Below, piece by piece: positions 1-64,000 of a stretch of 64,000 nucleotides of DNA. The stretch is taken from assembly GCF_001889025.1 (NCBI RefSeq), contig NZ_CP018154.1:603501-667500 (forward strand), read 5' to 3'. Made by a program: the position numbers and the translations under genes. The notes under the pieces were generated by a model, which made no database searches, was not told where the DNA came from, and saw only the letters and a program-made list of their open reading frames with translations. Each line of letters opens with the position of its first letter. Positions within the stretch are counted from its first letter, which is position 1. Origin of the DNA: Sphingorhabdus lutea. Its GTDB lineage: Bacteria > Pseudomonadota > Alphaproteobacteria > Sphingomonadales > Sphingomonadaceae.

Positions 1-246
1 GATGTTGTGGCCAAAAGCGGGCTTGACGTTCATCATATTTTATATGCCAGCAGCGCATCTTGTGATCGGGTTGAGGGCACATTATTTTGGATTAGTGAAG
101 AAGAATTAAAATCAGCCGATGAATATGAGGTTGATGATTATATACGCCGCCGCGTTACTTTAACATCGGGGCAACAGGCGTGGGTATATATTGGGGTATA
201 TACTGGGGTTAATATTGGTGCAGATGCACCGCAAATGGAGCAATAA
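1..246 (+). CDS. gamma-glutamylcyclotransferase-like (AIG2 family) protein, 5' end outside window
   Basis: The reading frame is open from the first base to a TAA at 244-246, so the start lies upstream. The visible 81 residues match the C-terminal half of the AIG2/GGACT family: a 'G-T-L-F-W-I' strand, then an 'A-D-x-Y-E-V-D-D-Y' segment containing the conserved Tyr-Glu, then 'R-R-R-V-T-L' and a closing 'A-W-V-Y' strand. Family members act on gamma-glutamyl amine bonds in the cytoplasm. It ends one base before the lpdA start codon, so the two are probably co-transcribed. The specific substrate cannot be read from the sequence. Confidence 0.72.
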   Translation, partial: DVVAKSGLDVHHILYASSASCDRVEGTLFWISEEELKSADEYEVDDYIRRRVTLTSGQQAWVYIGVYTGVNIGADAPQMEQ

Positions 247-247
247 A

Positions 248-1651
248 ATGGCTGAATTTGATTTTGATGTTTTGGTAATTGGTGCTGGCCCTGGCGGATA
301 TGTGGCCGCCATTCGCGCCGCACAATTGGGGCTTAAAACAGCCTGCGCTGAAAGCCGCGAAACATTGGGCGGAACTTGCCTAAACGTTGGTTGTATCCCG
401 TCAAAGGCGTTGCTTCATGCATCGGAATTATATGAAGAAGCACATAGCGGCGCATTGGCAAAATTTGGCGTTAATGTTGGCAAAACCACCCTAGACCTTG
501 ACCAAATGCATGCTGAAAAAGTGAAAGCTGTAGGCGAATTAACCGGCGGTATTGAATTTTTGTTTAAGAAAAATAAGGTTGAATGGTTAAAAGGTTTGGC
601 CAGCTTTACCAGCGCAAATAGTGTTGAGGTAAATGGCAAAACCGTCACTGCAAAAAATATCATCATTGCCACCGGTTCATCGGTTGCGCCGCTGCCTGGT
701 GTAGAGGTGGATAATGAAAAGGCGATTGTGGTTGATAGCACCGGCGCACTTGCACTGCCCAAAGTGCCCGACCATTTGGTTGTCATTGGCGGCGGTGTCA
801 TTGGTTTGGAACTTGGCAGCGTATGGCGCCGTTTGGGCGCAAAGGTTACCGTGATTGAATATTTGGACCAAATCCTGCCCGGCATGGATAAGGATGTGCG
901 TAAAGATGGCGCACGCATTTTCAAGAAACAAGGTTTTGATATTAAAACCAGTACCAAAGTTACTGGCGTATCGGTAAAGGGCAAAAAAGCCACCGTTACG
1001 GTTGAACCCGCCGCTGGCGGTGATGTCACGAATATTGAGGCCGACGCCGTTTTGGTATGTATTGGCCGCCGCCCGAATACCAGCGGGTTGAATGTAGAGG
1101 CTGCAGGCCTGTCCACCAATGATCGCGGATTGATTGAGGTTGATCACCGCATGCAAACCAAGGTAAAGAGCGTGTGGGCCATTGGCGATGTGACCCCTGG
1201 TTTAATGCTGGCCCACCGCGCAGAAGATGAAGGCATTGCTGTGGCGGAAAATATTGCTGGTCAAACCGGAATCGTCAATCATGATATTATTCCAGGCGTG
1301 GTATACACCCATCCTGAAATGGCAGGCGTTGGCAAAACCGAAGATGAATTAAGCGCCGCTGGTGTGGCCATTAAAATTGGTAAATTCCCCTTTGCTGGGA
1401 ACAGCCGTGCCAAGGCAAACCGCGATACTGAAGGATTTGTAAAAGTAATTTCGGATGCCAATAGCGACCGTGTTTTGGGCGTGCATATTATTTCATCGCT
1501 TGCCGGAACTTTAATCGCACAGGCCGCACAGGCAATGGAATTTGGCGCAACGTCGGAAGATATTGCCTATACATGTCATGCCCACCCGACACATAGCGAG
1601 GCATTGAAAGAGGCCGCCATGGCGGTTCAGGGCAAACCAATTCATATGTAA
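248..1651 (+). CDS. lpdA: dihydrolipoyl dehydrogenase (E3)
   Basis: Flavoprotein disulfide reductase of 467 residues that reoxidises dihydrolipoyl groups of the 2-oxo acid dehydrogenase complexes using NAD+. The FAD-binding G-A-G-P-G-G lies at residues 12-17, the redox-active disulfide at Cys44 and Cys49 (G-G-T-C-L-N-V-G-C), a second Rossmann motif G-G-G-V-I-G-L-E-L-G in the middle, and the catalytic His446/Glu451 pair (H-P-T-x-x-E) near the C terminus. A longer frame begins at 191, but the ATG at 248 places the FAD motif at the family position. Its closeness to the upstream gene suggests the 3' end of an odh/suc operon whose E1 and E2 genes would be outside the window. Confidence 0.97.
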   Translation: MAEFDFDVLVIGAGPGGYVAAIRAAQLGLKTACAESRETLGGTCLNVGCIPSKALLHASELYEEAHSGALAKFGVNVGKTTLDLDQMHAEKVKAVGELTGGIEFLFKKNKVEWLKGLASFTSANSVEVNGKTVTAKNIIIATGSSVAPLPGVEVDNEKAIVVDSTGALALPKVPDHLVVIGGGVIGLELGSVWRRLGAKVTVIEYLDQILPGMDKDVRKDGARIFKKQGFDIKTSTKVTGVSVKGKKATVTVEPAAGGDVTNIEADAVLVCIGRRPNTSGLNVEAAGLSTNDRGLIEVDHRMQTKVKSVWAIGDVTPGLMLAHRAEDEGIAVAENIAGQTGIVNHDIIPGVVYTHPEMAGVGKTEDELSAAGVAIKIGKFPFAGNSRAKANRDTEGFVKVISDANSDRVLGVHIISSLAGTLIAQAAQAMEFGATSEDIAYTCHAHPTHSEALKEAAMAVQGKPIHM

Positions 1652-1722
1652 TTAATCTATTCACCGTGCATATATCATCCTATCATTATATAGTCATATA
1701 AGGCGGTATATAGGTGGTGGAT

Positions 1723-2349
1723 ATGATTTTCATTGAAAATATAAATGCTGATATGGTGGAACGTGCTTTGCATCTTATCGCAGTGTTGGTTTTTGCCTTG
1801 TCGGGGGCATTGGCCGCGGCGTGGAATAAGCAAACATTTGTCACATTTGCCTTTTTTGCGATCTTAACCGGTGTGGGCGGCGGCACGGTGCGCGATATTT
1901 TAATTGGCGCACCGGTTTTTTGGGTGAATGATTCACTTATCATCGCATTATGTATTTTTGCCGCGCTGCTAATTTGGTTTGTTCCGGCCAAATTTATGCC
2001 CGCCCGCGCGCTGGATTGGTGTGATGCGCTGGGCATGGCGGCATATTCGGTCTTTGGCGCGGGTAAGGCGCTGGCCTATGGTGTTAGCCCGATTCCCGCT
2101 ATTATCATGGGGATAATTACCGCCTGTATTGGCGGGGTGATACGCGATATTCTGGCGGGTGAACCATCCATTATCATGCGGCCCGAAATTTATGTGTCGG
2201 CATCGGCACTGGCGGCGGCATTATTTGTTGTGATATTTCTGTGGGGCGTGCCGATTATGTTTGCGGCGGCAATTGGCGCATCGGCAGGTTTCATATTACG
2301 CGCGGCTGCGATACAATATGGATTGGGCCTGCCAACATATAAAAAATAG
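1723..2349 (+). CDS. TRIC (UPF0126) family cation channel-like membrane protein
   Basis: A 208-residue polytopic membrane protein with about seven hydrophobic segments. Two glycine-rich repeats, G-G-G-T-V-R-D-I-L near residue 52 and G-G-V-I-R-D-I-L-A-G near residue 140, are the signature of the duplicated UPF0126/TRIC fold, whose bacterial members form trimeric cation channels. The ATG at 1723 has AGGTGG five bases upstream; a GTG at 1714 behind AGGCGG is an equally possible start adding three residues. Substrate and physiological role are not evident. It stands alone, after lpdA on the same strand. Confidence 0.85.
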   Translation: MIFIENINADMVERALHLIAVLVFALSGALAAAWNKQTFVTFAFFAILTGVGGGTVRDILIGAPVFWVNDSLIIALCIFAALLIWFVPAKFMPARALDWCDALGMAAYSVFGAGKALAYGVSPIPAIIMGIITACIGGVIRDILAGEPSIIMRPEIYVSASALAAALFVVIFLWGVPIMFAAAIGASAGFILRAAAIQYGLGLPTYKK

Positions 2350-2421
2350 GATAAGCGGCCATTAAATGTTTGTTATTTTAATTTAGTATAATATTATAAA
2401 GGCATATTAAGGGGGATAATA

Positions 2422-3225
2422 ATGCGTTTTATTAATCTGTTGTCCATCATATTTGCGGTGATTATATCGGCCTCCGCGCCCCATGCCTTTGCCCAATTTA
2501 ACCCAAATATAGAGATTAAAGAGCCGCAAAATAGCCTTGAGGAAAAGGCGATGCAGGTTTCCCAAATGCAATATCCAAGGGAACAAGTTGTCGCGCAGGC
2601 AACAAATGCAATTTTGAGCGCAAGCAAAATAGCAATCGAAAATAACCCAACCATGGCGGCATTAAATAAACAATATCCTGGCATCATTGATGAAATTATC
2701 AAATCTTCATTACCAATAATAACAAAAGCATATGAGGATAAGCTGCCTTTGCTTTGGGCAAATAATAATGCGCTATATATGAATAATTTTACCGAAAATG
2801 ATTTGGATATCATTATTACATTTAACCAAAGTGCGACCGGTATAAAATATAAACAACTTTTATTGAATAATATCGATTTGACTGATGCGATTAAATCCGC
2901 ATCATCTGGAGTTGAAGAAGGATTTGGCGCAAATGCAAAAAAAGAAAGCGATAAAGCGTTAAATAATAGCGTCAATAAAACAAATCGGCAAATGACGCAG
3001 ACCGAACTGGTGGAGGTTTTTAAATTTGAAAATTCCAATACCGGTTCAAAACTGGGATTGATAACCGAAGATGTGAAAAATATGGTCGGGCAATGGGATT
3101 TTTATTTCCCCGATAATTTTCAACAAATGGTTGCTAATGTGCAGCGCAAGGCCGCCACAAAATTTATGGAAGAAGCCGATGCAAAGGCCGAAGCGGCTGC
3201 GTCTAATGAAGATGGCGCCGAATAA
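2422..3225 (+). CDS. exported DUF2059-like protein
   Basis: A 267-residue protein with an N-terminal signal peptide ending near A-H-A-F-A-Q (residue ~25). The middle contains L-Y-M-N-N-F-T-E-N-D-L-D-I-I-I-T-F, the helical hallmark of DUF2059 proteins ('aYaenFteeEL..li.FY.S'), followed by a 'S-A-T-G-I-K' turn. The C-terminal tail is rich in Ala and Glu. The family is periplasmic and of unknown biochemical function. There is a GGGGGAT Shine-Dalgarno-like stretch before the ATG. The gene is flanked by a convergent leuD and appears monocistronic. Confidence 0.7.
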   Translation: MRFINLLSIIFAVIISASAPHAFAQFNPNIEIKEPQNSLEEKAMQVSQMQYPREQVVAQATNAILSASKIAIENNPTMAALNKQYPGIIDEIIKSSLPIITKAYEDKLPLLWANNNALYMNNFTENDLDIIITFNQSATGIKYKQLLLNNIDLTDAIKSASSGVEEGFGANAKKESDKALNNSVNKTNRQMTQTELVEVFKFENSNTGSKLGLITEDVKNMVGQWDFYFPDNFQQMVANVQRKAATKFMEEADAKAEAAASNEDGAE

Positions 3226-3249
3226 ATTCTATTATAAATTAGCGAGCGA

Positions 3250-3849
3250 TTATAATGCCAGCGGCCTTGGCTGCTGCCATGATTTTTGTTTGTCTAACCC
3301 ATCTTCATAGGTGGCAATTTCTGTGTCATTGGCCATGGTTAGGCCAATTTCGTCCAAGCCATTGACCAGGCAATATTTGCGAAATGGGTCAATTTCAAAC
3401 GGAAATCGGTCTTGAAACTCGCTGGTCACCATTTGGTTTTCGACATCAATATAAATATTGTCGCTTTGCGCCACATCAATCAAACGATCAATGGCGGATT
3501 GTGGTAATTCCACGGTTAACAAGCCATTTTTAAACGCATTTCCCGAAAAAATATCGGAAAAACTGGGCGCAATAACCGCCTCTATTCCCATATCGGCCAA
3601 TGCCCATGCGGCATGTTCGCGGCTTGATCCACAGCCAAAATTATCGCCCGCGATAAGTATTTTTGCGCCCTTATATAGAGGATTGTCAAAAATATTGCCC
3701 TCTTGCGCCCGAACGCTTTCAAACGCCCCCTTGGACAGGCCTTCGCGGGAAATAGTTTTTAACCATTTGGCCGGAATGATAATATCGGTATCGACATTCT
3801 TCCGACCCCATGGATAGGCTTTTCCAGAAATATCCTGCAATTTTTTCAT
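3250..3849 (-). CDS. leuD: 3-isopropylmalate dehydratase, small subunit
   Basis: A 199-residue swivel-domain subunit of isopropylmalate isomerase (leucine biosynthesis), which pairs with LeuC. Visible family motifs are '[13 protein letters not shown]' near the N terminus and '[13 protein letters not shown]' in the middle, the substrate-recognition loop. The length is normal for the family. It is the last gene of leuC / 65-residue membrane gene / leuD on the minus strand, convergent with the DUF2059-like gene. Confidence 0.97.
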
Positions 3850-3906
3850 ATTATGGCTTTTCTATTATAAAGCAATTTGGCCCGTCTCGCTTTAGTCCGT
3901 TACGCT

Positions 3907-4104
3907 TCAGTCTGTCTCTCTGGGCATTTTTGTGGCCTCTGCTGCTTCTTCATCGGGTGAAGCGGTCTTTGGTTTAGTTTTTCTACGTTTTTTACCCGCA
4001 TATAATAATGCCGCCACCAATGCGGCCGAACCCACGGCCGCAGCGCCGATTTTTGACCCCTTGCTCCATGATTTATCGGCTTTATTGTCGTCTTTCTTAC
4101 TCAT
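3907..4104 (-). CDS. small single-pass membrane protein between leuC and leuD
   Basis: A 65-residue protein: a Lys/Asp-rich N terminus, one hydrophobic helix (about residues 18-37, rich in Ala and Val), a Lys/Arg-rich stretch just after it and an acidic tail. It starts 13 bases after the leuC stop and ends about 57 bases before leuD on the same strand, so it should be co-transcribed with the leucine genes. I do not recognise a family. The location suggests a conserved passenger in the leu operon rather than an enzyme subunit. Confidence 0.65.
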   Translation of the reverse strand: MSKKDDNKADKSWSKGSKIGAAAVGSAALVAALLYAGKKRRKTKPKTASPDEEAAEATKMPRETD

Positions 4105-4117
4105 AAAATATCCTAAT

Positions 4118-5548
4118 CTATATAAATTCTCTTATATCGCTTAACCGTCCATTGACGGCGGCGGCGGCGGCCATGGCCGGTGATAATAAATGTGTACGCG
4201 AACCTGGCCCCTGTCGTCCAACAAAATTACGATTTGATGTGGATGCACAACGTTCGCCTGCTGGCACTTTATCAGGGTTCATCCCTAAACATGCCGAACA
4301 ACCCGGCTCTCTCCACTCAAATCCGGCATCGATAAATATTTTGTCCAACCCCTCGGCCTCGGCCTCGGCCTTTACCTGACCAGAGCCTGGCACAATGATG
4401 GCCCATTTTACATAGTCTGATTTTTTGCGACCCTTTAATATTTGGGCGGCCGCGCGTAAATCCTCTATCCGGCTGTTGGTGCAGCTGCCGATAAAGATAT
4501 TTTCAATGGCAATATCACTTGCCTTCATACCGGGGGTCAACCCCATATATTCCAATGAAGCAATGACAGCTTCGCGTTTTGATGGGTCGGCATAATCATC
4601 GGGCGATGGGATAATATCGGTAATCGCAATCACATCTTCCGGGCTTGTGCCCCAGCTTATCGTTGGGGCGATGTCGGCGGCGTTAATGGTAATGCTTTTG
4701 TCAAAATTCGCGCCTTCATCGCTTTTCAATGTGCGCCAATAAGCGACGGCGGCGTCCCAATCATCCCCCGTGGGGGACATGGGGCGGTCATGCAAATAAT
4801 CAAATGTTACATCATCCGGCGCGATTAAGCCGGCCCGTGCCCCCGCCTCAATCGACATGTTGGACACGGTTAAACGGCCCTCTACCGACATTTGTTCAAA
4901 CACCCTGCCGCGATATTCAATAACATATCCCGTGCCGCCTGCCGTACCGATAACGCCGATAATATGTAAAATTAAATCCTTGGGCGTGACGCCATGGGGC
5001 AAATCGCCCTCCACCCTTATTTCCATGGATTTTGATTTACGCAGCAATAAAGTCTGCGTCGCCATCACATGTTCCACCTCACTGGTGCCTATGCCAAAGG
5101 CAAGCGAACCAAGCGCCCCATGCGCCGCTGTGTGGCTGTCCCCGCAAACCAAAGTTGTACCGGGCAGGGTAAAGCCCAGCTCTGGCCCGACAACATGGAC
5201 AATTCCCTGATTTATATGCGTTGCGCCAATATAGGGCACGTTAAATTCAGTGACATTGCGTTCCAATGCGGCAAGCTGCGCCGCGCTTTCTGGATCGGCA
5301 ATGGGTATAGGATTACCCGATGCATCAACACGTGCAGTGGTGGGTAAATTATGATCAGGCACCGCCAAAGTTAAATCGGGCCGCCGCAATTTCCTTTCCG
5401 ACAGACGCAGCCCCTCAAACGCCTGTGGGCTGGTCACTTCATGGACCAAATGACGGTCAATATAAATAATGGATGTGCCATCGGGGCGCGTGCCCACAAC
5501 ATGGTCATTCCAAATTTTATCATATAGGGTTTGCGGTTTATTTGTCAT
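4118..5548 (-). CDS. leuC: 3-isopropylmalate dehydratase, large subunit
   Basis: A 476-residue aconitase-family subunit that binds a [4Fe-4S] cluster and isomerises 2- to 3-isopropylmalate. The first cluster ligand lies in [12 protein letters not shown] and the other two in [10 protein letters not shown]. The N terminus (L-Y-D-K-I-W-x-D-H-V-V) and [12 protein letters not shown] motifs are canonical. The length is typical of the bacterial leuC family. First gene of the leu cluster on this strand. Confidence 0.97.
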
Positions 5549-5651
5549 ATCATGGCTCTAGTCCGATAAAATTTATCGTTCAAGCATGAAGCGACGAAAA
5601 ATTACGTAGCGACCCTATATTTAGAAGTAAAAAGTGATTATATGATGCATT

Positions 5652-6182
5652 ATGAGTAATTTTATAGCATTTGCCATTATTTTGGTCAGCTTTCTGGCGA
5701 TGGAATGTGTCGCATGGGCCAGCCATAAATATATTATGCATGGTTTTGGATGGGCATGGCACCGCGATCATCATGAACCACATGATAATTTATTAGAGAA
5801 AAATGATCTATATGGCATATTTGGCGCGGTGATGAGTATTTCCATGTTCGCATGGGGCAGCCCGATGATAATGGGGCAACATGCATTTTGGCCCGCCACA
5901 TGGATTGGCATGGGTATATTATTATATGGGATTGTTTATACTCTGGTCCATGATGGATTGGTGCACCAAAGATATTTTAAATGGGTGCCGAAATCTGGCT
6001 ATGCCAAAAAATTGGTGCAGGCGCATAAATTGCATCATGCCACCATTGGTAAAGAAGGCGGGGTTAGCTTTGGTTTTATCTTTGCCCGTGATCCCCAAAA
6101 GTTAAAGGCGGCGCTGCGTCAACAAAGGGAAAGCGGCATTGCAATATTGCGCGGCGCAAATATTGATGAACGGGGTAATTAA
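5652..6182 (+). CDS. crtZ: beta-carotene hydroxylase, CrtZ type
   Basis: A 176-residue membrane di-iron hydroxylase. The histidine clusters expected of CrtZ are present in order: H-K-Y-I-M-H (residues 25-30), H-R-D-H-H-x-x-H (37-44), H-D-G-L-V-H-Q-R and H-K-L-H-H. Family members hydroxylate carotenoid beta-rings at C3, converting beta-carotene to zeaxanthin, which fits the yellow-orange pigmentation common in sphingomonads. No other crt genes are nearby, so the gene is a single unit here. It is convergent with the cold-shock protein gene, with a shared terminator region between them. Confidence 0.93.
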   Translation: MSNFIAFAIILVSFLAMECVAWASHKYIMHGFGWAWHRDHHEPHDNLLEKNDLYGIFGAVMSISMFAWGSPMIMGQHAFWPATWIGMGILLYGIVYTLVHDGLVHQRYFKWVPKSGYAKKLVQAHKLHHATIGKEGGVSFGFIFARDPQKLKAALRQQRESGIAILRGANIDERGN

Positions 6183-6248
6183 ACGCCATAATAATATATG
6201 CGTATATTGTGAAGCGCCATATTTTTTGAACTAAACGCGCATAAAAAA

Positions 6249-6270
6249 AGGGGCAGGAAATCCCGCCCCT
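6249..6270 (-). terminator. terminator of the cold-shock gene
   Basis: AGGGGC / GCCCCT stem with an inner GG/CC extension. On the minus strand it is followed by seven T residues, so it terminates the double cold-shock gene; it may also stop crtZ transcripts arriving from the other side. Confidence 0.8.
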
Positions 6271-6295
6271 TAATTTAATTTATCAATATAAAATA

Positions 6296-7060
6296 TTAAT
6301 CAGCTTTTGAAACATTGGTCGCAGATAATTTGCCGCGACGGTCAACTTCCAAATCAAATTTCAAACGATCGCCTTCATGAACAGGGCCCATGCCTGAACG
6401 TTCCAATGAAGAAATATGCACAAACACATCTTCTTCGCCATCATCACGTTCAACAAAACCAAAACCCTTCATATCATTGAAGAATTTTACGGTTCCTGTG
6501 GCATTATCGCCGGTTAATTGGCGTTGTGGCGCACGGTCGCGACCGCCACCAAATCCACCGCGATCTCCACCACGGTCACCGCCGCGATCGGAACGTTCAC
6601 GTGGAGGACGTGCAGGACGATCTTCAACAGGCATTGGTTCTCCATCGATAATTAAATCGGTTGCAGAAACCTTGCCGCCGCGTTCAACCAGGGTGAATTC
6701 CAAAGGTTGACCCTCTGCCAAACCGGCAAGGCCGGCCTGTTCAACCGCGCTGATATGAACAAACACATCGTCCGCACGGCCATCACATTGAATGAAACCA
6801 AATCCTTTTTGGCCATTGAAGAATTTTACAATGCCCTTATCTGAACCGACAATTTGAGCGGGCATTGATTGGTCACGACGTCCGCCGCCAAATCCACCAC
6901 GGTCACCGCCGTCATTTCCGCCAAAGCCGCCACGTGGGCCGCCTTGATTATATCCTCTAGAATCATTGGAGGAAAAATCATTATATCCGCCAAAATTCTC
7001 ATCACCAAAACTGTCTCTTTTGTCTCTACCTCGGCCGCGCCGTTTGCGATCAAAACTCAT
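6296..7060 (-). CDS. double cold-shock-domain RNA-binding protein with Gly/Arg-rich N terminus
   Basis: A 254-residue protein. Residues 1-70 are a low-complexity tail with many R-G-G and G-F-G-G units. Two OB-fold cold-shock domains follow, each with the RNP1-like K-G-F-G-F and RNP2-like V-F-V-H-I motifs: [14 protein letters not shown] around residue 80 and [14 protein letters not shown] around residue 190, joined by a second Arg/Gly-rich linker. Twin-CSD proteins are a known alphaproteobacterial type that bind single-stranded nucleic acid. The RGG tail is more elaborate than in CspA-like proteins and suggests extra RNA affinity or phase behaviour, which is an inference. Confidence 0.93.
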
Positions 7061-7356
7061 TGATTAATCTAAACTTTCTTCAATATGCCCTTAAATATAT
7101 TTTCATGTAGCTGGGCACTTCCACAATCATAGAGCATGGCACGAGTCCTTACTTCATATTATGCTATAGCCTAAATCCCACAAAGATAATAGTAAATTAT
7201 AATAGAGAAGAATTTGGTGATATTTTGAAGGCCATATTATCAAAATATTTGCCGCTTTGTGATTTTTTAATCGGCATAATATATAAGTTGCGATTGCCTT
7301 TTTTCCCTATATTCGCCACATGCAACATAGATAATAAAATAAAGGATATAATTTTT

Positions 7357-7974
7357 ATGAGCGTTTTCCTGCATGAAGAAGATTTACCCGATGGTCTGTC
7401 ATTATCGGGTGATGTCGCCGTGGATACCGAAACCATGGGCCTGCAAACGCATCGTGATAGATTATGCCTGCTTCAAATTTCTGATGGCGGAAAGGATGAG
7501 CATCTGGTTCGCTTTGCCCCAGATAGCGACTATGCCGCGCCAAATTTGCGTGCGATTTTGGCCGATCCGAATCGGGTAAAGCTGTTCCATTTTGCGCGTT
7601 TTGATTTGGCCGCCATTGAACATTATCTACATGTGACCGCCGCACCTTTATTTTGTACGAAAATTGCATCAAAATTGGTGCGCACCTATACCGACCGTCA
7701 TGGGTTAAAAGAGCTGGTCCGTGAAATGTTGAACGCCGATATTTCAAAGCAACAGCAATCAAGTGATTGGGGCGGTCCTATATTATCCGATGCACAAAAA
7801 GATTATGCGGCAAGCGATGTGCGGTTTTTGCATAAATTACGCAGCGAATTACAAATTAGGTTGGAGCGTGAGGGACGCAGTGAGCTGGCACAGGCCTGTT
7901 TTGACTTTTTGCCGCACCGCGCGCGATTGGACCTTGCCGGATGGGCAGAAAATGACATTTTTGCGCATATGTGA
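7357..7974 (+). CDS. RNase D-like 3'-5' exonuclease (DEDD domain only)
   Basis: A 205-residue protein consisting of just the exonuclease domain: the first acidic motif is V-A-V-D-T-E-T-M-G-L (ExoI), a middle Asp occurs in F-A-R-F-D-L-A-A, and the ExoIII Y-A-A-S-D-V-R-F-L motif lies near residue 160. The HRDC domains of E. coli RNase D (about 375 residues) are missing; short forms like this are common in alphaproteobacteria. Start chosen at the ATG with AAAGGA ten bases upstream; the frame is open for 44 codons further upstream but lacks family similarity there. Likely role: 3' trimming of stable RNAs. Confidence 0.9.
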   Translation: MSVFLHEEDLPDGLSLSGDVAVDTETMGLQTHRDRLCLLQISDGGKDEHLVRFAPDSDYAAPNLRAILADPNRVKLFHFARFDLAAIEHYLHVTAAPLFCTKIASKLVRTYTDRHGLKELVREMLNADISKQQQSSDWGGPILSDAQKDYAASDVRFLHKLRSELQIRLEREGRSELAQACFDFLPHRARLDLAGWAENDIFAHM

Positions 7975-8012
7975 TTAAATATAGATCATATATAACATAG
8001 ATAGGAAATTAT

Positions 8013-8651
8013 ATGTCGATCGCGGCCGATCAGCAAAAAAGTAAAAGAGCGCTTTTCGCGCAGCCCGGCAGCTCGCATGATCGCATTGTCGGCTTTTTAC
8101 AGGTATTTTTGCCCTTATTGGTCGGCGCATTATTGGCGGTGTTGGTTTTTAGTCCGCTTGCCAATGACCGTGAATTTTCCTTTGTTTTGGATCAAAAGGG
8201 TGTGGATGTGGCATCGGAACGTATGCGCACCAGCCAGGCACTATATCGCGGCAAAGATGCCGAGGGACGTCCATTTTTAATTGAAGCAGGAAGCGCGGTG
8301 CAAAAAAGCAGCGGCGATAGCAAAATCAATTTAGAAGCAATGACCGGCAAGGCATTTATTGGCAAAGATCAGGCAACAATTCAGGCACAAAGAGCCGATT
8401 ATGATATTGATCAAGAATATTTGCAAGTAAATGGCCCTATATCACTTAGCACCATGAGCGGATATGATATGGTGGTCAATAATGTCACATTTTTTATAAA
8501 GACGCAGCGTATGCAAAGCCAGGGGGCGGTCAGTGGCCGCACCAATATTGGCACTTTTTCGGCCAATAGGTTAAATGCCGATTTAAAAGCCCGAACCATC
8601 ACCTTGTCTGGCAATGCCCAATTGCGTATTGACCAAAATGCGATTAAGTAG
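8013..8651 (+). CDS. lptC: LPS export protein LptC
   Basis: A 212-residue bitopic inner-membrane protein: a short cytoplasmic N terminus, one transmembrane helix (about residues 30-50) and a periplasmic beta-jellyroll domain ending in a strand-rich region. Its identity rests on the membrane anchor plus LptC-like beta repeats and on its place in the lptC-lptA-lptB order. LptC hands lipopolysaccharide from the LptB2FG extractor to the LptA bridge. It starts after AGGAA and ends six bases before lptA. Confidence 0.9.
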   Translation: MSIAADQQKSKRALFAQPGSSHDRIVGFLQVFLPLLVGALLAVLVFSPLANDREFSFVLDQKGVDVASERMRTSQALYRGKDAEGRPFLIEAGSAVQKSSGDSKINLEAMTGKAFIGKDQATIQAQRADYDIDQEYLQVNGPISLSTMSGYDMVVNNVTFFIKTQRMQSQGAVSGRTNIGTFSANRLNADLKARTITLSGNAQLRIDQNAIK

Positions 8652-8657
8652 ATTTTT

Positions 8658-9206
8658 ATGAGATATAAAAGCTTTATTTTTGGAATATTGGGTTTTGCCG
8701 GTGCGGCGTCGTTCATCACCGTGTCGGCGCCTGCGCAAATTATCCAAAATCATAACAGCAATGCGCCTGTTAATTTCAGCGCGGAGCGGATTGAATTACA
8801 AGATAGATCGGACCGTGTTGTCCTGTCCGGTGGGGTCACCGTGACACAGGCGGGGCTTACCCTGCGGGCAAATAATATCACTGCGGCCTATTCAAATAGT
8901 GGCAATATTGATGTGAACCGTATGGACGCATTGGGCGGTGTTACCATAGTAAAGGATGATTTACGCGCCAGTAGTAATAGCGCGATTTACGATTTGGATA
9001 GCGATCTTATCACCTTAATCGGCAATGTCAGTTTGACCCAAGGGGCGAATAAATTAAATGGTGGCCGCATTGTCATTGATTTAAAGGCGGGCCGTTCAAC
9101 GATAAGCGGTGGGAACAGCCAATCACCATCAGTTCCCGGCATTCAAAGCCAATCTGGCCGCGTTACCGGCACATTTAACGTGCCGCAACGTGACGATAAA
9201 AAATAA
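8658..9206 (+). CDS. lptA: LPS transport periplasmic protein LptA
   Basis: A 182-residue periplasmic protein with a signal peptide (about residues 1-27, ending A-P-A-Q). The body is an OstA-type repeat domain: N-F-S-A-E-R-I-E-L-Q-D-R, V-V-L-S-G-G-V-T-V-T-Q and L-R-A-N-N-I-T-A-A-Y are characteristic strands. It polymerises into the bridge that carries LPS to the outer membrane. It is six bases from lptC and 231 bases before lptB, so lptB may have a separate promoter. Confidence 0.93.
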   Translation: MRYKSFIFGILGFAGAASFITVSAPAQIIQNHNSNAPVNFSAERIELQDRSDRVVLSGGVTVTQAGLTLRANNITAAYSNSGNIDVNRMDALGGVTIVKDDLRASSNSAIYDLDSDLITLIGNVSLTQGANKLNGGRIVIDLKAGRSTISGGNSQSPSVPGIQSQSGRVTGTFNVPQRDDKK

Positions 9207-9437
9207 TTAGGGCATTTGCGCATAATAACAAATAATCAATTTTATTTGCCCGCAATAATCATGCATTTTGTCGGCGAAATTCGCATTTTTGATGAAAAAA
9301 TATATTTTTTCTAGCAATTATCTTGCCAAATCGCTTAAAACCTATGCTATCAACCAGTTTTTAATTGCTTTGCTGCAGAATTGGCTTGGCAATTTATTTA
9401 ATTATCCCGCGACATGCGGCAAAGGAACGGCACATAT

Positions 9438-10229
9438 ATGAATGAGAATATCGCCATCGCCGAACATGAAAATATCCAAAATGGATCAGCCCATGCGCCA
9501 AATGGCAATAGCGGGCTTCAGGTTGTTTCCTTGGCCAAAAGCTATGATAAACGCGCCATATTATTGGACGTGTCGATTGAGGTTGGACGCGGTGAGGTGG
9601 TCGGCCTGCTTGGGCCAAATGGCGCGGGTAAAACCACCTGTTTTTATTCCATTATGGGGTTGGTAAATCCTGATGCGGGGCGTGTTTTATTAAATGATCA
9701 AGATATCACATCGCTGCCCATGTATCGCCGTGCGGTGCTTGGCCTTGGTTATTTGCCGCAGGAAACATCCATTTTTCGCGGTATGTCGGTTGAACAAAAT
9801 ATTTTGGCTGTGCTGGAAATGGTTGAGCCGAATAAAGATGCCCGTCAGGCAAGGCTGGACCAATTATTGGATGAATTTGGCCTAACCAGATTGCGCACAT
9901 CCATGGCCATGGCGTTGTCGGGTGGTGAACGGCGGCGCTGTGAAATTGCCCGCGCCTTGGCCGCCAATCCTTCCATCATGCTGCTTGACGAACCTTTTGC
10001 CGGTATTGATCCCATTTCCATTTCCGATATTCGCGATTTGGTGAAGGAATTGAAACAGCGTGATATTGGCGTGTTAATCACCGACCATAATGTGCGCGAA
10101 ACATTGGATATTGTTGACCGCGCCTGTATTATTTATGGCGGGCAAGTTTTATTTTCCGGATCGCCCGCCGATTTGGTGGCGGATGAAAATGTGCGCCGGC
10201 TTTATTTGGGTGAGGGATTTACCCTGTAA
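9438..10229 (+). CDS. lptB: LPS export ABC transporter ATP-binding protein
   Basis: A 263-residue ABC ATPase with Walker A G-P-N-G-A-G-K-T-T, signature L-S-G-G-E-R-R-R-C-E-I-A-R, Walker B I-M-L-L-D-E-P-F-A-G-I-D and switch His in I-T-D-H-N-V-R-E. The L-S-G-G-E-R-R-R-x-E form of the signature is diagnostic for LptB. The first ~25 residues are a variable extension. The ATG at 9438 follows AAAGGA; another ATG at 9414 lies upstream of that ribosome site and was rejected. rpoN follows after 36 bases, an arrangement conserved across proteobacteria. Confidence 0.96.
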   Translation: MNENIAIAEHENIQNGSAHAPNGNSGLQVVSLAKSYDKRAILLDVSIEVGRGEVVGLLGPNGAGKTTCFYSIMGLVNPDAGRVLLNDQDITSLPMYRRAVLGLGYLPQETSIFRGMSVEQNILAVLEMVEPNKDARQARLDQLLDEFGLTRLRTSMAMALSGGERRRCEIARALAANPSIMLLDEPFAGIDPISISDIRDLVKELKQRDIGVLITDHNVRETLDIVDRACIIYGGQVLFSGSPADLVADENVRRLYLGEGFTL

Positions 10230-10265
10230 ATTATGTTCAAAATATTTGCAGATTATATCAAATAA

Positions 10266-11741
10266 ATGGCCCTAACACCCCGCCTTGATCTGCGCCAATC
10301 GCAATCATTGGTCATGACGCCGCAATTGCAACAGGCAATAAAATTACTCGCCCTATCCAGCCTTGAAATTGATGCCTATATTGCCGAACAAATTGAGGCA
10401 AATCCATTATTGACGCGGGAGGGATCGGCTGAAAATGGCGGTGAGGTGCAAGATGCATCCAAAGAGGATGTTTCAATTGATATAGGCGAAATGGGTAGCG
10501 ATATTGCCATGGGCGGCGAAGGTGCAGAGGCGCTCGACATTGATGTCAATGCATTGGATGATCATGGCGACATGATGCTTAGCTTAAATGGTGCGGGCTC
10601 TATTTCGGGTGGAGGCGCAGATGATTTTTCGGGCGATGGGCCAGATTTTGACAGCTTCGCCGCCAGTGAAATAAGCCTGATTGATCATTTAAGGCAACAG
10701 GCAGGGGCTTGTTTGCGCGATGGCGATTTAATCATCGCCCATATGTTAATCGATAATATTGAACCCACCGGATATATGGAGGCGGATTTACTTCGCCTGT
10801 CCGTTCAGGCAGGCGTTGATGAAGAAAAAATAGAGGAAGTTCTTCATATCATCCAAACATTTGATCCCAGCGGTGTTGGCGCGCGAAATTTATCCGAATG
10901 CTTGGCAATACAGGCAAGGGAAGCGGACCGTTATGATCCCTGTATGGCCAAGTTAATCGACAATTTGGATTTGGTGGCGCAGGGCGCATTTGACCGATTG
11001 AAACGCATGTGCCGTGTGGATGAAGAAGATTTGCGCGATATGTTAATGGAATTGCGAAATTATGATCCAAAGCCGGGGTGCCGTTTTGATTATGACAGCC
11101 CGGCGGCGGTCACGCCTGATATTTTCATCACCCGTCATAAAGATAAATGGAAGGTTGAGTTAAATCCGGCAAATATACCGCGCCTGTTGCTTAACCGTGA
11201 ATATCAGGCCGAATTTGGCGGCAATGGCGCGGATAAGGCCACAAAATCATGGTTGAATGAATGCCAGAATGAGGCAAGCTGGCTGATAAAAATGTTGGAC
11301 CAGCGCCAACGCACCATCATGAAGGTTGCGGGCGAAATATTAAAGCAGCAGGCCGGATTTTTTGAACAGGGCGTATCGGCATTAAAACAAATGACCATGC
11401 GCCAAGTGGCCGAAGAAATTGAAATGCATGAAAGCACGGTCAGCCGCGTGACCAGCAATAAATATCTGCTGTGCGAGCGCGGCATGTTTGAATTAAAATA
11501 TTTCTTTACCAGCGGCATTCAATCCAGCGAAGGCGACAATGTGTCGGCCGAGGCAGTAAAGGCCGCGATAAAAAACCTTATCGATGGCGAAGGCGACAAA
11601 ATTTTATCTGATGATAAATTGGTTGAGCTGCTGACCCAGCAAAATTTTGACATTGCGCGGCGCACCGTCGCCAAATATCGTGAGGCTATGGGATATGGAT
11701 CATCGGTGCAGCGCCGCCGCCAAAAACGCATGGGCGGATAA
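10266..11741 (+). CDS. rpoN: RNA polymerase sigma-54 factor
   Basis: A 491-residue sigma-54. Region I is glutamine/leucine rich (R-Q-S-Q-S-L-V-M-T-P-Q-L-Q-Q-A-I-K-L-L). Region II is long and acidic (residues ~55-135, many Asp/Glu/Gly), as in other alphaproteobacteria. The C terminus carries the helix-turn-helix (M-H-E-S-T-V-S-R-V-T) and the invariant RpoN box A-R-R-T-V-A-K-Y-R-E. It lies directly after lptB on the same strand. Confidence 0.97.
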   Translation: MALTPRLDLRQSQSLVMTPQLQQAIKLLALSSLEIDAYIAEQIEANPLLTREGSAENGGEVQDASKEDVSIDIGEMGSDIAMGGEGAEALDIDVNALDDHGDMMLSLNGAGSISGGGADDFSGDGPDFDSFAASEISLIDHLRQQAGACLRDGDLIIAHMLIDNIEPTGYMEADLLRLSVQAGVDEEKIEEVLHIIQTFDPSGVGARNLSECLAIQAREADRYDPCMAKLIDNLDLVAQGAFDRLKRMCRVDEEDLRDMLMELRNYDPKPGCRFDYDSPAAVTPDIFITRHKDKWKVELNPANIPRLLLNREYQAEFGGNGADKATKSWLNECQNEASWLIKMLDQRQRTIMKVAGEILKQQAGFFEQGVSALKQMTMRQVAEEIEMHESTVSRVTSNKYLLCERGMFELKYFFTSGIQSSEGDNVSAEAVKAAIKNLIDGEGDKILSDDKLVELLTQQNFDIARRTVAKYREAMGYGSSVQRRRQKRMGG

Positions 11742-11798
11742 CAAAGGTGGATAACAGGGCCGAATAAAATAACTAGCATTTAATCACCGCAAGAAAAA

Positions 11799-11821
11799 AG
11801 GGGCTTGAAATTCACGCCCCT
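11799..11821. terminator. bidirectional terminator between rpoN and the SDR gene
   Basis: AGGGGC / GCCCCT stem with an 11-base loop, flanked by AAGAAAAA on one side and TTTTCTT on the other, so it can act in both directions between the convergent rpoN and SDR genes. Confidence 0.75.
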
Positions 11822-11844
11822 GAATTTTCTTACTTGGAAATTTA

Positions 11845-12816
11845 TTAGGCGCTGGCCAATAAATCCTCACTAATTTGCCAAAGCCGCTCTGCACCCTCAT
11901 CATCCACCGCCCATGGGGCGACCCCCAAATAAAAGGGTAAATCATCATGGGCCAAGGGGGCAATGTCGCAATCTTCGCAATATAAACCGCCCTTATCGGC
12001 CAATAATGGGCTGGTCGCGGCCCATAGGGATGTGGTGCATCCTTGCGCAGGGGTTTTGAATATCGCGGCGACATCGGGATTTAAATTGCCGTCCTTATCC
12101 AACCAACCAAGTGCAATTTGCTCCTCGGTCGATAAATGCCGTTGCAATGGGGTTAATATACCGCCGGGATGCACGGCAAATGCACGGCCACCAATTTCGG
12201 CCAGCCTTTTGTTCAACCCCACAGCGAACAAGGAGTTTGCTGTTTTTGCCTGTGCATATGCCTCCCATTTATCATAGGGGGTGTTGTTGAAGTGAATATC
12301 ATCCCATTGCATATCGCGGCGGCGATGCGCGACCGAGCTTAACGAAATAACGCGCACATTTTCACCCTTTGCCAATAATGGCATTAACGCCTTTGTCATC
12401 GCAAAATGGCCCATATGATTAACGCCAAATTGGCTTTCCCAGCCTGGCCCAACACGCGTTTCGGGATTGGCCATAATTGCGGCATTATTGATTAAAATAT
12501 CAACTTTTCCTGCCTGCTTCGTTATGGCATCCGCCATGGGTTTAATGGTCGATAAATCGCCAAGATCCATGGGAATGACATGTATGTCGCCCTTAATATC
12601 CTTAGCTGCCTGCGCCGCAATATCTGCGCGGCGTGCGGGGATGAATGTTTTCGCGCCCTTTGCTGCCAAAGCCCTGACAGCCTCAATACCAATGCCGGAA
12701 TAACCGCCGGTCACAATGGCAACCTTACCGGTTAAATCAATATTTTCCAAAATTTGCTCAGGCTCACTTTTGGGGACGAACCCTGAACCTATTGGGGCTT
12801 GATCGGCTGCTGCCAT
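11845..12816 (-). CDS. short-chain dehydrogenase/reductase (retinol dehydrogenase-like SDR)
   Basis: A 323-residue classical SDR. The cofactor-binding T-G-G-Y-S-G-I-G is near residue 40, followed by N-N-A-A-I-M, S-S-V-A-H-R-R and the catalytic Y-A-Q-A-K (Tyr-x-x-x-Lys). The C-terminal extension with I-A-L-G-W-L-D and a pair of Cys (C-E-D-C) resembles the WW-domain oxidoreductase/retinol dehydrogenase subgroup. Start at the ATG with AAGGA seven bases upstream rather than six codons earlier. Substrate unknown. It is downstream of ald but separated from it by a terminator. Confidence 0.9.
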   Translation of the reverse strand: MAAADQAPIGSGFVPKSEPEQILENIDLTGKVAIVTGGYSGIGIEAVRALAAKGAKTFIPARRADIAAQAAKDIKGDIHVIPMDLGDLSTIKPMADAITKQAGKVDILINNAAIMANPETRVGPGWESQFGVNHMGHFAMTKALMPLLAKGENVRVISLSSVAHRRRDMQWDDIHFNNTPYDKWEAYAQAKTANSLFAVGLNKRLAEIGGRAFAVHPGGILTPLQRHLSTEEQIALGWLDKDGNLNPDVAAIFKTPAQGCTTSLWAATSPLLADKGGLYCEDCDIAPLAHDDLPFYLGVAPWAVDDEGAERLWQISEDLLASA

Positions 12817-12839
12817 AAAATATTCCTTATACAAAAAGA

Positions 12840-12855
12840 CCCCATAAATATGGGG
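12840..12855 (-). terminator. terminator after ald
   Basis: Perfect CCCCATA-AA-TATGGGG hairpin followed on the minus strand by TCTTTTT. It separates ald from the SDR gene although both are on the same strand. Confidence 0.75.
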
Positions 12856-12903
12856 CCTTTCGCGTTTTTTTCAATATGCGGGGTTAAGAAAGCTATTGAA
12901 AAT

Positions 12904-14019
12904 TTATGCCAAAATTTCCGATAAAGGCATATGGGTATAGCCCAAATCATCGGCCACTGCCTTATAGGTGATATGGCCGCCACATACATTCAGCCCCTCG
13001 GCCAAATGGGCATCGCGGCGCATCGCCTCTTTCCATCCAAAATCGGCAATGTTTAACGCATGGGGCAATGTGACATTATTAAGGGCATAGGTGCTGGTTC
13101 GGGCAACGCCGCCTGGCATATTGGCCACGCAATAATGCACAATATCATCAATTATATAGGTTGGCTCGGCATGGGTGGTGGCATGCGATGTTTCAAAACA
13201 TCCGCCCTGATCAATGGCCACATCCACCAATACCGCACCTTGGCGCATATGTTTTAACATGTCGCGCGTTACCAATTTTGGCGCGGCTGCGCCGGGAATT
13301 AACACTGCGCCAATGACAAGGTCGCTATTCTTCAAACAATCCATCAAATTAGCTTTATTGGAAAAACGGGTTTTTGCACGGCTTTCAAAATGAATGGCCA
13401 TTTTCTCCAACACTTCGGGGTCGCGGTCCAATATGGTTACATCCGCGCCAAGGCCGACAGCCATTTGCGCCGCGTTAAAACCAACAACACCGCCGCCAAT
13501 AACGGTAACATTTGCGGGCAAAACGCCCGGTACACCGCCCAATAAAACGCCGCGTCCGCCATTTGCCTTTTCCAATGCAGTTGCGCCCGCCTGTATCGCC
13601 ATGCGGCCGGCAACTTGGCTCATCGGTTTTAACAATGGTAAACCACCATGACGGCCCGTAACGGTTTCATATGCGATGCACACTGCTTTGGATGCGACCA
13701 AATCCTTTGTTTGTTCCGGATCTGGGGCAAGGTGCAAATATGTGTATAAAATTTGATTTTCGCGCAGCATGGCCCGTTCCACTGCTTGGGGTTCTTTCAC
13801 CTTCACAATCATGTCGCATTCGGCAAAAATTTCGGCAGCGGTTGATTTAATAATGCCGCCTGCTGCAATATAATCCTCATCATTTGCGCCAATGCCCGCG
13901 CCCGCGCCAGTTTCAACCCATGTTTCATGCCCATGGGCGACCATTTCCTGTACCGATTCCGGGGTTAAACCCACACGATATTCATGATTTTTAATTTCTT
14001 TCACTGTGCCGACGCGCAT
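12904..14019 (-). CDS. ald: alanine dehydrogenase
   Basis: A 371-residue NAD-dependent L-alanine dehydrogenase, exactly the family length with the start used here. M-R-V-G-T-V-K-E-I-K-N-H-E-Y-R-V-G-L-T opens the protein; the nucleotide-binding V-I-G-G-G-V-V-G-F-N-A-A is central; the conserved Lys and His lie in V-K-V-K-E-P and Y-L-H-L-A. GGGAG seven bases before the ATG at 14019 selects this codon over the ATG two codons earlier and over a much longer upstream frame. A divergent Lrp/AsnC gene begins 133 bases away and is the likely regulator. Confidence 0.96.
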   Translation of the reverse strand: MRVGTVKEIKNHEYRVGLTPESVQEMVAHGHETWVETGAGAGIGANDEDYIAAGGIIKSTAAEIFAECDMIVKVKEPQAVERAMLRENQILYTYLHLAPDPEQTKDLVASKAVCIAYETVTGRHGGLPLLKPMSQVAGRMAIQAGATALEKANGGRGVLLGGVPGVLPANVTVIGGGVVGFNAAQMAVGLGADVTILDRDPEVLEKMAIHFESRAKTRFSNKANLMDCLKNSDLVIGAVLIPGAAAPKLVTRDMLKHMRQGAVLVDVAIDQGGCFETSHATTHAEPTYIIDDIVHYCVANMPGGVARTSTYALNNVTLPHALNIADFGWKEAMRRDAHLAEGLNVCGGHITYKAVADDLGYTHMPLSEILA

Positions 14020-14152
14020 TTTCATTCTCCCAAATTTGAATTGAACAGAATATATCAGCGGCAATAGAGTAATAGTTCCGAAATATTTGACATTTTTATC
14101 AATATATATGAATAATATTTGAATAATATTATATTTTAATGGAAATATTCCT

Positions 14153-14629
14153 ATGGATAGAATCGACATTCGAATTTTGGAACAATTGCAGCGCGATAGC
14201 AGCCTGCCAATAAATGACCTTGCAGAGAAGGTCGCGCTTTCCCCATCGGCTTGCCATAGGCGGGTTAAATTATTGGAAAAAAGCGGTGCGATTTCACGCT
14301 ATGTGGCGCGGTTGGGCGGCGGGGCGATTGGCATGGCGCTGGATATTTTTGTGGAGATACGGCTTACCACACAAACCGCCCATGCCTTTGCCACTTTTGA
14401 AGCAGCGGTTCAGGATATAGACGAAATTATGGAATGCCATTTAATGTCGGGGGAGGCAGATTATCGGTTGCGGGTGGCGGCGCGGGATGTGGCGGATTAT
14501 GATGATATTCACCGCAATCGTCTGGCGCATTTGCCTCTTGTCGCCGCGATGCACAGCGCCTTTGCCATCAGGGCGATTAAAAGATGGTCGGGTTATCCAG
14601 TGCGCCGTTTATTGGAGGGGCGCGGGTGA
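14153..14629 (+). CDS. Lrp/AsnC family transcriptional regulator of ald
   Basis: A 158-residue regulator with an N-terminal winged helix (D-R-I-D-I-R-I-L-E-Q-L-Q-R-D, then L-S-P-S-A-C-H-R-R-V-K-L-L) and a C-terminal RAM/AsnC ligand domain (M-E-C-H-L-M-S-G-E-A-D-Y-R-L-R-V). Divergent pairing with alanine dehydrogenase is the classic AldR/Ald arrangement, in which the regulator senses alanine. Its target is inferred from that arrangement and the 133-base shared promoter region. Confidence 0.92.
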   Translation: MDRIDIRILEQLQRDSSLPINDLAEKVALSPSACHRRVKLLEKSGAISRYVARLGGGAIGMALDIFVEIRLTTQTAHAFATFEAAVQDIDEIMECHLMSGEADYRLRVAARDVADYDDIHRNRLAHLPLVAAMHSAFAIRAIKRWSGYPVRRLLEGRG

Positions 14630-14646
14630 ATTTGCATCGCAATTGA

Positions 14647-14952
14647 TTATATCACCAAACTTAGTGTAATTTCATCACCCTCGACTAGATTTTCCGCCTT
14701 TCGCACGGCGGCTTTTATGGGCAATATCCACCCATCAATTTTCTTGCTGGGGAAAATGGATGTTTGCCAACTTGTTTCATTTATGGTGGCGGTGACCTTA
14801 ATCGATCCAAATCCGCGCCTTTTGCCGTGCAACATTAACGCCGCCAGCTTTATTTCGGCGGCCACATCACTTTCAATATTGACAAAATGCCAGCTTCCTT
14901 TTTCGGCCTGCCAAATCCATATTTTGCCTGTGGCGGTGAAAGTCTCGATCAT
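14647..14952 (-). CDS. DUF1905 domain protein
   Basis: A 101-residue cytoplasmic protein. F-T-A-T-G-K-I-W-I-W at the N terminus, G-F-G-S-I-K-V-T-A-T-I near residue 48, T-S-I-F-P-S-K and G-W-I-L-P-I-K-A-A-V-R-K-A follow the DUF1905 pattern (a small beta-barrel often fused to YdeI/OmdA-like domains). Function unknown. Its start overlaps the end of the cyclophilin gene by four bases, so the two are translationally coupled. Confidence 0.85.
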   Translation of the reverse strand: MIETFTATGKIWIWQAEKGSWHFVNIESDVAAEIKLAALMLHGKRRGFGSIKVTATINETSWQTSIFPSKKIDGWILPIKAAVRKAENLVEGDEITLSLVI

Positions 14953-15896
14953 TTTTTAACGCGAATGGGCACGCTAATGTTGCAAATATCCGCGCCGCCA
15001 GCGGGCCTTATAAAAAATTGATCATGGCGGTTTTGCCGGGCCTTTGCATATTTGGCAAAGGACGCGCTGTCGGTGGAAAGATATTCATATTGGGATAGAT
15101 CCGCCACCTCATCTCCCATGCGGACAGAGAGTATTTTTGTACGTTCTTCGGGCGTTTCATAAAATCCCAATGGGCCGGTGCCGCGCGGCAGGCTGCTTAA
15201 ATGCTCCATGCCCGAAATAATCCGCCCGACCAGCGCGATATTGCGATCAAGATGGCGCGGCGCATGGCCGATGACGGTATAAAGTTCTGCCCCTGTGCCT
15301 GTATCGGGGGACAGGCCGCGCCCAACCCCCACCATGCTATAGCAATGGGTTGGCCAAATTTCCTTACCCGATGAAGCCATGGGCCAGCCAGCATAAAAAC
15401 CATTATTTTGTGCATAGGGGTCGGCCAGTTTCAGTTCATTTATTTTTACATCTTCAATTTTTTGAACATATTCATTTTCACCCGCATTATTTAGATTATC
15501 GGGTAGTTTTTTGGATTGTCCTTCTTCCTCACCATTTGGATCGCCCCATTGGGTGACATAATTATCCTGCACTCGCACCACCGAAATGCCATCATACCAT
15601 CTAGCGGCGGTTAATGTGCGCATATTGCCCACCCAGCTTTGGGAAAATGGCGGGGGCAATAATTGGATGATAACGCGTCTATCCCGTCCTTTTGCGTCCT
15701 TTTCCAATATCATTACCATTAAATCAGATGGTGAAATTTCGGCCCATTCATCGGCGGCCGTGTCTTCAATTACTTTGCTGGGGCTAAGAAAAACCTCAAC
15801 CTTTGGGGCATTTTGCGCCGCAATAGCGGTGGAAATACTCGCTCCCATTAATAGGGGAAGGGCAATGGATGACAATATTTTCAAATTTCTCATCAT
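14949..15896 (-). CDS. exported cyclophilin-type peptidyl-prolyl isomerase
   Basis: About 315 residues with an N-terminal signal peptide (hydrophobic stretch ending S-T-A-I-A-A-Q). The N-terminal domain contains V-I-Q-L-L-P-P-P-F-S-Q-S-W-V-G-N and a segment on W-Y-D-G-I-S-V-V-R-V-Q-D-N-Y-V-T-Q-W-G-D-P-N-G, matching the F-x-R-V-I-x-x-F-x-x-Q-x-G-D cyclophilin signature with substitutions. The C-terminal half (E-L-Y-T-V-I-G-H-A-P-R-H-L-D, I-A-L-V-G-R-I-I-S-G) completes the barrel. Tyr and Val replace some catalytic Phe/Arg positions, so isomerase activity is likely but not certain. The start is one of several adjacent Met codons. Confidence 0.82.
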   Translation of the reverse strand: MMRNLKILSSIALPLLMGASISTAIAAQNAPKVEVFLSPSKVIEDTAADEWAEISPSDLMVMILEKDAKGRDRRVIIQLLPPPFSQSWVGNMRTLTAARWYDGISVVRVQDNYVTQWGDPNGEEEGQSKKLPDNLNNAGENEYVQKIEDVKINELKLADPYAQNNGFYAGWPMASSGKEIWPTHCYSMVGVGRGLSPDTGTGAELYTVIGHAPRHLDRNIALVGRIISGMEHLSSLPRGTGPLGFYETPEERTKILSVRMGDEVADLSQYEYLSTDSASFAKYAKARQNRHDQFFIRPAGGADICNISVPIRVKK

Positions 15897-16047
15897 GACA
15901 ACTTTGATGAAATTGCGGCATATTGCAAGCGGCAAGCACATCATGATGCACAATCATGCATTGTTTGCTTGCAAAATATCTCATTGAGCGATAGTGGAGC
16001 GCCTTCCATAACATAATGCCAAAATATTTTGGCGATATGTTTGTTGC

Positions 16048-16137
16048 GGACACGTGGCCGAGTGGTCGAAGGCGCACGCCTGGAAAGTGTGTATAGGGGT
16101 GACTCTATCGTGGGTTCGAATCCCACCGTGTCCGCCA
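16048..16137 (+). tRNA. tRNA-Ser(GGA)
   Basis: A 90-base class II tRNA with encoded CCA. Acceptor GGACACG pairs with CGTGTCC, discriminator G; the anticodon loop CTGGAAA reads UCC; a long variable arm (TATAGGGGTGACTCTATC) is typical of serine; the T-arm is GTGGG-TTCGAAT-CCCAC. Confidence 0.97.
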
Positions 16138-16272
16138 TTTAATTATATTTAATTATCCCAAATATCTTGCTGCTGATAATGCATGATTTTATCTATTCAC
16201 CGCCAATATATTCATATTTGGTTTTTGTCAGGACGATGATTTTCATGTTATGAATATCGTAAAGGGGGCAGC

Positions 16273-16773
16273 ATGTCAGATAAAGATAAAATTGATCAAT
16301 TATTGGTGATAATGGGGGTTTCGGGCAGCGGGAAATCCACCATTTCGGGCCTATTATCACAAATGCAAAATTGGCCAATGGTGGAGGGGGATGATTTTCA
16401 CCCTGCCGAAAATAGAGACAAAATGTCGCGTGGTGTGCCATTATGCAATGCGGATAGGATGCCTTGGTTATCCGCCATTTCGGACCATGTTAATGCGGCG
16501 GATGCAGGGCCGATTATCCTTGCCTGTTCTGCTTTAAATGAAGTGGTGCGTGGGCATTTAAACCAAAATGTTCAGCGGCGATGCAGGTGGATATATCTTC
16601 AGCTGCCGGCCAATATATTGGAGGAGAGATTATTGGCCAGAAAGGGTCATTTTATGCCTGTTTCCTTGCTGCAATCGCAATTGGCAGCTTTGGAAATTCC
16701 GCATGATGCGATACGGATAAATGGAGAGCAAGATCCGGCAAAAATATGCGCGGATATTTTGCAAAATCTGTAA
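16273..16773 (+). CDS. gntK: gluconokinase
   Basis: A 166-residue P-loop kinase with Walker A G-V-S-G-S-G-K-S-T near residue 15, followed by a V-E-G-D-D-F-H-P-x-E-N substrate segment, G-V-P-L-x-D/N-x-D-R-x-P-W-L and A-C-S-A-L, all diagnostic for GntK. It phosphorylates D-gluconate to 6-phosphogluconate, feeding the Entner-Doudoroff pathway. It is convergent with the gluconate permease gene, 21 bases apart. Confidence 0.95.
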   Translation: MSDKDKIDQLLVIMGVSGSGKSTISGLLSQMQNWPMVEGDDFHPAENRDKMSRGVPLCNADRMPWLSAISDHVNAADAGPIILACSALNEVVRGHLNQNVQRRCRWIYLQLPANILEERLLARKGHFMPVSLLQSQLAALEIPHDAIRINGEQDPAKICADILQNL

Positions 16774-16791
16774 ATTAAAGAATGAAGCGGC

Positions 16792-16813
16792 CCTTTATAT
16801 GAACATATAAAGG
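16792..16813. terminator. palindrome between gntK and gntP
   Basis: Perfect ten-base inverted repeat CCTTTATATG-AA-CATATAAAGG covering the last codons of the permease gene and the gap to gntK. There is no strong T tract, so its action as a bidirectional terminator is only likely. Confidence 0.45.
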
Positions 16814-18153
16814 ATGAGAGCGACAAAAAATCCGGTAAATCCGGTTAAGGTTGAGCTGATCGTCCAGCATTTAAAAGTTTGCGGCGTGGTGAGGCCGAAA
16901 TATCGGTTAATCAACCAAAAGCCGCTATCATTAACATGGCTGAATGCAGTTGCGCCGCCCGCAATGGCCACCGCGACAAGGGCAAGTTGGGGCTGTGTTA
17001 AATTGGCCGCTGCGGTGATGGGATAGGTTAAGCTGGCCGCGGTAATCATGGCAGCGGTCGCCGATCCTTGGGCAATACGAAGCAATAGCGCGATTAAGAA
17101 ACCACAGATAATGGGGGTAAATCCGGCCGCAAGTGCCAAATCGGCAAGCGACTTTCCCGCCCCTGTATCGACCAATATTTGTTTAAATGCACCGCCCGCG
17201 CCCGTCACCAATAAGATGACGCCGATAGGTTCAAGTGATTTTTCTATCGCCCTTACCAATGTTTTGCGGTCTTCTTTATCGGCGGGACGCATCGCATAAA
17301 ATGCCGCGCCGCAGGATATTAACAGGGCAATGACGGGCAGGCCGATAAAGGATATTATTTGTAAGATTATTCCATCGGGCATGCCCAATGGCCGCGCCAC
17401 CGCGCCAATGATGATTAAGATTAAGGGCAAAAGGATGAGCGAGAGGGCCAATTTTGCAATTGCAGGATTAAATTGCTTTGCCGCCCCTTCATCAGCATCT
17501 AGGATAAGCGGATTACCATGGGGCAACCATCCATTGCGATTGGCGATGCTGGCGAAAATGGGACCACCAACCATTGCCGCAGGAACGCAGGCGATAAAGC
17601 CAAATAACATGACCCAGCCCAAATCCACGCCAAGTTGCTGCGCCACGGCAATGGGACCGGGCGTAGGCGGAATAAATGCATGTGCGCCCGCCAATCCTGC
17701 CAATAATGGGATGCCGAATAATAAGGGCGATGAAGTGAATTTTTTTGAAAAGGCGATGATTAAGGGAAATAAAATGATAAAGGCTACATCAAAAAATACC
17801 GGAATGGCGATGATAACCCCGACCACGGCCAATGCCCATCTTGTTGCGCGTGATCCCGTTTTACCAGTTACATAATGGGCAAGGGCGCTGACCCCGCCGC
17901 CATGTTCCACCAAAATGCCAAACATCGCGCCAAGCCCAATGACCGCAGCAATTCCGCCCAATGTGCCGCCAAGCCCTTTATTCACCGCCTCCATCGCCGC
18001 GTCTGGCGCCATTCCCGCGCCAATGGCCGCCGCAATGGCCGCGATTAACAATGCCGCAAATGGATGCATATTTGCCCGAATTATCAATATTATCAGTGCG
18101 AAAATGGACAATAGCATGGCAAATAATGCCTGATTATCGGCAATCATATTCAT
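16795..18153 (-). CDS. gntP: gluconate:H+ symporter, GntP family
   Basis: A 452-residue permease with about 12-14 hydrophobic helices. Family landmarks are G-L-G-G-T-L-G-G-I-A near residue 70, H-A-F-I-P-P-T-P-G-P near residue 165, a late Q-G-S-A-T-A-A-M-I-T-A-A motif and F-S-H-V-N-D-S-G-F-W near the C terminus. Start at the ATG following GGGAGA rather than nine codons upstream. Together with gntK it gives gluconate uptake and phosphorylation, though the genes are convergent rather than in one operon. Confidence 0.94.
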   Translation of the reverse strand: MNMIADNQALFAMLLSIFALIILIIRANMHPFAALLIAAIAAAIGAGMAPDAAMEAVNKGLGGTLGGIAAVIGLGAMFGILVEHGGGVSALAHYVTGKTGSRATRWALAVVGVIIAIPVFFDVAFIILFPLIIAFSKKFTSSPLLFGIPLLAGLAGAHAFIPPTPGPIAVAQQLGVDLGWVMLFGFIACVPAAMVGGPIFASIANRNGWLPHGNPLILDADEGAAKQFNPAIAKLALSLILLPLILIIIGAVARPLGMPDGIILQIISFIGLPVIALLISCGAAFYAMRPADKEDRKTLVRAIEKSLEPIGVILLVTGAGGAFKQILVDTGAGKSLADLALAAGFTPIICGFLIALLLRIAQGSATAAMITAASLTYPITAAANLTQPQLALVAVAIAGGATAFSHVNDSGFWLINRYFGLTTPQTFKCWTISSTLTGFTGFFVALILYMFI

Positions 18154-18306
18154 AAAGTCTCTCCCAAAACCCCTCAACACTTGCCATAAAATATTAAATA
18201 TGACAACGTTGTAAATTACGCGATAGCGCGGCTTTATTTGTTATGCAATGTGGGGGATGAATATTTTTGGGCGTGATAAAATATAGCGGTAAGAACCTAT
18301 CAATAG

Positions 18307-18338
18307 GCAAAGGGAGAGGCCAATGTGCAAAGGGAGAG
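18307..18338 (+). repeat. duplicated ribosome-binding site of the hydrolase gene
   Basis: GCAAAGGGAGAG occurs at 18307-18318 and 18327-18338, each followed within a few bases by ATGTG. It gives two tandem ribosome-binding site/GTG start pairs in the same frame, 18 bases apart. Confidence 0.75.
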
Positions 18339-19224
18339 TCATGTGAAAATATATCTTAAAATATTGGCGATATTCGCAGGAATGGCTTCTTTTCACCTTC
18401 CGGCATATGCACAAATTGATGATCATGTTCATAATATCATATCATTATGGCAAGGCGGGGTTCCTGGATTTGAAAGTCGGGCGGAAACCCACGAATTTGC
18501 CAAGGATTATTATGTCAAAAATATTCATAACCCGTCATTGACCCTATATCGTCCGGTCAATGGAACAGCCAATGGTTCGGCGGTCATCATCCTGCCAGGC
18601 GGCGGACATGAAAAACTTGTCATCAATAGCGAGGGGCGCGATGCGGCCATTTTCATGGCACAGCGCGGCTATAGCGCCTTTGTCCTGAAATATCGGTTAT
18701 TTCGCGAGGAAAACTCCCCCTATATAATGGAGGATGCCCGAGCCGATACCGAAAGAGCGGTTCGTTTATTACGTCATCGGGCAAAGGAATTTGGCATACA
18801 GGCGGATAAAATAGGGATAATGGCATTTTCTGCAGGCGGGGAATTGGCGCGTCAGGCATTATTTAGCCCGCCAGTCGCCGCGCGGGGCAAGGGAGACATG
18901 ATTGACTCATATTCCAGCATTCCTGATTTTGGTATATTAGTATATCCTGGCCCATTAAAGGGAGATGTTGAAATAATAAATGCCGACGCTCCGCCTTTAT
19001 TCATGGTTGCTGCCAATGATGATATATGCTGCTCTGCGCCCATTATCGATTTATTATCTGCTTATAATAGCGCCCATGCACCGGCAGAGGCGCATATATA
19101 TGCCATGGGCGGCCATGCATTTAATATGGGGCAAAGAACAAAGGTTCAAAATCTTGCCAAATGGACCGATCGGTTGACCGAATGGTTGGAACAATTGGAT
19201 GAGATAAACGCGCAGCGGCGATAA
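18325..19224 (+). CDS. secreted alpha/beta hydrolase (esterase-like)
   Basis: About 299 residues with a signal peptide ending at P-A-Y-A-Q. The core has an oxyanion-hole segment L-P-G-G-G-H-E (HGGG type), the nucleophile elbow A-F-S-A-G-G-E with Ala in place of the first Gly of G-x-S-x-G, a late acid in A-A-N-D-D-I and the catalytic His in G-G-H-A-F-N-M-G. This resembles the BD-FAE / acetyl-xylan esterase-like branch. Two GTG starts (18325 and 18343) each sit behind an identical GCAAAGGGAGAG ribosome-binding copy; the choice does not affect the mature protein. Substrate unknown. Confidence 0.85.
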   Translation: MQRESHVKIYLKILAIFAGMASFHLPAYAQIDDHVHNIISLWQGGVPGFESRAETHEFAKDYYVKNIHNPSLTLYRPVNGTANGSAVIILPGGGHEKLVINSEGRDAAIFMAQRGYSAFVLKYRLFREENSPYIMEDARADTERAVRLLRHRAKEFGIQADKIGIMAFSAGGELARQALFSPPVAARGKGDMIDSYSSIPDFGILVYPGPLKGDVEIINADAPPLFMVAANDDICCSAPIIDLLSAYNSAHAPAEAHIYAMGGHAFNMGQRTKVQNLAKWTDRLTEWLEQLDEINAQRR

Positions 19225-19244
19225 TTTTTTATAGGATATTATAT

Positions 19245-20459
19245 TCAACCATAAAATTTCAGCATATTTCGGCCATTATTCTTCGCCTCATATAATGCAT
19301 GATCGGCATGTTCCAATATTTCGCTAAATTTACCAATATCGGACAGTCTGGCCGCGCCAATGGATGCCGTAACCCCATTTAACATGGCCCATTTGGGCGT
19401 TGACCCAATTTCTTCGATTAACAATCTGGTCTTTTCCAATTTGACAAATGCTTCATTCTTGTCACGCGCATCGATTAACAGCAAAAATTCCTCACCACCC
19501 CAACGGGCGGACAAATGATTGCCCTTTGTCGCTTTTAATATTTGTGAAACCTCGGCCAATAAATCATCGCCTTTGGCATGGCCATAATCATCATTCACCC
19601 GTTTAAAATGGTCCAAATCAATGAGGGCAAGCCAAATTTTTCGGCCATCTCCTATGCAGCCATTATACCAATTTTCCAATTTTTCAAAAATGGAGCGGCG
19701 ATTATTCAACCCGGTTTGTTGGTCAATTAATGCCTGCTTTCCACGTTCAACTAATAAATTTTTCAATTCGGTATTAGCTATTAACAGATTATTGGATAAA
19801 ATCTGATTATCCATTTGCAATTCAATATTTGCCCGTGCCTGCGCCTCTATTTTACGCGCATAGATGAACAAGATAATGAATAATAAGGCAAGGCCAGCAA
19901 CCATGCGATATCCAATGAGATCAAGATGTGTATATATGCTGGGCGCGGCGGCAATAATCGCAAATAATATTATATTATTTACCGCTACTCGGCATGTTGC
20001 TGCGGTAATCACAAACATGCTAACCGATATTAAAACGATGAACAGGATGACCGCTTCTGAAAAATTCATCGCGTTGGAAAAATCCAAACAATATAAAAAT
20101 GATATCCATGATGCCGATGCTATACCGCACCCAATGGAAAGGTTGCGGATAGAATTTTTGGTCAATTTATTATTTTTTATCTGGGTAATACAAATATTGG
20201 AAAGCGTAAAATTTAAACCCATGGAGATAAATCTTATCGTGGCAATGGCGGATAATAGTGCCCATTTTTCGCTATTCCATGCCAAAATGATGATGAAGGA
20301 AACTGCAAAAATACTCACCAAAATGGCAATATATTCACGTTGCAGAAATTGCTTCGTCAACGCAGTTTCAACCATATAATCACGATGCGCCAATTCGGCT
20401 ACGCCATCATTTTTATCGGTTATATTATCTTGGCCATTTGTTATTGCGTAATGTTTCAT
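19245..20459 (-). CDS. membrane-bound diguanylate cyclase (GGDEF)
   Basis: A 404-residue protein. The N-terminal half has about six hydrophobic helices (residues ~35-215), then a short coiled-coil linker, then a GGDEF domain: D-Q-Q-T-G-L-N-N-R-R-S, L-A-L-I-D-L-D-H-F-K-R-V-N-D-D-Y-G-H and R-W-G-G-E-E-F. The GGEEF active-site motif is intact, so c-di-GMP synthesis is expected. The five residues before it do not carry the R-x-x-D inhibitory I-site (K-G-N-H instead), so product feedback may be absent. Signal sensed by the membrane part unknown. Confidence 0.93.
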   Translation of the reverse strand: MKHYAITNGQDNITDKNDGVAELAHRDYMVETALTKQFLQREYIAILVSIFAVSFIIILAWNSEKWALLSAIATIRFISMGLNFTLSNICITQIKNNKLTKNSIRNLSIGCGIASASWISFLYCLDFSNAMNFSEAVILFIVLISVSMFVITAATCRVAVNNIILFAIIAAAPSIYTHLDLIGYRMVAGLALLFIILFIYARKIEAQARANIELQMDNQILSNNLLIANTELKNLLVERGKQALIDQQTGLNNRRSIFEKLENWYNGCIGDGRKIWLALIDLDHFKRVNDDYGHAKGDDLLAEVSQILKATKGNHLSARWGGEEFLLLIDARDKNEAFVKLEKTRLLIEEIGSTPKWAMLNGVTASIGAARLSDIGKFSEILEHADHALYEAKNNGRNMLKFYG

Positions 20460-20604
20460 CTATTCTCAACATAGGGGGATATTTGCTATAACCATATTTT
20501 GTTAACATTGGGTTATGCGTAAAATATAGTCATAATATCAACGGCAAAAGCCGAAAATATTTGCGTTTTTGACCTATGTAAAAATGATAATTTTTTTAAT
20601 AAAA

Positions 20605-20634
20605 TCCCCACCGAATTTTTGCATCCGGTGGGGA
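20605..20634 (-). terminator. terminator of the peroxiredoxin gene
   Basis: TCCCCACCG / CGGTGGGGA stem with a 12-base loop, followed on the minus strand by TTTTATTAAAAAAA. Confidence 0.8.
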
Positions 20635-20644
20635 AAGTAATCTA

Positions 20645-21208
20645 TTATATTTTGCCGACCAGGTCAGCAGATGGGGTTAATGTTTTTGCGCCCGCAGTCC
20701 ACTTTGCGGGGCATACTTCGCCATCATGTTGCGCGACATATTGCGCCGCTTCAACCTTGCGCAATAATTCTTGTGCATTACGGCCAATACCACCAGCATT
20801 TATTTCGATAATCTGGATAACGCCTTGTGGATCGACAACAAATGTTCCGCGATCGGCAAGGCCGGCTTCCTCAATCATTACTTCAAAATTACGTGCCAAA
20901 AGGCCAGTTGGGTCGCCCACCATGGGAAATTTAATTTTGCCAATTGCTGGCGAGCTGTCATGCCATGCTTTGTGCGAAAAATGGGTGTCGGTTGACACGG
21001 CGTAAATTTCCGCGCCTAAATTTTGGAATGCCTCATAATTATCGGCCAAATCTTCTAATTCAGTGGGGCATACAAAGGTAAAATCAGCAGGGTAAAAGAA
21101 GAAAATAGACCATTGGCCTTGCATTGCATTTTCGGTTACCTCGACAAAGTCACCCTTATGATATGCTTGGGCAGTAAATGGTTTTACGCTACTATTGATT
21201 AGGGACAT
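20645..21208 (-). CDS. ahpC: alkyl hydroperoxide reductase C, typical 2-Cys peroxiredoxin
   Basis: A 187-residue AhpC/Prx1 protein. The peroxidatic cysteine is Cys47 in F-T-F-V-C-P-T-E-L; the resolving cysteine is Cys166 in E-V-C-P-A-K-W. The G-G-I-G-R-N/ K-x-Y-F-type C-terminal arrangement is of the sensitive AhpC kind. It reduces H2O2 and organic hydroperoxides. No ahpF is adjacent, so its reductant is presumably encoded elsewhere. Confidence 0.96.
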
Positions 21209-21351
21209 ATATTTTCCTTTAATTTATATTGCTGGAGTGTTTTAACAATGGGCCTCTTAATGATCCGGCAAAGCAACTGTCAAACAATATTCCCATTTAA
21301 TTTTTAGCAGCAATGGAGCGATAAAAATCGCCCCATTTTGTTATAAATTTG

Positions 21352-22344
21352 TCACTTTGTTGCAACGGGCACAGAGGCATGTTGGGCGATTAAATTTTTG
21401 GCCTTTTCAATCGCATCTTCTGTGCTGATTTTACCAGAAACAATGTCGCTGCCCATGGTGAATAATTGCCCACTGATAATTGTGCCCGTTTGGGCTTCTT
21501 CTTCAATTGCTATGCCACCCTTGGCGGCAATATCGGCCCATGCGCCGCGTACAGCCGCCCAATATTCACCCGTTTTTGCCATATAATCATCGGCGGCCTG
21601 CACATCATATTCATCAAATTTAGTATAGCTGTTCAGCACATATTCCGAAACCACAGGGGACAGTTTGCCATCCTTTTTCATCATTTTAATATTATCTTGA
21701 AAATGGATCCACCCATTTGGGGTGGGGGAATGGCGGTTTATCGCATAATATCGGTCATAAATGGGGCTGCGCACTGCATCGCGCCGCGCCAATGGCCGCC
21801 ATGTCCAATTTGACCGCCACCGTCTTGTGCCGCCTTGTTCTTCCCATTCGCCTATTCCGGCATAGCGCGGGCTGTCATCCACCTGATATACGGTTTGTGA
21901 CCATCGGCCGCGACGTTGTTTTTCCGAAACCTGCTCCATTTTCCAAATGCCGCTGTCATTATAGGTTAAAATGGCGGCGGGTTCATATTCCCAATCTTGC
22001 CGCCAATGTTTGATGACAAATGATTTTCCTTCTGCCTCGGCCACCAATAAATGTTGCAGCACGATTTTGCGGCCACTATCTTCTATCACGCGAACAACCT
22101 CATGCCCGCCGGATGTTTTTTTGTCCAATGGGGTATAATCGGCAATCCACGGGGTTGATTCCTGCATATCAAATTGCACTTTATAATTGCCGGCCATCGC
22201 CAAAATATCGGCTCTGTCTGCTTCAAAAGATGCCTTTTCCTGCGCGGCGGGGCGTTCGGCAATTGGGGGATGCGCCAATGCAGGGGACGCGGCAAGCGCG
22301 ATTGCAAATAGGGCGGTGGATAGGGTAAATTTGCTGTGTAACAT
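21352..22344 (-). CDS. DUF6607 family exported protein (heme receptor partner)
   Basis: A 330-residue protein with a signal peptide ending A-L-A-H. The body has W-I-A-D-Y-T-P-L, H-W-R-Q-D-W-E-Y-E-P, Y-Q-V-D-D-S-P-R-Y and W-R-S-N-W-T-W-R-P-L-A-R-R-D stretches that I associate with the DUF6607 family, rich in Trp and Tyr. Family function is undetermined; members commonly sit next to heme-type TonB receptors, as here (20 bases downstream of the receptor gene). It could be a periplasmic heme-handling accessory, which is an inference. Confidence 0.72.
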   Translation of the reverse strand: MLHSKFTLSTALFAIALAASPALAHPPIAERPAAQEKASFEADRADILAMAGNYKVQFDMQESTPWIADYTPLDKKTSGGHEVVRVIEDSGRKIVLQHLLVAEAEGKSFVIKHWRQDWEYEPAAILTYNDSGIWKMEQVSEKQRRGRWSQTVYQVDDSPRYAGIGEWEEQGGTRRWRSNWTWRPLARRDAVRSPIYDRYYAINRHSPTPNGWIHFQDNIKMMKKDGKLSPVVSEYVLNSYTKFDEYDVQAADDYMAKTGEYWAAVRGAWADIAAKGGIAIEEEAQTGTIISGQLFTMGSDIVSGKISTEDAIEKAKNLIAQHASVPVATK

Positions 22345-22364
22345 AAAATTTCCTTATGATATTA

Positions 22365-24650
22365 TTAAAATCTAAAACTGGCGGAGATGCTGGCATTGCG
22401 GCCGGGCTGGGTATAGGCATCGGTGATTGTTGATGTGGAGGCTAGCCCGCGAACATCGGACCACCACGCATATTTTTTGTCCAATATGTTGAAAATGCCC
22501 GCCCTTAATGTCAGACTGTCTGCGATGCGCAAAAATGCGGTGGCGTCCACTATGGTAAATGCATCGGGACGGAAACATGATGGGGTGCAAAGCCCTGTTG
22601 TTCTATTTTCCTCTTTTTGGGCGCTATGCGTCATTGTCAATTGGCCGCCAAAATTGCCCGATGGCGCACGATAACCAACACCCATTACCAATTTTAATGG
22701 ATCAATTGTTGATAATGGCGTGTCGGGCGCAGAGTTGGTGCGGCCATGCACATCACCCTTGGCATAGGAAAGGGCGATATTGCCGTTTAACCCATTTTGT
22801 GCATTTAATTGCAGGCGGGCCTCTGCGCCGCGAACCCGCACCTTATCCAAATTGACAAATTGATATATTGCCGGATTTGAAGGGGTAAATGCGCCGCCGA
22901 CAACTTCTTGGCTGATAAAATTATCATAATTTGCGTGAAATATGGTCGCCGACAGGCCGATAAACTCATTGTTAAGTCGAAGCCCAGCTTCAAAACTTTC
23001 GCTGCTTTCTGGTTTTAGATTTGGGTTGGACAATGATGTATATCCAAATGCCAGATTTTCAAAAAAATTATTCACTTGGCTGGGCGATGGTGATTTAAAT
23101 CCCTGCGCATAATTGCCGAAAATTCGCACTATTTCATTTAGTTTTAATACTGCCCCAAATTTAGGAGATAGCCGCGATCCATCTTGTTTCGCACCGGTGA
23201 ATAGGGGCAATAAGGGATCATTTTCAGGGTTCAGATTATAATAATCAAACCGCAATGCGGGAAATAATGTCAATCTATCGTCGCCAATGGCAATTTCGTC
23301 GCCGACGAAAATACCCGCCAAAGTGAAATTGGTCACGGGAAAGGCGCGGGTGGGAAAAACCTCACCAAATGGGGGCGTTACCCCATCGCGCAGGCCCTTT
23401 TGCTCGGTCTGGCTGATATCCCCGCCAAGAATAAAGCGATGCTGAAGGGGGCCGGTTGCAAAATCGCTGCGCATTTCAACCGATGCCCCAAAAACACGGT
23501 TGTCAAAACTGTTTAACCGTTCACGATCTGCCAAGGGGGAGCGATCTTCATCGGTAAATTGCAGGTCTTTACCCTTTTGCCAATAAGCGGCAATGTTCAC
23601 ATAATCAATCAGGCCGTCATTGGGATTATCAAATATCCAACCCGCCGATATACGTTTTCGGCTGCCGCTATCTTCTGCTTTTAATGCATCAACAATGGTT
23701 GTGCCAAATCCCGATGAACCAAGGCCGGATAGGATATTTGTGTTTAATTTTGTGTCGCTATATTCGCCTGTAATTTTTATGCTATGTCCCGCGCTTGGCT
23801 GCCAAACCAATTTGCCCAATGCGGCATTTGATTTCCCATTTTGGGGGTTTGCTTTGGTCCTGCCGCTGCCGACAATATCTATATCGCCTTGATTTTCTAA
23901 CTCGTTAAAATCGCGGCGGGTATAGGAAAATAAGGCGGAAATATTTCCCTTTTTGCCTGCAATAATGGCGGTTTCGGAAAATTCATTATCGGCGGAGTTA
24001 TATGCCGAACGGATGATACCGCCAATTTTTTGATTGTCCGTTAAAAAATCATCTGGATCGCTGGTAATAAAGCTGACTGCGCCGGATAAACCGTCGCTGC
24101 CATATAAGGCAGAGGCGGGGCCGCGCAAAATCTCAACCGATTTGACAAGGCCAAGATCGACATAATCGCCGCGCCCGCTTGCCTGTGCACCAAATGAAAA
24201 ACCATCGGGCACGCGCACGCCATCAACCTGAATTAACACGCGATTGCCGCCAATACCCCTGATGGTAAATCCTTCATTGCCCGCACGTCCCGTTGAGCCA
24301 AGTGCTGCACCAAAACGCGCCGGTGCGCGCGGCACACTGACCCCCGGTTCGAAACGCACCAAATCTTTTATATCTGTGGCCAGTTCATCAGCAATTTGTT
24401 GTTCATCAATCACGCTAACCGTGGCGGGGGCTTCCTCGACGCTGACCTCGGTTCGGGTTGCAGTAACGGTGATGATGCCGCGTTCATCATCATAGGCGAT
24501 TGCAGCATCATCCATTTTGGCGGACGCAGCGTTAATGGTGAATAATGGAGAGATTAAAATGGCGGCGATCACGCGGCTAATATTGGTTGTGCCTACCATA
24601 AAGTTGGTTTTTAGCGCGTTGATATTTTTATGCATATGGGAAATGGGCAT
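22365..24650 (-). CDS. TonB-dependent heme/hemoglobin-type receptor
   Basis: A 761-residue outer-membrane receptor: signal peptide, plug domain (T-V-S-V-I-D-E-Q-Q-I-A-D-E-L-A near residue 80; L-R-G-P-A-S-A-L-Y-G-S-D-G near residue 178) and a beta-barrel ending in aromatic Phe. The F-K-S-P-S-P-S-Q and N-P-N-L-K-P-E-S-S-E-S-F-E-A-G-L-R pair is the FRAP/NPNL region of the hemoglobin/heme receptor family (HmuR, HemR), with FRAP diverged. A Fur-box-like palindrome lies 23 bases upstream, consistent with iron-repressed heme uptake. Confidence 0.9.
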   Translation of the reverse strand: MPISHMHKNINALKTNFMVGTTNISRVIAAILISPLFTINAASAKMDDAAIAYDDERGIITVTATRTEVSVEEAPATVSVIDEQQIADELATDIKDLVRFEPGVSVPRAPARFGAALGSTGRAGNEGFTIRGIGGNRVLIQVDGVRVPDGFSFGAQASGRGDYVDLGLVKSVEILRGPASALYGSDGLSGAVSFITSDPDDFLTDNQKIGGIIRSAYNSADNEFSETAIIAGKKGNISALFSYTRRDFNELENQGDIDIVGSGRTKANPQNGKSNAALGKLVWQPSAGHSIKITGEYSDTKLNTNILSGLGSSGFGTTIVDALKAEDSGSRKRISAGWIFDNPNDGLIDYVNIAAYWQKGKDLQFTDEDRSPLADRERLNSFDNRVFGASVEMRSDFATGPLQHRFILGGDISQTEQKGLRDGVTPPFGEVFPTRAFPVTNFTLAGIFVGDEIAIGDDRLTLFPALRFDYYNLNPENDPLLPLFTGAKQDGSRLSPKFGAVLKLNEIVRIFGNYAQGFKSPSPSQVNNFFENLAFGYTSLSNPNLKPESSESFEAGLRLNNEFIGLSATIFHANYDNFISQEVVGGAFTPSNPAIYQFVNLDKVRVRGAEARLQLNAQNGLNGNIALSYAKGDVHGRTNSAPDTPLSTIDPLKLVMGVGYRAPSGNFGGQLTMTHSAQKEENRTTGLCTPSCFRPDAFTIVDATAFLRIADSLTLRAGIFNILDKKYAWWSDVRGLASTSTITDAYTQPGRNASISASFRF

Positions 24651-24672
24651 GGGAGAGATAGTCCTTATTGAT

Positions 24673-24691
24673 AATGAGAGTGATTCTCATT
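24673..24691. promoter_or_regulatory. Fur-box-like operator of the heme receptor operon
   Basis: Inverted repeat AATGAGA-GTGAT-TCTCATT, 23 bases upstream of the receptor start codon. The sequence closely follows the Fur consensus core (TGAGAATNATTCTCA-like). In many alphaproteobacteria Irr or Mur share iron control, but this palindrome favours Fur. Confidence 0.7.
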
Positions 24692-24881
24692 AGCATCTAA
24701 CTATCAATCATAGACCGCATGTCAACCGATTAATGCAGGATTAATTAAAGCTGATTTTTATTTGAATTTTTTGAAGGGTTTATATTTTGGTAAATTAAGG
24801 CGCGCAGAGGGGAACATTAAAAATGGCCATTGTGCGCCATTAAAATAAATAACCCATATGTTTAAAATATGATGTGGCTGT

Positions 24882-25544
24882 TCATGATTGAACGGCAAAT
24901 GCCTGTCTAATCATCGCCCAATATCTGCTTGCCCACAAAATATGTTTTTCGCGGTCAAATTGATCCTCAACCGATGTCATGCGGGCATGACCAACAATCC
25001 CTTCGATAAGGAATAGGGAGGCTGTATCAATGTCACTGATGGTGACCTCCTCCCTTTCGCACGCGCCCTTTAATAAAGCGCTGATTTTTTCCAATCCATC
25101 TTTTAATGTCCAGCCGCGCATTGACGGGGCATTATCATCGGTTTCCAAATCCAACCAATCGATAAGCCTATCTTTCAACCTTCCTTCTGGCGAATGAAAA
25201 AATTCAACGCCATCGGCGCATAGTGATGGGATAGCTTTATCAATATGTTGGTCTGCGACCGATTCAAAAAATCCGCGCGATGTTGTTTCAATGGACAACA
25301 TTAACAGCGCGCGTAATAATTCTACCTTGCCAGAAAATCGGGCGTAAATTGTCGGTTTGCCAAATCGGCCATATTTTGCCAGTTTATCAAAAGAAAATTT
25401 TTCAAATCCAATGTCGAGTAACAGATCCCAACTCGCCATTAAAATACGGTCGGTCAATGACTCGGCATCTTCGGCGCATGGCCGACCAGCTCTAACCTCA
25501 TTATCCGTCATATATAAAGCATCTGATAATTTAGAATTTGTCAT
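24882..25544 (-). CDS. TetR family transcriptional regulator of the efflux operon
   Basis: A 220-residue TetR-type repressor. The N-terminal DNA-binding domain has I-L-M-A-S-W-D-L-L-L-D-I-G-F-E-K-F-S-F and a recognition helix around G-R-F-G-K-P-T-I-Y-A-R-F. The C-terminal ligand domain is divergent. It is the last gene in the strand order emrA-like, emrB-like, outer-membrane factor, tetR. A palindrome before the first gene is the likely target, giving autoregulation of the whole efflux operon. Ligand not deducible. Confidence 0.9.
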   Translation of the reverse strand: MTNSKLSDALYMTDNEVRAGRPCAEDAESLTDRILMASWDLLLDIGFEKFSFDKLAKYGRFGKPTIYARFSGKVELLRALLMLSIETTSRGFFESVADQHIDKAIPSLCADGVEFFHSPEGRLKDRLIDWLDLETDDNAPSMRGWTLKDGLEKISALLKGACEREEVTISDIDTASLFLIEGIVGHARMTSVEDQFDREKHILWASRYWAMIRQAFAVQS

Positions 25545-25623
25545 AATTTAATTTTATAGCAAATCTTTCATAAAAAGGTAAAATTATATTCATTATCGCA
25601 TCATCATAAATGCGGCCCATATA

Positions 25624-27081
25624 TCAGCGTTCAGGTGCGGGCGTCCAACCCAATCCGATTGATTTATTCACCCTAACATAAGCTTCGGATAAATCAGCCT
25701 TAGCGGTGCTTGTTATCAATGCCGCGCGCAATTTCTGTCGCTGGGCGATAAGGGCATTTGCCTGTGCAATCGTGCCTGCATTTGCGCGCATTTGTTCCAA
25801 ATTGGCGGTGCGCTGCGCACTGGACAATGTATCTAGCGACCGTGCCAGCGAAATTCTTTTCCCGCCAAATCGAGTTAAGGAATTTTCCGCATCATTTAAT
25901 GCAGCCAATATGGTGGCGCGATATTGCGCCTCCGCCTCGTCATAGGCGCTGCGTTTACCCTCTATTTGCGCGGCTGTTCGTCCGCCATTAAATATATTCC
26001 AATTCAGACGCGGCAATGCCAATCCAAATAAACGCGCCGGATTAAAAATATCCGTCACATCATCACCACCCATACCCAAAATGCCCATAAAATTTATCTT
26101 GGGAAATTTATCGGATATGCTTGCGCCAATATCGGCATTTGCCGCCGCCAGATTACGTTCCGCAAGACGTATGTCGGGCCGCATCCGCAATAAATCTGCT
26201 GGTGCGCCAATGGCAATTTCCTTTGGCGGCATGGGGATGGATTTTATATCGGAAAGCTGTGTATCCAATGCACCAGGCGCGAGGCCAGATAAAAGGGCAA
26301 GCTGATCCTTTAATATTGTGATTTCAGTTTCATTTTGCGCAATATCGGATTGGCTTTGTGCCTGTTGCGCGATAAATTGTTCGGCCTCTTGTAATGTTCC
26401 AACGCCCTGTTGTTGACGATGCCGTGCGTATTTCAGCAATTGGCCGTCAATTTCATATTGTTGCTGCAGAATATTTGCCATTTCCTGGCGCGCGCGTAAT
26501 CCGATATAAAGCCGGGCAATCTCGGATGAAAGGGAGGTTTGCGCATCTGCCAATTGAGTTTCCGTCGCTTGCGCTCTTGCCTCTCGCGCCTCCAAACGGC
26601 GGACATTACCGCCAAATAAATCAATTTCCCAACTTGCATCAAATCCAATATTTGCGCTGTTGATATCGGTTCGATTTTCGGTGCTTTGCGGGTCCAGAAT
26701 TTCGGAAGGCAGATTGATATAGGGCGCAGATGCAGTTGCGCCAATTGTGGGCAAGGATGTGGTTCGGGCTGCTTTTAACCCTGATCGGGCCTGTGCAATT
26801 TTTGCGTTGGCAATATCGATTGAGGGTGAATTTACCATCGCCTTGTCAATAATATCGGATAAAATCGGATCGTTAAACGATGTCCACCAATTGGACGAAG
26901 ATATAACCGAAATGCCATTATCATCTGCACGCAAATATGATGCGCGTTCCATGCTGGATCCGGCAATATTGGGCGGGCCTTTATAATCCGGACCGACCGT
27001 TGTGCATGCCGAAACCGCCAATAATGAAATTGATAAACCGGTTAATTTTAATAAATGTGAATAGTTTTTCATAAAAGTCAT
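25624..27081 (-). CDS. outer-membrane efflux lipoprotein, NodT/OprM family
   Basis: About 485 residues. A lipoprotein signal with L-A-V-S-A-C-T-T-V-G-P-D-Y, the standard NodT start, is followed by two OEP (TolC-like) repeats; D-L-L-R-M-R-P-D-I-R-L-A-E-R in the middle is diagnostic. It forms the outer-membrane channel for the adjacent HlyD/MFS pump. The chosen ATG overlaps the TGA of the MFS gene by one base; an ATG three codons later is also possible. Earlier in-frame codons would extend the protein into the MFS gene and were rejected. Confidence 0.94.
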   Translation of the reverse strand: MTFMKNYSHLLKLTGLSISLLAVSACTTVGPDYKGPPNIAGSSMERASYLRADDNGISVISSSNWWTSFNDPILSDIIDKAMVNSPSIDIANAKIAQARSGLKAARTTSLPTIGATASAPYINLPSEILDPQSTENRTDINSANIGFDASWEIDLFGGNVRRLEAREARAQATETQLADAQTSLSSEIARLYIGLRARQEMANILQQQYEIDGQLLKYARHRQQQGVGTLQEAEQFIAQQAQSQSDIAQNETEITILKDQLALLSGLAPGALDTQLSDIKSIPMPPKEIAIGAPADLLRMRPDIRLAERNLAAANADIGASISDKFPKINFMGILGMGGDDVTDIFNPARLFGLALPRLNWNIFNGGRTAAQIEGKRSAYDEAEAQYRATILAALNDAENSLTRFGGKRISLARSLDTLSSAQRTANLEQMRANAGTIAQANALIAQRQKLRAALITSTAKADLSEAYVRVNKSIGLGWTPAPER

Positions 27082-28691
27082 CAATGCATAGCCATGTTTA
27101 TTTGCCCTTTGGGCAGAGGTTTTAGAAATAGAACAAGAGGGATGATGAGTAATGTTCCCACCGTCATCAACCAAAATTCGTCATTAAATGCCATGACCAG
27201 CGCGTCGCGCGAAATGGCCGCGTCAATCATATGATATGCAGCCGTCAGCCCTTCTTCGCCGCCACCAAATTGTTGGGTAAGGGATGAAAGCCAATTTTGG
27301 GCGGCCGCATCATTTTGTTGTAAATTGGCATGGAGATTCCATCGGTGAAATTGCCATCTTGTATCCTGAAGAGTGGCAAGCAGGGCCAATGTGACCGACC
27401 CGCCAAGGTTTCGCGCTGCGTTAAAAAGACCGGCAGCATCGCCCGCATCCTCCATTTTAACTGCGCTTATCGCTGCTTGGTTAAGGAACATAAAGCCTAA
27501 AATCTGTCCTACACCACGCATTAACTGGCTTTCGGTAAAATCTGGGCCGGTTGATTGCGCGGTTAAGGCCGCATCCCAAAAACTGGAAAATGCGAGCATC
27601 CCAAATCCAAGCGCGACCGCCAATCGTAAATCAAGCGACCTTATAAGAAATGGGACGAAAGGCATCATCAATAATGATGGCACACCGGCAAGAAACACAA
27701 CCTGACCCGCCTGCAATGCATTATAATCGGCAATTGCGGCAAGAAATTGGGGGATGATATAGGATGTGCCATATAATACCCCGCCAAGGATAAGCGCCAT
27801 CATTGAAACGGCGGCAAATTCACGATTACGCAGTAGGGCCAATTTTATCACTGGTTTTTTTGCATAAAATTGACCCAAAGCCATTAAGGCAAAACCTATT
27901 ATGGTCAGGATGGTAAGCTGCCATATTAGGGCGGATTCAAACCATTGTTCCTTATGCCCATCCTCTAGGACAATTGTTAATCCACCAAGGCCAAGCGACA
28001 TGCCAATAATGCCCAACCAGTCGGCGGATTTTAATTCATCTAAATTCATTTTATCATTTGGCAATCCGAAAATTAACAAAGCAATGAGCAGGATGCTCAC
28101 CGGCACATTGATAAAAAATGCATAATGCCAGCTAAGGTTTTCGGTTAACCAACCACCCAATAATGGGCCAAGAACTGGTCCTAAAATTACCGTCGCACCG
28201 AAAATCGCCGTGCCAATGGGTTGTTGCGATGGTGGCAATCGGGTTGCGATAATTGTCATGGCGGTGGGGATCATCGCCCCGCCAGTAAATCCCTGACCCA
28301 CGCGCCCAATAATCATCGTTCCTAAATTATCGGCCAATCCGCACATGATGGAAAATCCGGTAAATAATATAGCAGCGATGAGTAAAAATCGGCGAAGGCC
28401 AAATACACGTTCCAACCAACCGGTCAACGGGATGACAATGATTTCCGCCACCAAATATGCGGTTGCGACCCATGTGCCTTCGGATGTGGATGCGCCTATT
28501 TCCCCTTGTATAGTGGGCAAAGACGCATTGACGATGGAAATGTCCAGGGTCGCCATTAACGATCCCAGCGCCCCCGCCGCCACGCCCATCCAGGCGCTAA
28601 TGTCGGCCTTTTCTTGTGGCGGCATATAATCGCCGCCTTGTGATTGGCTGTCCATCATATCGCCCGCTTTAATTGATGGGGAACTGCTCAT
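27081..28691 (-). CDS. EmrB/QacA-type MFS drug efflux transporter (DHA2)
   Basis: A 536-residue proton antiporter with 14 predicted helices. Motifs: T-L-D-I-S-I-V-N-A-S-L-P-T-I near residue 47 (motif D1), W-V-A-T-A-Y-L-V-A-E, G-R-V-G-Q-G-F-T-G-G-A-M-I-P-T-A-M-T, and G-P-V-L-G-P-L-L-G-G-W-L-T (motif C of antiporters). The N terminus overlaps the stop of the HlyD gene by one base. With its HlyD and NodT partners it forms a tripartite pump through both membranes. Substrates unknown. Confidence 0.95.
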   Translation of the reverse strand: MSSSPSIKAGDMMDSQSQGGDYMPPQEKADISAWMGVAAGALGSLMATLDISIVNASLPTIQGEIGASTSEGTWVATAYLVAEIIVIPLTGWLERVFGLRRFLLIAAILFTGFSIMCGLADNLGTMIIGRVGQGFTGGAMIPTAMTIIATRLPPSQQPIGTAIFGATVILGPVLGPLLGGWLTENLSWHYAFFINVPVSILLIALLIFGLPNDKMNLDELKSADWLGIIGMSLGLGGLTIVLEDGHKEQWFESALIWQLTILTIIGFALMALGQFYAKKPVIKLALLRNREFAAVSMMALILGGVLYGTSYIIPQFLAAIADYNALQAGQVVFLAGVPSLLMMPFVPFLIRSLDLRLAVALGFGMLAFSSFWDAALTAQSTGPDFTESQLMRGVGQILGFMFLNQAAISAVKMEDAGDAAGLFNAARNLGGSVTLALLATLQDTRWQFHRWNLHANLQQNDAAAQNWLSSLTQQFGGGEEGLTAAYHMIDAAISRDALVMAFNDEFWLMTVGTLLIIPLVLFLKPLPKGQINMAMH

Positions 28692-29977
28692 TATTTGCCT
28701 GCCTGTTTACGTTTAATGGCCTCAATCTCGGCGCGGGCTGAACGTGTATCAACCGATACTTCCAATGATAATCCGGGCAATAATAATTGGCGTGATTCAG
28801 GTCCGGCCTCTAATTTAATACGCACCGGCACGCGTTGAACAATTTTGGTAAAATTACCTGTCGCATTTTGCGGAGGGATGAGTGAGAAATTGGCGCCTGT
28901 TCCCGGGGATATTGTTTCCACTGTGCCGCGAAATTCAACCCCCGATATGGCATCAACCTTTATCGTGACCGGTTGGCCGATACGCATCATGCCAATTTGG
29001 GTTTCTTTAAAATTTGCGGTGACATATATATTTTGGGTCGGAACAATGGTCATTAACCGTTGCCCGGGGGAAACATATTGTCCTGCACGCGCCTCTAAAC
29101 TGCCAATTCGTCCGGCAATGGGCGCAGATAGGCGGGTGTCCGCCATATTGATATTTGCCCGCTGTTTTTCAACCTCGGCGGCACGAACCTGTGCCTTTGT
29201 AGCGCCGGTTTGCGCGCGTAGTGATGATATACGCTGTTGTGCCTGTGCGATTGCTGCTTGCTTTGCGCCTAAATCTGCACTGGTTTGCGCGCGTTCATTA
29301 TTCAGCTCATCCAATTTTGTCGATGGCTCTGCGCCCGCGTTAACCAACGGACGGTAACGTGCAATTTGCTGATCAATATAACGCATTCTGGCCTGTGTTT
29401 TGGCCAATTCAGATGTTGCCGCAGCAACGGCGGCCTGTGCTTCGGCAATATTTGATTGCGTTACAGCACCATTGGCACGTGCCAGTAAAATTTGACTGTC
29501 TGCGGCGTCAACTTGGCTTGCATAATCGCTTGCTCTAATCTGCAGCAATAATGCGCCCTCTTCGACGGAGGCATTTTCCGATATTTTTACAAATTCGATG
29601 AATCCGGCCAATTTTGATGAAATGGCGACATCATCCGCGCTGATAACCGCGTCATTTGTGGATTGTTGATATTGGCCAAAGACACGATATTGCCAATATT
29701 CATATGCGCCAAATCCGACGGCCAAAATGGCCAATATAATCAATATGGGGCGCAGCCATGGACGTGTCGGCTTGTCATCTTGCTGCTGATCGTCATTGGG
29801 CATTTCATCATTTGGGGCAGCTTCACTTAATGCGTCATTGGGGGATTTATCTTGCCCAATTTTTTTATCTTGTCCCATTTTTTTATCTTGAATGTGTGTT
29901 TCATCATGCATCTCGTCTTGTATATCGGGATATGGTTCGCTTTGATGATGGGGAGAGGGAGTGTTTTTTTCTGTCAT
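28691..29977 (-). CDS. HlyD/EmrA family periplasmic adaptor
   Basis: A 428-residue membrane-fusion protein. An unusually long polar cytoplasmic N terminus (about 75 residues, with a D-K-K-M-G-Q-D-K-K-I-G-Q-D-K repeat) precedes one transmembrane helix (~76-96), then lipoyl-like halves around a long coiled coil and a beta-barrel (I-Y-V-T-A-N-F-K-E-T-Q-I). It links the EmrB-type transporter to the outer-membrane factor. First gene of the efflux operon, with a putative TetR operator 16 bases before its start codon. Confidence 0.94.
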   Translation of the reverse strand: MTEKNTPSPHHQSEPYPDIQDEMHDETHIQDKKMGQDKKIGQDKSPNDALSEAAPNDEMPNDDQQQDDKPTRPWLRPILIILAILAVGFGAYEYWQYRVFGQYQQSTNDAVISADDVAISSKLAGFIEFVKISENASVEEGALLLQIRASDYASQVDAADSQILLARANGAVTQSNIAEAQAAVAAATSELAKTQARMRYIDQQIARYRPLVNAGAEPSTKLDELNNERAQTSADLGAKQAAIAQAQQRISSLRAQTGATKAQVRAAEVEKQRANINMADTRLSAPIAGRIGSLEARAGQYVSPGQRLMTIVPTQNIYVTANFKETQIGMMRIGQPVTIKVDAISGVEFRGTVETISPGTGANFSLIPPQNATGNFTKIVQRVPVRIKLEAGPESRQLLLPGLSLEVSVDTRSARAEIEAIKRKQAGK

Positions 29978-29993
29978 TTTATTTCCTAGAACG

Positions 29994-30007
29994 AAACGGT
30001 ATCGTTT
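29994..30007. promoter_or_regulatory. TetR-type operator of the efflux operon
   Basis: Perfect inverted repeat AAACG-GTAT-CGTTT just upstream of the emrA-like start, with more AT-rich symmetry outside it. AAACGNNNNCGTTT-like sites are typical of TetR repressors that control efflux genes; the operon encodes one. Confidence 0.65.
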
Positions 30008-30232
30008 TATTTGATAGCTGCCATCTATTCCTCCTCATAATTATAGTCAACATTTTTTTGGGATTAAGGCGCGAAATCATAACTTAAATATTCATAAAAT
30101 ATTGATAAACATATATTTTTATAAATATTCTATTTTAGATTATATTATCGTTATAGCTGCCTGCCAATAAACTGCGCAACAGAATCACCTGTCAATTTGT
30201 TGCAGGTCGGCAAATTCAGGGCAGACTTAAAA

Positions 30233-30283
30233 CTGTCATAAATCATATCCCATATTGTCATATATAAGTCACTGCTGGGTCAT
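30233..30283 (+). promoter_or_regulatory. PHO box array upstream of the lipoprotein-TonB receptor genes
   Basis: Heptamers spaced every 11 bases: CTGTCAT (30233), CATATCC (30244, weak), TTGTCAT (30255), AAGTCAC (30266) and GGGTCAT (30277). The PhoB box is a direct repeat of CTGTCAT-like heptamers with four-base spacers, and TTGTCAT-ATAT-AAGTCAC is a good complete box. The array ends about 100 bases before the lipoprotein start, a workable place for an activator. I see no other gene in 29978-30386 beyond this array and the TetR operator. Confidence 0.72.
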
Positions 30284-30386
30284 GAATCACTCCTAAACAC
30301 ACGTCAAGCCGGTCAGCCGTTAACAAATATTGACGGTTCGGTTCCCTATTTTTCCCCCATTATGGGCATTTGATGTGGAGATTTTA

Positions 30387-31904
30387 ATGAATAATCCAAA
30401 ATTACGCGGGCTGATTTTTGCAACGGCCGCTGCGGCCACTTTAGCCGGTTGCGGCGCGGATGATATTGCATCGCCCGGCGAAGGCAATTTGGTTGTCTTG
30501 CCGCCTGTTGCTGTCACGCCAACGCCAACACCAACGCCAACGACCCCAACAGGTCCGGCGGCTGATTGCCCCACAAATACGGCAAATGTTGGCACTATTG
30601 TTACTGGCGGCGGCCAAACATTGCGTAATTGCCAGATTAGCGGGACATTGACCGGTAATGTCGTTTTGAATAAGCGCACAGGCACCATATATTCCATCAG
30701 CGGTAAAGTTGAGGTAGGTCAGGATCGCGGCGCCGATGCTGCTGCGCCAATTGCTGGACGGGCAAGTGGTATTTTAACTATTGATCCTGGTGTTACCATT
30801 TTTGGTGCAACCAATGCGGATTTCTTGTTGGTTAATCGCGGTTCGCAATTATTTGTTGATGGTTCGGCATCTGCGCCTGTTGTCATGACAAGCCGCGCCA
30901 ATGTTGTTGGCACATCAACAGCGGACAGCATCGGCCAATGGGGCGGGTTGGTTATTTTGGGCCGTGCGCCCATTGGTGATTGCGCAGATGCAGGCGCGGT
31001 TGGCGGCACTGTAAATTGTCAGGCACCTGTTGAGGGGACGGCTGGATCAATTTATGGCGGTGCAACACCCACAGATAGCAGCGGTTCAATCCGTTATTTG
31101 TCGCTTCGTTATTCCGGATTTCAGGTGGATACCAATAATGAACTTAACGGTATTACATTGGGCGGCGTTGGTTCAGGAACAATATTTGAATATGTTCAGG
31201 TTCATAATAGCTCTGATGATGGTATTGAATGGTTTGGTGGCCGCGTAAATGGTAAAAACCTTGTCTTAACCGGAAATGATGATGACTCTTTAGATGTTGA
31301 TTCAGGATATAAGGGTAATTTGCAATTTGTTATCGTAACCCAACGTTCCGGCGGCGGTGATAAATTGATTGAGGGTGATTCAACTGATAAACCAGTTGAT
31401 GCAGTGCCGCGCACAAATTTCCAAATTTCAAACTTTACCTTTGTGACCCCTCGCTCTGCCTCACCGGTTCATTTGCGTGGCGGCATGGACGGCACATTGG
31501 TCAATGGCATTGTATCTGGCAATGAATGTTTGGACATTGATACCAGCGCGACCAGTCAGGCGGCAGATTCAACCAAGGATGAGCTTGGCCCAATTCGTTT
31601 CCGTTCGGTGAAATTTGTTTGCACCACTGCATTTACCGATGATGCCGATGGCGCGGCGGCAAGTGCATTTAATGCGGGCACAAATAATAGCGCAAATGGC
31701 ACATCAACCCTAACCGGTGTGTTTATAAATGGTGCCAGCGAAACCGCCATTACACCATTTAACGCCAGCACGCTGTCGAGCTTCTTTGTCAATACAAGCT
31801 ATATTGGCGCGGTTCGCGACGCATCGGACACATGGTGGCAAAATTGGGCATGTGGATTGTCGACCTCAAATTCGCCATCCTGCACCTCCATCCCAAGCGC
31901 TTAA
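30387..31904 (+). CDS. surface-type beta-helix lipoprotein next to a TonB receptor
   Basis: About 505 residues. A lipoprotein signal ends T-L-A-G-C-G-A-D (Cys22), followed by a T-P repeat linker and repeats of short hydrophobic strands with N-G and D-D turns, suggesting a right-handed beta-helix (parallel-strand) fold. Motifs include G-Q-W-G-G-L-V-I-L-G-R-A-P and S-S-D-D-G-I-E-W-F-G-G-R-V-N. Such lipoproteins are found beside TonB receptors in sphingomonads and Caulobacter; its role may be ligand capture at the surface. The exact ligand is not visible. It precedes the receptor by 78 bases and shares its PHO-type promoter. Confidence 0.75.
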   Translation: MNNPKLRGLIFATAAAATLAGCGADDIASPGEGNLVVLPPVAVTPTPTPTPTTPTGPAADCPTNTANVGTIVTGGGQTLRNCQISGTLTGNVVLNKRTGTIYSISGKVEVGQDRGADAAAPIAGRASGILTIDPGVTIFGATNADFLLVNRGSQLFVDGSASAPVVMTSRANVVGTSTADSIGQWGGLVILGRAPIGDCADAGAVGGTVNCQAPVEGTAGSIYGGATPTDSSGSIRYLSLRYSGFQVDTNNELNGITLGGVGSGTIFEYVQVHNSSDDGIEWFGGRVNGKNLVLTGNDDDSLDVDSGYKGNLQFVIVTQRSGGGDKLIEGDSTDKPVDAVPRTNFQISNFTFVTPRSASPVHLRGGMDGTLVNGIVSGNECLDIDTSATSQAADSTKDELGPIRFRSVKFVCTTAFTDDADGAAASAFNAGTNNSANGTSTLTGVFINGASETAITPFNASTLSSFFVNTSYIGAVRDASDTWWQNWACGLSTSNSPSCTSIPSA

Positions 31905-31922
31905 TAGCTGCTGAAATCTATA

Positions 31923-31950
31923 TTGGCGGTGGGTTTTTGCCTGCCGCCAA
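31923..31950 (+). other. intergenic hairpin between lipoprotein and receptor genes
   Basis: TTGGCGG / CCGCCAA inverted repeat with a T-rich loop but no following T tract. It could act as a partial terminator or as a stabiliser of the upstream lipoprotein mRNA. Confidence 0.5.
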
Positions 31951-31982
31951 TCCATTATGAAGTAAGTTGTGGAACATAAAAA

Positions 31983-34748
31983 ATGCGAAAAATACAATTA
32001 TTCACCACATTATTATTGGCTACATCCTCCCTATGCGCGAAGCCTGCTTTGGCCTATGATAACTCCCCTGCAAATGCTGATTTACCAGAACAGCCAAGCG
32101 AGGACGCGCCAGCAGCAACGGTAGAGGAAGCCCCTGTAACAACAGGTGCGGATGCCCCGGAAACTTCGGATGCAGAGGTAGAGATTTCTTCACCTGGCGG
32201 CGATGATTATGGCGGTGAAATTGTGGTTCGCGGCAAATATATTCCCGATCCCATTCGTGCCACGCCAGAGGTTGTTTCTGTTTTATCTGCAGAGGATATT
32301 GCAAAGACAGGCGAGGGTGATATTGCCGGCGCGCTGCAACGTGTGACCGGACTTTCCGTGGTTGGCGGTCGCTTTGTTTATGTTCGCGGCCTTGGGGAGC
32401 GTTATTCGCTTGCATTGTTAAATGGTTCGGCGCTTCCCTCGCCAGAGCCGCTTCGCCGCGTTGTGCCGCTTGATTTATTCCCGACAAGCATCTTGGCCTC
32501 TACCGTGGTGCAGAAAAGCTATTCTGCCAATTATCCGGGTGAATTTGGCGGCGGTGTTATCAACCTTACTACCAGATCCGCACCTGATGAGCCATTTTTC
32601 GATTTAGGGGTTAGTATAAGTGGTGATTCGATCACTACAGGTGATTTGGGATATACTTATTTTGGATCGCGCACTGATTTTCTGGGCTATGATAATGGCG
32701 CGCGCGCATTGCCGCGTCCCTTGGCCAATGCCATTGCCACGGGCAATCGTGTGACCGAAGGCGCCGACTTTTCGGCTGATGATATTCGGTCAATTACTGC
32801 AAGTTTAAGCAATGCCAATACCAATGTTATTCAGCGCAATTCACAAATGCCTGCCAATTGGAGCGGCGATATGGCGGCGGGCAAAAGCTTTGATTTAGGT
32901 TCGGCTGAACTCGGCCTTGTTGCCGTTGCGGGTATCTCCAATAGCTGGCGGACCAGAAGCGGCCTGCAACAGCTTGGCGCGCAACAGGGTGATATTTTGG
33001 TCGCATCACAGGATTTTAAATTTGTATCAACCGAAAACCGTGTCGTGGTCAATGGGATGGTCAATGCGGGGCTTAGCTTTGATGAACATAAGCTGCGCCT
33101 GACCAGCATTTATATTCATGATAATTTGAAGGAAGCAAGGGTCGGTTCGGGTAATAATTTTGATACTGTATCGCCCAGTGTGTCGCGACCCGAAGATACT
33201 ATTCAAACCGGTCAAACAAGTTGGTATGAACGTCAATTATTTGATGTGCAGGGAACGGGCGAGTTTAGATTTAGCGATCTTGCAATTGATATTCGCGGTT
33301 CATATGCAAAATCAAAACGCGACGCTCCTTATGAAAGAAGCTATAGCTATACTTTTGATGAAACGGCGATGGATTATGTCAATAATCTTCGTTCACCGGG
33401 ACAAAATGCCCGTCTTTCATTCAGCGAATTGGACGACAAGGTTGTGTCGGGTGCATTGGATATTAGCTATAAATTGCCGACATCACGGCCCGTGACAATT
33501 TCAGGTGGCTATGCCTATTATTTGAATGAGCGTTCTGCAATCCGCCGTGATTTTGAATTTTTTCCTTTGGGTGCTTTGCCATTGGAGGTTGCACAGCAAC
33601 GTATTGATTATTTAGTTAGCGATTTTAATGTTTATAATTGGGATTTGTTATTGCGCGAAACAACCGGTGGTTTTGGTTCGGCGGCATATAGCGCAAATTT
33701 GGAAACACATGCGGGCTATATCATGGCTGAGGCCGAATTATTGGACGGTGTCAATATCAATATTGGTGCGCGATATGAAGATGGCACACAATCGGTAACG
33801 CCGACGGCTTTATTCGGTCTGCCGCCTTTGGCAGCGACCAGCCTGTCCAATGATTATTGGTTACCAGCGGCTACCATAACATGGAATTTTGCCGACGATA
33901 TGCAATTGCGTCTGGCTGCTTCAAAAACCATTGCCCGCCCGCAATTTCGTGAATTGGCTCCACAGCCATATCGCGATACAGAAAGCAGCCGCACATTTTT
34001 CGGCAATCAATTTTTGGAAGATAGCGAGCTGATTAACGCAGAAGCGCGTTATGAATGGTATTTTGCCAGCGGGCAAAGATTTACATTGGCCGGTTTCTTT
34101 AAAGATATTGAAAAGCCAATTGAAGCAACTGCGGTGCAAGTGGGCAGCACATTTTTAACCAGCTTTGCCAATGCGCCGCGCGCGCAATTATGGGGCGCAG
34201 AGGTTGAGGTGGAAAAATATATCCCGCTTTATAATTTAAGCACGGAAGGCGGCTTTTTCTCCAATCGCCGTGTCGCCATTGTGGCAAATTACACCTATAC
34301 TGACTCCAAAATCATTATAAAGCCGGGCGACACAGTTATCAGCTTTACCACCGCGCCAAATGCGGTGGCCGCCGATATTGTTTTTGATAGTACAAGGCGT
34401 TTGCGCTTGACCGGTCAATCAAAGCATTTGGCCAATTTACAATTTAGCTTGGAAAATGAAGATCGTTTGTCACAGCAATCAATCCTGCTGACATATTCAA
34501 GCGAGCGTGCGACAAATCGTGGTCCCAATTTAACGCCAGATTTCATTGAACGTCCCGGCCTTCGTTTGGATGTGATTTTACGCGAGGCTATGAAAATAGG
34601 TAAGCAGGAATTTGAAATGAAATTTGAGCTGCGTAATTTAACCGGCACCAATTATTCCGAAACCCAAAGTTTGGGCACGTCAACATTACAAATTAACAGC
34701 TATGATATTGGAACATCGGCATCATTGGGCGTGACGTTCAAATATTAA
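31983..34748 (+). CDS. large TonB-dependent receptor (phosphate-regulon candidate)
   Basis: A 921-residue outer-membrane receptor. After the signal peptide comes a Pro/Ala/Glu-rich acidic stretch (residues ~30-75) and the TonB box region G-E-I-V-V-R-G. The plug has V-Y-V-R-G-L-G-E-R-Y-S-L-A-L-L-N-G and the barrel ends G-V-T-F-K-Y. R-P-Q-F-R-E-L-A-P, N-Q-F-L and G-A-E-V-E-V-E-K are receptor-family features. It lies between the lipoprotein and the type II secretion genes, sharing the PHO-controlled promoter with the lipoprotein; I infer uptake of a phosphorus-containing ligand, but no residue proves it. Confidence 0.9.
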   Translation: MRKIQLFTTLLLATSSLCAKPALAYDNSPANADLPEQPSEDAPAATVEEAPVTTGADAPETSDAEVEISSPGGDDYGGEIVVRGKYIPDPIRATPEVVSVLSAEDIAKTGEGDIAGALQRVTGLSVVGGRFVYVRGLGERYSLALLNGSALPSPEPLRRVVPLDLFPTSILASTVVQKSYSANYPGEFGGGVINLTTRSAPDEPFFDLGVSISGDSITTGDLGYTYFGSRTDFLGYDNGARALPRPLANAIATGNRVTEGADFSADDIRSITASLSNANTNVIQRNSQMPANWSGDMAAGKSFDLGSAELGLVAVAGISNSWRTRSGLQQLGAQQGDILVASQDFKFVSTENRVVVNGMVNAGLSFDEHKLRLTSIYIHDNLKEARVGSGNNFDTVSPSVSRPEDTIQTGQTSWYERQLFDVQGTGEFRFSDLAIDIRGSYAKSKRDAPYERSYSYTFDETAMDYVNNLRSPGQNARLSFSELDDKVVSGALDISYKLPTSRPVTISGGYAYYLNERSAIRRDFEFFPLGALPLEVAQQRIDYLVSDFNVYNWDLLLRETTGGFGSAAYSANLETHAGYIMAEAELLDGVNINIGARYEDGTQSVTPTALFGLPPLAATSLSNDYWLPAATITWNFADDMQLRLAASKTIARPQFRELAPQPYRDTESSRTFFGNQFLEDSELINAEARYEWYFASGQRFTLAGFFKDIEKPIEATAVQVGSTFLTSFANAPRAQLWGAEVEVEKYIPLYNLSTEGGFFSNRRVAIVANYTYTDSKIIIKPGDTVISFTTAPNAVAADIVFDSTRRLRLTGQSKHLANLQFSLENEDRLSQQSILLTYSSERATNRGPNLTPDFIERPGLRLDVILREAMKIGKQEFEMKFELRNLTGTNYSETQSLGTSTLQINSYDIGTSASLGVTFKY

Positions 34749-34770
34749 ACGCAAAAAAATAAATTATTAC

Positions 34771-34803
34771 ATGGCGCTGCGGCAATGACGCGGCGCCATT
34801 TTT
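34771..34803 (+). terminator. terminator after the TonB receptor
   Basis: ATGGCGC / GCGCCAT stem, extended by inner GC pairs, followed by TTTTTA. It separates the receptor transcript from the T2SS operon. Confidence 0.75.
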
Positions 34804-34814
34804 AATTTTTGAAC

Positions 34815-34846
34815 GTTTTAGTATTTGCACGTTTTAATATTTGCAC
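34815..34846 (+). repeat. tandem 16-base repeat before gspC
   Basis: Two adjacent copies of GTTTTA(G/A)TATTTGCAC with one mismatch between them, located between the receptor terminator and the gspC PHO box. Meaning unknown. Confidence 0.6.
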
Positions 34847-34873
34847 GGCGTTAAAAAAAACAATTTCATAAAA

Positions 34874-34913
34874 CCGTCATATGTCAGTCACCCATGCGTC
34901 ATGAAACAAACTT
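34874..34913 (+). promoter_or_regulatory. PHO box upstream of the T2SS operon
   Basis: CCGTCAT-ATGT-CAGTCAC-CCAT-GCGTCAT, three GTCA-centred heptamers with an 11-base period starting at 34874, followed by a weak CAAACTT. CCGTCAT-ATGT-CAGTCAC is a near-consensus PhoB box. It lies 14-53 bases before the gspC start codon. Confidence 0.75.
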
Positions 34914-34926
34914 AATAGCCTAATAT

Positions 34927-35790
34927 ATGAGCAATAATTATGAAAAATATGATTCCTTAAGTTCGAAATTATTCAATAATTTTCGGATAAAATCTTTGCT
35001 CAAAATTTCTAAACCCAATATTTATCAACTTATATCCGCTGCGTTAATATTGATTATATTGGTGCAATTGGCGCGTTTATTTTGGGTGATTGCGACCCCG
35101 GTTGGTCCGGTCGGGAGGTGGAAACCAGTTGTCCCGCAAATGATGGATTTTGCGAATAGAACAGCATTATTTGACAGATTTGACCCATTTTTCAAACGGA
35201 CGCAAAATAGCGAGGAAGAAGGCAAGGTGACTGCCCTGCCGCTTACATTATTTGGCATTAGGGGCAATGCAGGAACAGGCGCGGGTTCGGCGATTATCGC
35301 GGATAGCGCGGGGGTGCAGAATAGCTATCTTGTCGGGCAAGAAATTATGCCCGGGGTAAAGCTGCATAAGGTGGCATTTGACCATATTATATTGGATAAT
35401 AATGGGTCATTGGAATTATTATATCTTGATCAATCATCCAGCGCAGAAATTGTCGAGGCTGCGCCCGCAGCGACAATAGATGAAGGCGCCGGATCGGATA
35501 ATAGGGGCCAGTTACAAATAAATGCGCAGACATTTGCGTCATCCATAAATTTGCAACCGCGCAAGACAAATGCAGGTGTTACCGGATTGGTAGTTAGCGC
35601 AAAGGATGATGGCGCGATGCTGCGTTCCGCAGGGCTGCAAAGCGGGGATATTGTAACAAAAATAAATGGAAAGTCGGTGACCAGTGCGAATGATATAATC
35701 ACGCAAGTTCGTCCTGGTGCGCGTCTTTCATTAGAGGTTGAGCGCGGTGCAAATGTCGTGCCAATTGCAATTATATTGGAAAATCAGTGA
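34927..35790 (+). CDS. gspC: type II secretion protein C
   Basis: A 287-residue bitopic inner-membrane protein: cytoplasmic N terminus, TM helix (residues ~37-58), a homology region with L-T-L-F-G-I-R-G-N-A, and a C-terminal PDZ domain (G-L-V-V-S-A-K-D-D-G-A-M-L-R-S-A-G-L-Q-S-G-D-I-V). GspC couples the inner-membrane platform to the secretin GspD. First gene of the operon; its stop overlaps the gspD start by four bases. Confidence 0.93.
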   Translation: MSNNYEKYDSLSSKLFNNFRIKSLLKISKPNIYQLISAALILIILVQLARLFWVIATPVGPVGRWKPVVPQMMDFANRTALFDRFDPFFKRTQNSEEEGKVTALPLTLFGIRGNAGTGAGSAIIADSAGVQNSYLVGQEIMPGVKLHKVAFDHIILDNNGSLELLYLDQSSSAEIVEAAPAATIDEGAGSDNRGQLQINAQTFASSINLQPRKTNAGVTGLVVSAKDDGAMLRSAGLQSGDIVTKINGKSVTSANDIITQVRPGARLSLEVERGANVVPIAIILENQ

Positions 35791-38018
35791 AAAAATTAGT
35801 TTATATTACTGCCTTTATTGGGCTGACCTTTGCGCCTGCAATATATCACCCCATTGCCGCGCAAAATATTTTGAACATGCGCGATGCGGATATTCGCGCC
35901 TTTGTTCAAGATGCAGCACGGGTCACCGGCCAGACATTCATTGTGGATAGCAAGGTGCAGGGCAAGGTATCGGTGGTGTCGGACCGTCCATTAAGTAAGT
36001 CAGAATATTTTGAACTTTTCCTGTCCACCTTGCGCGCCAATAATTTTGTGGCAATTCCCATGCGCGGCGGCGGATATCGAATCCAAATGGCCGAAGGAGC
36101 GGCAACCCAGCCATCAAAAATTGGAGAAAAAAATGCCCCCGCAAATCAATTTGTGACAGAGATTTTCCGCTTAAAATCAATCGCAGCGGCATCGGCGGTG
36201 GAGACATTGCGCCCATTGGTCAGCCGTGAAGGTTCAATAACCGCCAATGCCAATGCCAATAGTTTGGTGATTGCGGACTATGCCGATAATATTCGCCGGA
36301 TACGCGATTTAATCCGCCAAATTGACCGCGACAGCGCGGCCACTCAAATTGTGCCTTTGGCCAATGCTGGGGCGCGTGAAATTGCGACTTCTCTACAAAT
36401 GTTGGCGCAGCAGGGCGCAGTGGGCGAGGGGGCAAGGCCGCCCGTGACCATTGTGGCATTTGACAGCAGCAATAGCATTGCCTTGCGCGGGGATGCCAGT
36501 GCGGTTTCGCGTTTTGCCTCTATGGCGCGGGAATTGGATGATCGGGCGCAATCTGGTGCTGAAATTCGGGTTTATTGGTTGAACCATGCCAATGCCGAAA
36601 CGTTAATGCCCACGGTTCAGGCGGTGTTGGGTGGCGGTCAATCGACATCAATATCCGACAATATGGCAGCAAATATTAACGCCGCACCGTCAAATAATGG
36701 CGCAAATGCAGGCGCGGCATCCAATAATGGCGCCTCCAGCGTGGGCAGCACCGCGTCAACTGCATCAATTGGCATTTCAAATAATGGCATTTCATCCAAT
36801 GGCGGCGGCATTGCAAAACGCGGCCCTGCAATTATCACAAGATATGAAGGGGCAAATGCGTTAATCGTTGCAGCGAATAGCGATATTCAGCGTCAAATTG
36901 GTGAGTTAATCCGCCAGCTTGATACACGCCCGGAACAGGTATTGGTTGAGGCAATCATTGTCGAAATTGGCAATGATGCCGCCAAAAGATTGGGCGTGCA
37001 ATTTTTGATTGGCGGGCAAAATATCCCCTTTGCCGCGACAAATTATTCCAATGCAGTGCCCAGCATTTTAACAATTGGCGGCGCGGCGGCGGCGCAGCAA
37101 TTATCCCAGCAAACAACAACGGTAAATGGCCAAACCACCGTCACATCGAACAGCAGTGCATTGGGCAATTCATTACAAGAAGCGGCAGCGGCATCAATTT
37201 TAAACGCCACTGGGGGATTTGGCGGGGTTGCATTGGACATTGGTAAAAATGCGATTTTCGGATCGATTATCAATGCGGTGCAATCCGACACTCAGTCCAA
37301 TTTATTGGCCACGCCCTATGTTGTCACATTGAACAATCAAAAATCAAAATTCCTTGTCGGGCAGGAAGTCCCCGTGTCAACCGGAGAGGCTTTGTCGGAT
37401 AATTTTGACAATGCATTTCGGACCGTTCAGCGTCAGGAAGTCGGCATTAAATTAGAAGTCACCCCACAGGTTAATAGCAGCGGTGATGTTAAATTATTCC
37501 TGCGCCAAGAAGTATCCAGCGTGGCAGGCCCTGTGTCGAGTAGATCGAGCGATTTAATCATCAATAAAAGAGAATTTGAAACCACATTAACAATTGGCGA
37601 TGGGCAAATTTTGGCCATTGGCGGTTTGTTAAATGATGATGAACGCAGGACAATCGAGAAAATCCCTTTTTTAAGCGATATTCCAGTTTTGGGGGCGTTG
37701 TTTAAATCAAAAAGCAATAGCCGCCGGAAAACCAATTTAATGGTATTTATCCGCCCCACCATATTGCGAAGCCGCGCCGATGGCGATGTGGTTACCGCCA
37801 AAAGATATGATTATATTCGCCAGCAGCAATTATTGCTGAACCCCGATGCAGAGCCAGCCATTGACGAATTGGTGCGCGATTATATGGGGGCTACACCGCC
37901 CATAAATCCGCAATTTATGCAGGGCGATGTCATTATAGACGGGATGAACAAAAATGCCGTCACCACCAATGGACCAATTGAGCAGGTGGAGCTTCCTGCA
38001 AGTGGGGGTGCGCAATGA
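35787..38018 (+). CDS. gspD: type II secretion secretin
   Basis: A 743-residue outer-membrane channel subunit. Signal peptide, N0-N3 domains (M-R-D-A-D-I-R-A-F-V-Q-D, F-V-T-E-I-F-R-L-K-S-I-A-A), a Ser/Asn/Gly-rich insertion (residues ~285-335), then the secretin domain with V-P-V-S-T-G-E and T-N-L-M-V-F-I-R-P-T-I-L. The insertion sits within N3 and is longer than usual. Confidence 0.96.
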   Translation: MKKLVYITAFIGLTFAPAIYHPIAAQNILNMRDADIRAFVQDAARVTGQTFIVDSKVQGKVSVVSDRPLSKSEYFELFLSTLRANNFVAIPMRGGGYRIQMAEGAATQPSKIGEKNAPANQFVTEIFRLKSIAAASAVETLRPLVSREGSITANANANSLVIADYADNIRRIRDLIRQIDRDSAATQIVPLANAGAREIATSLQMLAQQGAVGEGARPPVTIVAFDSSNSIALRGDASAVSRFASMARELDDRAQSGAEIRVYWLNHANAETLMPTVQAVLGGGQSTSISDNMAANINAAPSNNGANAGAASNNGASSVGSTASTASIGISNNGISSNGGGIAKRGPAIITRYEGANALIVAANSDIQRQIGELIRQLDTRPEQVLVEAIIVEIGNDAAKRLGVQFLIGGQNIPFAATNYSNAVPSILTIGGAAAAQQLSQQTTTVNGQTTVTSNSSALGNSLQEAAAASILNATGGFGGVALDIGKNAIFGSIINAVQSDTQSNLLATPYVVTLNNQKSKFLVGQEVPVSTGEALSDNFDNAFRTVQRQEVGIKLEVTPQVNSSGDVKLFLRQEVSSVAGPVSSRSSDLIINKREFETTLTIGDGQILAIGGLLNDDERRTIEKIPFLSDIPVLGALFKSKSNSRRKTNLMVFIRPTILRSRADGDVVTAKRYDYIRQQQLLLNPDAEPAIDELVRDYMGATPPINPQFMQGDVIIDGMNKNAVTTNGPIEQVELPASGGAQ

Positions 38019-39667
38019 AAATAAAAAAGGGCAATGCCGCGATAAGCAACGAAAAAAGGAATATTTTGCCTCATGATGATAATAAAAACATCATGGCCAA
38101 TAGAGATAATGATAAGGTCGATATTCAATCATCATATATGGCACAGGAGGAAAAAACAAACCCCGCACCCACCGATTTTAATATGATTGCAGAGCCGCGA
38201 TTATTAGTTGATTTGCCATATATTTTTGCCAATAAATTTGGATATGTTTTGCACCGGCATGAAAATGGACGATTATTGGTCAAAATGCGTGCCGATGCTG
38301 ATCCGTTAAATTTATTAGAAATAAGGCGATTTGTCGATGTGCCATTTGATGTGGAAAAAGTCGAAATAGCGGATTTTCCCAAAATTTTATCCGATCATTA
38401 TGCCATAGATGGCAGCGCAGCCGCCATGGCGGGCGCATTTGATAATGATGATGATGCACAATTTCTATCGCTTGATTTACCAAGCGCGGATGATTTGTTG
38501 GACAGCGCCGATGACGCACCGGCCATTCGTTTAATCAATGTGATTATTGCAGAGGCCGTGCGCCAAGGGGCATCGGATATTCATATTGAACCATATGAAA
38601 CCGGTCTTGTCATCAGAATGCGTAAAGACGGGGTGTTAGAAGAAAAATTACGAATGCCCGCCCATGTCGCGTCGGTTGTGGTCAGCCGGATAAAGGTGAT
38701 GGCGCGGCTGGACATTGCCGAACGACGCGTGCCGCAGGATGGCCGCATCGCCATTACCCTTGGCGGGAAATTGGTCGATGTGCGCGTTTCCACATTGCCC
38801 AGCAGCGCAGGCGAACGCGTGGTGATGCGGATATTGGATAAAGAAAGCAGCTTTATCTCTATTGATTTATTGGGGATGAGCGAAGATGCAAAAGATATTT
38901 TGACCAGTGCTTTATCTGAACCAAATGGCATTATTTTGGTAACAGGTCCAACCGGTTCAGGTAAAACCACATCGCTTTATGCTGCATTAAAATATTTAAA
39001 TGATGGCAGCCGAAATATTTTAACAGTCGAAGATCCTGTTGAATATGGCGTAGAAGGTATTGGCCAGACACAGGTAAATGCAAAGGTTGGCATGACATTT
39101 GCCGCCGGGCTGCGGGCGATTTTACGGCAAGATCCCGATGTGGTGATGGTGGGTGAAATCCGTGATAAGGAAACCGCCGATATTGCTGTGCAGGCCGCCC
39201 TTACTGGGCATTTGGTGCTATCCACCGTGCATACAAATGACGCGGTGGGGGTGATTACCCGTTTGCGCGATATGCGCATTGAACCATTTTTGCTGGCATC
39301 CACATTAAGGGCGATTATCGCGCAACGATTGGTGCGCCGTTTATGTCCAGATTGTAAAACATCTGGCCAAGCAAGCAAGGGAATGATTGCTTTATTGGGA
39401 TTGGATCAAGGAACAATTGTGCATCAACCAAAGGGATGTCCAAATTGTAATAATAGCGGCTTTAAGGGCCGTATTGGTGTGTTTGAGGTGATAAGGGTGG
39501 ATGAAACCATCCGCCGTTTAATCAATGAAGGCGGGGATGAGGCGATTATTGCCCGCCATGCATTTATTAACCGGCCCAATTTATCTGGCGCGGTCAGCAA
39601 ATTGATGCGCGCAGGTGAAATTACATTGGAAGACGCCATTCGCATTTCGCGTCAGGAGGGCGAATAA
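38015..39667 (+). CDS. gspE: type II secretion ATPase
   Basis: A 550-residue cytoplasmic assembly ATPase with an extended N terminus (about 60 residues, Asn/Asp rich) before the GspE N1 domain. Walker A G-P-T-G-S-G-K-T-T is near residue 310, the Asp and His boxes follow, Walker B is D-V-V-M-V-G-E-I-R-D, and the tetracysteine zinc motif C-P-D-C ... C-P-N-C is near residue 455. It powers pseudopilus growth. Confidence 0.97.
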   Translation: MKIKKGNAAISNEKRNILPHDDNKNIMANRDNDKVDIQSSYMAQEEKTNPAPTDFNMIAEPRLLVDLPYIFANKFGYVLHRHENGRLLVKMRADADPLNLLEIRRFVDVPFDVEKVEIADFPKILSDHYAIDGSAAAMAGAFDNDDDAQFLSLDLPSADDLLDSADDAPAIRLINVIIAEAVRQGASDIHIEPYETGLVIRMRKDGVLEEKLRMPAHVASVVVSRIKVMARLDIAERRVPQDGRIAITLGGKLVDVRVSTLPSSAGERVVMRILDKESSFISIDLLGMSEDAKDILTSALSEPNGIILVTGPTGSGKTTSLYAALKYLNDGSRNILTVEDPVEYGVEGIGQTQVNAKVGMTFAAGLRAILRQDPDVVMVGEIRDKETADIAVQAALTGHLVLSTVHTNDAVGVITRLRDMRIEPFLLASTLRAIIAQRLVRRLCPDCKTSGQASKGMIALLGLDQGTIVHQPKGCPNCNNSGFKGRIGVFEVIRVDETIRRLINEGGDEAIIARHAFINRPNLSGAVSKLMRAGEITLEDAIRISRQEGE

Positions 39668-40918
39668 TTGGCCTATTTTGCCTATCATATCATCGATCAA
39701 AATGGGGCGGAACGGCGCGGTAAAATTGATGCGGCAAATGAAAATGTGGCGCGTCAACGTTTAACCGATATGCGATATTATGTGGTCAATATTTCCGTGG
39801 CGAGCGCGCAAAATAATAATGAACGTCATCACATAAATGATAAAAATAGCGCGGCCAATTTTTTCACATTTCGCAAAATTACAAAATTAAACCATCAACA
39901 ATTAACTTTATTTACCCGTCAATTGGCTTCTTTGTCACAGGTTACCCCTTTAGAAGAGGCCATGCGCACCATTAGCAAGCAAACCGAAAAGGCACAGGTT
40001 CGCGAAATATTGGAAAAAACCCACGCCGCCGTGGTGGAGGGGCAAAGATTGTCAGAGGCGATGAGACGCAGCCCGCAAAGTTTCCCACCTTTATATTGCG
40101 CGATGATTTCTGCGGGGGAAAGCTCCGGCGCATTGCCCGAAATATTGGAACGATTGGCAATATTGATGGAACGTCAGGCCGAAATAAGGGGTAAATTACT
40201 TGCCGCATTAACATATCCCATTGCGCTGACCTTAGTTGCTATTTTGGTGGTATCGGGATTGATGATTTCGGTTGTGCCGCGCGTTGTGGAACAATTTGAC
40301 GATGTTGATCAACAATTGCCCTTAATTACCCAAATTGTGATGGCAATTTCCGCTTTTTTGGCAAATTGGTGGTGGGCAATTGCGTTAATCATCCTATTCG
40401 CTGCATTTATTTTCATCATATTATTACGGCGCGATAATTTTCGATTGGAGGTGGATCAATTTTTGTTGCGCCTGCCGCTTATCGGTAAATTGGTCCGAAA
40501 TTTAAATGCCGCGCGCATGGCCCGCACATTGGCGACTATGGTGGCCAGCCGTCTGCCATTATTAGAAGGGTTAAAATTAACCCGCAATATTGTGCCAAAT
40601 TATGCACTGCGTCACGCCAATGATTTTATGATTGAACATGTGCGCGGTGGCGGCAGCTTATCCGGCGCCATGCGACAAACGGCGGTATTCCCTCCCTTGT
40701 TGGTTTATTTAACGGCAAGCGGGGAAAGCGCGGGGCAATTGGATGTGATGTTGGCGCGCGCCGCCGATTATTTGGAACGCGAATTTGATAATTTTACTTC
40801 GGCCTCTTTGGCCTTGCTTGAACCTTTAATCATTGTGGTTATGGGCGCTATTGTCGCGCTTATCATCTTATCAATTTTATTGCCAATATTACAGCTTCAA
40901 AATCTAGCAGGAATTTAA
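39668..40918 (+). CDS. gspF: type II secretion inner-membrane protein F
   Basis: A 416-residue platform protein with two T2SSF domains separated by TM helices; F-T-R-Q-L-A-S-L-S-Q-V and the second-domain G-G-S-L-S-G-A-M repeat are standard. The start is a TTG placed directly after the gspE TAA, with no better codon nearby, so translation is probably coupled. Confidence 0.95.
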   Translation: MAYFAYHIIDQNGAERRGKIDAANENVARQRLTDMRYYVVNISVASAQNNNERHHINDKNSAANFFTFRKITKLNHQQLTLFTRQLASLSQVTPLEEAMRTISKQTEKAQVREILEKTHAAVVEGQRLSEAMRRSPQSFPPLYCAMISAGESSGALPEILERLAILMERQAEIRGKLLAALTYPIALTLVAILVVSGLMISVVPRVVEQFDDVDQQLPLITQIVMAISAFLANWWWAIALIILFAAFIFIILLRRDNFRLEVDQFLLRLPLIGKLVRNLNAARMARTLATMVASRLPLLEGLKLTRNIVPNYALRHANDFMIEHVRGGGSLSGAMRQTAVFPPLLVYLTASGESAGQLDVMLARAADYLEREFDNFTSASLALLEPLIIVVMGAIVALIILSILLPILQLQNLAGI

Positions 40919-40919
40919 C

Positions 40920-41393
40920 ATGTTTTGGAAAAAAATTGCCCAAATTTGGGCGCGTCAAAAATGCGATAAAGCCGAAGAAAATGGTTTTAGTTTGGTTGAA
41001 TTGATGGTGGTGATTTTCATCCTTGGCCTTATCACCACAGTGGTGGTTATCAATGTTTTGCCCAATCAGGAAAAAGCAATGGTGCAAAAGGCAAAGGCAG
41101 ATATTGCCGTGCTGTCCACCGCATTGGAAAGTTATAAGCTGGATAATATGACCTATCCATCGCAAAGCGAAGGGTTGAACGCGTTGATTACACCGCCAGC
41201 AAATGAAGCGGGGGGATATAGGCGCGGTGGATATATTAAAAAATTACCCAATGATCCATGGGGCCGTGCCTATCAATATCGTCTAGGCGGGAATAATGGC
41301 GAAGCGGCCAATGGCGGGTTTGAGATATTATCACTGGGGGCGGATGGCGCACCGGGCGGGCAGGGCGAAAATGCTGATATTATCGGAAATTAA
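40920..41393 (+). CDS. gspG: major pseudopilin
   Basis: A 157-residue pseudopilin. A prepilin leader ends N-G, followed by F-S-L-V-E-L-M-V-V-I-F-I-L-G-L with Glu at +5. The C-terminal domain has the GspG family's L-D-N-x-x-Y-P-S-x-x-x-G-L-x-A-L and the calcium-site D-P-W-G-R-A-Y-Q-Y. Two bases after gspF. Confidence 0.97.
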   Translation: MFWKKIAQIWARQKCDKAEENGFSLVELMVVIFILGLITTVVVINVLPNQEKAMVQKAKADIAVLSTALESYKLDNMTYPSQSEGLNALITPPANEAGGYRRGGYIKKLPNDPWGRAYQYRLGGNNGEAANGGFEILSLGADGAPGGQGENADIIGN

Positions 41394-41862
41394 ATTTAAC
41401 AAAAATTGCAAAAATATTACCCAAAATGGCTTTACCCTTGTTGAATTGATGGTGGTGATTTTCCTTATCGGTTTGGCATCGGCGGCGGTCGTCATGGCAT
41501 TGCCCAATGATGATGGCCGCGCCCGCCAACATGCCGAGAAATTGGCAATGCATATCGCCGCCACGCGCAATATGGCGATTTTACAGGCGCGTCCGACATT
41601 GGTTTCATTCAGCATATCGGGATATGCGTTTGAACAACGCCGGGATGGCGCATGGCAAGCATTTGAGGAAAAGCAGTTTCAGTCGGTGAACTTACCTTCA
41701 ACGCTGAAAATTTCCTCCACTTCAAAATTACCCGCAAGGATTATGTTTGATGCAACAGGAATGCCCAATGCGCCGGCAAGAATATCAATAAACGCAAATG
41801 ATGGACCCGCGCATCATGTTAATATTACCGCGTCAGGCGATGTCAAAGGAGGCCAAAATTGA
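41371..41862 (+). CDS. gspH: minor pseudopilin H
   Basis: A 163-residue type IV pilin-like protein with leader ending N-G and F-T-L-V-E-L-M-V-V-I-F-L-I-G-L. The start at ATG 41371 overlaps the end of gspG by 23 bases; an earlier in-frame ATG would lie well within gspG and was rejected. C-terminal domain small and beta-rich as in GspH. Confidence 0.92.
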   Translation: MLILSEIKFNKNCKNITQNGFTLVELMVVIFLIGLASAAVVMALPNDDGRARQHAEKLAMHIAATRNMAILQARPTLVSFSISGYAFEQRRDGAWQAFEEKQFQSVNLPSTLKISSTSKLPARIMFDATGMPNAPARISINANDGPAHHVNITASGDVKGGQN

Positions 41863-42254
41863 TGCAGAAATATCGCCAAATTCATACCGATAAAAACTTA
41901 ATGACAAATGGATTCACAATGTTGGAAATCATGGTGGCATTGGCGATATTTTCCTTGGCCGCTATGGCGTTAATTCGCTTGCAAGGATTTACCATGCGCG
42001 AAGGGGGCGCGGCCATTGCGCATCAAATTTTATGGTTAGAAGCGCGAAATAAAGCTGCCAATATTATTTCAGATCCCAATCCAATTGCATTTGGTGATTT
42101 GGAAGGGGTATCGCAAAATGCGGGCAGGAAATTTCAATGGGTTCAAAAGGTACGCCGCAGCGATGATGAACATTTGGCGCGGGTGGATATCATCATCACC
42201 GATGAACAGGGCAAACAAGCAATTATCAAATTTGGAAGGCCAGTCACCCCGTGA
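41862..42254 (+). CDS. gspI: minor pseudopilin I
   Basis: A 130-residue pseudopilin with leader N-G and F-T-M-L-E-I-M-V-A-L-A-I-F-S-L-A-A-M-A. AAAGGAGG lies ten bases before the ATG at 41862, which overlaps the gspH stop by one base; a TTG one codon earlier is less likely. Part of the GspH-I-J-K tip complex. Confidence 0.92.
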   Translation: MQKYRQIHTDKNLMTNGFTMLEIMVALAIFSLAAMALIRLQGFTMREGGAAIAHQILWLEARNKAANIISDPNPIAFGDLEGVSQNAGRKFQWVQKVRRSDDEHLARVDIIITDEQGKQAIIKFGRPVTP

Positions 42255-42973
42255 GCGCCGCGCAGCCTTTATCAGCCAAGAATAGGCAATTGATGCAACG
42301 CAATGGCTTTACCTTGGTTGAGTTGTTGGTGGCATTATTTATTTTTGGGTTAATATCCAGCGCTGCGGTAATGTTGCTGCGCAGCGCATCGGATAGCCAG
42401 TTGCAGTTAAAAAATAAATTGAGCATGCAGGGTAATATCACCCGATTATCAAATTTATTAGAAGCCGATTTGGCACAGGCCGTGGCCCGCCCATCCCGTA
42501 ATGCAAATGGCTCAAAAATGGCGGCCTTTTTAACACAAGATAGGCCCGGTAGTTTATTTGCATTTTCGCGCACCGGACTTGGCATGGGGGGCGATGATGC
42601 AGATGGTTTTGCCAGCAGCATAGGCAGGGTTGAATATGAATTGGTCAATCGGCAATTTATTCGCAAATCCACGCTTTATATTGATGGAGGGCAAAGCAAT
42701 CCGCCTGCTATTTTATTGGATGATGTTGACCAAATATTGGTAAAATATCGCGATCAAAAGGGACAATGGCGCGATGATTGGAATGTGGATGATAATATGC
42801 AAATGCCGCGCGCCATAGAAGTGAATATAATGCAAAAAAATATTGCGCCATTACAGTTAATTTTAATTGTCGGCAGCCAAAGCCGCAACATACCAATGGC
42901 CGAAACCGAAAATAGCACAGAGGAAAATAGCACAGAGGAAAATAGCACAGAGGAAAATGTCAATGAAAGTTGA
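42251..42973 (+). CDS. gspJ: minor pseudopilin J
   Basis: A 240-residue pseudopilin with leader N-G and F-T-L-V-E-L-L-V-A-L-F-I-F-G-L. GTG start overlapping gspI by four bases. The C terminus carries three tandem E-N-S-T-E copies encoded by a 15-base repeat that runs almost into the gspK start, so the tail is probably flexible and variable in length between strains. Confidence 0.93.
   Translation: MSAAQPLSAKNRQLMQRNGFTLVELLVALFIFGLISSAAVMLLRSASDSQLQLKNKLSMQGNITRLSNLLEADLAQAVARPSRNANGSKMAAFLTQDRPGSLFAFSRTGLGMGGDDADGFASSIGRVEYELVNRQFIRKSTLYIDGGQSNPPAILLDDVDQILVKYRDQKGQWRDDWNVDDNMQMPRAIEVNIMQKNIAPLQLILIVGSQSRNIPMAETENSTEENSTEENSTEENVNES
42908..42952 (+). repeat. three 15-base tandem repeats at the gspJ-gspK junction
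   Basis: GAAAATAGCACAGAG occurs three times in a row, with a fourth partial copy that becomes GAAAATGT. It encodes E-N-S-T-E units of GspJ, and each unit contains an AGAGG-like ribosome-binding core, the last one placed before gspK. Confidence 0.85.
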
Positions 42974-43961
42974 TATTTCTGAGCATGAAAAGGGCGCGGC
43001 ATTATTGACCGTGCTTTTATTGGTGGCGGTCATGTCGGTGATTGCCGCATCGGCGCTTGACCGTTTAACATTGGCAACGAAATTTGCCGCCAATGGCAGC
43101 GCCATGGCCCAGGCAAGAGCATATAGTTATAGTTTGGAAAATATCGCCAGCAGGCGGATTGAAGATTTAATATCGCGAAATCCGGAAAAATTAACATTAG
43201 AAGGCGATTGGTTGGAACGCGACCTTGCCATTCCCATTGATGGGGGAATGGCCACTATTAATGTCAAAGATGCCAATAATTGTTTCAACCTCAATAATTT
43301 AGTGATTGAAGGGGAACAGGGTTTGACGGCAAACCTACCTGCGATTGAACAATTTAAGCAGTTAATGTCCTTGTTAAAAATTGATGAATCAAATGCGGCC
43401 TATATTGCGGAATCTGCGGCGGATTGGATTGATACAGATAATATAGCATTGCCGGCGGGGGCGGAGGATAGTTATTATCGCGGATTATCCCCATCATATT
43501 TACCGGCAAATGTGAATATGGTGGACCGCAGCGAATTGGCCAATATTCGCGGTATGACAGCGCAAATATATAAAAAGATAAAGCCATATATTTGCGCCTT
43601 GCCAACCAATGAAAAGGTGCAGGTGAACCTTAACACCCTATCACTAAACCGTGCGGCGCTTTTCGCCATGTATTTTAACCAACAAATGACAATAGAGCAG
43701 GCGCAATCTTTTCTAGCCAATCGGCCAAAGGATGGCTATGCGAGTTTGGTTCAATTTTGGCAGGCGCCCATGCTGGCCAGCATGAATTTAGATGATGCAA
43801 CAAAGAATAATTTTGGTTTGAAAAGCAAATGGTTTGAGGTGCATAGCCGTATCGCCGTGGGGAATATTATGTTGGAAGGACTAACATTAATGTCGTTCGA
43901 TTCCGAAAATGGCCAAAATGGCGAGGCTCAAATATTTTGGCGCAATTGGAATAATGGATAA
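42963..43961 (+). CDS. gspK: minor pseudopilin K (tip protein)
   Basis: About 332 residues. The prepilin leader ends E-K-G, followed by A-A-L-L-T-V-L-L-L-V-A-V-M, with no Glu at +5, the known exception in GspK. Large globular domain with repeated G-L-x-P-x-Y-L and D-x-x-E-L-x-x-I-R-G motifs as in the GspK tip. ATG 42963 has AGAGG nine bases upstream; ATG 42957 is too close to it. Overlaps gspJ. Confidence 0.92.
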   Translation: MKVDISEHEKGAALLTVLLLVAVMSVIAASALDRLTLATKFAANGSAMAQARAYSYSLENIASRRIEDLISRNPEKLTLEGDWLERDLAIPIDGGMATINVKDANNCFNLNNLVIEGEQGLTANLPAIEQFKQLMSLLKIDESNAAYIAESAADWIDTDNIALPAGAEDSYYRGLSPSYLPANVNMVDRSELANIRGMTAQIYKKIKPYICALPTNEKVQVNLNTLSLNRAALFAMYFNQQMTIEQAQSFLANRPKDGYASLVQFWQAPMLASMNLDDATKNNFGLKSKWFEVHSRIAVGNIMLEGLTLMSFDSENGQNGEAQIFWRNWNNG

Positions 43962-45132
43962 ATTTATGTCGCGTCTTTTAATCCTTTCTTTTCCGGTTCA
44001 GGGCGATGTGCCAATTGGTTATTACCGTGTTGAAAATGCATCCATTGTTGATTTTAACATTATTCCACCGAATGATAAGGACGCCATTTCCGCCCTTTAT
44101 TATTGGGTATCAGAAGATATATCATCGGCAAAGGCTAGGGTAATTGCGCTGGCATCGCCCGGTGATGTGGTGGTCCATTGGCATGAAATTGACGATATGC
44201 CGGATAAACAGGCATTGATGGTGGCACAGGTAAAATTACAGGAAAAACTGCCTGTAAAAACCAATCTTCATATATCCGCGAAAATAATGAACGTGGATAT
44301 GGCATCATCATCGGATAAAAAGTTAATTTGCACCGCGCATATTGATGCAGAAAAAATGGAGCGCGGGTTAAAAATATTGGCTGGTTATAATCTGGACCCT
44401 GATATTGTCATGCCAATTGGCATGGCGATTTCTATGCCGCATGATGGATATAAGGGCGCGGAGATTTTTGGCATTCCCCTTATCCTTGGTCCGCAATTTA
44501 TCGCGCCGGATGAAGCTGCGCTTCGCACCGCATTTCATATTGATGAAAATCTTGTGCAACATCATCAAAATGAAATCTGCACCGATATGGCAGCATTAAA
44601 TGATGCGGATAATTTGCCGCGCATTATCAATTTGCGCCATGGCCCTTTTGCCATGGGGAAGGCAAAGACAAAATGGGGCGCAGGCCAATTAAAAATAATA
44701 TTATTTTTATGCATGGCGGCATTGCTGGTCAGTTTGGCATTGGCGGTGGCAAGTTGGGGGCGTTTATATTTTGCTGTGCAACATGAAAATGGCATTGCAT
44801 TGAAAATGGCGCAAAAAATTATTCCCAATGTTGACAATATTGAGGAAGCCCAAAATGCCCTTTCTAACAAAGATATAGCAAAAAATGGAACGCGATTTGC
44901 GCTATTATCCTCGGCAATTTATGGCGAGCTGGAAAAACAGCCTGCCTTGCAATTGCGGCAATTAAAATATGACCAAAATCAAATTTTATATGCCACAATT
45001 ACCGCGCCAACAAATGATGCAATCAACCCATTGTTGATAAATTTACAGCAACAGGGATATAAAATTACCGCCACCCCGAAACAGGAGCAAGGCGGCCTTT
45101 CCAGCGCAGATATTAGCATGAGATTACCATGA
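43954..45132 (+). CDS. gspL: type II secretion protein L
   Basis: About 392 residues. The cytoplasmic part is an actin-like fold (A-L-A-S-P-G-D-V-V-V-H-W), one TM helix around residues 245-265, then a small periplasmic ferredoxin-like domain (Q-P-A-L-Q-L-R-Q-L-K-Y). Overlaps gspK by eight bases and gspM by four. Confidence 0.9.
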   Translation: MDKFMSRLLILSFPVQGDVPIGYYRVENASIVDFNIIPPNDKDAISALYYWVSEDISSAKARVIALASPGDVVVHWHEIDDMPDKQALMVAQVKLQEKLPVKTNLHISAKIMNVDMASSSDKKLICTAHIDAEKMERGLKILAGYNLDPDIVMPIGMAISMPHDGYKGAEIFGIPLILGPQFIAPDEAALRTAFHIDENLVQHHQNEICTDMAALNDADNLPRIINLRHGPFAMGKAKTKWGAGQLKIILFLCMAALLVSLALAVASWGRLYFAVQHENGIALKMAQKIIPNVDNIEEAQNALSNKDIAKNGTRFALLSSAIYGELEKQPALQLRQLKYDQNQILYATITAPTNDAINPLLINLQQQGYKITATPKQEQGGLSSADISMRLP

Positions 45133-45635
45133 TGAACAATTTTTCGGCCTGGTTTGCCGCAGCCACATTGCGGGAAAAAATATTGGTTCTATTCGCCATA
45201 TTATTGGCAGCGGCGATATTTATTTTTTATGCAATTTATCGGCCCTTAATGGGCGCAATAACGAATCAGCAAAATGCCTATCGCGATGCCATATTGCGCC
45301 GCGCCCATATTGAAATGCAGGTGCAGGCCGCCCAAGGCAAAAATAATATTGATAAGAATAATGGTGAAAAAAAATCGCCCGCGCAGCTTAACCAAAATCA
45401 GTTAAAAGAGCTGATTGATATTAGCGCAGGGCAGGCAGGCTTTACCTTTGATCGCGCCGAAATAAGGGGCAATGGCGATATTGATATTGCAATTTCTTCG
45501 GTTGCGCCGTCGGCCATTATGAAATGGCTGAATGAAATTGGAGAAAAGGGCGCAATATTGCAACAGGTTGATATAAAATCTGCCGATAATGGCAATGTGT
45601 CCTTTATGGCGACATTGCGCGGTTCGGCATCATGA
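45129..45635 (+). CDS. gspM: type II secretion protein M
   Basis: A 168-residue bitopic protein: short N terminus, TM helix (residues ~18-37), coiled coil and a ferredoxin-like periplasmic domain (F-D-R-A-E-I-R-G-N-G-D-I). Partners GspL. Four-base overlaps at both ends. Confidence 0.88.
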   Translation: MMNNFSAWFAAATLREKILVLFAILLAAAIFIFYAIYRPLMGAITNQQNAYRDAILRRAHIEMQVQAAQGKNNIDKNNGEKKSPAQLNQNQLKELIDISAGQAGFTFDRAEIRGNGDIDIAISSVAPSAIMKWLNEIGEKGAILQQVDIKSADNGNVSFMATLRGSAS

Positions 45636-46378
45636 TGGGTAAAATATGGGCGGCAATCCAGCCTATATCTCGCCAAATATGGATTTACATCATGGCAATA
45701 TTTGTCATTTTATTGATCCTGTTCATGCCGATGCGCGCGGCCATCGGGATGATTTCTGGCGATAATAATTTACTGCGCGCGCAAAATATCAACGGCCCTA
45801 TTTGGTCGGGGCAAATTTCCAATGTTGAAATTGCCGGTTTTTCAATGGGGCAAATAAATGCAGGACTTTTACCCTTGCCATTATTTATGGGCAGGGGGGA
45901 GTTGGCATTTTCGTCTGATAAAGAAAATAACAAGGCCATGATAGAGGGGGTTATTTTTGGTGGATTGGGCGGCAATGGAATTAAAAACCTTAACGGAGAG
46001 GCCCAGTTACAGGGTAAAATTGGCAAATTATTAGGCGGCAATGTAATATTTAATAATTTTAATGTTCATTTCAAAAATGATATTTGTTCATCGGCCAAGG
46101 GCGAGGTGAAATTATTGTTAAATGGCGGGATATTATCATCATTAGACATAAATGAAGGAATGACCGCACAGGCCAGCTGCGACGGCGCGGACCTATCCTT
46201 ATCTTTTATCAGCTTTTCTGAACAAGAAATGGTGAAATTGCGGGTGAATCAGGCGGGAAAATATAATGCAAATATCATTATTTTAACCGACGATCCGGCG
46301 ATGATGGCGGGACTTGGCCTATTGGGCTTTACCCCATATCAGGCGGGCATGATACGCCGCGAAACAGGCCAATTTTAA
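45632..46378 (+). CDS. gspN: type II secretion protein N
   Basis: A 248-residue protein with an N-terminal TM helix and a beta-rich periplasmic part (G-P-I-W-S-G-Q-I-S-N-V-E-I, then strand repeats L-P-L-P-L-F-M-G-R-G-E-L). GspN is the least conserved component and is identified partly by its place in the operon. Confidence 0.8.
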   Translation: MMGKIWAAIQPISRQIWIYIMAIFVILLILFMPMRAAIGMISGDNNLLRAQNINGPIWSGQISNVEIAGFSMGQINAGLLPLPLFMGRGELAFSSDKENNKAMIEGVIFGGLGGNGIKNLNGEAQLQGKIGKLLGGNVIFNNFNVHFKNDICSSAKGEVKLLLNGGILSSLDINEGMTAQASCDGADLSLSFISFSEQEMVKLRVNQAGKYNANIIILTDDPAMMAGLGLLGFTPYQAGMIRRETGQF

Positions 46379-46381
46379 CAT

Positions 46382-47206
46382 ATGTATTTTGCGTTATTTT
46401 CCATGGCAAATGCCGATGATTTTATGTTCAAAATATATGCGCTGCATCCAATATCCCTTGCCATTATGGGCGCGATTTTTGGCGCGATTATGGGCAGCTT
46501 TATAGGGGCGTTGGTCACACGCTGGCCGCGCGCCATTTCTTTATCATCCGGGCGATCGCAATGCGATGCATGCCAATATAAATTGAGGGTTGCGGATTTA
46601 ATCCCGATTTTTTCGGTATTATTGTTAAGGGGTAAATGCCGCCATTGCGGAAATAAAATTGACCCTATTCATCAAATTTCGGAAATGTCGGCCATGATCA
46701 TTGGCGGATTATCTTTTATGACATTGCCAATATTTGATGCTTTTTGGTTCGCTCTTTTTGCATGGATATTATTACCGCTTATCATATTGGATGCCCGTCA
46801 TTTATGGCTGCCCAATTTGTTGATACTCATCCTTGCCATTGCAGGGATGATAAGGTTATTTTTCCTAGGCGATACACATTTTATATTGGTGAATATCTTA
46901 TTTGCCGCGGCCTCCTTTGCGATATTGGAGGGGATAAGAATGGCATATAAGATAATATATGGCCGTCATGGTATGGGCGGCGGCGATCCCAAATTAATTG
47001 GCGCGATTATGCTGTGGCTGCCCATGCTTTATTTGCCCTATTTATTATTTTTATCCAGCGGTCTGGGTATATTATGGGCCATTTATGCCAACAGGTCAGA
47101 TGTAAAAAATAAGGGCGCAAAAGCGGTTATTTTGCATATCCCCTTTGGCAGTTTTCTGGCGGCTGCCGCAATTTTTCTGCTCTATATCTATAATATTGGC
47201 TATTAA
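46382..47206 (+). CDS. gspO: prepilin peptidase
   Basis: A 274-residue A24-family aspartic protease that processes the pseudopilin leaders. Two C-x-x-C pairs in the N-terminal loop (C-D-A-C, C-R-H-C), first active Asp in I-I-L-D-A-R-H, second in the G-M-G-G-G-D-P-K-L motif. Eight hydrophobic segments. Last gene of the T2SS operon, three bases after gspN. Confidence 0.95.
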   Translation: MYFALFSMANADDFMFKIYALHPISLAIMGAIFGAIMGSFIGALVTRWPRAISLSSGRSQCDACQYKLRVADLIPIFSVLLLRGKCRHCGNKIDPIHQISEMSAMIIGGLSFMTLPIFDAFWFALFAWILLPLIILDARHLWLPNLLILILAIAGMIRLFFLGDTHFILVNILFAAASFAILEGIRMAYKIIYGRHGMGGGDPKLIGAIMLWLPMLYLPYLLFLSSGLGILWAIYANRSDVKNKGAKAVILHIPFGSFLAAAAIFLLYIYNIGY

Positions 47207-47286
47207 CGTATATATGGATTACCCTATTGCGGCATGTTGATTGCAGGACGGCACAAGGAATATTATCTAATATAGGGGAAATTATA

Positions 47287-47331
47287 TGGTGCTGCTGGGG
47301 AGGATTGAACTCCCGACCTCGTCATTACCAA
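47287..47331 (-). other. left attachment site: displaced 3' half of tRNA-Thr
   Basis: 45 bases matching the 3' end of the tRNA-Thr at 59191-59235 with four mismatches. The last 18 (CGACCTCGTCATTACCAA) are identical and are the likely crossover core in the anticodon arm. The four differences fall in the T-stem and neighbouring pair and keep pairing (GGGAG/CTCCC here). It marks the left end of the integrated element; the remainder of 47207-47565 holds a TTTTCCTAC / GTAGGAAAA inverted repeat at 47448-47479 but no gene. Confidence 0.85.
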
Positions 47332-47565
47332 AGCAAGGGACTGATTTCGATAACGCGAGGATTTGTAAGAGATTGAACGGTAATCGAGCCGAAACTTTAT
47401 CCACGACCCATGCGATACCCAGATTGTAGCGAGTTTCGGATTTGCGCTTTTCCTACTGAAAGTGCTTTGGGTAGGAAAAAATCAAAAATGCGACCTGCGC
47501 TATACCTGCGGGCATTTGATTTGCCGTGCAACCAAGCGGCGTGATATTTTTTATAGATCATAATG

Positions 47566-48528
47566 TCAAAACCAGAAACGCACGCCTATCACGTAATTTG
47601 TAACGCTGGCATCTTCACCATCAGCTCGGGCAAAATCCTTGCTCCCGCCTAATTTCCATTCCTGTTCTACACCGATATAAGGCGCAAATTCGCGTTCGAT
47701 CTCGTACCGCAGACGTAGGCCCAATTCTGCACTATCGATACCGGATCCAATGTCTAGTTCAGCAATATCCTGCGCAGAAAAATTCATTTCTGCGCGTGGT
47801 TGTAGAATCAGCCTGTCGGTGATTCGTTGGTCATATTCAGCCTCAATGCGTCCGGTAAGATCGCCCTTGTCAGACAAAAATGCAGCAGCATCAACCTCGA
47901 GCATATAAGGGACGAGGCCTTGGACACCGACTACGCCATAGGTGCGGTCAGGCCCGGTAAAATCTTGTCGTATACCAACTTGCAAGTCAAAAAACGGAGC
48001 GATAGCGCGGCTGTATAGCGCCTGAATTTCAGCCTGTTCTGCGCTTTCACCGAATGATCCTTCGCCCTCACTCTTGAACCAGAACTTATCAAGATCGCCG
48101 CCATAATAACCCTGCACGTCCCATAGATATCCGTCACCGCCTTCTCGGGCACGATATTCCAGTCTGTCGCCCTGGAACCAGAATATCTGCATATCGCCAT
48201 GTTCTTCGTAAAGCGCCTTGCGTGATGGCCGCATCGCCTCTGCGCCCCAAATGGCATCGGCGGCTCTTGCAGGCCCGCTGGTTGAGTTTGGCGGTCGTGC
48301 GGGCGAGGCCGCAGCTTTGGGCGCAGAATGTTCCAGCGTGCTGTGGTCCATTTGGCTATGATCCATCTTGCTATGATCCATAACGCTATGGTCAATCGCA
48401 GGAGGAGCAGGCTTTGTCTCTTCGGCTTGGTGCGCGGAGTGATCACCATGCTGGCTATGATCCTGCGCCGACAAAGGTGCGGATGCGGTCGAGGCCGCCG
48501 CTAAGAATAGACAAATTTTGTGCATCAT
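47566..48528 (-). CDS. copB: outer-membrane copper resistance protein CopB
   Basis: A 320-residue CopB-type beta-barrel protein. Signal peptide, then a His/Met/Asp-rich zone with repeated M-D-H-S units (residues ~25-75) for copper binding, then the conserved barrel (W-F-Q-G-D-R-L-E-Y-R, F-W-F-K-S-E-G-E-G-S-F-G, F-D-L-Q-V-G-I-R-Q-D-F). It starts four bases inside the copA stop. Sequesters or exports periplasmic copper. Confidence 0.92.
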   Translation of the reverse strand: MMHKICLFLAAASTASAPLSAQDHSQHGDHSAHQAEETKPAPPAIDHSVMDHSKMDHSQMDHSTLEHSAPKAAASPARPPNSTSGPARAADAIWGAEAMRPSRKALYEEHGDMQIFWFQGDRLEYRAREGGDGYLWDVQGYYGGDLDKFWFKSEGEGSFGESAEQAEIQALYSRAIAPFFDLQVGIRQDFTGPDRTYGVVGVQGLVPYMLEVDAAAFLSDKGDLTGRIEAEYDQRITDRLILQPRAEMNFSAQDIAELDIGSGIDSAELGLRLRYEIEREFAPYIGVEQEWKLGGSKDFARADGEDASVTNYVIGVRFWF

Positions 48529-50402
48529 GCGTCCTTTGGGAAAGCGACGCTAACGGTCTGCATCATGCCCGCATGCATATGATACAGCAGATGACAATGA
48601 AAAGCCCAGTCACCCGGCTCGTCGGTCGTCACATCAAACGTGGCGCTGCTGCCGGGTTGAACAATGACCGTGTGCTTTTTTGGCTGATGATGGCCTTGGC
48701 CATTCACCACTTCAAAAAACATCCCGTGCAAATGAATGGGGTGCGCCATCATCGTGTTATTGACCAGTTTCACCCGTACGCGCTCATCATATGCAAAGCG
48801 GATTGGCTCATCTCCAACGGCGCTGAATTTTTTGCCGTCAAATGACCACATATAGCGCTCCATATTTCCAGTGAGATGCAGTTCCATCTCCCGGTCCGGT
48901 TTGCGCTTCCCATGATCCATTTCTAGCGACTTGAGCATTCGATAATTGAGAACACGGTGCGGGACTTTATCAAGGCCAAGGCCAGGATAACCGGTGCGAT
49001 CCGGCGCATTCATGGCAACCATATCAATGCCAGGGCCGACCTTCACGTCAGCAGGCAGTTTCGACGTATCGCGCATGTTCATGCCGGACATGTCCATTTG
49101 CATCTCTGGCTTGCCGGTGTCTGCAACAGGCATTGGGTCGCCCATTGCACCATGACCCATTTTGGAATGGTCCATGGTTGAATGGTCCATCGTGCCATGA
49201 TCCATTTTAGGAGCGGCGTCTTTGCCATGTGCACTATGGTCCATCGCGCCCATGTCGCCGTGATCCATATTCCCGTGATCCATATTCCCGTGATCCATGC
49301 CCATATCGGCCATTGTGAGCAGCGGAGCGTCGCGCAGAGCCGGAAAACCCGCCTTCATTCCGGGTTGAGATGTCAATGACGCTTGCGCCATTCCGGACCG
49401 GTCCATTGCCTCTGCCGCAATCGCAAATGCCCCTGGCTTGTCTGGGGTGACGACTACATCATAGGTTTCAGCAACGCCGATCTGCAGTTCGTCCACTTCA
49501 ACGGGCTGCACGTTCAAACCATCAGCTTGCACGACAGTCATTGGCAAGCCTGGCAATCGGATATTGAAGAATGTCATGGCGCTGCCATTGATGATGCGCA
49601 GCCGAACCCGTTCACTGGGCTTGAACGGGAGCTCAAGGCCATCTTCAGGGCCGTGGCCATTGATCAGGTAAGTATAAGTAGGTGCAGAAACGTCGGAAAT
49701 GTCGGTCGGCATCATCCGCATTCGCCCCCACATCAGGCGCTCTTGTGCGCTCATCGCGTATTCGTCTGTTGCAGATGTCTTATTGCGGTTGAAATATCCT
49801 TCGCCGCTCTTCAGCTTTTTCATGATCGTGTGCGGGTGCATCGGCGTAAATTCGCTCAGCAATATGATATGCTCGCGGTCATATTCGACTGGATCCGGCC
49901 CGGCAGGGTCAACGATAATCGGGCCATAATGTCCAGCCTGTTCCTGCAATCCGCTGTGACTGTGCCACCAATATGTTCCCGATTGACGCGGGGTCAGTGG
50001 AACCTGGAAATGACCATCGGGCTTGATACCGGGAAAGCTGATGCCAGGAACGCCATCAAACTGGAACGGCAACAATATGCCGTGCCAATGAATGGAGCTG
50101 TCCTCATCCAGCATATTGTGAATATTCAGGAGCGTTTTCTGACCCTCCTTCAACCTTATCAGAGGGCCGGGAACAGTGCCGTTCACTGCAATAGCGTGAC
50201 CAGAGCGCCGCCCGGTTGCAAAATGGCCGCTGCCGATATGCAGATCGATTTTTGAGCCGGACAGTTCATCCATGCCATTACGGATATGTGCTGCCATCGC
50301 CCCTTTTGACCAAGCGGGCATCGAAATTGCAGATGCCCCAGCCAATGCTGCCATGCTGCCGATTAAGCCGCGACGGGAAACTGTTATATTGCTTTTTGTC
50401 AT
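48525..50402 (-). CDS. copA: periplasmic multicopper oxidase CopA
   Basis: About 625 residues. A Tat signal (S-R-R-G-L-I-G) is followed by three cupredoxin domains with the type 2/3 copper ligands H-W-H-G, H-S-H, H-P-I-H-L-H-G and H-C-H-L-L-Y-H near the ends. A Met/His-rich insert with many M-D-H-x-N/S-M-D-H units (~residues 375-430) binds Cu(I). Start chosen at the ATG giving the Tat motif at the N terminus. Oxidises periplasmic Cu(I). Divergent from the CsoR-like gene, with a shared operator. Confidence 0.95.
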   Translation of the reverse strand: MTKSNITVSRRGLIGSMAALAGASAISMPAWSKGAMAAHIRNGMDELSGSKIDLHIGSGHFATGRRSGHAIAVNGTVPGPLIRLKEGQKTLLNIHNMLDEDSSIHWHGILLPFQFDGVPGISFPGIKPDGHFQVPLTPRQSGTYWWHSHSGLQEQAGHYGPIIVDPAGPDPVEYDREHIILLSEFTPMHPHTIMKKLKSGEGYFNRNKTSATDEYAMSAQERLMWGRMRMMPTDISDVSAPTYTYLINGHGPEDGLELPFKPSERVRLRIINGSAMTFFNIRLPGLPMTVVQADGLNVQPVEVDELQIGVAETYDVVVTPDKPGAFAIAAEAMDRSGMAQASLTSQPGMKAGFPALRDAPLLTMADMGMDHGNMDHGNMDHGDMGAMDHSAHGKDAAPKMDHGTMDHSTMDHSKMGHGAMGDPMPVADTGKPEMQMDMSGMNMRDTSKLPADVKVGPGIDMVAMNAPDRTGYPGLGLDKVPHRVLNYRMLKSLEMDHGKRKPDREMELHLTGNMERYMWSFDGKKFSAVGDEPIRFAYDERVRVKLVNNTMMAHPIHLHGMFFEVVNGQGHHQPKKHTVIVQPGSSATFDVTTDEPGDWAFHCHLLYHMHAGMMQTVSVAFPKDA

Positions 50403-50414
50403 AGACGGGTTTAT

Positions 50415-50431
50415 ATACCCCCTATAGGTAT
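50415..50431. promoter_or_regulatory. CsoR-type operator between copA and csoR
   Basis: ATACC-N7-GGTAT inverted repeat with a C-rich spacer, between the divergent copA and regulator genes. It matches the 5-7-5 architecture of CsoR/RcnR sites. A second copy lies in front of the downstream DUF305 gene. Confidence 0.7.
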
Positions 50432-50450
50432 TTGGCAAGAGGTTCAGGCG

Positions 50451-50726
50451 ATGGCCGGAAAAAGCTCAGAAAAGAAAATCAACCGGCTCAAACGCATTGA
50501 GGGCCAAGTGCGCGGGATATCGCGGATGGTTGAGGAAGATCGGTACTGCATCGACATCCTCCATCAAATTCAGGCCGTTCGTGCCGCCATAACCAAGGTT
50601 GAGAGCGAGGTTTTGAAGGACCATGCTGCCTGCTGCGTTGCCGAGGCCATCGCGAGCGGTGATGCCGATGAGCAGCGTGAAAAGTTTAGCGAGCTAGTAG
50701 ATCTATTTGAAAAAGCGAAGCGCTGA
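50451..50726 (+). CDS. CsoR/RcnR family copper-sensing repressor
   Basis: A 91-residue four-helix regulator. N-terminal R-L-K-R-I-E-G-Q-V-R-G-I and the metal ligand set Cys33, His58 and Cys62 (C-I-D-I-L; D-H-A-A-C-C-V) match CsoR's Cu(I) site. It should release the two nearby operators on copper binding. Divergent from copA and upstream of the DUF305 operon. Confidence 0.9.
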   Translation: MAGKSSEKKINRLKRIEGQVRGISRMVEEDRYCIDILHQIQAVRAAITKVESEVLKDHAACCVAEAIASGDADEQREKFSELVDLFEKAKR

Positions 50727-50754
50727 CCCTCATAGTTTCGAGGTTGCCGCACCT

Positions 50755-50771
50755 ATACCCCCAGACAGTAT
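50755..50771. promoter_or_regulatory. second CsoR-type operator, before the DUF305 gene
   Basis: ATACC-N7-AGTAT, one mismatch from the first site, 23 bases before the DUF305 start codon. Both copies share TATACCCCC. It suggests that copA-copB and the DUF305-glutaredoxin operon are controlled together. Confidence 0.65.
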
Positions 50772-50793
50772 CAGGATTTGAGGAGGATTTTTC

Positions 50794-51306
50794 ATGGGAA
50801 AATATACACGATTTCTGGTAATGATATCGGTGTCGACAGCGGTGATGTTCGGCCTGATGTATTTGAACACTTACGCTCTGGAGCATATTTTTTATAGCGA
50901 AACGCGAACATGGATGGCGCTGTACATGGGAGCTGCGATGGCCGTTGTCATGCTGCTTTTCATGCTCGGTATGTATGGTGAAAAAAAGAAAAACACGATG
51001 ATTTTGGGCGGTGCGGCGGTCATTTTTGCAGGGTCGCTTTATCTTGTCCGCTCGCAAGACACGATTTCGGATCAGGCGTGGCAGAAGGCGATGATCCCGC
51101 ACCACTCCATCGCCATTCTGACCAGTGAGCGTGCGAATATCGAAGATCAACGAGTTCGCGAGCTTGCCGACAAAATCATCAAGGCCCAACGCCGTGAAAT
51201 CAAAGAGATGAAGTGGCTGATTGATGATATCCGGAAGAACGGAAAGGCCACAACGGCAGCACAAGCAAATGCGCGCCCTGTTCCCGAATTTGAAGGCGAG
51301 CTTTAA
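50794..51306 (+). CDS. membrane-anchored DUF305 protein
   Basis: A 170-residue protein with three N-terminal hydrophobic helices (residues ~8-95) and a DUF305 segment M-I-P-H-H-S-I-A-I-L near residue 105, followed by L-A-D-K-I-I-K-A-Q-R-R-E-I. The paired His and Met residues fit copper binding, which is inferred from the family. Ends at the base where the glutaredoxin fusion begins. Confidence 0.85.
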   Translation: MGKYTRFLVMISVSTAVMFGLMYLNTYALEHIFYSETRTWMALYMGAAMAVVMLLFMLGMYGEKKKNTMILGGAAVIFAGSLYLVRSQDTISDQAWQKAMIPHHSIAILTSERANIEDQRVRELADKIIKAQRREIKEMKWLIDDIRKNGKATTAAQANARPVPEFEGEL

Positions 51307-52055
51307 TGGCTAAAACCGCAAAATTATATCGCATGGTGATGGACCAGCATATTTGTCCTTATGGTCTGAAGTCGAAATATCTGCTGGAGAGAGAGGGTTT
51401 CAAGGTCGAGGACCATCACCTGACCACGCGCGAAGAAACCGATGCGTTTAAGGAACAGCATGATGTAAAAACCACGCCGCAGACATTTATCGACGGAAAG
51501 CGGATTGGCGGACATGACGATCTGCGTATCTATCTGGGTAAGGACAAACCCGAAGAGCAGCAGAGCGACATGAGTTACCAGCCGGTAATTGCTTTGTTCG
51601 CTATGATGTTCCTGATGGCACTGGGCGCAGCGTTCGTTGCCACCGGCAATATCCTGTCTGTGCTCACCGCCGAATGGTTTGTGGCGTTCAGCATGTGCGG
51701 GCTCGCCTATTTGAAGCTGCGCGATGTGGAAAGTTTTTCCAGCATGTTTCTGAACTATGACCTGCTCGCAAAACGCTGGGTGCCTTATGCCTATCTCTAT
51801 CCGTTTGGCGAGGGGCTGGCGGGGCTTTTGATGATCGCAGGCGTTGCCATGTGGCTCGCGATACCGGTTGCGCTGTTTATCGGAACGATTGGCGGCATAT
51901 CGGTATTCTATGCGGTCTATGTCCAGAAACGCGAGCTGAAATGCGCCTGCGTTGGCGGGGACAGCAATGTGCCCTTGGGCTTTATCTCGCTCACCGAGAA
52001 TATCTTCATGGTCGGCATGGCGATATGGATGCTTGTTAAGATGACCGGGATCTAA
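51306..52055 (+). CDS. glutaredoxin-MauE family fusion protein
   Basis: A 249-residue protein: a glutaredoxin domain (residues ~1-80; active site C-P-Y-G with a single Cys, and T-P-Q-T-F-I-D-G-K-R-I-G-G) joined to a MauE/DoxX-like four-helix membrane domain (residues ~95-249). The C-x-x-C second Cys is missing, so it is monothiol. It may carry out thiol chemistry at the inner membrane linked to copper stress; the partner is unknown. Overlaps the DUF305 gene by one base. Confidence 0.85.
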   Translation: MAKTAKLYRMVMDQHICPYGLKSKYLLEREGFKVEDHHLTTREETDAFKEQHDVKTTPQTFIDGKRIGGHDDLRIYLGKDKPEEQQSDMSYQPVIALFAMMFLMALGAAFVATGNILSVLTAEWFVAFSMCGLAYLKLRDVESFSSMFLNYDLLAKRWVPYAYLYPFGEGLAGLLMIAGVAMWLAIPVALFIGTIGGISVFYAVYVQKRELKCACVGGDSNVPLGFISLTENIFMVGMAIWMLVKMTGI

Positions 52056-52075
52056 TTCACAAAAAATAAAAATAT

Positions 52076-52126
52076 GCCCGGACCGAACCACTCCACCCAT
52101 GCAGGGTAAAATGCTCCGATCCGGGC
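52076..52126. terminator. terminator between the copper operon and the integrase
   Basis: GCCCGGA / TCCGGGC long-range stem enclosing about 37 bases with an inner GGA/TCC extension, placed between the convergent glutaredoxin fusion and integrase genes. No long T tract on either side, so strength uncertain. Confidence 0.5.
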
Positions 52127-52136
52127 AGTTGATAGT

Positions 52137-53300
52137 TTAAGCGTCTTTCGACCAATTCACATCCAACTTAGCCGCTCCCGCTTCCGCAGCTGCCATGAGG
52201 GTATCATTGGCGAGATGCGAGTAGCGGGTTGTGCTGTTGATGCTGACATGACCGATCATCTTGCCGACCGTGTAAAGGTCGATACCGGCATTTATCATGA
52301 AACTGGCCGCGCTGTGCCGTAGATCATGAATGTGCAGGTCTTCCAGTCCAGCCAGCTTTCGTGCTTCCTGCCACGCTTTCTTGATATCCACATAGGGTTT
52401 CAAGGTTTGCGGATTGGGAAGCAGGTAAGGACAGCCATCAAACTTCGGTAACTGCTTGATGATATCCACAGCGGGCTGTGACAACGGCACATGGCGACCT
52501 CGTCCGTTCTTGGTCATAGGAAGCTTCCAGGATCGCTGTTCCAGATCAATGTGCCGCCATTCCGCATTGAGCAACTCTGACTTGCGTGCGCCGGTCAACA
52601 GCAACAGGCCTACAATGTGCTTAAGCTGCGGGTTGGATGAACACTCGCAGGCCAGCCGGAGCCGTTCCGCTTCTTCGCTCGTCAGGTAACGCTCCCGTGC
52701 ATTGTTGAACTTGGCACGAGGAATGTCTTTGACCGGATTATGATCAAAAAGGTTCCACTGCATCGCCAGCGCGAATGACCGGCTGAACATCGTGCGTATC
52801 TTTTCAACGCTTGCGGGCGCTAAACCGTCCTTGCGTTTATCAGACAGCCACATTGCCACGTCCTGCTGTTTTATCTCGTCCAGCCGTTTGTTGCCCCAGC
52901 GCGGGATGACATGGTTCTCGATGATGCGCCGCGTGCTGTCATAGCTGCGCTGATAGGTCGAAGCATGGTCAAGATGCTGAACAGCCAGCTCTGAATACAG
53001 CGGGATGGCTTTCTTTTCGGCTTTTGCACCGGCTGGATCGCCGCCAAGCACGGCTTCGCTACGTAAATGTTGAGCACGTTTCTTCGCTTGCTCAAAGGTG
53101 ATCTCGCCATAAGCCGCAATCTTGATCTGGCGCTGGCGACCGTTCTGGTCATGATACCGCTGGTAGTAAGTCTTGCCGCCGGTCGCACGGCATTCAAGTA
53201 TGAAGCCGGGAATGGCTTCGGAGTAGTAGTCGGTTTTCTTCTTGCCGTCTTCGCATTGAGCGGTGAGACAGAAGGCGGCGTCCAATTTTGCTTTGGGCAT
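52137..53300 (-). CDS. tyrosine recombinase (integrase) of the element
   Basis: A 387-residue P4-type integrase: DUF4102-like N-terminal arm, core-binding and catalytic domains. Catalytic residues by position: Arg239 (G-A-R-K-S-E), Lys264 (T-K-N-G-R-G-R), His325 and Arg328 (H-D-L-R-H), His351, and Tyr360 (T-R-Y-S-H-L). Intact and likely active. It would direct insertion at the tRNA-Thr. The site lies about 6 kb from the tRNA, unlike the usual adjacent placement. No gene is visible in 53301-53515. Confidence 0.95.
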   Translation of the reverse strand: MPKAKLDAAFCLTAQCEDGKKKTDYYSEAIPGFILECRATGGKTYYQRYHDQNGRQRQIKIAAYGEITFEQAKKRAQHLRSEAVLGGDPAGAKAEKKAIPLYSELAVQHLDHASTYQRSYDSTRRIIENHVIPRWGNKRLDEIKQQDVAMWLSDKRKDGLAPASVEKIRTMFSRSFALAMQWNLFDHNPVKDIPRAKFNNARERYLTSEEAERLRLACECSSNPQLKHIVGLLLLTGARKSELLNAEWRHIDLEQRSWKLPMTKNGRGRHVPLSQPAVDIIKQLPKFDGCPYLLPNPQTLKPYVDIKKAWQEARKLAGLEDLHIHDLRHSAASFMINAGIDLYTVGKMIGHVSINSTTRYSHLANDTLMAAAEAGAAKLDVNWSKDA

Positions 53301-53515
53301 GGGTAGTCCTTTCGTGTTTGTGGTGGAAAATCTGCCGCACAGGGCAGCGTTTGAGTGCTGGGGATGGGGGAGGGGGTACCAGCCGCGTTTCGCGCCCTAG
53401 CGCAGACCCAGCCGCAATTTCGCGAAATTCGGTGGGAAGGTAGCGGCTGGCATCTCTAATGCAGGGGTAACTGGAATGCTGGGAAACTGGCATTCTGGAA
53501 ACCTGCTGTTACCGC

Positions 53516-54691
53516 CTAGCCTTCTGCTGGCTCCGCTTCAGGCTTTTCATGCAGGGAATAGACGTGAGCACCTCGCCCTCGCACGTCAAAATCCCATAGA
53601 TGTTCTTCGGGATTTGGGCCTGAATGCTTAACTAAGACATCCAAGATAGTATTGCGGCTGGCTTTCGTAGCTTTGTTCACGGTAGCAACAATCTTCATCT
53701 TCTTGTCGTTTTTATGCTTTATGGCTGCTCTGATATTATCGATTATATCCTGCTCTTGCATATCTATTTGCACTTCGATGTCGCCAAACTCGGGATCACT
53801 TTCAATGACAGACAGCAGCCGTTGTTCATAGGACAGCCCAAATTCAGAACTGAACTTGAAATGAGTTTCTTCTACGTTGTCGCCTCTGCGTTTCTCATTT
53901 GTGGCTTTGATGAATTTCTCATGCTTTTTAGCTCCGTTGAGGCATTCGAGCATATAGATTGTGTCAAAATCTTCCATCAAATCGCTTGTGCCAGCATGAA
54001 CAGGCTTTCCCTTTGCGTTCAGGTTTTTATTGGTATGTGCCAAGCCGAGAACAGTCCCACCCTTCAATGAGATTTGCCTTGTCAGATCTCCAAATTCCTT
54101 TGATTCCTTTTTGCTCATTAGGTCAAAAAATTTCTTGACCGTATCTATGATTATTAGGGTTCCTTTTGCTGTTCCGTTATTAGCCATCAAGCGCATAGCT
54201 TCGGTAAGCTTTTTGGCTGTGAATTTTTTAAATCCTGGCGTTAATGTGTGGACACCGAGGTCATCCAGTAACCTTGTCTTCTGAGCCATTCCAGAGGCAC
54301 TGTCGTCAGCATTTATGTAGAAGACTTTGTTTCCCTCTATTCTCCTGTCACTAATTGCTTTCATTGTGAGCGATAAAGCCAATAGGGTTTTGCCGGTATT
54401 CGGAGCTGCATACCAGATCGAGGTCTGCCCCTTGAGACATAAATCCCCCAATAACGGAACCTGCTGTTGAGCTTGCTCAGCGAGCTTATTCCCCTCTCCG
54501 ATTAGGGAGTGATCCTCAAGTGGGTTTCTCTGAGCGTTGCAGCTTTCCAGTTTTCCAGTTTCCCCGGCGTTATCGCTAGGAGTCGGGGTTACAGTCTCCT
54601 CAGGTTTTGGCTTGATGTTAATTTTCAGAGCTTTAGCATCTATTGGCGCTGCGGTTTTATCTGCCACGCCGGTTGTCGTTTCATTGTTCAT
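53516..54691 (-). CDS. RepA/RecA-like AAA ATPase of mobile-element type
   Basis: A 391-residue protein. A Pro/Thr-rich N terminus, then a RecA-type fold with Walker A A-P-N-T-G-K-T (residues 96-102), V-F-Y-I-N-A-D-D, and Walker B L-I-I-I-D-T-V near residue 178. The C-terminal region resembles a winged helix. RepA-like helicase ATPases of this type (AAA_25) are found on plasmids and integrative elements and probably serve replication or DNA processing of the element. Confidence 0.78.
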   Translation of the reverse strand: MNNETTTGVADKTAAPIDAKALKINIKPKPEETVTPTPSDNAGETGKLESCNAQRNPLEDHSLIGEGNKLAEQAQQQVPLLGDLCLKGQTSIWYAAPNTGKTLLALSLTMKAISDRRIEGNKVFYINADDSASGMAQKTRLLDDLGVHTLTPGFKKFTAKKLTEAMRLMANNGTAKGTLIIIDTVKKFFDLMSKKESKEFGDLTRQISLKGGTVLGLAHTNKNLNAKGKPVHAGTSDLMEDFDTIYMLECLNGAKKHEKFIKATNEKRRGDNVEETHFKFSSEFGLSYEQRLLSVIESDPEFGDIEVQIDMQEQDIIDNIRAAIKHKNDKKMKIVATVNKATKASRNTILDVLVKHSGPNPEEHLWDFDVRGRGAHVYSLHEKPEAEPAEG

Positions 54692-54769
54692 TAAATTTCT
54701 CAGTCTCTAAATTAAGAATTGTAAGGGGGCGGAGGAAACTTTCCCCCCGCCCGCGAATAAAATTGGTGA

Positions 54770-55159
54770 TTACCAGCTATGTGAGAGGTAATAATACGGC
54801 CCGACTAACGGGCCTCTGCAGGAATGCCAGAGATCACCATTATGCTTTCCAAGTAGATCAGATACTCGCTGTTCCAGGTCGTAACCTCCGACCTCTTGAT
54901 GGACGGCGTCGGTAATGAATTCGAAGTAATTGATACCTTCTGCCATCAGAAACTTGAGATAATCAATAAGGCTATCTTGGCCGACTTTCACTAAAAGCTG
55001 ACGTTCTGCTTTATACTCGGCAAGTGCGGCGGTTGCTTTGGGGCCAAGGTTCGCGAGCACTTTCGTATTTAGCTTGTTTTTATTCGCTTCAGAAAGCTGT
55101 TCAGCCAATTCTTTGCGAGTATCGAGAGGGTATGCTTGAAGCTTAATATTGGTAGTCAT
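54770..55159 (-). CDS. hypothetical protein, 129 residues
   Basis: Soluble, charged protein with a Leu-rich helical N-terminal half (A-E-Q-L-S-E-A-N-K-N-K-L) and a Tyr/Trp/His-rich C terminus (G-P-Y-Y-Y-L-S-H-S-W). I do not recognise it. It lies upstream of the ATPase gene on the same strand, with an AT-rich Shine-Dalgarno-like AAAATAAA before the start. Confidence that it is a gene rests on its length and position. Confidence 0.6.
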   Translation of the reverse strand: MTTNIKLQAYPLDTRKELAEQLSEANKNKLNTKVLANLGPKATAALAEYKAERQLLVKVGQDSLIDYLKFLMAEGINYFEFITDAVHQEVGGYDLEQRVSDLLGKHNGDLWHSCRGPLVGPYYYLSHSW

Positions 55160-55289
55160 TTTTATTTTCCAGTGTGTTCACTGGCCGCCAACCAGCAATC
55201 AAAAACGTTCCTTTTGCTGGCGAGGCAAAAGGTCGAATTGACAACGTCTTGATTGTTTGAAGGCGTAAGAAGGCCTCGACGCAAATGTG

Positions 55290-55313
55290 GCGTTGTTCAG
55301 TTCGAACTAACGC
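55290..55313. promoter_or_regulatory. palindrome upstream of the small element genes
   Basis: GCGTT-...-AACGC with a perfect ten-base centre AGTTCGAACT. The 55160-55462 gap has no gene; it also contains GGCGGTG / CACCGCC at 55341-55378. Either could be an operator for the 54770-55159 gene or the element's replication functions. Confidence 0.45.
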
Positions 55314-55462
55314 CCTCATTGCACTTGCGGAGGGCTACTTGGCGGTGGTCAACATTCTGCCATTTGCCAAGCACCGCCGAGATAACATCGTATTTTTGAT
55401 TTTCAAGTCACATTTGAAAAAATTTTCAATATGCAACGTGAACTTTGAGTTTTATTGCCCCG

Positions 55463-55720
55463 TTATTCATCTGATTTTCGCCCTTTGGCAAAAGGCCCTA
55501 GGACAATAACCGCTGTCATTAGAAGCAATCCAGCCAACGGATATTGATTGAAGGCCTGCAACAGCGCCAAAGCACAGATGACAGTGAGCGTTTGCCGAGG
55601 GGCTCGCACCAATGCGACTAACAGCCCGACTGCTAGAAACGCCAAGAAGGCCGCCAAGGCTATCCTAAGCGTGACAAGCGCGAAGCTCAGGACGATAAGC
55701 CAGAGCAATAGCCGCATCAT
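55463..55720 (-). CDS. small membrane protein, 85 residues
   Basis: Three to four hydrophobic helices over most of the length (L-W-L-I-V-L-S-F-A-L-V-T-L; L-L-V-A-L-V-R-A-P; L-L-L-M-T-A-V-I-V-L-G). Its start overlaps the stop of the 55717-55938 gene by four bases (ATGA), indicating coupling. No family recognised. Confidence 0.6.
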   Translation of the reverse strand: MMRLLLWLIVLSFALVTLRIALAAFLAFLAVGLLVALVRAPRQTLTVICALALLQAFNQYPLAGLLLMTAVIVLGPFAKGRKSDE

Positions 55721-55938
55721 GCCCCTGCCGCCAAGCCGCAGGCGTGTGAGCGTATACAGCCAGATTTGATGCTGTTTCGCGGAACGTCGGCTCGATATTG
55801 CGGCAGAGAGGTGATTTCTTCACCAGGTGGCTCTATTCTCCTTACATTGGCTGTTGCGTCAGCATCTTTGCCGCTCGTTTGCAGGACGTGTCGGACGTAA
55901 AGCGGATGTTTGTGCGATATGGTTTTGATGTAATTCAT
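55717..55938 (-). CDS. small hypothetical protein, 73 residues
   Basis: A basic, Cys/Arg-containing peptide with no recognisable domain. GAAAGGA lies seven bases before the ATG, preceded by a terminator-like hairpin with a T run. Overlaps the following small membrane-protein gene by four bases. Coding status is plausible from the ribosome site and overlap. Confidence 0.5.
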   Translation of the reverse strand: MNYIKTISHKHPLYVRHVLQTSGKDADATANVRRIEPPGEEITSLPQYRADVPRNSIKSGCIRSHACGLAAGA

Positions 55939-55964
55939 TTGAGTTTCCTTTCAGGCATAAAAAA

Positions 55965-55983
55965 AGCGCCCATGAAGGACGCT
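55965..55983 (-). terminator. hairpin with T tract in the leader of the 55717-55938 gene
   Basis: AGCGTCC / GGGCGCT (one G-T pair) followed on the minus strand by seven T residues. It ends 27 bases before the next start codon, and the ribosome site lies in between, so it works as a terminator for the previous gene or as an attenuator. Confidence 0.65.
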
Positions 55984-56015
55984 GCTGCCGATATTCTTGA
56001 AGTGAGATTGCTGGT

Positions 56016-56417
56016 TCAGGCTTTGGTATATTCCCGGCACATGGCCAGCAGATCGCTGTCGGTATCTGGATGGTTTTCAACAAATACATTTATGCCGAAG
56101 CCATCGTCGCTGATGATGAAGACAAATTCATACCAGCCGTCATGCGCTTCAATCCATTCCCAGGAGGGCGTGAAATCAGGTTGGCCATAGCACGCGCCAT
56201 CGACCATGTTCTGCAGCAATGACCAGCCGAGTTCGTGCTCTGCTTCCGCTGCTGTATCTCCCGGCTGGATAACGAGAAAGTGGGAGAGATCGCTTAGATC
56301 AATCCCATCCCATTCGGTCAGCTGGTTTTGGCGCAGGGACAGCAGGTGTTTAAGGGTATTGTCGGCAAGCAGCCGTATTGTGCTGTTCATTGCAGCGGAT
56401 GTTCGTAGTGAAATCAT
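56016..56417 (-). CDS. hypothetical protein, 133 residues
   Basis: Acidic soluble protein with D-G-W-Y-E-F-V-F-I-I-S-D-D-G-F-G-I-N-V-F-V and W-E-W-I-E-A-H-D segments, suggesting a compact alpha/beta fold. AAAGGA lies nine bases before the ATG, just after another hairpin-T-tract leader. No family recognised; similar sequences would be expected on sphingomonad plasmids or islands, which I cannot check. Confidence 0.65.
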   Translation of the reverse strand: MISLRTSAAMNSTIRLLADNTLKHLLSLRQNQLTEWDGIDLSDLSHFLVIQPGDTAAEAEHELGWSLLQNMVDGACYGQPDFTPSWEWIEAHDGWYEFVFIISDDGFGINVFVENHPDTDSDLLAMCREYTKA

Positions 56418-56446
56418 TGTGTGTATTCCTTTCGGGCATAAAAAAA

Positions 56447-56470
56447 GCCCCCGGAATTTCTTCCGAGGGC
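56447..56470 (-). terminator. hairpin with T tract in the leader of the 56016-56417 gene
   Basis: GCCC-C-GGAA / TTCC-A-GGGC type stem with seven T residues after it on the minus strand, 30 bases before the start codon. Resembles the neighbouring hairpin-leader arrangement at 55965. Confidence 0.7.
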
Positions 56471-56498
56471 GATGAACTGAGGCGGGGCTCTCCCTATC

Positions 56499-56771
56499 TC
56501 ATATAAGATACTCAATTTCGCGCGTTGACAAACTAGCCTTCATATTGCTCACGTCTGCTATAGCCCGAGAGTAGAAATTAGCATTTGAATTGCTGAATGA
56601 CACAAATTGGGCGGGAAGCGGACATTGGGACGGATGACTTCTAATGGCAGCTACATCCGGAAAGCAGATATCGGCTTGATCTTGGTTCTGAGTTAGGATT
56701 ATGGTCGATGAAAAGTTGATCTTTATTCCCAAGATGTTTGCCTCTGCTGCTTGTGCGGCAGTTATATTCAT
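56499..56771 (-). CDS. hypothetical protein, 90 residues
   Basis: Small protein with L-T-Q-N-Q-D-Q-A-D-I-C-F-P-D and a Ser/Asn-rich C-terminal region. AGGA lies four bases before the ATG. Divergent from the large GHKL-nuclease gene, 79 bases apart; no recognised domain. Could be a small regulator or partner of that gene, but nothing in the sequence says so. Confidence 0.45.
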   Translation of the reverse strand: MNITAAQAAEANILGIKINFSSTIILTQNQDQADICFPDVAAIRSHPSQCPLPAQFVSFSNSNANFYSRAIADVSNMKASLSTREIEYLI

Positions 56772-56850
56772 ATGGTCCTAAAGCGTATTCTTTTGACCAA
56801 GTTAGCTTGCCTCACTATGTTTGCGGTATGTTGGTCGAAAGAAATGAATT

Positions 56851-58791
56851 TTGAGCGATCTTTTTGAAAATACACCTCTTACATATGACCCTCGATTTTT
56901 AGAGGATCATGCCGGTTCGATCATCAAAGACCCCACTACGGCTCTTGTGGAGTTGGTCGCCAACGCATGGGACGCCTATGCAACCCGAGTGGACATTACA
57001 TGGCCCTCAACCGAACAAGCATTCGAGATCAAAGATAACGGCTTGGGAATGACAGAAGAGCAATTGAACGCTCGTTGGAAGCGATTCAACTATAACCGTG
57101 TCAATGAGTTAGGCGAATATACAGACCCACCAGAAGACTTGGAGGGGTATCGCAAACGCCGGGCATTTGGCCGCAATGGAAAGGGGAGGTTTGCAGCCTT
57201 CTGTTTTTCATCCCCGTTCCAAGTTGAAATTGGCAAGGAGGGCATAAAGTGCTCGTTCAGGATGAAAAGGACACCGCTCAAACCGTCGCCGTTTCACATT
57301 AAAAAACTGGCAGAAGAAAAATCAACTTGGCGTGGCTTCAAGATCATCGGTGAAGAAATTCAGCCCGCCGGGATGAGCGCTGATATGGCGCGGTCTGTTC
57401 TTAGCACAAGGTTTTTAACGAACCCAGAGTTTGAAGTTTTCGTTGAAGGTAAGAAGGTCACATTTGAAGATATTCCATCCCACGGGGTAGAAACTATCCA
57501 AGTCCAGATTGATGCAGCAACAACAGTCGAAATGGTTGTTATCGACAGTGAGAAAACGGATCGATCAACCAAACAGCACGGTATTGCGTGGTGGGTAACA
57601 GATCGGCTTGTGGGAGCCTGTGACTGGAAGAATTTTGAAGACCAATCAGTACTTGATGGACGGCGTGAAGAGGCAAAGCGTTATACGTTCATTTTAAAAG
57701 CAGATCACCTAAAACCAGACGTTTTGGCCGATTGGTCTGGCTTCAAACAAGACAGTGAGAGCTGGAACCAAACCCGCAAAGCCTGTGAAGATGCTGTTCG
57801 GTCAAAACTGTTTGAGCTGACTGCGGCAAAAAGAGCTGAGACCAAAAATCAATGGTTGGAAAATCATTCGAGCCTACAGCATACGTTACCAAAGCGCAGC
57901 CAAGAACGCCTTTCTACTGCGCTCGATAATATAATGGAAAAGTGTCCTAGCCTTGGTCCAAACCAAGTTCAGCAGGTCATGGATGTACTGGCGAGTATGG
58001 AACATGCCGAAAGCCAGTATGCCTTGTTGGCCAAGATGCAAAATATGTCACCGGATGACTTCGACAACTGGAATGATATCTTAGATCGCTGGACTACGGA
58101 ACTCGCCAAAGAAGCGTTGGATGAAGTTGAGAAGCGATTGCGAATACTAGCTGAATTATCAAACAAAACAGCAGACAAAACGACAGACGAAGTGCAAGAT
58201 CTCCAGCCACTCTTTGAACGAAGCTTGTGGATTTTCGGCCCGCAGTTTGAGAGCATTGAGTTCACTTCAAACAAAGGGATCACAACAGTGATCCGCGAAC
58301 TGTTTGGTGTTCAGGAGAAGGCCGAGACAATCCGTCCTGATTTTGTGGTTTTGCCGGATAGTTCGATTGGATTCTATTCGCGGCCCAACTATGATGACGA
58401 AGGTGATCAAAATGGCTGTGCTGTCCTCTCAATAGTTGAACTGAAAAAACCCGGTGTTCCGCTTGGCTCTAAGGAGAAAGACCAAGTTTGGAAATATGTG
58501 AAAGCACTTGAGCAACGTGGATACATCAGCCGTTATACCAAAGTTTTTGGCCACGTTTTGGGGGATCAAATCGCGGCAGGTGAAGATGAGCCGCGCAAAG
58601 AATGGTCAGATTCTGTAGTTATTAAGCCATGGCTCTATACAAACTTTATTGCGCAAGGTGAAAAGCGTATGTTCCAGCTTAGAGACAAGCTTGCTGAGGC
58701 TCCATTTATGCAAGAATATTTGACAAGCAAACCGCTTGAAAAGCGGACAGTAGCGCCGCTACAAGGTGATTTATTAAACGGCGGGGGATGA
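56851..58791 (+). CDS. GHKL ATPase fused to a Shedu-like PD-(D/E)XK nuclease
   Basis: A 646-residue protein. N-terminal GHKL (Hsp90/MutL/MORC-like) ATPase: N-box E34-L-V-A-N38-A-W-D41, G1-box D62-N-G-L-G-M, G2-box G107-R-N-G-K-G112. The middle (~150-440) is a transducer-like and helical part. The C terminus (residues ~445-600) has R-S-L-W-I-F-G, P-D497-F-V-V, V-E530-L-K532 and D-Q545-V-W-K-Y, matching the DUF4263/Shedu branch of PD-(D/E)XK nucleases. TTG start (a TGA stop two codons upstream excludes earlier codons). Interpretation as a defence protein is an inference from fold combination and genomic island position. Confidence 0.8.
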   Translation: MSDLFENTPLTYDPRFLEDHAGSIIKDPTTALVELVANAWDAYATRVDITWPSTEQAFEIKDNGLGMTEEQLNARWKRFNYNRVNELGEYTDPPEDLEGYRKRRAFGRNGKGRFAAFCFSSPFQVEIGKEGIKCSFRMKRTPLKPSPFHIKKLAEEKSTWRGFKIIGEEIQPAGMSADMARSVLSTRFLTNPEFEVFVEGKKVTFEDIPSHGVETIQVQIDAATTVEMVVIDSEKTDRSTKQHGIAWWVTDRLVGACDWKNFEDQSVLDGRREEAKRYTFILKADHLKPDVLADWSGFKQDSESWNQTRKACEDAVRSKLFELTAAKRAETKNQWLENHSSLQHTLPKRSQERLSTALDNIMEKCPSLGPNQVQQVMDVLASMEHAESQYALLAKMQNMSPDDFDNWNDILDRWTTELAKEALDEVEKRLRILAELSNKTADKTTDEVQDLQPLFERSLWIFGPQFESIEFTSNKGITTVIRELFGVQEKAETIRPDFVVLPDSSIGFYSRPNYDDEGDQNGCAVLSIVELKKPGVPLGSKEKDQVWKYVKALEQRGYISRYTKVFGHVLGDQIAAGEDEPRKEWSDSVVIKPWLYTNFIAQGEKRMFQLRDKLAEAPFMQEYLTSKPLEKRTVAPLQGDLLNGGG

Positions 58792-58828
58792 CCTATCCGC
58801 GATCGTTAGCGCTGTAATTTGGCTGGAT

Positions 58829-58852
58829 GGCGCATCAGGAAAACTATGCGCC
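58829..58852 (+). other. inverted repeat after the GHKL-nuclease gene
   Basis: GGCGCAT / ATGCGCC, loop of ten bases, without a T tract; possible weak terminator. The rest of 58792-59190 contains two 27-base repeats listed separately and no convincing gene. Confidence 0.4.
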
Positions 58853-58967
58853 GTTGAGAGAGATTCTTCGTGGCGCTCTCCCAGCCCAATAACAAAAGCA
58901 TATACTCGTGCAGAGACTTATAACAAAAACCGGAAACTTAGCGCCTGCTCTGCTGGAGACAAGGCTG

Positions 58968-59087
58968 TGACCGTTTTTGCGCCCAAAGCAGACATTGAGC
59001 CGGATAACATGAACGCCCGTAATTGGGGCGGAAGCCAACGGGCAGCTTTTGTATTTCTACTGTCCGCTTTTGCGCCCGTAGCGGACA
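58968..59087. repeat. two copies of a 27-base palindromic repeat near the right end
   Basis: 58968-58994 and 59061-59087 share 22 of 27 bases around TTTTGCGCCC. The second copy has perfect TGTCCGC / GCGGACA ends; the first is degraded. The pattern resembles short dispersed palindromes seen in sphingomonad genomes. Confidence 0.6.
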
Positions 59088-59190
59088 CAAGCCCGTGTTT
59101 CTAGCCAAAGCACCACCCACGCCATACCCAAGCGCGCATCCACGTTTAAGCACTTCCCGTAGGAAACAGTTTCACACTAAGCTGAAGGAA

Positions 59191-59265
59191 TGGTGCTGCT
59201 AGAGAGAATTGAACTCTCGACCTCGTCATTACCAATGACGCGCTCTACCACTGAGCTACAGCAGC
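59191..59265 (-). tRNA. tRNA-Thr(GGT), integration target of the element
   Basis: A 75-base tRNA with encoded CCA. Acceptor GCTGCTG pairs with (T)AGCAGC; anticodon loop TTGGTAA reads ACC; T-arm GAGAG-TTCAATT-CTCTC. The 3' half differs by four bases from the displaced copy at 47287, with compensating pairs, so the present tRNA carries the element's own 3' half. Confidence 0.95.
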
Positions 59266-59379
59266 TGACCATAAAGACATAAAGTCAAGCGCGCCTATGC
59301 CGATATGCTTGCTATATTGTCAAGATAAGATAGTTGATTGAAGCAAATAAATTGAATATTTTTTCAAAAAGAGGATGAA

Positions 59380-59529
59380 ATGCCGCAAAATGACACAAAA
59401 AACAGCAAGGCAGAGGATAAAGCGAAGCGTCTTGGCGAGGCGTTGAGAGAGAATCTGCGCCGTCGTAAGTCGCAAGCACGCGATTTAAAGCCAGAAAAAA
59501 AGGGTGAATCGGATTCGCAATCGCAATAA
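59380..59529 (+). CDS. small basic conserved-looking protein, 49 residues
   Basis: Starts MPQNDTKN and continues with a helical A-K-R-L-G-E-A-L-R-E-N-L-R-R-R-K-S-Q-A-R segment, then a Lys/Ser-rich tail. AAGAGGA lies four bases before the ATG, an excellent ribosome site. The Leu/Arg periodicity suggests an amphipathic helix that binds nucleic acid or membrane. I believe a similar short protein is present in sphingomonads, but cannot verify this. Confidence 0.65.
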   Translation: MPQNDTKNSKAEDKAKRLGEALRENLRRRKSQARDLKPEKKGESDSQSQ

Positions 59530-59554
59530 AATGCGTTTGAGCGAATAATGTGGA

Positions 59555-60430
59555 TTAAATATCCGTTTTAATTAGCCAATCATGAAATAAACGCACCACG
59601 CGTTTACGCATATCGCGGTGGCGGCATACAAACCAATAGCTATAGGGGCTTTGAATCTCAAAATTAAATAATCGGGTGAGGCGCGGATCACGGGCATCGG
59701 AAAAATGGCTGCCATGCATAATCGCAACGCCAAGGCCGTTGGCCGCCGCCTCCAACATTAATGGGCCGCTATCCATATGGTCGATGGAGGCGGGGCGCAA
59801 ATTGGGCACATTAACCTCTGCGCACCATGCCTTAAATATTTCGGGCATTTCGCTATGCACTAATATAGTTTGGCCCGTCAGATCCTCTGGCCTTTCAAGC
59901 TTATGTTCCGCTGCCAATGTGCGCGATGCGATGGCATAGACCATATTTTGGTCCAATCGCACGCTGTAAAGTGAGGGATCAACCTTATCCGTGATAATAA
60001 TTGCCGCATCAATGACATCACCCAATAATTTTTCTGCATGCGCCGATGTGTCGACATCAATATGCAATTTGGGATAAATTCGCCGCAATTCGGGTAATTT
60101 TGGGATAAGCCGCTGTGACCCGAAAAGGGGCAATACCCCTAATCTTAAACGGAAATTATTACCATCAGATGCCAAATCCTCCACCGCCTCTGCCATCGCG
60201 TCCAATGCCGGTGATACCGCGTCCAGCAAAATTTTGCCATCGGCGTTTAAAATCATGGATTGCGATTTACGGTCGAATAAAGGCTTACCGACAAAATCCT
60301 CTAACGCCTTTAAACGGCGGCTTAATGCGGGTGCAGATAATGCAAGTTCATTGGCCGCCGCCTTTGCAGAGCCCATGCGTGCCACACGGACAAATGCTTC
60401 TAATGAACGGAGGGGGGGGAGGCGGCGCAT
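59555..60430 (-). CDS. LysR family transcriptional regulator (GcvA-like)
   Basis: A 291-residue LysR regulator. R-R-L-P-P-L-R-S-L-E-A-F opens the winged helix; A-N-E-L-A-L-S-A-P-A-L-S-R-R-L-K-A-L-E is the recognition region; C-terminal effector domain has D-P-S-L-Y-S-V-R and D-S-G-P-L-M-L-E-A-A-A-N-G-L-G-V-A-I. The M-R-R-L-P-P-L start is preferred over a Met 14 codons upstream in a hydrophobic lead. Target genes unknown. Confidence 0.9.
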   Translation of the reverse strand: MRRLPPLRSLEAFVRVARMGSAKAAANELALSAPALSRRLKALEDFVGKPLFDRKSQSMILNADGKILLDAVSPALDAMAEAVEDLASDGNNFRLRLGVLPLFGSQRLIPKLPELRRIYPKLHIDVDTSAHAEKLLGDVIDAAIIITDKVDPSLYSVRLDQNMVYAIASRTLAAEHKLERPEDLTGQTILVHSEMPEIFKAWCAEVNVPNLRPASIDHMDSGPLMLEAAANGLGVAIMHGSHFSDARDPRLTRLFNFEIQSPYSYWFVCRHRDMRKRVVRLFHDWLIKTDI

Positions 60431-60574
60431 TATGTAAATCCATGTAAATATAAGAAGAATCGCCATATACAAAACATTGATGATATGAATGATTCGTGAT
60501 TAAACAGCGACATTATGCGTGAATTGCAAAATGTGCAACTCACTATTTTCTTTTCGCAATTGCACAAATTCTGA

Positions 60575-60663
60575 CCCTATGCGACTAGGGCGCTGCCTTT
60601 AGAGGCATCCTCTCCTAAATACTCTATATATGGGCTGCGACATAAGTTGCGGCCCTTTTTTTT
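60575..60663 (+). ncRNA. candidate small RNA with C-rich loop and strong terminator
   Basis: CCCTA-TGCGAC-TAGGG hairpin (60575-60590), TGCCT-TTAG-AGGCA hairpin (60594-60607), an unpaired CCTCTCCT (60609-60616) that could pair with Shine-Dalgarno sequences, and a final GGGCTGCGAC / GTTGCGGCCC stem (60632-60655) with eight Ts. No reading frame covers it, and both neighbouring genes start elsewhere. The 5' end is uncertain (no clear -10/-35). Remaining 60431-60802 shows nothing else recognisable. Confidence 0.55.
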
Positions 60664-60802
60664 GCGATTTAATGGGGCCAAAATGACGGCAGAGGCCGCA
60701 CAGCTATATGCCCAGACATATAAATTAAAATATTGCACTTGTTTAATCTATAAATAACTGTAACGGATAAGAAAATTACAGATATTTGGGGGATTATTTT
60801 AT

Positions 60803-60994
60803 ATGGATAAAAAGCCAGAAGTGCCATTTCAGGCTGCATTGCCCGCAATTGTGGTCACAATCGCTGCGGTCATTCAGACTGTGGTTGCTTTAACAACTTT
60901 GAATCAGACCAATTTGATTATTGCCATTGGCTGCAGCGTCGTATCGATATTTTTATGGAAAAAGCATTTTGATAAATCAAAGGCAGAAAAATAA
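60803..60994 (+). CDS. small membrane protein, 63 residues
   Basis: Two hydrophobic helices (residues ~10-30 and ~36-53) and a Lys-rich C-terminal end. GGGGGA lies before the ATG, and the next gene's ATG overlaps its TAA. Unknown function. Confidence 0.65.
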   Translation: MDKKPEVPFQAALPAIVVTIAAVIQTVVALTTLNQTNLIIAIGCSVVSIFLWKKHFDKSKAEK

Positions 60995-61206
60995 TGGATA
61001 ATGGGCAAAAGCAGAATAACAAACCTTTAATCGTGGCTGCACTTTTTGGTATTCCGGGGCTTCTTATCACCTTGATTGGGCCGTTTAAGGGCATGGGTGA
61101 TGCGATTAAGCCGGGTTTGGGTGATTTATTAAATGGCGGCATTGGCATGACATTGTTGATATTGGCCGCCGTCGCGGCCGTCGCGGCCAAAAAACGCAGC
61201 AATTAA
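60994..61206 (+). CDS. small membrane protein, 70 residues
   Basis: Two hydrophobic segments with a Gly-rich loop (L-L-I-T-L-I-G-P-F-K-G-M-G; G-I-G-M-T-L-L-I-L-A-A-V-A-A-V). Starts by one-base overlap with the previous gene's stop, suggesting a translationally coupled pair. Convergent with the MFS gene, overlapping it by four bases. Function unknown. Confidence 0.65.
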   Translation: MDNGQKQNNKPLIVAALFGIPGLLITLIGPFKGMGDAIKPGLGDLLNGGIGMTLLILAAVAAVAAKKRSN

Positions 61207-62552
61207 TCCAATTTGCGCCATCCCCATAATAAAAGGAAGATTAAGCCGCTTAACATTAAAGCAAAGCTGGCCGGTTCATAATAATTATATAATGCCACGC
61301 CAATGGCCGGCGCCGCAATATATGCCGCGCCATTGATGGAGGCGACTTTGCCGGCAATGTCGCCTTGATAACTGCGATCCACGGCCAATGATGCACCGGC
61401 GGTAAATCCCGGACGGGTCAGGCCAAATCCCAAAGATGAAATGGCGTAGCCAAGGCTGATTGTCGAAAAATCACGGCCTATTGCGATGATTAAAATACCG
61501 ATTATGGCCGCGATTGATCCCCAACGAACACAGACTGAGGGACTTAACGACAAAAGCGGGATAAGCCCCCATTGCGACAAAAGCGTGGCAATGGCGCCAA
61601 TAAACATCACCGATCCAATCATGGAAACTGCCATTGCGGGCTGATCATATAAATGCAGCCGATCGCGCACCAAAAATCCGATAACGCCCAATAAAATTGC
61701 CTGTGCATGGCCGACGACAAGACCGGATAACAGCCATTTGAAAATTTTGCTGTCGCGTAAATTTAATGGGGCTCTATCGGTGCTTTGCCCGTTGTCATTC
61801 TCATCAATGTCACCATCGGGCGCATTATTAACTGACGCCGAACTGGGGTAACTGGCCACTGCACCGCGTGCGGCAAATTTTGGCGTGTCATTGGGCAAGC
61901 GTAATTTTAACGCAGCCCACACCGCAATACCAAATGCGCCAAACATGAATAATGGGCCGGCAAGGCCAAATGGTTCAAACACCAAATATGCCGCCACCGC
62001 CGGACCAATAACAGTGCCTAGCCCAAAGGAAGATGCAAGCAGCGCCATGGCTTTTGATCTTTCCTCTGCCTCGGTTCGGGCGGCAAGATATGCCTGAACC
62101 GCTGGGGGTGCGGCGGAACCAAATCCGCCATATAGGCTGCGGAACAGGGCGAATATGATAAATGTGAGCCCCGCGCCAATCCACCCATGCAGGCCAAGCC
62201 ACAGGCTGACCCCGCATAGCAGCATGGAGGATATAAAGCCCCACATGCCCCAGCTCATCAATAATTTGCGGCCCCTTTTGTCCGACATACGCGCCCATTT
62301 TGGCGCGGTCCAAACCCATAAAAGCGCAGACCAGCTAAATGCCATGCTGACCCACACATCGGAAATTTTCAATGTGCTGGAAATGGCGGGTAATGTGGCC
62401 TGCATCGCGGTATTGCCTGCAGCCGCCACCATCATGACCAGAAATAAAATAACCAAACGGTCATTGGGTACGCTTCCAATTTTTGGTGCAATTTTGGGGG
62501 CGTTTTTTGGGCTGTTATTTTGAGGTTTTTGCATATTATTCATGCTCTTCAT
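61203..62552 (-). CDS. MFS transporter (TetA/TCR-like subfamily)
   Basis: A 449-residue transporter with 12 hydrophobic helices. P-K-W-A-R-M-S-D-K-R-G-R-K-L-L is motif A between helices 2 and 3; a second, weaker A-like motif occurs after helix 8. The N-terminal tail has several Asn-Met repeats. The TCR/TetA-type motif points to drug or metabolite efflux; substrate unknown. Fifteen bases downstream of an ABM-domain gene on the same strand. Confidence 0.88.
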   Translation of the reverse strand: MKSMNNMQKPQNNSPKNAPKIAPKIGSVPNDRLVILFLVMMVAAAGNTAMQATLPAISSTLKISDVWVSMAFSWSALLWVWTAPKWARMSDKRGRKLLMSWGMWGFISSMLLCGVSLWLGLHGWIGAGLTFIIFALFRSLYGGFGSAAPPAVQAYLAARTEAEERSKAMALLASSFGLGTVIGPAVAAYLVFEPFGLAGPLFMFGAFGIAVWAALKLRLPNDTPKFAARGAVASYPSSASVNNAPDGDIDENDNGQSTDRAPLNLRDSKIFKWLLSGLVVGHAQAILLGVIGFLVRDRLHLYDQPAMAVSMIGSVMFIGAIATLLSQWGLIPLLSLSPSVCVRWGSIAAIIGILIIAIGRDFSTISLGYAISSLGFGLTRPGFTAGASLAVDRSYQGDIAGKVASINGAAYIAAPAIGVALYNYYEPASFALMLSGLIFLLLWGWRKLD

Positions 62553-62566
62553 TGATAGTCATCATG

Positions 62567-62911
62567 TTATTTTGACCAGCTATAATCATGTTCAACAACA
62601 CAAATTTGGATGGAATAGGATGAATAAAATTTATCGCGTCCCATTTCCCTAACCCTTGCATGTTCTTTATTATCCCGCCAATTTTTTGCGCTTTGCATAT
62701 CGGACCAATAGCTGATGGCGATGCCAAAGTGATTATCAGCCCGCAGCGCCATAAAATGCAAATATCCTTTTTGGCGCGATGCCAAATCCTCCATCTGCCC
62801 TGCGGCCAATTGATATTCGTCTTCATATTCCGGCGTGCGAATTGATGAAAAAATCACCGCGACCGCGCCGCTTGGGATGGATGATGGATGTAGGGCAGGG
62901 AGATGTTCCAT
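62567..62911 (-). CDS. ABM-domain (antibiotic biosynthesis monooxygenase-like) protein
   Basis: A 114-residue dimeric alpha+beta barrel protein. V-A-V-I-F-S-S-I-R-T, then D-L-A-S-R-Q-K-G-Y-L-H-F, then F-G-I-A-I-S-Y-W-S-D-M-Q-S-A-K-N-W-R-D are the standard ABM pattern (strand, helix, strand with Y-W). It may oxidise small molecules or only bind them. Precedes an MFS gene, so a small detoxification or export unit is possible. Confidence 0.85.
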   Translation of the reverse strand: MEHLPALHPSSIPSGAVAVIFSSIRTPEYEDEYQLAAGQMEDLASRQKGYLHFMALRADNHFGIAISYWSDMQSAKNWRDNKEHARVREMGRDKFYSSYSIQICVVEHDYSWSK

Positions 62912-63048
62912 AATATTTACCTATGCCCCTATCACCATATAGGCAAGCGCCATTGGTCGGTCTATTTCGTTTTTTTAACGCTTGATGCTTGCAATATCCT
63001 TCATCATTTGCAAGGGCTTATATAGAGTGCAAAAAATATTGGATGATT

Positions 63049-63717
63049 ATGACTTCCCCATCACATGGTTCTTCGGCTGCGACTTCTTTAGAAAAACGCG
63101 GTATTTTGGATAAAATTGGCGATAAACTGCAATCCTTGTCTGGTCCATGGGGGGTGTTTTTCAAGGGATTTTTGAAGCATCCGGTCATGGTGGGGTCAAT
63201 CATTCCCTCGTCGGACCGTACGGTGAATAAAATGTTGGCGCCGGTTGATTGGGAAAATACCAAATTATTTGTCGAATATGGGCCGGGCATTGGCACATTT
63301 TGCCAGCCAGTATTGGATAGGTTGAAACCCGATGCGACATTGCTGGTCATTGATTTGAACCCAGACTTTATCGAATATTTGCAAAAAACAATTAAGGATA
63401 GCCGGTTTATCGCAGTCCATGGGTCAGCGGCCGATGTGAATGAGATTATAAAGGCTGCAGGGCATGACCATGCCGATTATATTTTATCCGGCCTGCCTTT
63501 TTCAACATTGCCCAATAATTTGGGGCCAATTATTGCAAAGGAAACGGCACGGGCCATTCGCACCGGCGGTGCTTTTCTGGTCTATCAATTTCGTGCAAAG
63601 GCGCGTGAGTTTATGGAGCCGCATTTCACCCATATTGATGATGGCTTTGAAATTTGGAATATTTTGCCCTGTCATTTATTTTGGGGCTGGAAAGATAAAG
63701 ATAGCACAGAAGATTAA
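63049..63717 (+). CDS. phospholipid N-methyltransferase-like SAM-dependent protein
   Basis: About 222 residues. The Rossmann-type SAM motif V-E-Y-G-P-G-I-G-T-F is near residue 74, followed by L-L-V-I-D-L-N-P-D-F and the D-Y-I-L-S-G-L-P-F-S-T-L motif typical of the PmtA-like group. Start at ATG 63049 after TTGGA; an earlier Met is possible. Such enzymes methylate phosphatidylethanolamine toward phosphatidylcholine, though this protein's own substrate is unproven. Confidence 0.8.
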   Translation: MTSPSHGSSAATSLEKRGILDKIGDKLQSLSGPWGVFFKGFLKHPVMVGSIIPSSDRTVNKMLAPVDWENTKLFVEYGPGIGTFCQPVLDRLKPDATLLVIDLNPDFIEYLQKTIKDSRFIAVHGSAADVNEIIKAAGHDHADYILSGLPFSTLPNNLGPIIAKETARAIRTGGAFLVYQFRAKAREFMEPHFTHIDDGFEIWNILPCHLFWGWKDKDSTED

Positions 63718-63748
63718 ACCGCGTAATCACCCAGCATTTATTTAATCT

Positions 63749-64000
63749 TCATTCTTCATTCTTCATATCCGATATTTGGTCGGCATCATTGCGCCTTAAC
63801 CGTGCCCATCGGGATAGGAATCCCGTTTTAATTTGGCCAATTTTAATTCGGCTGCCCAAAGTATAATCCACCACATTTACCAAAAAATATGCAAATGAGG
63901 AATGGATACGCGCCAAATAATTATGCCGCGATTTATGCATGCTTAGGGTGATTTCTTCGCTGTCCTTTATTTTATCTTCAATAAAGCTGCGCATAAAATC
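63749..64000 (-). CDS. unassigned protein at the window edge (may be partial)
   Basis: 81 residues from an ATG at 63994; the frame stays open to the edge, so this could be the C-terminal part of a longer protein. H-N-Y-L-A-R-I-H-S-S-F-A-Y-F-L-V-N-V-V-D-Y is a helix-like segment. No family recognised. Confidence 0.45.
   Translation of the reverse strand, partial: DFMRSFIEDKIKDSEEITLSMHKSRHNYLARIHSSFAYFLVNVVDYTLGSRIKIGQIKTGFLSRWARLRRNDADQISDMKNEE

Follow-up and report, generated by a model that had tools for sequence, protein, structure and literature searches.

A single gene at positions 56851..58791 (plus strand) of a 64,000-nucleotide stretch of the Sphingorhabdus lutea genome (contig NZ_CP018154.1, positions 603,501 to 667,500; the whole stretch is referred to below as the window) encodes a 646-aa fusion of a GHKL ATPase with a PD-(D/E)XK nuclease, read from a TTG start. 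We consider the product a putative anti-phage nuclease of the paraMORC3 / Shedu type I-D kind, borne as cargo by a tRNA-Thr integrative island and working as a single gene without a methyltransferase, and assign to this reading a rough probability of 0.7. The anti-phage reading is based on the ATPase motifs and nuclease residues taken together with the selection acting on the gene, the absence of a C5-methyltransferase partner, the scattered distribution of relatives, the defence genes around them and the location in an island. Counting against it are a PF14082 (DUF4263) score below the Pfam cut-off, the lack of a Shedu call by PADLOC and the non-defence character of the local neighbours.

Domain anatomy and conservation of the fusion gene

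The frame is open throughout its 646 aa, with an in-frame stop upstream at 56845. Of 8000 candidates scored with phmmer, 1422 proved to be relatives at E≤1e-3, so the ORF is not a chance open frame. Among the 120 matches listed (one of them the protein itself), identity ranges from 45 to 94%, and nearly all cover at least 90% of the length. Residue conservation was assessed in an alignment of 61 sequences, composed of the fusion protein and 60 relatives taken from these 120 matches.

From the Pfam match, the motifs and the profile comparisons we infer an ATPase and a nuclease fold. The GHKL core (approximately residues 20-150; 56908..57300, plus strand) is delimited by the Pfam family HATPase_c_3 (residues 29-141, E 2.5e-14, 53.9 bits against a cut-off of 25) and by invariant columns. 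These comprise E34 and N38 of the N box, D62, G64 and G66 of G1, and G107, N109, G110 and G112 of G2. An S5-like transducer and a middle region are predicted to follow (approximately residues 151-444; 57301..58182, plus strand), with both boundaries and fold provisional. The C-terminal half has no Pfam match above cut-off, and the nuclease domain (approximately residues 445-620; 58183..58710, plus strand) was delimited by motifs and profile comparisons. Its motifs are LWIFG, E467, RPDF with D497, VELK with E530/K532, and Q545xxxY549; D497, K532, Q545 and Y549 are invariant in the 61 aligned sequences, and position 530 is E in the fusion protein and D in some relatives. Overall, these data bear out an earlier note on this DNA, which had recognised an Hsp90/MORC-like ATPase with intact N, G1 and G2 boxes and a C-terminal PD-(D/E)XK nuclease in the same gene; the residue numbers it gave (D62, E530, K532) are also correct.

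Compared with the Tritonibacter plasmid and Pelagivirga scaffold copies, the gene shows dN 0.138 and pS 0.83, synonymous sites being saturated so that a dN/dS ratio is not computable. By region, dN is about 0.14 for residues 1-300, 0.20 for residues 301-445 and 0.088 for residues 446-646, and the conservation score of residues 301-445 is 0.58 versus 0.65-0.70 elsewhere in the protein. From the low dN at saturated synonymous sites and from its regional values, we read that purifying selection acts on the gene and that its middle region changes fastest.

Known proteins of the same architecture

The closest full-length kin found for the fusion protein is the paraMORC3/BbrUII-HgiDII group. According to the available part of the 2008 paper of Iyer, Abhiman and Aravind (PMC2292703), paraMORC3 is defined by a GHKL domain, an S5 domain and a C-terminal RE-fold nuclease, and a stand-alone subset devoid of conserved neighbours was already noted there. 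The fusion protein carries a GHKL domain with the conserved ATP-binding motifs; its N-terminal part aligns with the paraMORC3/BbrUII profile over 344 columns (hhalign, E 2e-21) that span the predicted S5 region. The E-D-ExK series of paraMORC3 corresponds to E467 (a tentative assignment), D497, E/D530 and K532, within a C-terminal part that is predicted to have the restriction fold and matches at E 5e-6. Judged from the accessible text of the 2008 paper, which is computational, no architectural difference was found between paraMORC3 and the fusion protein.

A second and more recent example is VcSduA, reported in 2025 as a single-gene GHKL-DUF4263 protein of Vibrio cholerae VSP-II WASA. In the portion of this report available to us (PMC12137116), VcSduA is placed in Shedu type I-D after Gu et al. 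2025, protects at every MOI tested, acts on lytic phages and loses its anti-phage activity with either E27A or K557A. As far as that text describes it, VcSduA shares with the fusion protein the single-gene format, the N-terminal GHKL ATPase, the C-terminal PD-(D/E)XK nuclease, the residence in a genomic island and the independence of neighbouring genes. On the same textual basis, the two differ in the spacing of the GHKL glutamate and the nuclease lysine (530 residues between E27 and K557 in VcSduA, 498 between E34 and K532 here) and in DUF4263, which is reported for VcSduA and is sub-threshold in the fusion protein. None of the 361 proteins collected has E27 together with K557 within an ExK/DxK motif, and VcSduA is compared here by its description. 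By analogy, the fusion protein probably works like VcSduA.

With paraMORC3 (2008) and VcSduA (2025) at hand, the architecture has to be regarded as already known. The suggestion of the earlier note that an ATP-gated GHKL clamp would represent a distinct design is thus abandoned, the same plan being present in both, as far as the parts of these papers available show.

MutL and Hsp90 are housekeeping proteins. Their likeness to the fusion protein is confined to the GHKL ATPase in the N-terminal part. Of the comparisons with MORC, Hsp90 and Shedu that had been proposed for this gene, the one with Shedu upheld homology to SduA (with pooled profiles, see below), and the one with Hsp90 held for the ATPase part only.

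A solo clade separate from BbrUII/HgiDII

The best NCBIfam match of the fusion protein is the BbrUII/HgiDII model NF050001, and the BbrUII/HgiDII enzymes (including the 'ParaMORC3' of Escherichia phage PhiR44_1) have the same domain order. The fusion protein could accordingly be the restriction enzyme of a BbrUII/HgiDII-like pair with its methyltransferase elsewhere in the genome, an alternative we regard as unlikely. In its favour, the shared domain order belongs to enzymes that adjoin a C5-methyltransferase, which lies inside the 5-kb flank in 22/22 BbrUII-type viral loci (including near-copies, hence not 22 independent events). Moreover, methyltransferase places of other types (one N6 and three N6/N4) occur in the host genome beyond the limits of the window, which leaves room for an unlinked adenine methyltransferase.

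Several results stand on the other side. First, no C5-methyltransferase was detected in the host genome by a search that was positive in 10/14 control genomes. Second, only 1/87 loci of the closer relatives has a C5-methyltransferase nearby (L109); these 87 loci comprise 80 kept of 98 in genome records, 5 of 11 viral and 2 plasmid ones, and have a median length of 21.8 kb versus 12.0 kb for the BbrUII-type loci. Third, the match to NF050001 involves the N-terminal part only and reaches 88 bits against a cut-off of 550, and in a tree of 30 rows the 12 rows of closer relatives and 15 BbrUII-type rows fall on opposite sides of a branch with 100/100 support (the long branches of L013, L016 and MutL were left out of the interpretation, and L166 is a 353-codon open piece). 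The fusion gene is therefore a member of a scattered "solo" clade, separate from the BbrUII/HgiDII restriction enzymes. In the available part of the 2008 analysis, a reply to a reviewer states that for most such species no solo R-M system was found (PMC2292703).

Two further GHKL-nuclease fusions came to our attention. One, in another genome of the class, has as its neighbour a frame that looks C5-methyltransferase-like by eye (L013:107-1330 and 1216-3264, both on the minus strand). A genome of the same genus (G314) has a second GHKL-nuclease fusion of 688 aa from another subfamily (L016:61-2127), with an EFVWNALD box, TWIFG and VELKRP as motifs, adjoining a transposase-like ORF as judged by eye.

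Comparison with Shedu nucleases

The earlier note had ascribed DUF4263 features to the C-terminal domain. The motifs indeed stand in register with SduA, and membership at the Pfam cut-off did not hold. No match to DUF4263 was obtained with hmmscan. When PF14082 was run against the entire 2.53-Mb host genome at E≤10, it hit one place, the C-terminus of the fusion gene (window 58186-58497), with 12.6 bits and E 0.146, below the cut-off of 27 bits. Among the 61 aligned sequences, SduA_C gives sub-threshold matches to 15 (E≤1, best 0.0053) and HSDR_N_2, another nuclease family, to 7; PF14082 is precomputed in 11 of the 120 BbrUII-type relatives listed, and the L013 fusion is a better SduA_C match (E 3e-5). 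None of the Shedu models of PADLOC 2.0.0 matched the fusion protein, whose matches were to REase_II models (44 and 27 bits), plus three of lower score. With the Pfam Shedu score not reached, we file the protein as paraMORC3-type.

Profile-profile comparisons, in which each E-value applies to a single comparison, extend this picture. As Shedu anchors we used two proteins matching PDB 8ps4 and 8ti8, the SduA profile being built from relatives of the 8ti8-matching anchor. The C-terminal part of the solo clade matched canonical SduA at E 0.0028, with WIFG, PDF and VELK in register, and that of the BbrUII type at E 0.011; the solo clade matched the E. coli-type Shedu L007 at E 0.078. Reversed controls of these clade-level comparisons gave 0.5-0.55, and a reversed C-part against BbrUII gave 0.019. 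Pooling the GHKL-linked nucleases (61 + 36 rows, L013 and L016) lowered the E-value against canonical SduA to 5e-7 over 142 columns. Since L013 alone matches PF14082, the comparison was repeated without it, and upon removal of L013 and six PF14082-bearing BbrUII-type rows the value was 4e-6. Controls for the pooled profiles (a reversed profile and an unrelated protein) fell at 0.4-0.7, and at 0.65-0.69 in the reduced-pool run.

Likeness to canonical SduA is thus firm only with pooled profiles. Overall, these sequence comparisons support homology between the nuclease domain and canonical SduA, and the domain may be of the SduA type itself or of a cousin PD-(D/E)XK family, the unrelated-protein control being a 250-aa family that has no PDB match and is not a nuclease. 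The canonical proteins (8ti8, 8ps4) share the nuclease motifs in register (WIFG, PDF/GDF, VELK/VEIK); in contrast to the 646-aa fusion protein, they are 382 and 411 residues long, and Pfam lists no GHKL domain among those examined.

Distribution and genomic neighbourhoods of relatives

The solo clade spans Proteobacteria to Verrucomicrobia, Planctomycetes and one archaeal bin. It occurs in alpha-, beta- and gammaproteobacteria, Verrucomicrobia, Phycisphaerae and single Marinimicrobia and Methanoperedens bins, many of the sources being metagenome bins that may be mis-assigned. No full-length copy of the fusion gene was found in 36 other genomes of the genus, and the top score among 288 other genomes of the class was 67 bits, over profile positions 25-205.

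An inspection of neighbouring genes, one of the checks put forward in the earlier note, showed the surroundings of these relatives to be rich in defence genes. The nearest neighbours of 100 aa or more, 142 proteins drawn from 71/87 solo loci, match 247 PADLOC models at E≤1e-8 versus 4 models (three of them MADS) for a comparison set of 47 ordinary window genes; model redundancy and near-copy neighbours (L004, L026) mean that such counts are not numbers of systems. The matches include GajA of Gabija (4 proteins), SduA (3), LmuB (3) and also AbiEii, and the Pfam family Mrr_cat is present in 4 of the 142 neighbours. The model mad3 was set aside because it also matches ordinary genes.

These observations also bear on whether the protein could be a MutL-like DNA-repair enzyme recruited from such systems. 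In the accessible text of the 2008 paper, versions in non-RM contexts are speculated to have been recruited to DNA repair (PMC2292703), and the GHKL part does resemble MutL in sequence searches. The sparse and scattered distribution and the defence-rich neighbours of the relatives argue against it, as does a separate MutL-like protein of the host genome (at C1:282777, recognised by eye), and we consider this role highly improbable.

As to possible partners, a shared partner gene was rejected as the largest neighbour clusters reach 9/87 loci. With no neighbour family in more than 9/87 loci, the fusion gene works alone or its partners are optional. Proximity to a tRNA was likewise discarded as a family trait, a tRNA or tmRNA being present in the flank of 10 of the 60 loci scanned (of 85).

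Five of the 87 loci share a conserved 250-aa gene whose first 1 to 4 bases overlap the 3' end of the homologue (L041:11950-12699, L044:11947-12699, L048:11947-12696, L051:11938-12687 and L052:11923-12669), and the pair is perhaps a two-gene variant with coupled translation. The product of the 250-aa gene recalls, by eye, an abortive-infection (Abi_C-like) protein, with no PDB match; a shorter piece related to it is present in L064.

The tRNA-Thr island

As the earlier note had proposed, the fusion gene resides in a tRNA-anchored island with an attachment site. The integration site is a tRNA-Thr (GGT) gene (59191..59265, minus strand), whose 3' end is duplicated by a 46-nt attachment repeat with one copy within the intact tRNA (59190..59235) and a distal copy at 47286..47331, the two differing by 4 mismatches. 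The island is 11.9 kb long, and the fusion gene ends 400 bp from the tRNA-Thr 3' end. In at least 19/40 other genomes of the genus, the tRNA-Thr end matches the distal copy without a mismatch over 45-47 nt; it is thus the distal copy that has the version common to the relatives, and the intact tRNA ends in a version unlike theirs. By eye, two of the differences form a compensating pair in the T stem, a third falls in the T loop and the fourth changes an acceptor G-C to G-U.

Apart from the fusion gene and small ORFs, the island contains a tyrosine integrase (52137..53300, minus strand; Phage_integrase E 9e-31, phrog_1 E 1e-69), an AAA_25 ATPase gene (53516..54691, minus strand) and copper-resistance cargo (47566..52055: CopB, a multicopper oxidase, DUF305, glutaredoxin/MauE and a 91-aa ORF). 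The 91-aa ORF resembles a CsoR-type repressor by eye. One integrative element would thereby carry metal resistance together with probable defence. A small divergent ORF upstream of the fusion gene (56499..56771, minus strand; 90 aa, no family match), which the earlier note had pointed out as a flanking gene, does exist and is not conserved: at E≤1e-3 it was found in none of 116 loci except two stretches of the same genome. We therefore rejected it as a partner, and it is probably not part of the system.

PADLOC returned no matches for the island neighbours (the integrase, the AAA_25 gene and the copper-resistance genes). The anti-phage role suggested earlier stands as probable.

The same tRNA was assessed in 40 other genomes of the genus. 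Four of them (G303, G306, G309 and G314) have two copies of the tRNA-Thr end on one contig, as at occupied integration sites, and in G310 the second copy is on another contig. At the four sites (L141-L144, corresponding to G309, G306, G314 and G303), 44 of the 45 ORFs of at least 100 aa were scanned, the G314 stretch being partial, and matched 32 PADLOC models at E≤1e-8. One of the sites has a match to a UG13-type defence reverse transcriptase model (E 9e-220), which indicates that the tRNA-Thr site takes other defence cargo in a relative.

The location in a mobile element raises the alternative that the same biochemistry has another target, the fusion protein guarding the island against competing elements (plasmid or superinfection exclusion). 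The occurrence of relatives on plasmids and viral contigs, the integrative island around the fusion gene and integration at tRNA-Thr elsewhere in the genus are in line with this possibility. On the other hand, lytic phages are the target of VcSduA, the single tested example of this architecture, according to the available text (PMC12137116), and we hold the island-guarding function to be improbable.

Elsewhere in the window, a 21-nt repeat occurs in three exact copies spaced by 15 nt (42908-42958), within an ORF located a few genes away from that of a type IV leader peptidase.

Proposed mechanism and implications

For the preferred reading, an anti-phage nuclease, the following sequence of events can be envisaged. 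The protein would dimerise via its GHKL domains, and the binding of ATP would close the ATPase gate. The S5 and middle regions may act together as a clamp around DNA or a signal made by the phage, the clamp, the sensor part and the trigger all being conjectural. Closure would bring the C-terminal PD-(D/E)XK domains onto DNA, which they would cut, and cutting would destroy the invading genome without the need of a methylation mark, self DNA presumably being spared.

A broader and more tentative proposal is that a single ATPase-nuclease scaffold supports two immune modes, one with a methyltransferase providing the self mark (BbrUII/HgiDII) and the other with none (solo). The fast-evolving middle clamp may have been turned into a sensor of some DNA state or protein specific to phages. 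We regard this as possible, at less than even odds. If true, the solo and BbrUII/HgiDII clades would amount to a natural experiment in which a restriction enzyme turns to sparing self without methylation.

For the family as a whole, a large clade that is called as Shedu by neither PADLOC 2.0.0 nor Pfam would join a type with one tested example found in the literature searched. The existence of this solo clade beside a methyltransferase-paired sister group would make it testable how GHKL-gated nucleases choose foreign DNA.
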